Shown: one piece after another, positions 1-20,831 of the stretch | Numbering within the stretch: position 1 is the stretch's first letter | How the letters are laid out: each line of letters begins with the position of its first letter | Notes under the pieces: generated by a model | What the model saw: the letters and a program-made list of their open reading frames with translations, nothing else | Told to the model about the DNA's origin: nothing | Databases searched by the model: none | Translations under genes and position numbers: made by a program | Virus record (IMG/VR): IMGVR_UViG_3300036826_000317 | Location: 1 to 20,831 of that record | DNA length: 20,831 nucleotides | Reading direction: 5' to 3' (one strand) | Source of the DNA: a virus

Positions 1-270
1 CTCGAGTTGCGTCCGGTGCGCGCAGAGTCCGCACTCGGGCACCCGTTCGGCCGTGATCCGCTCCTTCGGCCCGCCCCAGACCATCACCGTCACCGCCACC
101 CACCGAGTGGTCAACTGCCCACACCCGCAGGCCACCGGGGTCGCCCGGACCCACCCATGGCTCACGCCGTGCTCATCCAAGGTGGACCACCAGAGGGGCT
201 CGGCCGTGTAGAGGTTTGACCCTCCCCGCCGGCAGGCCTCGCAGTCCTCAGAATGGCAAAGTTGAGTCAT
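1..270 (-). CDS. Cys-rich probable zinc-binding protein, partial (runs off left edge)
   Basis: This is an open frame of 90 codons with no stop before the window edge, so only the N-terminal part is visible. It begins MTQLCHSEDCEACRRG and has further cysteines in ACGCG and ECGLC, a spacing of C-x4-C-x2-C, then CxC and CxxC that fits a zinc-binding fold, probably a small zinc-ribbon or zinc-finger domain. The ATG at 270 has an AGGAG seven bases upstream. It overlaps the end of the preceding zinc-ribbon gene by 23 nt, which suggests translational coupling in one operon. I do not recognise a family. By position it belongs to the left minus-strand operon of small early-type genes. That it is coding is well supported by the RBS, the open frame and the cysteine pattern; its function is unknown. 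Confidence 0.6.
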   Translation of the reverse strand, partial: MTQLCHSEDCEACRRGGSNLYTAEPLWWSTLDEHGVSHGWVRATPVACGCGQLTTRWVAVTVMVWGGPKERITAERVPECGLCAHRTQLE

Positions 271-670
271 CGTCCGGCTCCTGACTATCGGGGGGCGGAA
301 TCGGGGGCGCTGGCTTCTTTATAGGGTCTGCCACCCCATTCCGACAGGCCTCGATGAATAGCGTGGCCGTGGCCTGGTTCAGGTTCTCGATGGTCACCGG
401 CAACTTATGTTCTTGGGCAAACGCCCCTACATGCGATTCCGCCACCTGCTGGCAACGCTTGTACATGATCGAGAGGCTGGTCCAGGTCCACTTGGGGCCA
501 GATCGTTGAACCTGGGGGCTACTCGGGGCCTTTTCGCCCCTCTCTGGCCACTTCACCCAGCCGCAGTCCTTGTCTTTGCAGGAGAAATCGGGGCTCTTGG
601 CCGAGAACTTCCCGGAGGCCTTCTTCTCCCGGTTATCCCAGACCTCCCCGCCACACTTCGGACAGTTCAT
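248..670 (-). CDS. Zinc-ribbon protein with SSB-like acidic C-terminal tail
   Basis: The 140-residue protein opens with a zinc ribbon: CPKCGG near residue 3 and CKDKDCGW near residue 31, separated by the stretch VWDNREKKASGKFSAKSPDF. This type of ribbon (WDNR, SPDF, CKDK) is familiar to me from phage and plasmid proteins linked to single-stranded DNA binding or annealing; I infer this from memory and have not searched. The middle (about residues 62-112) is helical and lacks known motifs. A Pro-rich linker leads to the end DDDSTLPF, which resembles the acidic tip DDDIPF of bacterial SSB, the docking site for repair and replication proteins. The ATG overlaps the upstream stop in an ATGA junction. 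A role in phage DNA replication or recombination is likely but not proven. Confidence 0.75.
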   Translation of the reverse strand: MNCPKCGGEVWDNREKKASGKFSAKSPDFSCKDKDCGWVKWPERGEKAPSSPQVQRSGPKWTWTSLSIMYKRCQQVAESHVGAFAQEHKLPVTIENLNQATATLFIEACRNGVADPIKKPAPPIPPPDSQEPDDDSTLPF

Positions 671-1020
671 AGCCCCACCCGTTTCAAGATTGCGAGCTGC
701 ATCTGGATCGACAGATGCAGAACCTCCGCTTCCGCTAGGACCAAGTCGAAGTCCATGACCCTATCCGCCACCCGGCGCTCATGCGCCAAGTATTCGGGGT
801 CCGCCTTGGCCGTCTTCTCGGCATCTGTCTTCGTGGACCCCGTGCCCTTGGCCCGCTCCTCAATCCGCAGCCGCAGGAGCCGCCCGTCGAACTCTGCGTT
901 GGTCAGCTCCCGGCGGATCAGCGCGGCCCGATGGCGGAACTCCTTGAGTTGGTCGAGCTGCTGATCCAACGGTCGCGGAGAGACAGGCCCCAACTCAGTT
1001 GGCTCGAGCGCGTCGGGCAT
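667..1020 (-). CDS. Coiled-coil phage protein, unknown function
   Basis: The 117-residue product (starting MPDALEPTELG) is almost wholly charged and helical, with heptad-like stretches in residues about 20-60 (QLDQLKEFRHRAALIRREL) and 75-115. There are no cysteines, membrane spans or catalytic motifs. I place the start at 1020 because AAGGAGGT lies 8 nt upstream of that ATG; another ATG at 1026 would sit only 2 nt from it. The gene is coupled by an ATGA overlap to the following zinc-ribbon gene, so the two products probably work together. Similar short coiled-coil proteins accompany recombination or ssDNA-binding genes in many phages, but the sequence itself shows no function. Confidence 0.7.
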   Translation of the reverse strand: MPDALEPTELGPVSPRPLDQQLDQLKEFRHRAALIRRELTNAEFDGRLLRLRIEERAKGTGSTKTDAEKTAKADPEYLAHERRVADRVMDFDLVLAEAEVLHLSIQMQLAILKRVGL

Positions 1021-1138
1021 AGTCATCGACCTCCTTGAATCTGCGAGTTCCCCACCAGAACAGCACCGCACTCGACAGGAACGACACCGCCCACGCCACA
1101 CACCAGCCCACCAGAACACCACGCCAGAAGTCGCTCAT
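995..1138 (-). CDS. Small single-span membrane protein
   Basis: This 47-residue protein starts MSDFWRGVLVGWCVAWAVSF and has one strong transmembrane segment (about residues 6-31, rich in Trp, Val, Ala and Leu), followed by a basic, cytoplasm-like tail ending RRARAN. The ATG overlaps the upstream stop in an ATGA junction, which supports translation despite its small size. It also overlaps the start of the next coiled-coil gene by 26 nt. I recognise no family. Possible roles include a superinfection-exclusion or membrane-anchoring peptide, but neither is shown by the sequence. Longer in-frame reading upstream to 1450 runs antilogous to its neighbours and lacks an RBS, so I reject it. Confidence 0.6.
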   Translation of the reverse strand: MSDFWRGVLVGWCVAWAVSFLSSAVLFWWGTRRFKEVDDYARRARAN

Positions 1139-1323
1139 AGCGCCCCATTGGCCCGGGCGTCGGTCACGATCTCCAACTGATGCACCGCCCGCTGGAGTCG
1201 GGCTCGGATGTCTCGGTAGTCCTCGGCCTGGAGCATCCGGCGCCCCAGCCCGTCCCGAGGAAGTAGGTCCAAGACCTGGATGGCGTTCCGAATGTGGTGC
1301 TGCGGCAGTTCGTCGGGGGTCAT
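1135..1323 (-). CDS. Small hypothetical phage protein (62 aa)
   Basis: The product starts MTPDELPQHHIRNAIQVLDL, is soluble, mainly helical, and mixed in charge (ARLQRAVHQLEIVTD near the end). The start at 1323 is chosen because the ATG overlaps the stop of the upstream zinc-ribbon peptide (ATGA), as at most junctions in this operon; the same frame stays open further upstream but only within neighbouring genes. No family is recognised and no ligand-binding residues stand out. It lies in the divergently transcribed left operon controlled by the promoter at about 1542-1570. Confidence 0.6.
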   Translation of the reverse strand: MTPDELPQHHIRNAIQVLDLLPRDGLGRRMLQAEDYRDIRARLQRAVHQLEIVTDARANGAL

Positions 1324-1514
1324 GTTTCGATCTCCTGCCCCGGGAAGGCCCGATCCTCGGGCTCCGGGACGTTCGCCAGCATCTCCCGGGAGGGCTCGGG
1401 CCACTCGGCTTCCCCCGCTTCCCATTGGATGCACGGGTAGCACCAGCCATAGTAGAGGCGGGATACCGGGGTCGGCTCGCCGCATTCGTGGCAACTCACC
1501 AGCCGCTCAGCCAT
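1320..1514 (-). CDS. Small zinc-ribbon-like protein, first gene of left operon
   Basis: The 64-residue product has two CxxC knuckles, CHEC at about residue 8 and CYPC at about residue 25, a spacing typical of a treble-clef or zinc-ribbon fold. The rest is acidic (EPSREMLANVPEPEDRAF). The start at 1514 leaves a leader of roughly 20 nt after the predicted promoter (-10 TATACT at 1547-1542). The RBS is weak (GAGT region), which is unusual beside its neighbours. The frame is open further upstream to 1676, but that would cross the promoter and overlap the plus-strand ribbon-helix-helix gene, so I reject the longer form. Zinc binding is inferred from the motif; the biological role is unknown. Confidence 0.65.
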   Translation of the reverse strand: MAERLVSCHECGEPTPVSRLYYGWCYPCIQWEAGEAEWPEPSREMLANVPEPEDRAFPGQEIET

Positions 1515-1541
1515 ACCGGACTCGCTGTGAAGGACGGGGGA

Positions 1542-1570
1542 AGTATATATACAGTTGACAGACAGCGCAA
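1542..1570 (-). promoter_or_regulatory. Predicted promoter of the left (early-type) minus-strand operon
   Basis: On the minus strand there is TTGCGC (1570-1565), a 17-nt spacer, then TATACT (1547-1542), five of six bases of the sigma70 -10 consensus. The start of transcription would fall near 1535, about 20 nt before the ATG at 1514. The -35 is only a half match. The promoter overlaps the plus-strand promoter at 1555-1583, so the two would compete for RNA polymerase. Confidence 0.55.
1543..1552. promoter_or_regulatory. Perfect palindrome GTATATATAC, candidate operator
   Basis: The 10-bp perfect palindrome GTATATATAC covers part of the minus-strand -10 box and lies just upstream of the plus-strand -35. 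Ribbon-helix-helix dimers bind short palindromes of this kind, and such a protein is encoded next door. Occupation would block the minus-strand promoter directly. It is AT-rich, so the symmetry could be a by-product of the TATA-like -10 element. Confidence 0.35.
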
Positions 1571-1583
1571 GAGCCCCTAAGTT
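1555..1583 (+). promoter_or_regulatory. Predicted promoter of the ribbon-helix-helix/winged-helix genes
   Basis: A perfect -35 TTGACA (1555-1560), a 17-nt spacer and a partial -10 TAAGTT (1578-1583) face the plus-strand genes. The ATG at 1591 lies 7 nt beyond the -10, where transcription would normally start, so the mRNA may have no leader. The -35 lies inside the spacer of the opposing promoter. Confidence 0.5.
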
Positions 1584-1590
1584 GTCTCCC

Positions 1591-1782
1591 ATGAACGTCA
1601 GCGCGACATTATCCATCCGACTGGAACCCAAGGACGCGCGGTCCGTCCGGCGGGCGGCTAAGCTGGCCGGGTTCAAGCACGTATCCGTCTATGCCCGGAA
1701 GCTCCTCTTAGAAGGAACAGACCGCGACCTCGCCCAAGCCGAGCACGACCGGCAGTTTGAGGAGAATGGGACCACAACTTGA
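1591..1782 (+). CDS. Ribbon-helix-helix (Arc/CopG-like) DNA-binding protein
   Basis: The 63-residue protein begins MNVSATLSIRLEPKDARSVR. The pattern is a short beta strand (ATLSIRL), helix one (PKDARSVRRAAKLAGF), a turn, then helix two (SVYARKLLLEG), as in Arc/MetJ/CopG repressors, which dimerise and insert a two-stranded ribbon into the DNA major groove. It is followed by an acidic tail (AEHDRQFEENGTTT). The start at 1591 is preferred over a TTG at 1555, which lies inside the -35 box. No Shine-Dalgarno is evident and the promoter predicts a leaderless transcript. Its position, divergent from the left operon and overlapping its promoter, suggests a repressor of that operon and perhaps of itself. 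An antitoxin role is the alternative, but the partner gene does not look like a toxin. Confidence 0.7.
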   Translation: MNVSATLSIRLEPKDARSVRRAAKLAGFKHVSVYARKLLLEGTDRDLAQAEHDRQFEENGTTT

Positions 1783-2116
1783 ATTGACCTACGAGCCAGC
1801 GTTAGACCGGGAACGGTTGTCCCGCCTCCTCGGAGCTGTCCTTCAGGCGTTGCGATCGGGTGCCTGGCTAACGCTGGCTGAAATCCGCGAACGCGCCCAG
1901 CATGGTAGTGAGGCGGGGATCTCGGCGAGAATCCGCGAATTGCGCGACTGCGGGTTTGTGATCGAGCGGAGGCGACGGGGCAATCCCGCGCGGGGCTGGT
2001 GGGAATACCGCATGACGGGGGGACGGTTCCGGGTGCTGCCGAGTGACTTACGCCAGGCGCGGAAGGCGAAGCGTCTAGTGTGTCCCCAGCCAATAGCCGA
2101 CGCCCGCCCCGAATAG
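1766..2116 (+). CDS. Winged-helix DNA-binding protein
   Basis: The 116-residue protein has a winged-helix core at about residues 20-75: a helix (LSRLLGAVLQALRSGAWLTL), AEIRERAQ, a recognition helix with SEAGISARIRELRDCGF, then a basic wing (VIERRRRGNPARGWWEYRMTG). The motif ISARIRELR followed by ERRRRGNPARG-WEYR is common in small phage proteins that I know as hypothetical HTH proteins. It overlaps the ribbon-helix-helix gene by 17 nt, so the two are one transcription unit. The ATG at 1766 has GAGGAG only one or two bases upstream; a TTG at 1757 is possible. The 3' end runs 42 nt into the convergent spanin-like gene. Likely a transcriptional regulator; the target is unknown. Confidence 0.7.
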   Translation: MGPQLELTYEPALDRERLSRLLGAVLQALRSGAWLTLAEIRERAQHGSEAGISARIRELRDCGFVIERRRRGNPARGWWEYRMTGGRFRVLPSDLRQARKAKRLVCPQPIADARPE

Positions 2117-2641
2117 CAGACCCACCTCAAGCATGTTCGCCCGACTCGGGCAGCCCACATGCGTAATGAGCAAATTGATCTGACAGCGGGACGCTTCAAT
2201 CTGCCGACTCAAGGCCGCCGTCAGGGTATCCACCCGCACCTGGAGAAATTGCCGCGCCACGCTGCACTGCTGGACGGCAAGCGCTTCCGCAAAGTAGGCG
2301 GAGTCGCAGGCTTCCCCCGCCGCCTCGAGATGTGCCAGCACCATAGGAAAGAGGGCGAGCGATTCGGCTGGTGTCTTGGCGCCGGTCAGACTATCGAGCG
2401 CCGCCTGATAGCGCAGATGCCAACGCTGCTCCAATGCATGGGCCTTCGCCGCATCCGCCTGGCTCATCTGGATTGCTGCGGTAAATGAATCCTGCTGCAT
2501 CTGGAACCGACCAGCAAGCGCCACGAGGGCCCGGTTGTGATTGGTGACCTCGGGCTCCGGGGAATCTTGGCCGATCATGCGGACCAGATGTAGCCCGATC
2601 ACAAATGCGAACCCGTAGGCCACCCACTTAGCGGGGGTCAT
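2075..2641 (-). CDS. Spanin-like membrane-anchored coiled-coil protein, end of lysis cassette
   Basis: The 188-residue protein has an N-terminal hydrophobic segment (about residues 6-22, WVAYGFAFVIGLHLV), a long helical periplasm-type region with charged heptads (about 40-160) and paired cysteines, and a second hydrophobic stretch at the C-terminus (LEVGLLFGAGVGYWLG). N-in, C-out anchored coiled coils at the end of a lysis cassette suggest an inner-membrane spanin (Rz-like), but the C-terminal hydrophobic segment is not typical and I find no Rz1-type lipoprotein nested in it. If the C-terminal segment enters the outer membrane, it could act as a one-component spanin. It overlaps the upstream 37-residue gene by 14 nt. 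It ends inside the convergent winged-helix gene. Gene status is firm; the spanin role is inferred. Confidence 0.65.
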   Translation of the reverse strand: MTPAKWVAYGFAFVIGLHLVRMIGQDSPEPEVTNHNRALVALAGRFQMQQDSFTAAIQMSQADAAKAHALEQRWHLRYQAALDSLTGAKTPAESLALFPMVLAHLEAAGEACDSAYFAEALAVQQCSVARQFLQVRVDTLTAALSRQIEASRCQINLLITHVGCPSRANMLEVGLLFGAGVGYWLGTH

Positions 2642-2741
2642 CGGGGACCCAGAACGAGCGAATCCAGATGCCGAGCACGACCCCGAGATACAGCATGGCC
2701 AGCCCTACCGCTGGTAGGGGAATCGCTGCAATCGCGCACAT
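2628..2741 (-). CDS. Tiny membrane protein (37 aa) in lysis cassette
   Basis: The peptide starts MCAIAAIPLPAVGLAMLYLG and is dominated by one transmembrane segment (about residues 2-29), ending with a short charged tail (PDDPR). The ATG at 2741 has GGGAGG seven bases upstream, the best support for such a small gene. Reading further upstream in the same frame (to 2810) would add 23 residues that lack hydrophobic or conserved character. The stop overlaps the start of the spanin-like gene. The size and topology fit a small holin, antiholin or membrane-disrupting peptide, but nothing proves which. Confidence 0.55.
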   Translation of the reverse strand: MCAIAAIPLPAVGLAMLYLGVVLGIWIRSFWVPDDPR

Positions 2742-2851
2742 CCATGGCCCTCCCGCACCAAGGTGAACTGGCCCCCGTGCCGCCCGCGGACAGGTCCCGA
2801 GAGTTCCCAATCACCGCGCCTGGCCCGAACGGTCCAACCGGGGGCGCTCAT
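2705..2851 (-). CDS. Possible 48-aa gene coupled to the endolysin
   Basis: A short frame starts MSAPGWTVRARRGDWELSGP immediately after the endolysin, with its ATG overlapping the endolysin stop (ATGA). It reads 48 codons to a TAG at 2707-2705 and overlaps the 37-residue membrane gene by 37 nt in another frame. The product would be small, basic and rich in Trp, Arg and Gly (GRHGGQFTLVREGHG), with no membrane segment. The stop/start overlap matches the habit of this operon, and otherwise 106 nt here would be empty, which is unusual for the locus. No family is recognised. It could also be a chance reading frame. Confidence 0.4.
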   Translation of the reverse strand: MSAPGWTVRARRGDWELSGPVRGRHGGQFTLVREGHGCARLQRFPYQR

Positions 2852-3240
2852 TCGTCCGCTTCAATCAGCGTGGAGGATAGGGCCTGCGGGTTACACCCAA
2901 TATGCCAGTGGCGATCGGTCGCGCTAAACACCATTTCGAGCTCGATGGGATGGGGCGCCTCGGACTCCATGACGACCAGCGCCGCCACCAGCGCCCATTT
3001 CTGGCGCGTCGTCCAATCGCGGGATCGGATGTCCACGGCCAGCCCGAGCTGGTGGAGGGACTGCGCCCCCGCGCCCCCAGTGGGGTTCTCGCCGGGGAGC
3101 CGGGCATCGTCGGTAATCACCATCGGCACCCCGGACCGCTCCCGCACCCGGTCGAGCCATCGCACAAAGGCGGTATTCATCAAGTTCGGATGCTGAAATT
3201 CCGCGATCGTGAAATGGGTCAAGTCATCCGGGACCGGCAT
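2848..3240 (-). CDS. Endolysin, M15 family (VanY/T5-type) L-alanyl-D-glutamate or D-Ala peptidase
   Basis: The 130-residue enzyme carries the M15 zinc-peptidase signature: SLHQLGLAVDIR (S-x-H-x2-G-x-A-x-D, first His and Asp ligands) at about residues 73-84, a Glu before it replaced by the segment EMVFSATDRHWHIG near residues 102-115, where HWH supplies the last zinc ligand. The N-terminal part (FTIAEFQHPNLMNTAFVRWLDRVRE) matches the usual helical lead of Peptidase_M15_3/4 proteins. These enzymes cut peptidoglycan stem peptides; in phages such as T5 they are the endolysin. The start at 3240 is preferred because its ATG overlaps the stop of the upstream membrane gene (TAATG). There is no signal peptide, so a holin would be needed for release, and several small membrane genes stand just upstream. 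Confidence 0.85.
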   Translation of the reverse strand: MPVPDDLTHFTIAEFQHPNLMNTAFVRWLDRVRERSGVPMVITDDARLPGENPTGGAGAQSLHQLGLAVDIRSRDWTTRQKWALVAALVVMESEAPHPIELEMVFSATDRHWHIGCNPQALSSTLIEADE

Positions 3241-3509
3241 TACCACCCCCACCAGAGAAAGAGCGCCGGCGTGATAGCGAACGTGGCAACGTCGAGCACG
3301 CCGTTCCACGGGCCGCCATTAGCGCGGTGGAAATCTGAGAAAAATGTCTGGCCGTTCCAGGCCTGCTCATGGGCGATGGCCACGGCCACGACCCCCACCA
3401 GCACCGCCGGGTTGCTACAGCCTGTGATCCCCAGAATGATGGTCAGGAGCGTGCCGGCAAAGAAATGCAGACCCAGCCCCTGCCAGCTCCACCAGGATGG
3501 TAATGGCAT
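3240..3509 (-). CDS. Small multi-span membrane protein, candidate holin
   Basis: The 89-residue protein has about three hydrophobic segments: residues 10-30 (LGLHFFAGTLLTIILGITG), 33-48 (PAVLVGVVAVAIAHEQ) and 70-88 (VLDVATFAITPALFLWW). It is followed directly by the M15 endolysin with a TAATG overlap, the usual holin-endolysin arrangement. GGGAGGG lies 4 nt before the ATG. The pattern HFFAG, then HEQAWNG, then DF and a final helix resembles small VanZ-like or phage membrane proteins in which His and Glu face one another in the membrane. A class I holin is my first guess from position and topology. Which of the neighbouring membrane genes is the actual holin cannot be decided from the sequence. 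Confidence 0.6.
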   Translation of the reverse strand: MPLPSWWSWQGLGLHFFAGTLLTIILGITGCSNPAVLVGVVAVAIAHEQAWNGQTFFSDFHRANGGPWNGVLDVATFAITPALFLWWGW

Positions 3510-3520
3510 GATGCCCTCCC

Positions 3521-3949
3521 TTACGGTTGCGAGGGTTCAGGCTTGGGCGCGGTCTTGCCGCGTTCCTTCGCCTCCACATAATTCATATCCGTCATGCGCT
3601 TGCCAATGCCATGAGCGCTCGCGACCCCCGCTAAGGCCAAGAGGAACATCAGCCACTCCGTAGTAGGCTGCCACGTCGCGATGATCTGCCCGTTCCGCAA
3701 CGGATGATCGGAGCTCAGGACGTAACGGGTCGTGGTAGAGAGGATACAGACGGCCGCCACCGTGAATTGCCCTTGCGCCACGGGGACCTTGCCCCAGAGC
3801 CCGAGCAACCGCTCCACCATGGCGAGGGGCTCGAGCCGCTGCCGTTCCCGGGCCCGGACCTGGAAGAGATTCCGGAGCATAAAGAGGAACACGAGGACCG
3901 CACAGCCAAGAATCACGATGACCATTTGGACCTCATTGTCCCCGCGCAT
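3521..3949 (-). CDS. Three-span membrane protein of the lysis cassette
   Basis: The 142-residue protein starts MRGDNEVQMVIVILGCAVLV, with hydrophobic segments at about residues 9-26, 61-77 (QFTVAAVCILSTTTRYVL) and 97-113 (WLMFLLALAGVASAHGIG), joined by a basic arginine-rich loop (RNLFQVRARERQR). The tail is charged and Pro-rich (KTAPKPEPSQP). AAGGAG lies six bases upstream of the ATG, and the upstream gene ends at the adjacent base. I recognise no family. Two to three spans and a charged C-terminus fit holin or antiholin topology, but the length is at the upper end for that role. Confidence 0.6.
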   Translation of the reverse strand: MRGDNEVQMVIVILGCAVLVFLFMLRNLFQVRARERQRLEPLAMVERLLGLWGKVPVAQGQFTVAAVCILSTTTRYVLSSDHPLRNGQIIATWQPTTEWLMFLLALAGVASAHGIGKRMTDMNYVEAKERGKTAPKPEPSQP

Positions 3950-4390
3950 CTAGTGCTCCTTCCAGAAGGGAATGGGGAGTTGCTTCAACCGCACGATCCC
4001 GCAGCTATGGCGCAGCAATTCACAGAGCCGATTGACAACCGCCTGAACGGTATCTGTGTTCTCATTTGCGATCAGCGTCGCCCGCAACAGAAATTGCTGG
4101 GTCTCCTCGCTCCGGGCTTCCACGTCGGCCAGGCGCTGGTGGCTCGTGAACCCAAAGAGCAGCGCACCGCCAGCAAAGGCGCTGAGATAGAGCACGACGG
4201 CCGGCGTCCCGAGAAACCGCCGGAGCCAGCCGGGCTTTTGCGCCTTCCGAATCTCCCCCAGTTCCCGAATGAGGGAATCCACGGTCTGCCGAATGACCGC
4301 CATGGTTCCTTCCACCTCGGCGATCAATGTCGTCAGGCGTTCCTCAATTGCATCTAGGCGTCGTCGCTCCCAGTCGTTCATGGGCACCAC
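3950..4390 (-). CDS. Coiled-coil protein with a central membrane span
   Basis: The 146-residue product has a charged coiled coil (about residues 6-50: RRRLDAIEERLTTLIAEVEG and on), a basic junction (KPGWLRRFLG), one transmembrane segment (about 62-84, VVLYLSAFAGGALLFGF) and a second helical region (about 88-135) with two cysteines. I choose the GTG at 4390 because GGAGGT lies 5 nt upstream; the ATG at 4381 would be 14 nt from it. This is the first gene after the tail module, so it may begin the lysis and membrane cassette. N-terminal coil plus one span resembles haemolysin XhlA-type phage proteins (XhlA is shorter, with the span near the C-terminus), an analogy only. Confidence 0.6.
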   Translation of the reverse strand: MVPMNDWERRRLDAIEERLTTLIAEVEGTMAVIRQTVDSLIRELGEIRKAQKPGWLRRFLGTPAVVLYLSAFAGGALLFGFTSHQRLADVEARSEETQQFLLRATLIANENTDTVQAVVNRLCELLRHSCGIVRLKQLPIPFWKEH

Positions 4391-4447
4391 TACCGACCTC
4401 CGTCGCTAAAAGCCGTTACCCGCATCTCGCCAATCTGCCGCAGTTAC

Positions 4448-7400
4448 CTAGGCCCCTGAGCGGAAGATGTAGCACTCATCGACCCAGGCATGGGCAATGG
4501 TGCCACTCGATCGGAAGAAGTAGAGCGCCGGCTGCACGTAGTAGGTATCGCTCGCGACGGTAATGTCCGTTTCGTAGATGGTCCATCCGGCACTATTCAC
4601 GCTGCCCAGCAGCGACCCCCCGTTGGGGGCCTTGGTGTCGGTGAACTCCGACATGCCGAAACTCACCTCGAGGGTGGCGTCGTCGGTCTTGGCAGCGAAG
4701 CGAATGTGCAGGGTCTCCCCAGGGACCACTTTGGTATAGAGCGGCGTGCTCCCCACTCCCTGGCCCAACGTCTTGCCATCGCCGCCGAGGCTCCGGTCGT
4801 GCGTAATCTTGAGGGACCGCGTGCCCGCATAGGGTGACGCCTCCTCGATTTCGCAGGTCAATCCTTGGCCGCTAATCCCCAATCCGCTGCCGTACCAGTA
4901 CTCGAGGCCGTCCTCGAAGCCACCGTTGCGCATGACGTCGAACGTGGCCGGCGCATCGCGCCCCGCAGTCACCCCCGTGATGCTGGCGGCCGGCGTAATG
5001 TCCGACCATTGCCGGACCCAGCATTCATGTGTCTGCCCGTCCGGCGAGCACCCGACAATGACCGCGAGCACCCAGAGACTCCCGGCTAAGGCCCGGGCGG
5101 CAATCGGATCAAAGGCGGCAAAGCGTTCCGTGCGGATGGCCACAAGATCCCCAATGGTGAGTTCGGGGTAGGCATAACCCGTCCGGAATCGGAGCGCAAG
5201 GAGACCGCCCCCCAGGGCCACGACTTGCCGCACCGCCACCCGCTCGGCGGCCGTCTCATCCAGCCATTGCGCCACGCCCGTCTCGAGGATGGGCTCGGCG
5301 TCCAGGCGGGACCGGCTGCGATTGAGCAGGGCGGGCGCATTGAAGCCCCGATACTGATTGTCGAATTGCTGGGCGTCATAGTTCCAGTTATAGGGGGCAT
5401 AGTATTCCGGCACGGCTTGGCTCGAGCCCGGCCCCACGTCCGACCATTCAATTTCTTGATCATCCAACACGAGTCGGACCGCATCGGGGGTGAACTGAAA
5501 GGTTCGGCTGGTGTCGGGCAAATCCACAACGTCCCCCCGCACGAGCGGGACCCATTGGATTCGCCCCTGGACTTCGACCGTCGCCCCCCCAGCAATCCAG
5601 CTCACCGCATCGACTTCGTCCCGGGCCTGCACGGTCTGCCAGCCCTGTTGATCCAGCAAGGCTTGGACGAGCGACCCGGGGCGGGGGACCTCGGTATGCC
5701 GATTCGCCGGGATCGTCTTGGAGACGGTCAAGCTCGAGGGATCATCCGGCCCGTCGCCAATGAACCGCTCCTCTAAGCCCAATTGCCCGCGGAGGATCTC
5801 ACTCCACGCCGCGGCGCAGGTAACGCCTGTAAAGACGAGGGGCGACCGCAAGCCTGAGGCAATATCCACCGTCGGCAACACCCCCCGCAGCAGGACCAGC
5901 GGTGAGACCAGCGTCAGCTCGAGCGCCCCGCCGAGACATTGGTGGTCATCCATGAGCCATAGGGAGTGGAGCATCCAGGACGCGCGGTCTATACGATCCC
6001 CGCCCCACCAGAGCCGAAGGGCCAGGTCACGATAGGCATATTGGCTAATGATGCTGGTGATGAGGGCGCGGAAATCCCGCTCGCCGTCCTGAATCGCGCG
6101 AAGGGTGCCTTGCGCAATCGTCGCCTTCCCGGAGACCGGATCCACGCGCGCCGTCCCACCCGTGAAGGTCGCCACCTGCGCCAAGCTGTAGGCCGTTATG
6201 AAACGCGCCCCGAGCATGCGCAAGGTCGGCGTGCCATCACCGGCGGATGTGGGCGTTAATGTTGCCCGCATCGCATAGACCGCTGGATCGCGAATACTGA
6301 TCGGATGGGTAGGGTTCGCCGCGGATAGCGTGACTGTCGTATCCCCATCAATAAACGCAATCCATGTGCCATCGTCGGCCTTCACTTCATATGTGAGACT
6401 GGATCCTTGGGGCGTTTCTCCGACCCCCACAAATTCGAGCGTCGTCGCCGTCAGCGAGGCCGCGAACCAAGGGTCGTCGAACCAGAAGTCCCAGACACCC
6501 TGCGCAGGAGTCTGTGCGCAATAGAGGGCGGCATAGGTAGCGCGGCCATCCGCCGCACCGGACACCACGACTTCCTGCCACCCTGATACGAGCGTGAACC
6601 CCTGTTCTATATTGGCGAGCACGGTGTCCGCCGCGTCTCGCCAACTGATTCCCAGCACCATTGTTTTGCCGATCCCCGAGCCTGTGCCATAGACCCACGC
6701 GCGGAATTCGTAGGATTTGCGTGCATCGACCGGAAACAGTTCATAGGGAAAGGTTGGGCCGGCGTTCCGAATCGGGCGAATCCCGGAATAATCATGATTC
6801 GCGGTCGTGACCTTCATCGACCAGGTCCCCGTGTGCGCATGCGCATTGTCCCGGACGAGGGTCGCGGGAGGAATCGAGCCGGAGACGGGCTCGGTCCCTG
6901 CGTCGTCTATTTCATAGGTCGCGTTCTCGATCTCATTCGTGGGAAGTTCCACTTGATTCTCAAGGCCACTGAATGTGATGGTGGCTACCGTGCCGGTATT
7001 GTAGACAATTTTGAGTCGGGGCACCTGTGTGGCCGCAGCGCTGCGACTATACCACCCGGAACCAGGCACAGGCTTCGCTCGCGAGGTCCAAGCATTGGGG
7101 TCCGTGGTCTGCGTGAGAGTCACTTGGGTGAGCATATCATTATGCTCACTATAGGACCCATGTCCCGTATCGACCGCCCACCCCACATGACTCGCGATGG
7201 CCCCCATACTCGTGATGCCATAAATCACGACATAGAGATCGGACTCGCGATGAGAGGTCTGGATGGGAAAGGACACGCTCTTGGGCTGGGGTTTGACGGC
7301 ACTCGTCCAGGAGAACACGACATCCCCTTCGCTCGTCGTCGCCGTCTTTTTGGCCGGCGGTCCGAGTGGCACGAGCTGCAACAGCGTGGTGGGACTGACA

Positions 7401-7822
7401 TGTGCCCCGCTCTGGTAGCTCTCAGAGACCGTCCCGTACAACTGGCAGACCCACTGTTGGACCTGCTGGCTGCCACCATTCGCAGGGGCTAAGCGGGCGG
7501 TAATGGAGAGAATTTCGACGGCCGCGGAATAGCTATCGGCCAGGATGACCCGAGCGCAGATGATGGGGCTGCTGCTCGTTAAGGCACTGATATAGGCGCT
7601 CCCCGTGACCGTGCTCTGATCGAGGACAGTCGCACCGGTCTCCGCGAGTTGCACCCCGCCATCCCCGCGGACAATGAGGCCCGTCAAACTGTCGGCCCCA
7701 TTCATGTCATCCTGGGTGCGTTTCAGCGTCTCGGCATCAACCGCCACGATTTCCGGCACGAGCCGCGCATAGGGGTCCGCCCGACGGATCGCCTGGCGCA
7801 GCGTATCCGACATCCCCCTCAC
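4448..7822 (-). CDS. Large distal tail protein (hub/receptor-binding) with two carbohydrate-binding-like modules
   Basis: This 1124-residue protein is the largest in the window and ends the tail module. Residues 1-290 are beta-rich. About 295-465 form a jelly-roll-like module (AHTGTWSMKVTT, then KSYEFRAWVYGTG, SGWQEVVVSG), the pattern of CBM4/9-like domains. About 480-950 look like a baseplate hub region (PGSLVQALLDQQGWQ, EYYAPYNWNYDAQ, LTIGDLVAIRTERF). Residues 964-1124 repeat the jelly-roll pattern (NGGFEDGLEYWYG, AGTRSLKITHD, PGETLHIRFAAK, WVDECYIFR). No peptidase or lytic motif is seen. It likely sits at the tail tip and contacts surface glycans. The GTG at 7822 overlaps the upstream stop (GTGA); an ATG at 7813 is equally possible. 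Gene is certain; hub and binding roles are inferred. Confidence 0.75.
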   Translation of the reverse strand: MRGMSDTLRQAIRRADPYARLVPEIVAVDAETLKRTQDDMNGADSLTGLIVRGDGGVQLAETGATVLDQSTVTGSAYISALTSSSPIICARVILADSYSAAVEILSITARLAPANGGSQQVQQWVCQLYGTVSESYQSGAHVSPTTLLQLVPLGPPAKKTATTSEGDVVFSWTSAVKPQPKSVSFPIQTSHRESDLYVVIYGITSMGAIASHVGWAVDTGHGSYSEHNDMLTQVTLTQTTDPNAWTSRAKPVPGSGWYSRSAAATQVPRLKIVYNTGTVATITFSGLENQVELPTNEIENATYEIDDAGTEPVSGSIPPATLVRDNAHAHTGTWSMKVTTANHDYSGIRPIRNAGPTFPYELFPVDARKSYEFRAWVYGTGSGIGKTMVLGISWRDAADTVLANIEQGFTLVSGWQEVVVSGAADGRATYAALYCAQTPAQGVWDFWFDDPWFAASLTATTLEFVGVGETPQGSSLTYEVKADDGTWIAFIDGDTTVTLSAANPTHPISIRDPAVYAMRATLTPTSAGDGTPTLRMLGARFITAYSLAQVATFTGGTARVDPVSGKATIAQGTLRAIQDGERDFRALITSIISQYAYRDLALRLWWGGDRIDRASWMLHSLWLMDDHQCLGGALELTLVSPLVLLRGVLPTVDIASGLRSPLVFTGVTCAAAWSEILRGQLGLEERFIGDGPDDPSSLTVSKTIPANRHTEVPRPGSLVQALLDQQGWQTVQARDEVDAVSWIAGGATVEVQGRIQWVPLVRGDVVDLPDTSRTFQFTPDAVRLVLDDQEIEWSDVGPGSSQAVPEYYAPYNWNYDAQQFDNQYRGFNAPALLNRSRSRLDAEPILETGVAQWLDETAAERVAVRQVVALGGGLLALRFRTGYAYPELTIGDLVAIRTERFAAFDPIAARALAGSLWVLAVIVGCSPDGQTHECWVRQWSDITPAASITGVTAGRDAPATFDVMRNGGFEDGLEYWYGSGLGISGQGLTCEIEEASPYAGTRSLKITHDRSLGGDGKTLGQGVGSTPLYTKVVPGETLHIRFAAKTDDATLEVSFGMSEFTDTKAPNGGSLLGSVNSAGWTIYETDITVASDTYYVQPALYFFRSSGTIAHAWVDECYIFRSGA

Positions 7823-9009
7823 GCGAGGGCCGCCATATCCGTCAGGGGCCAGAGGCCCCGAGCGACGATGAGATCGACGAGGACGGCGTTCAGATGGGAG
7901 CCGATGCCGGGATACATTCCGACCGAAGCAGTCGCGCTGGTGAAGGCGCTCGCCGCCGCGGCGCCGGTATCAAAGGCGGTGAGCCCGCTGCCCATATCGA
8001 CCGCGACCGCTGGCGTCGTCGTCAGATCCTTATGCTGGCTGGTGAAAACGAGGCTGGCGCCTGCGGGGATATTCCCTGACGCTTGTGAGGCCGACGCCAT
8101 CGAGCGTGCGGAGAAAATGCGGCTGTTCTGATCGAAGAAGATTTCGAGCCGTGGTTCACTCGTTGAACCGAAGACAACGGGATAGCAATATTGTCCGAGA
8201 CTCCCCGCCAAGTCCGCCCAGACCGGCCGTGCGAATCGATAGAGAATCGTGACATCATTCTGTGGGCCGAACGTAAAGGGCAGCGTCAGATTATCGCTCG
8301 CCCGGGTAACACTGGTGCTCGTCGTCGCGATACTGCTCGTCTCAAATACCCCGAGTTCGTGCTGGACGAAATCGACCGCGATCTTGTCGGCATTGGTTAC
8401 GAGGCGGAAGCCGATCGTCGGATTGGTCAAGCTCTGCGCAACCAGCCGGACCTTTGTCCAGGCGGTCGTCACCGTTACAGGAGTCCAGGTACTACCGTTG
8501 TCCTGCGTCAAGTCCACTTCGCCAGACCCCACCAGCCGCTTGATCCAGCAGGAGGTCACCCGGGTGTTGGAGGATGACGTTATCGATTGGAGGCAGGTAC
8601 CATTGCCCGCCGTGGCCAGCAGACTCGACGCGCCGTTCGTCGTGCCATCTACCCCGGTCTGATCTTTGGCCGCGGTGACGTTGCTTTTCGTCCAGACTGC
8701 ATTGGTCATGTCGCGGGCATAGAGGGCGAGGTTCGCGCGGGTGATCTCCGACAGATACCCGCAACTCTCTCGCACGCCATCCCCGTCCAGGTCTACCCAT
8801 TCAAAGCGGGGGATATTCGCGGCGGCCGTCCGGATCAGCCCATCCCGCCCGATGACCGTAGCGCAGGTGGTCGAATCCGCGCGCGCGAACGTTTCCCTGG
8901 GCCCGAGCAGGAGCGGATCCTCAGGCGCCAAACGCCAGTAGGGCGTCCCATACCGTAGAAGCGTCCGGCCACCGAAGCGGAACAGGATGTCGCGGGTGCG
9001 CAGGCTCAT
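7819..9009 (-). CDS. Tail fibre or tail structural protein with LamG/jelly-roll-like domains
   Basis: The 396-residue protein starts MSLRTRDILFRFGG. Around residues 45-130 it has the phage fibre motif in which GRDGLIRTAAANIPRFEW is followed by SEITRANLALYARDMTNAVW and TKSNVTAAKDQTG, leading into a beta-sandwich (about 100-235). The remainder (about 240-390) reads like a concanavalin/LamG-type sandwich (VTILYRFARPVW, RLEIFFDQNSRIF, GSHLNAVLVDLIVARGLW). Such domains bind surface sugars in phage tail fibres and head spikes. The gene is coupled by ATGA to the upstream gene and by GTGA to the 1124-residue gene, so the three distal tail proteins are made together. A structural tail or receptor-binding role is likely; which is unresolved. 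Confidence 0.7.
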   Translation of the reverse strand: MSLRTRDILFRFGGRTLLRYGTPYWRLAPEDPLLLGPRETFARADSTTCATVIGRDGLIRTAAANIPRFEWVDLDGDGVRESCGYLSEITRANLALYARDMTNAVWTKSNVTAAKDQTGVDGTTNGASSLLATAGNGTCLQSITSSSNTRVTSCWIKRLVGSGEVDLTQDNGSTWTPVTVTTAWTKVRLVAQSLTNPTIGFRLVTNADKIAVDFVQHELGVFETSSIATTSTSVTRASDNLTLPFTFGPQNDVTILYRFARPVWADLAGSLGQYCYPVVFGSTSEPRLEIFFDQNSRIFSARSMASASQASGNIPAGASLVFTSQHKDLTTTPAVAVDMGSGLTAFDTGAAAASAFTSATASVGMYPGIGSHLNAVLVDLIVARGLWPLTDMAALA

Positions 9010-9848
9010 GTCAGCCCCAGCGGTTCATGTTCAATCCAGGGCAGTTGGGCTTGCCGCCAGGCGGCACCCGACACATAGGCAAATCCCGGCGCACTCCGAT
9101 CGGGGAGCGTCAGCACCGCCCGATCGGCCTGCCCGGAATCCATGACGAGCCACATTGGCCGGTTGCGGTTGATCCAATGACCTTGGAGGTGATAGCGGGC
9201 GAGCTCATAACTCTGGTCATCCCTGAGCGTCAGCGGCAGAGTTCCGTGACGGCGGGGTGTGATTGCTGATCGGGCTAGCCACCCAGCATCAGACGATTGC
9301 TCAATGGTAATCTGTTCGGCCTGGTCTTCCGCAAAGGGATTGTCGAGAAAATCCATCTGCCAACTCATCCCGAGCCAGAGTCCGACAATGGCGGGGACAA
9401 TGCCGCTGCCGAGTGCCGGAATGCCTACGCGCCAATAGGCCCAGGCCTCCCGCGTGAACCGCACGAGAAAGGCCCCCTCTTCCGTGACCACGCCATTGGC
9501 TTCGTCGAGACTGCCGGGCGCCGTGACGGTTGGGATCGTGCCCGACCAGACCGTCCGGGAGGTCGTGAAATTGTCATCCGAGCCAAGTACCGTGATCGCG
9601 GCGCCGGCCAAGTTGTGCCCGCGGTCGAGGACGAGCATATCCGCCGCCCGGATGCGGTCGCAGGCCACGGTCAGGGTCCGGGCTTGGTTCGCGGTGCTAC
9701 TGGCGTAATAGTCCGACAGGATGCGCCGCCCATCGGCTACGTGCCAGAGTTCATGCCCGGACGCTTCCTCGTCCGCCGCGACCATATGACCCGGAAACTG
9801 GGCGGGGCTCGAAAAGAAATTCTCGACGAGAATATAGGGCTCGTTCAA
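9006..9848 (-). CDS. Distal tail protein, unassigned (280 aa)
   Basis: The product begins NEPYILVENFFSSPAQFPGH and includes ADMLVLDRGHNLAGAAITVL at about residues 69-88, a motif I know from phage tail proteins in which a discoidin-like beta sandwich reads position-dependent displacement. The second half (about 165-275) has SWQMDFLDNPFAEDQ, RRHGTLPLTLRD and a Trp-rich end. It starts directly after the tape measure gene, where Dit or lambda M-like tail proteins are encoded, so a distal tail role is inferred from gene order. The start is TTG at 9848, supported by GGAGGG six bases upstream; the next in-frame ATG (9785) would remove 21 residues. Confidence 0.65.
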   Translation of the reverse strand: MNEPYILVENFFSSPAQFPGHMVAADEEASGHELWHVADGRRILSDYYASSTANQARTLTVACDRIRAADMLVLDRGHNLAGAAITVLGSDDNFTTSRTVWSGTIPTVTAPGSLDEANGVVTEEGAFLVRFTREAWAYWRVGIPALGSGIVPAIVGLWLGMSWQMDFLDNPFAEDQAEQITIEQSSDAGWLARSAITPRRHGTLPLTLRDDQSYELARYHLQGHWINRNRPMWLVMDSGQADRAVLTLPDRSAPGFAYVSGAAWRQAQLPWIEHEPLGLT

Positions 9849-11168
9849 TTACCGCCCTCCCACGGGAAGCCGGATCCCGCCGGGGCCAAGCCGCGAGGAC
9901 CGCGCGAGTTCGGGGATCACGGCATCCGCTTGGCTCTGCGTTCCAATCAAGCCAATCCGCACGCCCTTTACGCCAAGCGTGGCGAGCATGACCTGTTCCT
10001 CTTGCGTCAAGGCATAGGTCGAGTAGCCCATAATCATCACGGGCTGAGCATCTTTGGATTTGCCGAACGCTGAGATGATTGCGCCGAGGCCGCCGAGGAC
10101 CGCGCCGGCAATCTGGCCGCCGGGCACAAGACTAATCCCAGCCCCGATCCCAGCCAGCGCCGCGCCGGGGCCACCGCCGGCCGCCAATGCCGCAATGACA
10201 TTCGTGACGGAGCCAATAATGCTGACCAGGAGGCGTTGCTGTGTGTCTTTGATCGCGCCGATGACCTCCGGTGGGACCGGAGGATGACCGGCCAATGCGA
10301 TAGATGTATCCGCACCCGTCATGGCACCGAATCCGGGAATCTGGAACCGCGGCCCGCCGCCTGAAGCGCCGAAGGTCGTCGGTCGATTGAACGCAGCCCC
10401 ACTCGGAGCCGGCCGGGACGGCAAGCCAGCAAAGAAAGCGCCAATATCGAGGCCAAAGGGCTGCACGCCCCCCAAGCCCTGGCCACGAAAGCCTGCGAGC
10501 TCGGCATCAATGACCGCCTGATCTCGCAGGGCCTTGAGACGTCGCTGGCGTTCGCGCTCGGCGATTTCCTCGCGTTTGCGCAATTCCTCCGTCCAGGCAC
10601 GTTCAGCCGGCAGGATTTGCGTATTGGTGATATCAGCGATTTGCTTGTTGAGCTCCGCAAGGCGCTTTCGCTTGCCATCATCGAAATCGGGAATCAGCGC
10701 CCCCAAGGGCCCGAATTGGGCGCGGAAGCGTGCTCGCGCATCAAGTTCAGCCTGAATGCGGCTCGCCTCGATTTGCAGTGGGCTAATTTGGATACGTGCC
10801 GCTTCTACAACACCATGCGGGCTCAACTTGGTGAGTTCGTCGGTGAGTTTCTTGGTCTCCTGTGCCGCCTTCTTTGCATCCTCGGCCATCACCTTCATTG
10901 CTAAGGAAATGGCCGCCAGTCCACCGAGAATCGCAATGCCGACCGCGCCCCCTGTCCCAAACATCAAGAGCGTCGATGCAACCCTGCCGAGCGGACCTTC
11001 CACCCCGATCGCTGAGGCTGCCATATGCTCGAATGCCATCGCCGTGCTGCGAATAACGCGCTGAGGCTCGCTACGCTCAAACCGCGCAAGCGCTGCGTCG
11101 AGCCGAGCAAGGTGGGAAACGGCATCCGTATCATCGACGCGAAAGCGGACAACGGGATCACGCGCCAC
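9849..11168 (-). CDS. Tape measure protein (short)
   Basis: The tape measure sets tail length and spans the tail lumen. This 439-residue protein begins ARDPVVRFRVDDTDAVSHLA, a beta-alpha start typical of the family. It has hydrophobic glycine-rich segments at about residues 68-93 (GTGGAVGIAILGGLAAISL) and about 300-365 (GGGPGAALAGIGAGISLVPG), with long charged helices (about 95-225) between. A GTG start is used, with GGAG seven bases upstream, and overlaps the upstream chaperone frame by 11 nt. Its place straight after the frameshifted chaperone pair is the classic siphovirus order. It is short for the family; by the usual rule of about 0.15 nm per residue, the tail would be roughly 65 nm. 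Confidence 0.8.
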   Translation of the reverse strand: MARDPVVRFRVDDTDAVSHLARLDAALARFERSEPQRVIRSTAMAFEHMAASAIGVEGPLGRVASTLLMFGTGGAVGIAILGGLAAISLAMKVMAEDAKKAAQETKKLTDELTKLSPHGVVEAARIQISPLQIEASRIQAELDARARFRAQFGPLGALIPDFDDGKRKRLAELNKQIADITNTQILPAERAWTEELRKREEIAERERQRRLKALRDQAVIDAELAGFRGQGLGGVQPFGLDIGAFFAGLPSRPAPSGAAFNRPTTFGASGGGPRFQIPGFGAMTGADTSIALAGHPPVPPEVIGAIKDTQQRLLVSIIGSVTNVIAALAAGGGPGAALAGIGAGISLVPGGQIAGAVLGGLGAIISAFGKSKDAQPVMIMGYSTYALTQEEQVMLATLGVKGVRIGLIGTQSQADAVIPELARSSRLGPGGIRLPVGGR

Positions 11169-11421
11169 GGGCTATCTCCGCCTCGAGCGTGCGCAACAGA
11201 AACCGTCCCTCATCCGATTTCGCTGCCTCCGCATAGAGACCTGCATAAATGTGATGGAGCAAGTCACGCCGCCGACCCCGTAGCATGAGTAGGGCCTCCG
11301 GCCAGAGCAGATCCTTGCTCGGCACCCGACCGCCATTGGCCGCCGTCAGGTCGGCCCAGAGGCCGTCCCAGTCGATGGCGCCGTCCCGTTCGGTTGCCGA
11401 ACCCGCGCCCCGGTGCGGCAC
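11158..11421 (-). CDS. Tail assembly chaperone, downstream (T-like) frame, made by -1 frameshift
   Basis: This frame encodes 87 residues after a GTG at 11421 (PHRGAGSATERDGAIDWDGL and on to EIARGA), and in the fusion it is entered one codon earlier, at the CTG just after the slippery site. It is helical and charged, with WADLTAANGG and LLWPEALLMLRGRRRDLLHH, the acidic and W-rich character of gpT-type domains that bind the tape measure. The frame is -1 relative to the upstream chaperone. A fusion of 88 + 1 + 87 residues (176) would be made. Independent initiation at the GTG is unlikely, as no Shine-Dalgarno precedes it. It overlaps the tape measure start by 11 nt. Confidence 0.8.
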   Translation of the reverse strand: MPHRGAGSATERDGAIDWDGLWADLTAANGGRVPSKDLLWPEALLMLRGRRRDLLHHIYAGLYAEAAKSDEGRFLLRTLEAEIARGA

Positions 11422-11687
11422 CAGAAAAAATCCGAGAGCAGCACAAAGACGTCCGCCGGGGCGATGTGCTCTGCGAGGGATGGCTGACCCACCGCCTCTG
11501 GGAACGTGAGGACAAGTTCGGTCAACGCCTTGCCCGATGCCACGGGATCCTCACCCTGCGCAACATCCCGCAATTGCTGAAACTTGCGCACTTGGGCAAT
11601 AGTGAGCGGCTTGCACTCAAACTGCTTGCCATCGGCCGTCTCAATGAGCACGCCATTCGTGAGTTGTTCGGCGATCTGGTCCGCCAT
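11346..11687 (-). CDS. Tail assembly chaperone, upstream (G-like) frame
   Basis: The 113-residue protein starts MADQIAEQLTNGVLIETADG and has the usual helical body (PLTIAQVRKFQQLRDVAQGE, TELVLTFPEAVGQPSLAEHI, DVFVLLSDFF). By gene order (tail tube, chaperone, tape measure), it is the G-type chaperone that keeps the tape measure soluble and helps tube polymerisation. The start at 11687 is chosen over a TTG at 11720 because AGAGGT lies about 7 nt before the ATG. Near the end of the shared region it reads GAT TTT TTC, giving the slippery heptamer T TTT TTC at 11430-11424, where a minority of ribosomes should shift to -1 to add the T-like domain. Confidence 0.85.
   Translation of the reverse strand: MADQIAEQLTNGVLIETADGKQFECKPLTIAQVRKFQQLRDVAQGEDPVASGKALTELVLTFPEAVGQPSLAEHIAPADVFVLLSDFFWCRTGARVRQPNGTAPSTGTASGPT
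11377..11409 (-). other. Possible frameshift-stimulating stem-loop
   Basis: Downstream of the slippery site the minus-strand RNA can fold: inner hairpin GTTCGG-CAA-CCGAAC at 11402-11388 and an outer stem GGCGC (11409-11405) with GCGCC (11381-11377), separated by an internal loop. The outer stem begins 14 nt after the heptamer, longer than the usual 5-9 nt spacer, so its stimulating role is uncertain. Confidence 0.3.
11424..11430 (-). promoter_or_regulatory. Programmed -1 frameshift slippery site T TTT TTC
   Basis: Read on the minus strand the 0-frame is GAT TTT TTC TGG, so the X XXY YYZ heptamer T TTT TTC falls in the correct phase. After slippage the next codon is CTG and the reading continues into the T-like frame. 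Slippery sites at this exact place in the tail chaperone pair are a conserved feature of siphophages. Confidence 0.85.
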
Positions 11688-11721
11688 GGTGAAACCTCTA
11701 TGCCCTGCGGGGTTCTGCAAC

Positions 11722-11744
11722 GCCCGCCCCAGATGGGGGCAGGC
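11722..11744 (-). terminator. Strong hairpin between tail tube and chaperone genes
   Basis: The minus strand has GCCTGCCCC, a 5-nt loop CATCT, then GGGGCGGGC: a 9-bp stem with one G-T wobble. It sits about 40 nt downstream of the tail tube stop. No run of T follows, so it is not a standard intrinsic terminator; it may protect the abundant tail tube message from 3' decay or partially attenuate. Confidence 0.4.
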
Positions 11745-11767
11745 GGTAGGATCGCGAGCTGCTGAGA

Positions 11768-11787
11768 CTAGCGCGACGTGCCGCTAG
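11768..11787 (-). repeat. Inverted repeat overlapping the tail tube stop codon
   Basis: CTAGCG and CGCTAG are separated by an 8-base loop, and the left arm on the minus strand includes the TAG stop. It lies 23 nt from the second hairpin at 11722-11744. Weak alone, but two stems in a 96-nt gap suggest a structured 3' end. Confidence 0.35.
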
Positions 11788-12722
11788 TCGAACCGAATAG
11801 TACCACCGGCCTCGACCCGATACTGCAGGTCCCAGTTTGCAAACCCTTCGGAATCGGCATGGGCCGGCGCGGCCCGAAGGGAAACCGTGGCGCCCACCAC
11901 CTTGACGCGACTGAACTGGGTCGCCCCGAACGTCATCGCCAGTGTGCGACTCGTGCGGGCTTTATGGTCCGCATAGGGATCAAACGTGGCTAAGGCCACC
12001 TTGCGGGCCGTGAGCCGAAACATGGGATCCACCACCCCGAAGTCGAACCCCGCGATGCCGTCCGTCGCATTTCCCGAAGGGAGCATCTGCGGATCACTCC
12101 CCTGCAAGTCGAGTTCGCCCGCCAGCCAATCCGGGATCCACGACCCGATCGTGAGCGCCGTATTGACGCCCGCAATCGGCTCGGTAGCATCGTATCCCGC
12201 AATGGCGGGGAGCGTCGTGGTAGCGGGATCGGTGGTCACGAGACCGAACATGGTGAACTGATGGGTCGCCACCTGGCCTACGGTCAGTGGCCACCGGAAG
12301 TGCCCGCGGCAGCCCACGACCTTGAATAGCAGGCCGCCCGCGTAGCAGTAGAGCGTGGCGGAGGCATGGCTCGCATCGGCAACGGGGCCATAGTCGAAGA
12401 GGTTCGCCCCATCCGTCTCCGGCAATCCGCAGGCTTGGTAGAGGTCTGCGGCTTCTGGTGTGGCATCGGAGCCTTTGCCCTTACACTCCCAGAAGATGTC
12501 CACGCGTGCCCGCCGGCCCCGCGGGAGCGCATCCTTGGGTGGGACAATGGAGCCGGACGCGACATCGAGGCGCGAGTTCTCCCACGCATAGTCCAGCGTA
12601 ATGGAGCTCCACAGCCGCCGGCTGATCCGTACCCCGTCCGTCGAGGCGGAGGGTGTGGGGTCGCTCATATAGACGGATTCTTTCTTCACGAGCAGGCCGT
12701 CTAACCGGAGGATTTCGGGCAT
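11784..12722 (-). CDS. Major tail (tail tube) protein
   Basis: This 312-residue beta-rich protein starts PEILRLDGLLVKKESVYMSD and sits between the tail terminator and the chaperone pair, where the siphovirus tail tube gene lies. Tail tube subunits stack as hexameric rings around the tape measure. Segments such as PTPSASTDGVRISRRLWSSI, RGRRARVDIFWECKGKG and LTVGQVATHQFTMFGLVTT show the mixed beta pattern of tube proteins, and VKVVGATVSLRAAP near the end is a final strand. AGGAG stands six bases before the ATG. Its length is normal to slightly long for a tube protein, and no extra Ig-like domain is visible. Function is inferred mainly from gene order plus fold character. Confidence 0.75.
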   Translation of the reverse strand: MPEILRLDGLLVKKESVYMSDPTPSASTDGVRISRRLWSSITLDYAWENSRLDVASGSIVPPKDALPRGRRARVDIFWECKGKGSDATPEAADLYQACGLPETDGANLFDYGPVADASHASATLYCYAGGLLFKVVGCRGHFRWPLTVGQVATHQFTMFGLVTTDPATTTLPAIAGYDATEPIAGVNTALTIGSWIPDWLAGELDLQGSDPQMLPSGNATDGIAGFDFGVVDPMFRLTARKVALATFDPYADHKARTSRTLAMTFGATQFSRVKVVGATVSLRAAPAHADSEGFANWDLQYRVEAGGTIRFD

Positions 12723-12731
12723 CGCGCGCTC

Positions 12732-13235
12732 CTAGACCGTATCCCGGTCATAGACGGGAAATTGCACCGTGGCCAGTCGCCACCAGCGCCGGCCGGATGT
12801 GGCCGCCTTCGCCTCCACGTAACCCTTTGTCATCTCAATGCGCGCGGATTCCGGCTCCTCGGCAATCCCAAAGACGCCGCTACCCGATGTGGGGAGCCGA
12901 TCCATGGTCAGGAGGATCGCCTCCGCCGCGAGCTCGGACTGTATACCCGCCGTGGCCGGATCGTCCGCCTCACAGTAATAATCGATGCTCACTTCCGTCC
13001 GCGTATCGCGCTTGCCTTGATCCCGGCCCTGTGTCGCGGCACTCAAAGCATCCACGCCTAGCGTCGGGGTTTCCTTGCCTTGATTCAAGGCCAGAAACGT
13101 CTCCGCATCCTGACGTTTCACGATATCGGCGGTAGTCGTAATCGTTACGCCTTTGGCCATCGCCAAGCCCGCCAAGTCAGTCGCAAAGTTCGTTGCCAGC
13201 ACGCTCGCACAGACTTCCACCGCATCAAAGATCAT
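12732..13235 (-). CDS. Probable tail terminator / tail completion protein
   Basis: The 167-residue protein starts MIFDAVEVCASVLATNFATD and ends RRWWRLATVQFPVYDRDTV. The last strand, where a W-rich segment leads to a V-x-F-x-V-Y ending, resembles gpU/gp17-type terminators that cap the tail tube at the head end, and the central beta strand (TEVSIDYYCEADDPATAG) before a helix (LAAEAILLTMDRL) fits that alpha-beta fold. It lies between the HK97 gp10-like gene (ATGA overlap) and the tail tube gene (9 nt gap), the standard place for it. The assignment rests largely on position. The protein is a little longer than typical terminators (about 110-150). Confidence 0.6.
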   Translation of the reverse strand: MIFDAVEVCASVLATNFATDLAGLAMAKGVTITTTADIVKRQDAETFLALNQGKETPTLGVDALSAATQGRDQGKRDTRTEVSIDYYCEADDPATAGIQSELAAEAILLTMDRLPTSGSGVFGIAEEPESARIEMTKGYVEAKAATSGRRWWRLATVQFPVYDRDTV

Positions 13236-13663
13236 ATCAGCTCTTGCGCAAGGCGTCGCTCAATCGTCGCGGCCACTTCCGGCAACATTGATTCTGCCAC
13301 GGGCACCGCAAAGGGATGCGGCGGGACCTGGCCAATCATGCGGCCCGCACTGAGGCCGAGCGCGCGCAAGCTCTTGGACTTGCGCAATCGCCCGCCCGTG
13401 ACGATCCGATGCCCGTACTCCACGAGGTGCCCATAGCCCCCGGCCGCAATCACGCCCGTCAGTCCGCCCCGCCGGGATGTCTTGACGCGCAGATCACGCG
13501 CCAGGCGCCCCGTCCGTTTGGGCGCCGCGGCGGCAATGGCGCTCCGCACCGGGGCTAGAGCTTCGACTAAGGCCCGCTCGATCAGGCGGGTAAACCGATC
13601 GCCCCCTAATTGCTGCCGGATATCGGCGATGCCGTCAATCTGGAGACTGATAATCGGCGGCAC
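13232..13663 (-). CDS. HK97 gp10-like tail completion protein
   Basis: The 143-residue protein contains the HK97 gp10 signature: an amphipathic helix (TRLIERALVEALAPVRSAIA) running into AAPKRTGRLARDLRV, then a beta hairpin with GYGHLVEYGHRI, ending with PPHPFAVPVAESMLPEVAA. The PKRTGRL, VEYG and PxPF motifs are diagnostic. These proteins join the head connector to the tail in HK97-type phages. The start is GTG at 13663, immediately after the stop of the adaptor gene, with GGGAGA eight bases upstream. Confidence 0.85.
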   Translation of the reverse strand: MPPIISLQIDGIADIRQQLGGDRFTRLIERALVEALAPVRSAIAAAAPKRTGRLARDLRVKTSRRGGLTGVIAAGGYGHLVEYGHRIVTGGRLRKSKSLRALGLSAGRMIGQVPPHPFAVPVAESMLPEVAATIERRLAQELI

Positions 13664-13972
13664 CTAGAGAATCTCCCGCGCTAGAATCAGCGTCTCCTCG
13701 CGCAGCCCCGTCGGATCATCCGCCGATTGGATTTCCAGTCGTCGGGGGCCGCCATCCACCAACAATCGGTGAATCCGGGGATCAATGTCTGACCGGAACC
13801 GCGTCCGGATCCGGGATTGCCCCTGAATGGTGAGCCCATCGGTCCGCGACCCCCCGAGCCCCTCAAGTGAGCCCCGAAACGAGGCCACAACCGTGGCCGT
13901 GACGGTCCCGCCCGATTCGCTCAATTCCTCGAGGTCAAACCGGTGCCGCGCGACGGCTGCCCGAAGCCTCAC
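13664..13972 (-). CDS. Head-tail adaptor (Phage_H_T_join-like)
   Basis: This 102-residue protein has the pattern of the head-tail joining family (SPP1 gp16/HK97 gp7-like): an N-terminal strand (AAVARHRFDLEEL), central TRFRSDIDPRIHRLLVDGG, and a C-terminal I-x-S-A-D-x-x-G-x-R-E-E-T-L segment. The motif R-x-R-x-D-I and the final charged strand are what I recognise. It forms the ring that links the portal-bound connector to the tail. The GTG start overlaps the upstream connector stop (GTGA), and it runs directly into the gp10-like gene. Confidence 0.8.
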   Translation of the reverse strand: MRLRAAVARHRFDLEELSESGGTVTATVVASFRGSLEGLGGSRTDGLTIQGQSRIRTRFRSDIDPRIHRLLVDGGPRRLEIQSADDPTGLREETLILAREIL

Positions 13973-14574
13973 GAGGTCCAGATCCGGTAGGAGGACATGA
14001 GCTGCCGCACAATCCCGAGGCTGGCCACGCTGCCCGCAATATCAGACAGGTCCTCACGGTGTTCATAGAGACTCGCCACCGCCGCCCGAATGGCTTGTTT
14101 CCAATCGTCCGGCACATGGTCCGCATCTGCGAAGCCCGCCACATACCGCACGAGGATCGCGTTCGGTTGATAGCGAATGTCGGGCCAGGTGACCCCATAG
14201 GCTGGGGTGATCTGCCCCGGCCAGGCGGCCGTATCGACCACATAATTGGCGCTGTCCCAGACCGCCGTGCTGCCATCCGGTAAGACATATGTAATGGACG
14301 TCACGCTCTGCAGCGGGGGCCGAGGCAATACCAAGGCCCCCCACGGATCGACCGGCGTCACGCAGGGGAACCGGTCCAGCGCGAGCTCGAACGTTTGCTC
14401 GAGGAAGGCTACCCCGAGCGTCCGCTCCAACTGGCGCCGCGCCGCGGTAATGAGGCTCTCAATCAGCGGCTCTTCAGCCGTCGTCGCGAGGGCGAGATAG
14501 CCCGTGACCGGGTCGCTGAAATCCGCGACCAGGACGGGCTCCTCGTCTGGCTCCATCACGACCCGCAGGCTCAT
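13969..14574 (-). CDS. Head-tail connector (phiE125 gp8 / HK97 gp6-like)
   Basis: The 201-residue protein has the phiE125 gp8-like arrangement: helices around residues 35-58 (EEPLIESLITAARRQLERTL), a beta section with LPRPPLQSVTSITYVLPDG, the strand NYVVDTAAWPGQITPAYG, WPDIRYQPNAILVRYVAGF, and a closing helix (DDWKQAIRAAVASLYEHRED). The order LITAARRQLE, then LPRPPL-SV, then ITPAYGVTWP is a family fingerprint. Connector proteins dock under the portal and prepare the capsid for tail joining. It lies 10 nt downstream of the small gene at 14585 and is translationally coupled to the adaptor gene. Confidence 0.85.
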   Translation of the reverse strand: MSLRVVMEPDEEPVLVADFSDPVTGYLALATTAEEPLIESLITAARRQLERTLGVAFLEQTFELALDRFPCVTPVDPWGALVLPRPPLQSVTSITYVLPDGSTAVWDSANYVVDTAAWPGQITPAYGVTWPDIRYQPNAILVRYVAGFADADHVPDDWKQAIRAAVASLYEHREDLSDIAGSVASLGIVRQLMSSYRIWTS

Positions 14575-14584
14575 CGCCTGGCCC

Positions 14585-15022
14585 TTACCCGCTACGCTTG
14601 CAACCGAGAACGATGATGCCGTTTATCGCGAACGTATCAGCCGATTGACCTGACGCCCGGGCCAAGAGCCGGACCCACCGATTCACACCCTTGTAGCCCA
14701 TCTTGTATGTCTTGTTGTCCACCGTATCGACCGTCACGGAATCAATGAGGTTCCACGCCGCCGTGCCCGCGATCGAGTCAATCAGCACCACCACGTTCCC
14801 CGTCGCGGTGCCGTTGTCCGCCACGCCACTACTGACGGACGCCATCATGCAGCCGTAGCCCGCCCGATCCACGCGGACGCCCGAATCAGCAGCGTTGGCA
14901 TGGACGGGCTTGGCGAGCGACACTTTCGTGTCGAGGATCGTTTTCAAGTCCGGGTTCTGCATCGTGAAGGCCGCCAGCAGCACAACCGCCACGACCGCGG
15001 AACCAATCTGCGTGGGCTTCAT
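14585..15022 (-). CDS. Small capsid-associated protein with N-terminal hydrophobic segment
   Basis: The 145-residue product starts MKPTQIGSAVVAVVLLAAFT. From residue 21 it reads QNPDLKTILDTKVSLA and on through VRVDRAGYGCMMASVSSGV to a beta-rich end, the pattern of small proteins that follow the capsid gene in many siphophages and are likely decoration or minor head proteins. The hydrophobic first 20 residues look like a signal anchor. I keep the start at 15022 because GGAGG is 10 nt upstream, while the in-frame ATG at 14962 has no evident RBS. If the longer start is right, this would be an unusual virion or membrane protein. A strong hairpin (15052-15077) separates it from the capsid gene. 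Head association is inferred from position only. Confidence 0.6.
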   Translation of the reverse strand: MKPTQIGSAVVAVVLLAAFTMQNPDLKTILDTKVSLAKPVHANAADSGVRVDRAGYGCMMASVSSGVADNGTATGNVVVLIDSIAGTAAWNLIDSVTVDTVDNKTYKMGYKGVNRWVRLLARASGQSADTFAINGIIVLGCKRSG

Positions 15023-15051
15023 ATGCGCGCATCCTCCAGGCTGTGGTCCGT

Positions 15052-15077
15052 GGGGAGCGGCGGAAGTACCGCTCCCC
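15052..15077 (-). terminator. Strong hairpin downstream of the major capsid gene
   Basis: On the minus strand GGGGAGCGG and CCGCTCCCC form a perfect 9-bp GC-rich stem with an 8-nt loop, 14 nt after the capsid stop codon. ACGG follows and not a T run, so it is more likely an mRNA 3' stabiliser or partial terminator than a strong intrinsic terminator. Confidence 0.5.
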
Positions 15078-15091
15078 CTTGCTGTCGTGAC

Positions 15092-16420
15092 TTAGCTGAT
15101 CGTCGCCTTGCACCGCACAAACGCATCCTCGAGCACCGGCGCGCCGTCGGTTTCCTGCCGGCTGATGAAGGCCACTTGGCCCGTGAGCGCAAACAGTTCA
15201 TCGAGCCGCTGGATGCGAACGTTCAGCGCGTCCACGATCCAGTAATACTGGAAGTCGCCCAGGATCGCGATGTAACCGCCCGTGATGCCGGTGACCGATG
15301 AGGGCGCATACTCGTCCACGACATAGGGGAAATCGAGGAACACATTCGGGGCGCCCACCGAGAGACCGGGCTGCCAGAGATAGTCCCCGGTCGCCACGGC
15401 TTTGAGCTTCCGAATCTGCGCCAGCAGGTTGCGGTGGAAATGCCACCGGGCATTGGTATAGCCGGACCGCAGGGTATAGCGCGCATCGATGAACTTGTCG
15501 GCATCGTAGGCGTTGGAGGTCGAAACATCCTTATCCCGCGTCGTCGAGATGCCGCTCGTGCTCGCCGTGTAGAGCCCCAAGGGCTGGTTCACGCCCGTGC
15601 CGCTGTTATAGGCGGCGGACAGCACCGTGGCGATCTTGTAGGCCAACCGGTCGCGGACGATGTTCTCCATGCCCAGCACCGAGGCGCGCAGCAACTTCTC
15701 CGAGACCTTGATGTACTGCGCCAGCGGGTTCGGGATCATCTCCCGCTTGCCGAAGGCCATCGTCGAATCTTCGGAGCCCACAAGCAATTCACCCGTCCAG
15801 GTCGGGTCCGCCGGATCAGCCGCGAGCGTCGGCGCGCCCAAGCTCTGGGCATTGGGCACGGTGAATGTGCGGGCGATCTGGCGAATGACGGCCTGATTGT
15901 CCACCGATTTGAGGAGCTCTGCCAGATACTCCTCCTGCGGCACCGTGTATCCACCGCCGGCGGCATCACCGACAGATAGGGCGCGATACTCCGCGAGCGC
16001 CACCGGGTTGGCCTTATTCTGCAGGAGGTAGCGGACGAAAGCCTTGCGGTACTCCGGAGTGGCGCAGGCATTGCCATCCATCCGGTCGTGGATCTCCAGC
16101 CCGCGAGGACCGAACCGCTTCTCGAATCGATCGCGCCAGATGTGGCGGTCCTCCATGGCGGTCTCGCGGTTCTCGATCGGCATCCGGGTGCCGGCCTTCT
16201 CGGGCGCGGCGAGGAAGGCTTCACGTTTCTCCAGCTTCTGGACCCGCTGAATCTCCAGCTCGAGCGTGTTCATCCGCTCGTCCATCCGACCCATTTCCGC
16301 GTTTTCCTCGCCCGTATAGGCGCGCTTCTCGGCGCCTGCCCGGTCAACGATGGCCCGGGACGCCACGGTCAGCTCATTCAGCTCCCGGAGCATCTCTTGG
16401 CTCGTGATCTTGCTGTCCAT
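15092..16420 (-). CDS. Major capsid protein, HK97 fold
   Basis: The 442-residue protein has the two-part layout of HK97 gp5: a charged coiled-coil delta domain at about residues 1-70 (ELTVASRAIVDRAGAEKRAY, then MNTLELEIQRVQKLEKR), then the mature part, recognisable from EYRALSVGDAAGGGYTVPQE (about 144-163). A cleavage site for the prohead protease is expected ahead of this sequence, somewhere around residues 80-145. Later family features include ANPTWT-like stretches, IPNPLAQYIKVSEKLL and VVDEYAPSSVTGI. It follows the protease after 165 nt that contain a strong inverted repeat. GGAGGG is five bases before the ATG. It would assemble into the procapsid with the portal and protease, then expand on packaging. 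Confidence 0.9.
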   Translation of the reverse strand: MDSKITSQEMLRELNELTVASRAIVDRAGAEKRAYTGEENAEMGRMDERMNTLELEIQRVQKLEKREAFLAAPEKAGTRMPIENRETAMEDRHIWRDRFEKRFGPRGLEIHDRMDGNACATPEYRKAFVRYLLQNKANPVALAEYRALSVGDAAGGGYTVPQEEYLAELLKSVDNQAVIRQIARTFTVPNAQSLGAPTLAADPADPTWTGELLVGSEDSTMAFGKREMIPNPLAQYIKVSEKLLRASVLGMENIVRDRLAYKIATVLSAAYNSGTGVNQPLGLYTASTSGISTTRDKDVSTSNAYDADKFIDARYTLRSGYTNARWHFHRNLLAQIRKLKAVATGDYLWQPGLSVGAPNVFLDFPYVVDEYAPSSVTGITGGYIAILGDFQYYWIVDALNVRIQRLDELFALTGQVAFISRQETDGAPVLEDAFVRCKATIS

Positions 16421-16440
16421 GTCATCCCTCCGAAAAGAGA

Positions 16441-16496
16441 AACGGCATCCAACCGGAGAAACGCGTAGAAGCGTCTCCCCGCGGTCGGATGCCGTT
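16441..16496 (-). repeat. Long inverted repeat in the leader of the capsid gene
   Basis: AACGGCATCC (16441-16450) and GGATGCCGTT (16487-16496) are perfect 10-bp complements, extended by three more pairs after one mismatch, with a second hairpin (about 16455-16478) inside. On the minus strand the stem is followed by TTTCTCTTTT and then the capsid RBS. It could be a transcript-stability element, an attenuator or an RNA processing site ahead of the most heavily expressed gene. Confidence 0.55.
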
Positions 16497-16555
16497 GATG
16501 CGCGGTCCCTCGTCGGGATGCGCAGGGCAACTGCGGTCCGTTATCCTACGACGTC

Positions 16556-16585
16556 AACTTACTACTCTACCACGGCGTTATGCAA
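16556..16585 (-). promoter_or_regulatory. Weak candidate promoter ahead of the capsid gene
   Basis: TTGCAT (16585-16580), an 18-nt spacer, and TAAGTT (16561-16556) lie on the minus strand straight after the protease stop. The -10 has the same sequence as that of the plus-strand promoter at 1578. Matches are partial, and I list it only because a separate capsid transcript would explain the 165-nt gap. Confidence 0.2.
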
Positions 16586-17530
16586 CTATTCGCCGGGCGC
16601 CGCCCCCGTCTTGATGCTCTGACAATACCCTTCGGGGTCGTCCGCCCAACCATTGTCCAGCACACAGGCCTCAAAGGTGCTGTATTCCTTGCCATCCGTA
16701 GGCCGCTTGAACATGCGCTGCGCCGGGCTGCCCTGTCGGGCGAATCTTTCATGGAGGGCCAACCGACGGGACCAGTCCGTCTCCACGGGGGGCGACGGGT
16801 CGGGCGGCAGCAGGGCCTGGAGCGCGGCGAGATGCGCGAGATAGTTGCTGCGCGCCGCCAATGGCGCCTGCCCGTCCCGCACCTGCAGGAGGATGCTTCG
16901 TAACTCGGCCAGATCGATTCCCGCGCAAAGGTTGGCCACACTGTCCGTCGCGGCATCCAAGGCCCGGCGATCGACCTCGCTCGCCGGGTAGGCGGGGTAG
17001 GTGACTGGGGAGACATCAAACAGCCGCACCTCGAGCAGCGTGCGCACCCGCCGGCCTTCCTCGTCATAGGACAGATCGTGCTTGATCGTCTCAAACCCGA
17101 ACGATGCCCCCCGGACGTCGCCCCGCTCAATCTGCGCCGCAAAAACGGCCGACATGGGGTTTTTGGGATCGAGCGTGACCTCGCCTTCCAACCCATCGGC
17201 GCTTTCCATTAACCGCAGCGTGCCATTGGCCTGGCGGCCGAGGACATAATTGGGGTCGTGGTTCCAGAGGGCCACGACGTCGCGGCCTTCTTTGGCGCTC
17301 CGTTTATCCCCGATGCTTTTTGCGAACGCGCCCGGGGCGATCCGCTCTCGGAAGGTCGGGAAATCAAACGAATCGCTGTTGAACGGGATAAAGAGTCCGA
17401 TCTTGCGATCGTTCGCCTCCGTCGTGAGCGCGAGAATCTGCTGCGAGGACCCCGGGGCGAGATCCACCCCGCGCCGTTCGCGCGCCCCCTTCAGCTTCTC
17501 GAGTTCATCAAGCGGCGGTTTCTTGGCCAT
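16586..17530 (-). CDS. Prohead (capsid maturation) protease, HK97 gp4/S78-like
   Basis: The protease is part of the procapsid and cuts the delta domain from the capsid protein. In this 314-residue protein, His91 (ALWNHDPNYVLGR), Ser143 (VRGASFGFE) and Glu167 (LLEVRLFDVSPVTYPAY) match the His-Ser-Glu triad as I recall it for HK97 (Ser to Glu spacing 24 in both). The N-terminal segment IGLFIPFNSDSFDFP and RIAPGAFAKSI are standard. The C-terminus is unusual: after residue 190 comes a helical region and then KRPTDGKEYSTFEACVLDNG, ending with DPEGYCQSI, a two-cysteine motif seen at the ends of other phage head proteins. It overlaps the portal gene by 23 nt and has GGGAGG six bases before its ATG. 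Confidence 0.85.
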   Translation of the reverse strand: MAKKPPLDELEKLKGARERRGVDLAPGSSQQILALTTEANDRKIGLFIPFNSDSFDFPTFRERIAPGAFAKSIGDKRSAKEGRDVVALWNHDPNYVLGRQANGTLRLMESADGLEGEVTLDPKNPMSAVFAAQIERGDVRGASFGFETIKHDLSYDEEGRRVRTLLEVRLFDVSPVTYPAYPASEVDRRALDAATDSVANLCAGIDLAELRSILLQVRDGQAPLAARSNYLAHLAALQALLPPDPSPPVETDWSRRLALHERFARQGSPAQRMFKRPTDGKEYSTFEACVLDNGWADDPEGYCQSIKTGAAPGE

Positions 17531-18839
17531 GACTTGCCTCCCGAATCAGTCGGAGCAGATCCTCGCGGATGTTGCCGTTGGTCCCGTTGCCATTGCCATT
17601 CGCGGGCGGGGTCTCGGGCGCCGACCCCAAAGGCCGCATATTCACTGGCTCGAGATAGGTATCGCCACCCGGCACCGGGTTCATGTCCTCAAGTTCGCGA
17701 ATATCGTTGACTGAGAGCCAGCCGTTCTGGCGTCCCAGCGCATAGGACTGGAACCGGCTTTGCGTATCCCCGCGGAGGAGGGCCGTCATGTTGAACTTCG
17801 GATAGATCGAGTTGCGCATCTTATCCGAGATCAATTTCATGGCGATTTCTTTCTCCCACCGCACACACCAGGGCGTCAGGGAATAGACGGCGAGCTCGAT
17901 GTTCTGTTGTTCGATGTTCGAGAAGGTCGCCCGCTCAAGATCGTAGAGGATATGCGGCGGCAGCCGGAGCATCCGGCAGGCCTCAATGACCTGAAACTTC
18001 CGGGTCCCGAGAAATTGCCCTTTCTCGGGCTCGATGGTGGTCTGCACCCATTGCATACCCTCTTCCAAGATCAGCAGCCGGTGCGCGCGATCGAGTCCGC
18101 CGACCTGTTCCGTGAAGGCCGCCCGCAAGCGGTCCTGGGCCTCTTTGCCGAGTTCGGCGGGATGAGTGAGGATTCCGCTCGCACTCATGCCTTCCCCAAA
18201 GAACTGCGCCCCATACTGCTCGGTCGCGATCCCGAGACCGATGGCTTCCCGACACAGCGCAATCAGCCGATCCCCGAGGACGCCCGTCGAGGAAAAGCCC
18301 CGCAGATGCAGCACGTTCCGTGCGGGCAATACCACTTGCGGCGTCTCGCCATACGTGAGGTTATCCCGGGGCAACGTGATCACATACTGGAGCTGTTGGT
18401 CCGCATTCCGCCGCAACGTGACGCGATCGGGCGTCAATGGCCACAATTCGATGGGTTCCTGGGCGCTACTCCGGACGATCTCCGCATACCCATTGCCCCA
18501 GAGTGCCGCATGACATTGCAAGAGCCCGATGAATCGGTCCCAGGCCAATTCCGAGTTCGCCCCGTTCCGCACCATCGACATGATGGGGTGGTCGAACACG
18601 GGTTCGCGGCCCCGGGGCTCGCGGCGCCGGTAGACTTCCATCGGCATGGCCCCGAGCGTCTCCGAGAGAAACCGAATCCCTGAGAACATGGGAACCCAGC
18701 CGAGCGCTTGCGACTCATTCACCCGCACGCCGGTATGACTGCGGCGGCCGCCGAAGACATCGGTTAACCAGCTCGAGGGATTTGCAGGCGTCCCCTGGCC
18801 GGTCACGCTGCGGACGAACCGCGAGAGCCAGTTAGCCAC
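17508..18839 (-). CDS. Portal protein, HK97 family
   Basis: The portal forms the dodecameric ring through which DNA enters. This 443-residue protein shows HK97 portal landmarks: LGAMPMEVYRRREPRG (about residues 62-77), HPIMSMVRNGAN, CHAALWGNGYAEIVRS (about 107-122), VLHLRGFSSTGVLGDRL, and the late LRLPPHILYDLERATFSNIE with ELAVYSLTPWCVRWEKEI. The C-terminal tail has a short Asn-Gly repeat (NGNGNGTNGN) before an amphipathic helix. The GTG start overlaps the large terminase stop by 8 nt, and the end overlaps the protease, so the module is translationally coupled. It would bind the large terminase and the connector. Confidence 0.9.
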   Translation of the reverse strand: MANWLSRFVRSVTGQGTPANPSSWLTDVFGGRRSHTGVRVNESQALGWVPMFSGIRFLSETLGAMPMEVYRRREPRGREPVFDHPIMSMVRNGANSELAWDRFIGLLQCHAALWGNGYAEIVRSSAQEPIELWPLTPDRVTLRRNADQQLQYVITLPRDNLTYGETPQVVLPARNVLHLRGFSSTGVLGDRLIALCREAIGLGIATEQYGAQFFGEGMSASGILTHPAELGKEAQDRLRAAFTEQVGGLDRAHRLLILEEGMQWVQTTIEPEKGQFLGTRKFQVIEACRMLRLPPHILYDLERATFSNIEQQNIELAVYSLTPWCVRWEKEIAMKLISDKMRNSIYPKFNMTALLRGDTQSRFQSYALGRQNGWLSVNDIRELEDMNPVPGGDTYLEPVNMRPLGSAPETPPANGNGNGTNGNIREDLLRLIREASHGQETAA

Positions 18840-20427
18840 CGATCACCAACGGGCCACGGGTGTCATAGACTGACCGGTGGGCCGGCCGCACCATGAACCG
18901 CCCCAGGGCCATAATCGCCGCCACAATGCCGTCAATGCGCTCGAAGGACCGCTCTTTATCGGGCTTGTAGTTGCCCGCCGGGTCCTGCCGCACGGCGACA
19001 TTCGCCGCCATCCATCGGAGCACGGGGTTGCCTCCATGCAAGAGACGCTTCGCGAGCAGCATCTTCTCAAATTCCTTGGTTGGCGCACTCATTGAGGCGA
19101 AACCCTGCCCGAAGGCCACGAGCTGTCGCCCGGCATTGGTCTCTTTGCGCTCGGGCCATTTGTGCTGCAGATGGGCGGTGAGTTGATTCGCGTTCCAGCG
19201 GTCGAACGCCAGATCGCGGATGTTGAACCGGCTCGACTCCTCGAGAATGGCCGTCTCGATGAAGTCGTAGTCCGTCACATTGCCGGGCGTGGTCTCAATC
19301 CAGCCGTCGCGGATCCACTGGTCATACGGCACCCGGTCCCGCTGCACGCGCTTGCGGACGTTCTCCTCAGGAATCCAGAACCGCATATGCAAGGCGAGCC
19401 GCCCATCGTCCAGCGGTAGGAGTTTCGCCAGCGCCGTCAGGTCTGTGGTGGAAGCGAGGTCGAGACCCAGGAATACGGGCCGCCCGAGGAGACCGGCTTC
19501 CGGGACCTCCTCCGCGTTCGCATCCCACAGGTCCATGGGCAGCCAGCGCTCCGCCTGTTCCGTCCATTGGTTCAAATGCAGCCGCCGGAAGGTATTTTGC
19601 GCGGCTGGCATCTCCTGCGCCCGCTGACATTCCTGGCGTAGGTATTCCAGTTTGACCGTGGTGCCAAGACCCGGGTTCGCCTTTTTCCAGGTCGATTCCT
19701 TGGTCCAATCGTCGTCCTGATCCGCGGCGAAAATCACGGGTAGGAAACTCGGGTCCTCGATCAGCCCGTCCCGCACCTTGCAGGCATACTCGTGCAGTTC
19801 CCAGCAGATGGAATGCCGGTCGTAGCCGGCCGTGGTAATCGCCACGACTAAGGGCTGCCGGCGGGCGCCCGTCGAGGTGGTGAGCACATCCCAGAGGTCC
19901 CGGTTGGGTTGGGCGTGGAGCTCGTCGAAAATGATCCCGTGGGCATTGAGCCCATGCTTGGTGGGGGCATCCGCCGAGAGCACGCGCCAGACCCGGCCTT
20001 GGGAGGGCATCACAATCGAACGCCGGTAGATTTCCGAGGCCTCCGCAAATTCCCCACAGCCCTCCACCATCGCTTTGGCCTGATTGAACACAATCCCCGC
20101 TTGATCCCGATCCGCCGCCGCCGAATAGACTTCCGCCCCCGGCTCGCCGTCCCCATAGAGCAGGACACACCCGAATCCCGCCGCGACCGTCGATTTGCCG
20201 TTTTTGCGAGGTACTTCGATGTAAACCGTGCGGTACTGCCGGGTGCCATCTTCTCGCTTGGACCCGAATACCGTGCGAATCGTGGGCTCCCAAAATCCCG
20301 GTTCAAACGGCTGGCCCGCCCATTCGCCTTTCGTATGCTTGAGCGCGCGAAAGATCGCCACGGCATGATCCGCCGCGGCATCATCACGCCAGAACCCCTT
20401 AGGCGATGAGCGTCTTTTCCTTGCCAT
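18832..20427 (-). CDS. terL: Large terminase subunit (TerL)
   Basis: TerL is the DNA-packaging ATPase and headful or site-specific nuclease. This 531-residue protein has the ATPase Walker A at residues 71-80 (EVPRKNGKST), Walker B at 165-169 (IIFDE) and the coupling motif TTAG at 198-201. The nuclease half has acidic residues D323 (GLDLASTTDLT), D409 (AFDRWN) and D499 (RIDG), the three-metal-ligand set of the RNase H fold. It belongs to the Terminase_1 group used by HK97-like phages, and its length is typical. It overlaps the small subunit gene by 29 nt. The protein looks intact, with all catalytic residues present. Confidence 0.95.
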   Translation of the reverse strand: MARKRRSSPKGFWRDDAAADHAVAIFRALKHTKGEWAGQPFEPGFWEPTIRTVFGSKREDGTRQYRTVYIEVPRKNGKSTVAAGFGCVLLYGDGEPGAEVYSAAADRDQAGIVFNQAKAMVEGCGEFAEASEIYRRSIVMPSQGRVWRVLSADAPTKHGLNAHGIIFDELHAQPNRDLWDVLTTSTGARRQPLVVAITTAGYDRHSICWELHEYACKVRDGLIEDPSFLPVIFAADQDDDWTKESTWKKANPGLGTTVKLEYLRQECQRAQEMPAAQNTFRRLHLNQWTEQAERWLPMDLWDANAEEVPEAGLLGRPVFLGLDLASTTDLTALAKLLPLDDGRLALHMRFWIPEENVRKRVQRDRVPYDQWIRDGWIETTPGNVTDYDFIETAILEESSRFNIRDLAFDRWNANQLTAHLQHKWPERKETNAGRQLVAFGQGFASMSAPTKEFEKMLLAKRLLHGGNPVLRWMAANVAVRQDPAGNYKPDKERSFERIDGIVAAIMALGRFMVRPAHRSVYDTRGPLVIGG

Positions 20428-20779
20428 GCTTCCGGCCGATCATTTTGGCTTTCACGTTCGCCGCCCCGAAATGCATCTCGCTGAGTAAGCGGTCATATCG
20501 ACACCCCACGGCATTGGAGAGCGGCGATCGGCGATCCTGCGCGAGCAGTTTGGCGGCTTGCTCGAGATGCTTCCGGTAGGCCACCGTTAGCCACGTTTTC
20601 CCCTCATCCGCGATCTCGTGCCAGCACTCCGCTTCGGCTGCATCAAGGCGCGCCGGTGGGTCCCCAACGCCCAGCGGTAGGTCGGGCTCATCCGCTCGCG
20701 CCGCTTCGCGCTCCGGATGCGCTTCAAAGGACCCACGCATCTTCAGCAGTCGGGTCGGCGTCCGCTTGCGCCCTCTCAC
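20399..20779 (-). CDS. terS: Small terminase subunit, P27 family
   Basis: The small subunit recognises phage DNA and feeds it to TerL. This 126-residue protein starts RGRKRTPTRLLKMRG, the typical start of P27-family small terminases (a basic segment followed by an HTH and a helical oligomerisation core: DAAEAECWHEIADEGKTWLT). The C-terminal part is basic (KAKMIGRKHGKEKTLIA). It is shorter than many members (about 140-170). The start is GTG at 20779 with GGGGAG about five bases upstream. It overlaps TerL by 29 nt. It begins the head operon, and 52 nt of unassigned DNA precede it to the window edge. Confidence 0.85.
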   Translation of the reverse strand: MRGRKRTPTRLLKMRGSFEAHPEREAARADEPDLPLGVGDPPARLDAAEAECWHEIADEGKTWLTVAYRKHLEQAAKLLAQDRRSPLSNAVGCRYDRLLSEMHFGAANVKAKMIGRKHGKEKTLIA

Positions 20780-20831
20780 AAATCTCCCCGCAATGAAGCC
20801 GACCCTATTTTGGTAGAGGCGTGCGTTTGAG

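Follow-up and report, generated by a model that had tools for sequence, protein, structure and literature searches.

An SSB-like C-terminal tip on a phage zinc-ribbon protein and on related annealing proteins

The locus and the parts of the 140-residue protein

The stretch of DNA analysed here (the window) is the 20,831-base virus record IMGVR_UViG_3300036826_000317, which is possibly a fragment. Its minus strand carries genes for a terminase large subunit (TerL) and an HK97-type capsid, both recognized by family matches. Near the left end of the contig, within a string of overlapping small genes, lies a gene for a protein of 140 amino acids, whose start codon shares an ATGA with the upstream gene's stop and is immediately preceded by gggtgggg. 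The upstream gene gave no significant family match. At the other end of the gene, the codons of the C-terminal tip overlap the start of the next ORF, and their bases may serve two reading frames. The features of the locus are as follows:

667-1122, minus strand: upstream gene, sharing the ATGA overlap; its ATG start lies inside a listed GTG ORF
248-670, minus strand: gene of the 140-residue protein (zinc ribbon, helix pair, linker and SSB-like tip), from the sequence
542-670, minus strand: zinc ribbon, residues 1-43, with Cys3, Cys6, Cys31 and Cys36, and with W11-D12-N13, P27 and W41 invariant
341-484, minus strand: helix pair, residues 63-110 (helices 63-88 and 94-110), from the AlphaFold2 model
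278-340, minus strand: Pro-rich linker, residues 111-131, predicted to be disordered from the sequence and pLDDT
251-274, minus strand: SSB-like C-terminal tip DDDSTLPF, from the sequence; enriched in relatives
1-270, minus strand: downstream Cys-rich ORF that runs off the contig, its ATG (270-268) inside the tip codons

Read directly from the minus strand (670-248), the product begins MNCPKCGGEVWDNREKKASGKFSAKSPDFSCKDKDCGWVKW, continues with the helix pair and the Pro-rich linker, and ends KKPAPPIPPPDSQEPDDDSTLPF before a TGA stop. The DDDSTLPF codons occupy 274-251 and the stop 250-248. The SSB-like acidic C-terminus on a zinc-ribbon protein that a first-pass annotation had described is hence confirmed at 251-274, while the span assigned to it, 248-300, takes in the tip and most of the linker. 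In the ribbon, C3, P4, C6, G7, W11, D12, N13, P27, C31, C36 and W41 are invariant in 20/20 aligned relatives. The motif CPxCGxxxWDN occurs a single time in the window and in none of 100 shuffles, and the protein carries the complete arrangement by which the ribbon family is defined, CPxCGxxxWDN...C...C with the invariant P and W.

The AlphaFold2 model, built from 20 aligned sequences (mean pLDDT 82, pTM 0.43), consists of a confident ribbon, with pLDDT of 93-97 across residues 1-40 in 10-residue blocks, the two helices at 63-88 and 94-110, and a low-confidence tail, with pLDDT below 50 at residues 115-119 and of 55-69 over residues 111-140. A fold search with this model gave no PDB match at E <= 0.001; in a second fold comparison the helix pair reached Z values no higher than 6.7, which the tool does not yet regard as meaningful, and a profile search of solved structures with the protein gave a best E of 0.99. 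No SSB match was found in PHROGs, Pfam or NCBIfam, and no annealase core domain (ERF, Rad52 or RecT) by family match. With a model made of a ribbon and two helices, no OB-fold in it and no SSB family match, the protein does not qualify as an SSB in fold or in family, and the suggestion that it might be a divergent phage SSB is not supported. The feature that it does share with SSBs is the acidic tip ending in P-F after a disordered linker. As in the C-terminus of E. coli SSB (DDDIPF), an acidic stretch, a hydrophobic residue and P-F stand at the very end; unlike there, the tip is borne by a zinc ribbon and a helix pair instead of an OB-fold, and S-T separates the aspartates from LPF.

Elsewhere in the window, a winged-helix-like ORF (1757-2116, plus strand) lies on the strand opposite to the late genes; its match to Pfam HTH_39 (E 7e-4) is just below the curated cut-off. 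Gemmatimonadota were considered as host of the phage. TerL matches 4 of 298 Gemmatimonadota genomes at E <= 1e-20, the best at 59% identity on a 3.7-kb contig, and the genome with this best match has no capsid match; together these results are insufficient to name the host.

Relatives of the ribbon and conservation of the tip

Whole-protein searches recovered little. The 140-residue protein gave only an E=6 match by tblastn against cultured phages, a single-protein search for relatives found none in viral contigs and none in genome contigs, and the relatives L177 and L094 and a ribbon-and-tail fragment of an ERF protein, used as queries against cultured phages, gave nothing significant. Relatives were found with a DNA pattern for the ribbon, C-P-x-C-G-x3-W-D-N, in which the C-terminus has no part. 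This pattern located 103 stretches in viral contigs, and a slightly stricter version 31 in bacterial genome contigs, 26 of them with Gemmatimonad titles and one further from Roseisolibacter, which we take to be a gemmatimonad. A phmmer search with the window ribbon matched 107 ORFs at E <= 0.01, itself among them, the best-scoring relative having 2.8e-17, and the ribbon matches 21 of 298 Gemmatimonadota genomes at E <= 0.001.

A tip was scored when the last two residues of a protein were P[FY] and the seven before them included two or more D/E. By this rule it is present in 83/109 distinct ribbon proteins (117 ORFs by ribbon HMM membership) versus 5 of 1,982 background ORFs, the latter chosen greedily at a length of at least 80 aa from the loci collected, TerL loci among them, and including spurious ORFs. 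An alternative count by regular expression gave 85 tips in 113 ORFs and missed five true members, which fell into its background. When the ribbon proteins are reduced to 34 representatives by single-linkage clustering at 50% identity, which does not make them fully independent, 18 have the tip (Fisher p 1.6e-30 versus background) and 16 do not. Shuffling the last 30 residues of each representative would produce 0.097 tips in 34, where 18 are observed. On these sequence counts, the tip in the ribbon family is not due to chance.

The composition of the tip is also constrained. Among the 83 tips, position -3 is I in 44 and L in 17, and position -4 is D in 34 and E in 30. Among the 18 tip-bearing representatives, pairwise identity is 45% at -6, 28% at -4 and 21% at -3, most linker positions having 5-12%; positions -1 (F or Y) and -2 (P) are fixed by the tip rule itself. 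A tail not conserved in homologues had been named as the observation that would refute the first-pass reading; what was found is a tip strongly enriched and kept in relatives whose linkers diverge. The tip of the window protein is a minority form, with S-T at -5/-4 in place of the D/E of most relatives, and a similar ending, ...DSTPF, is found in L156.

Annealing proteins, stand-alone forms and SSBs

Most relatives of the ribbon are longer annealing proteins of three families. In some the ribbon is preceded by ERF (PF04404, by Pfam and PHROGs) and in others by Rad52_Rad22 (PF04098). The third fusion family has no Pfam name (alignments A3 and A4); the ribbon and, for the most part, the tip are retained there beside differing linkers. 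The elements of its model (mean pLDDT 69) run beta-beta-alpha-beta-beta-beta-alpha, and two chains of human RAD52 came first in the PDB comparison, both as weak matches (E 2.6e-3 and 8.5e-3). Many phage ERF and Rad52/22 proteins end in the same ribbon and tip as the window protein, which differs from them in having no annealase domain; the ERFs sampled from cultured phages also differ, with ribbon or tip in 0/10.

Ribbon and tip are found as well at chromosomal Rad52-like proteins of Gemmatimonadota; in L191 and L208 the gene, read by eye, lies near a presumed asd. On other Gemmatimonadota contigs (L194, L196, L202 and L213) there is a second chromosomal form, a stand-alone protein that combines two zinc ribbons with a strong SSB-like tip (FDDDDLPF, FDDEDLPF, DEDDLPF and FDDDDIPF). 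Further architectures were observed. A Gp3-like protein, resembling a recombination directionality factor, carries ribbon and tip in L131 (4754-6397, minus strand). In L085, L088, L090, L100, L118 and L122 an N-terminal helical region, QVALKAAVEL-like in several, is followed by the ribbon, and many proteins of this architecture end in ...PPF or ...APF, like the tail NDYPPF of the phage HK620 SSB. A phage DnaB-like helicase in L135 (6927-8312, plus strand) itself ends in an SSB-like tip, TEDVPF, and phage proteins of L086 (4156-5211, minus strand; no Pfam match) and L148 (3448-4323, minus strand) end in EIDDMPF and EIDDLPF without a ribbon.

Eleven phage proteins, counted by eye, begin with the ribbon or have it close to the N-terminus, and contain no annealase. 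Only four of these stand-alone forms have the tip (window, L094, L177 and L245), and seven lack it (L097, L117, L130, L132, L157, L163 and L168). The window protein shares its helix pair with L177, L168 and L245, the last of which was outside the profile build and provides an independent check of the helix-pair profile (E 7.8e-10). Three of the four proteins that combine ribbon and helix pair in one chain carry the tip (window, L177 and L245, not L168). In L157 the helix-pair module has a gene of its own, which overlaps that of the ribbon; the scores behind this link are weak (E 0.09 and 0.17), but the match is the reciprocal best among 11,132 ORFs. Members of the DnaB-like helicase, primosomal protein, HNH endonuclease and Holliday-junction resolvase families are encoded nearby in L168, L094, L177 and L157. 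A search confined, among annealases, to ERF and RecT found neither in the window nor in nine other stand-alone records, ten records that may be fragments.

The presence of SSB genes was compared between these phages and cultured ones. Among cultured-phage ERF loci, 5 of the 9 annotated have an adjacent SSB gene, and 4 of those 5 SSBs have a canonical tip; in Firmicutes phages, erf stood beside ssb in almost 80%, according to a published survey (PMC8093625). Of 95 ribbon-carrying virus records, all possibly fragments, only 7 gave a match to SSB (PF00436). Of these seven SSBs (L294, L295, L296, L297, L310, L311 and L312) one retains a tip by rule, L310, which ends GDDLGYGIPY; in the others it is decayed or absent, the ends being GNLY, GNGPW (two), TYNW, AWDD and HGGN, as in DDLGYGNLY and DDLGYGNGPW. 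The numbers are small and suggestive of a tip that shifted away from the phage SSB in ribbon-carrying phages.

A proposed role for ribbon and tip

Through its short acidic tail, bacterial SSB recruits repair enzymes, and RecO is a known reader of this tail (PMC7913777). Gemmatimonadota SSBs end in EDDDLPF (7/7) and RecO was found in 8/8 genomes of the group, so a reader of such a tip exists there. We propose, with a probability of about 0.5, that the window protein is an OB-less adaptor of a phage replication/recombination module that shows an SSB-like tip to SSB-binding proteins. In the model, the ribbon, and perhaps the helix pair, would hold the protein on DNA or on another phage protein, and the disordered linker would display the tip. 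The tip would then be read by proteins that normally read the SSB tail, namely RecO, other host repair and replication proteins, or similar phage proteins. In most relatives ribbon and tip end an annealase (ERF or Rad52/22) and would form a recruiting tail in cis, not on a separate SSB, whereas the stand-alone form of the window would provide the tail in trans.

In a second, rather improbable scenario, the tip reads a phage-encoded partner, a helicase, nuclease or annealase, unrelated to the host SSB-binding proteins. The ribbon genes are located in replication/recombination modules, and the SSB of phage HK620 uses its tail to recruit Sak4, which the same phage encodes (PMC5928155). Ribbon and tip are, however, also chromosomal in Gemmatimonadota, near asd in L191 and L208 as read by eye, where no phage partner was seen.

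It is improbable, too, that the tip acts as an internal regulator that folds back on the basic ribbon or on an annealase core, competes with ssDNA and recruits nothing. T4 gp32 and T7 gp2.5 have acidic tails that reportedly compete in this way, and the charges of the window protein are compatible with it, residues 1-60 having a net charge of +5 and the last 28 residues of -4. For this function acidity alone would suffice, yet the P-[FY] end and the hydrophobic residue at -3 are kept, which favours the recruiting form of the SSB tail over autoinhibition.

We consider it quite unlikely that the end of the window protein arose by chance or as a by-product of the overlap with the next ORF, the tip being relevant only in the annealase fusions. 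The shared tip codons and the seven tip-less stand-alone forms would agree with such an origin. Against it, shuffling the last 30 residues of the protein produced a tip in only 0.48% of the trials (0.0048), and the tip recurs in three of the four single chains with ribbon and helix pair. It is very improbable that LPF serves here, as it does in SsbA of Streptococcus mutans, to mark the protein for degradation by ClpXP. LPF alone was enough in some S. mutans strains (PMC5143411), but other strains of that species, S. gordonii and E. coli did not recognize it, and at -3 most relatives carry I instead of L.

In HK620 (PMC5928155), the annealase Sak4 is recruited by the SSB-type tail NDYPPF, and some relatives of the ribbon protein end in NYPPF or similar, as in L100; the HK620 tail differs in being on an OB-fold SSB, while here the ribbon bears it, either at the end of an annealase or in a protein that stands alone. 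Because cultured-phage ERFs without ribbon or tip often adjoin ssb, and the HK620 SSB tail recruits Sak4, the ribbon-plus-tip annealases may bear in cis the tail that in other phages comes with a separate SSB. The transfer of SSB-tail recruitment to a zinc ribbon is partly supported by the sequences as a variant of known recruitment, the recruitment itself being putative. Mimicry of host SSB to recruit its partners, as first suggested, remains the best reading in view of a tip enriched and conserved in homologues, with contact to partners only putative. The accompanying idea of hijacking the host is too narrow, as the same ribbon and tip occur on chromosomal Gemmatimonadota Rad52-like proteins, and mostly as tails of annealases.

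No prior description of the ribbon-plus-tip module was found in searches of an open-access library. We suggest tentatively that ribbon and tip form a movable, hitherto undescribed 'detached SSB tail', by which several annealase families, in phages and on Gemmatimonadota chromosomes, would recruit the SSB interactome themselves, the stand-alone form being a possible OB-less SSB surrogate that offers the tail in trans. Phage recombination, like recombineering tools in new hosts, is limited by the way in which phage annealases reach SSB-coated DNA and by the source of the SSB-binding proteins on which they rely. A simple and portable answer would be a recurrent module in which the SSB recruiting tail belongs to the annealase directly or to a small protein apart from it.

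Follow-up and report, generated by a model that had tools for sequence, protein, structure and literature searches.

Interleaved divergent promoter motifs in a candidate control region between late and probable early genes of a viral contig

The viral record IMGVR_UViG_3300036826_000317 was analyzed over its whole length of 20,831 bases (hereafter, the window); the record is classed as linear and is thus probably a fragment. From 20,779 down to 2,075, all genes lie on the minus strand in a late run encoding the small and large terminase, portal, protease, major capsid, neck and tail proteins, followed by a lysis region with an M15 peptidase endolysin. The endolysin gene (2848–3240, minus strand; PHROG 894 endolysin, E = 8.5e-9) marks a lysis module beside the region studied here. 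After the late run come a two-gene plus-strand operon (1591–2116) and then small minus-strand genes, which continue from 1514 until the contig ends. Between these two groups lies a 76-nt gap (1515–1590), the only spot in the window at which genes diverge. At the other side of the operon, the second plus-strand gene and the last gene of the late/lysis run (2075–2641, minus strand) meet tail to tail, their 3′ ends overlapping by 42 nt (2075–2116). No terminator-like site was found at this overlap or, on the minus strand, between the late genes and 1514, and a search across the window for Rfam RNAs and tRNAs returned none.

The gap contains two candidate sigma-70-type promoters on opposite strands. 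On the plus strand (1555–1583), a perfect −35 hexamer, TTGACA (1555–1560, 6/6), is separated by a 17-nt spacer from TAAGTT (1578–1583), which matches the −10 consensus at 3/6 positions and retains the TANNNT positions; transcription is predicted to start at 1590/1591. On the minus strand (1570–1542), TTGCGC (1570–1565, 3/6, with only the TTG of a −35 element) is followed after 17 nt by TATACT (1547–1542, 5/6), with a predicted start at the G at 1535 that would leave a 21-nt leader before the first minus-strand gene. The hexamers, spacers, coordinates and strands thus agree fully with the two promoters that a first-pass annotation had reported here, and the interlock that it described is also present: the plus −35 element lies inside the minus spacer (1548–1564), and the minus −35 element lies inside the plus spacer (1561–1577). 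Each pair is the top-scoring site on its own strand within 1480–1640, and neither passes a stricter consensus scan. The contig has just two exact copies of TTGACA, both on the plus strand. Judged from the motif positions, the two predicted starts are 55–56 bp apart. With such starts and interleaved −35 boxes, polymerase binding would be mutually exclusive if both promoters work, and simultaneous occupancy by two polymerases is unlikely on this geometry.

Promoter-like sequences arise readily by chance, and their expected frequency was estimated in three ways. Dinucleotide shuffles of the whole contig contained 0.52 overlapping divergent pairs of like quality per 20.8 kb. Because at least one such pair occurred in 36% of the shuffled contigs, an overlapping pair somewhere in the contig is by itself not significant. 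When 76-nt windows were drawn at random from the contig, 1.0% contained a plus site scoring 9/12 or better, 5.7% a minus site scoring 8/12 or better, and 0.25% both; in shuffles of the gap itself, which keep its AT-richness, the corresponding values were 2.8%, 20% and 0.7%. The presence of the pair at the sole divergent gap is therefore probably more than chance. Since a comparable plus site is the rarer of the two in both tests, the plus promoter carries most of the support and is the stronger case, the minus promoter being the weaker.

Independent support for the plus promoter comes from its position relative to the first plus-strand gene (1591–1782). Its −10 element and the ATG at 1591 are separated by 7 nt, and the gene has no Shine-Dalgarno sequence, a feature present at many other genes in the window; a leaderless mRNA is therefore predicted, starting at 1590/1591 with essentially no leader. 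Among the 30 gene starts that we examined, a TANNNT motif 4–9 nt upstream was found only at this gene, against a background of 1.7% of positions. Likewise, the combination that defines leaderless genes at the sequence level, TANNNT directly upstream of the ATG with no Shine-Dalgarno sequence, occurs at this gene alone in the window. A −10 element beside the open reading frame is an established signature of leaderless genes in Deinococcus-Thermus (PMC12340547), and the mRNA of the lambda cI repressor, which begins at its AUG, is the classic leaderless case (PMC3017554).

The 63-aa product of this gene is plausibly a ribbon-helix-helix (RHH) protein, a call that draws on Pfam matches below threshold, the coding score and the start context. 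Its matches are to NikA-like (E = 6.6e-4, 20.2 bits against a cut-off of 27) and DUF6290 (E = 0.019, also below cut-off), residues 4–42 agree by eye with a strand-helix-helix pattern, and a single-sequence model of the monomer is of low confidence. The second gene (1766–2116, plus strand) overlaps the end of the first, an arrangement that makes translational coupling of the two likely. It encodes a 116-aa protein with a match to the Pfam family HTH_39 just below the cut-off (E = 6.7e-4, 19.9 bits against 21.3) and an ambiguous coding score. Its single-sequence model, again of low confidence (pLDDT 67), has the order helix-helix-helix-strand-strand, which is plausible for a winged helix, and a Foldseek search with this model gave no match in the PDB. 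The pairing of an RHH with a winged-helix protein on one side of the gap, as proposed earlier, is thus plausible from sub-threshold profile matches. The further proposal that an Arc-type protein takes the place of a cI/cro pair exceeds the evidence, the RHH matches falling to the families named above and not to Arc or Mnt. No relatives of the two proteins were detectable in IMG/VR or annotated phages, none of the winged-helix protein in GTDB genomes, and queries with both against 38 terminase-related contigs came back empty. A toxin-antitoxin reading of the operon was considered and is unsupported; the second gene matched no toxin-type family. In Mycobacterium phage PenguinLover67, the N-terminal part of gp52 (L082, 4001–4222), annotated as an exonuclease, resembles the winged-helix protein, though the match (37% over 71 aa, E = 0.3) is not strong enough to rely on.

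Across the gap, the first minus-strand gene (1320–1514) encodes a 64-aa zinc-ribbon protein with a CxxC-x13-CxxC pattern and weak DksA-like matches (E = 0.011 in PHROG, 0.051 in Pfam), and is not preceded by a Shine-Dalgarno sequence. It is followed by genes on the same strand for a 62-aa orphan protein of no convincing family (1135–1323, Shine-Dalgarno AGGAG), a 47-aa protein with a hydrophobic, membrane-like segment (995–1138, a frame within the open reading frame at 995–1450), a 117-aa orphan protein (667–1020, Shine-Dalgarno AAGGAGG, the best coding score in this frame) and a 140-aa orphan protein (248–670), and by an incomplete open reading frame that leaves the contig end (1–270, Shine-Dalgarno AGGAG). 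The 47-aa and 140-aa entries are readings of the sequence. The latter protein has an N-terminal zinc ribbon and an acidic C-terminus, DDDSTLPF, which resembles the C-terminal peptide of single-strand-DNA-binding proteins (SSB), and is possibly an early DNA-metabolism protein; it gave no convincing family or database match. Searches with the zinc-ribbon and tail proteins of this side in IMG/VR, GTDB genomes and annotated phages yielded nothing usable, and no region homologous to the gap was found.

A comparative guide to the minus-side genes comes from two IMG/VR contigs, G024 and G025 (L109, L110), whose terminases are about 44–45% identical to that of the window. On one strand of G025, an M15 endolysin gene precedes an RHH gene that lies directly upstream of an SSB gene and a ParB-like gene; of this series, G024 has the RHH, SSB and ParB members. 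Common to the window and these contigs are a related terminase, an M15 lysis gene (in G025) and, where early-type genes begin, a small gene encoding an RHH protein, in the window a plausible one. Because SSB and RHH genes follow the same lysis slot in these relatives, the minus-side genes of the window are plausibly early, and the earlier assignment of early-type genes to this side is supported by that analogy. The arrangements differ in strand: in G024 and G025 the RHH gene runs in the direction of the early genes, whereas in the window it diverges from the probable early genes. They also differ in the gap itself, which in G025 (L109, 2123–2143, minus strand) contains three TTGTTCGAC repeats at exactly 10-bp spacing, located between a terminator-like hairpin and the early genes that include the RHH gene; the window lacks them. 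By sequence, these repeats make a far stronger operator candidate than any found in the window. Two further terminase relatives (L114, 1453–1638; L112, 1498–1689) have a small RHH-like gene with the large terminase gene immediately on one side and the next head gene on the other, a location that is unusual for a regulator of this type.

The gap of the window contains a perfect 10-bp palindrome, GTATATATAC (1543–1552), which spans the minus −10 element and is unique in the window; it is a possible operator, or only AT-rich melting DNA. The gap also contains a 13-nt imperfect direct repeat. Its palindrome and direct-repeat content is equaled or exceeded in about 62–63% of contig windows, and no significant operator repeat emerged from this comparison with background. 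A LexA-type operator was considered on account of CTGTATATA on the minus strand and was rejected because, as the sequence reads, the second half-site is absent. An 18-mer over the palindrome and the plus −35 element has matches in five IMG/VR contigs of 37–47% GC. Four of the five lie in unrelated contexts, and at the fifth (L098) an unrelated phage has a promoter of similar appearance.

By analogy, the gap may work like the control regions lambda PR/PRM, P22 immI and pLS20 Pc/Pr, each of which differs from it in some respect. Lambda PR/PRM is governed by helix-turn-helix (HTH) repressors at three operators, with promoters further apart, and neither an HTH_3 repressor nor an operator array was found in the window. 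Arc and Mnt of the P22 immI region (mnt-arc-ant) are RHH proteins that act on an antirepressor gene; nothing ant-like was recognized in the window, and the profiles matched by the window protein are other than theirs. In the conjugation switch of plasmid pLS20, Rco is an HTH rather than an RHH protein and uses two operators with CAGTGAAA repeats together with DNA looping; there are no comparable repeats in the window. The likenesses are divergent promoters in a regulator gap and a regulator mRNA that starts at its AUG in lambda (PMC3017554), the latter being predicted in the window, and, in P22, the control of gene expression by Arc and Mnt from a small region inside the late operon (PMC8022706). 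Bacterial bidirectional promoters likewise lie in AT-rich DNA and fire in opposite directions from core elements that overlap, but in that class the starts are 7–25 bp apart with a common −10 region (PMC10268837); the gap, with predicted starts about 55 bp apart and interleaved −35 boxes, does not belong to it.

We favor, at about even confidence, the reading that the gap at 1515–1590 is a divergent control region, autoregulated and placed where the late genes give way to the probable early genes. The gap would separate the late genes for packaging, head, tail and lysis from genes that are probably early. The plus promoter would produce a leaderless mRNA for the small RHH regulator, with the winged-helix protein translated after it, and the minus promoter would drive the short orphan genes at 1514 and below, polymerase probably occupying one promoter at a time. 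The RHH protein would most likely bind this DNA and repress its own gene, the minus operon or both, and such repression may set the timing of early expression. We count against this reading the weak minus −35 element, the first minus-side gene's missing Shine-Dalgarno sequence, the operator repeats at background level, the sub-cut-off regulator assignments and low-confidence models, and the co-directional RHH genes of G024 and G025.

Alternatively, only the plus promoter may be real, the minus-side genes being transcribed by read-through from the late operon or from another promoter, with no exclusive pair. This is the strongest of the alternatives and nonetheless rather unlikely. The minus −35 element matches at half of its positions, equal minus sites are as frequent as given above (5.7% of random windows, 20% of gap shuffles), and no terminator-like site was found on the minus strand that would halt transcription coming from the late genes; on the other hand, TATACT retains the key −10 positions, the spacing is 17 nt, and the predicted start is a purine 21 nt before the first minus-side gene.

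Slightly less probable again is a true lysis-lysogeny switch, in which the phage would be temperate, the RHH protein (with the winged-helix protein) its maintenance repressor and the minus promoter its main lytic early promoter. Many temperate siphophages keep their repressor in a small regulator operon on the opposite strand, flanked by the lysis genes on one side and co-oriented early genes on the other, a location that the plus-strand operon shares. Some of the terminase relatives carry integrases, and a leaderless repressor mRNA would be as in lambda cI (PMC3017554). Against this reading, the 20.8-kb record contains no integrase, tyrosine integrase or resolvase and no cI-like HTH_3 repressor, which is weak evidence because the record is a linear fragment, and there is no operator array. 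With no HTH_3-type repressor gene at the locus or elsewhere in the window, a cI/cro-type switch was rejected. Of the first-pass proposal of a lysis-lysogeny or early-late switch, the overlapping geometry, the plausible regulator pair and, by analogy, the early genes stand, and the label "lysis-lysogeny" exceeds the evidence. The fuller version, in which a temperate phage infecting an uncultured host would have the leaderless RHH and winged-helix operon as its immunity switch and would gain from physically interlocked core promoters the exclusivity that lambda obtains from CI/Cro operators, seems to us doubtful.

An early-late switch by opposing transcription is more improbable still. Plus-strand transcription of the RHH and winged-helix genes would collide with late transcription, which in turn would run antisense through both genes; the 42-nt tail-to-tail overlap, with no terminator-like site found there, would suit such a scheme, but convergent overlaps are common in compact phage genomes. 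Least probable is that the motifs are chance AT-rich sequence, neither pair being used and the region being read by a phage-encoded or non-sigma-70 polymerase: the 36% of shuffled contigs with a like pair and a sigma-70 consensus that may not be that of the host speak for it, and the location in the sole divergent gap, with the plus −10 element as close to the RHH start codon as a leaderless mRNA requires, speaks against it.

If the autoregulated divergent control region is real, it would be a minimal switch of 76 bp whose mutual exclusion could arise from promoter geometry in addition to a repressor. In this phage group, RHH regulators appear to occur in a slot at the junction of the lysis and early genes. 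As it stands, our analysis points to an ordinary type of phage control region in an unfamiliar phage.
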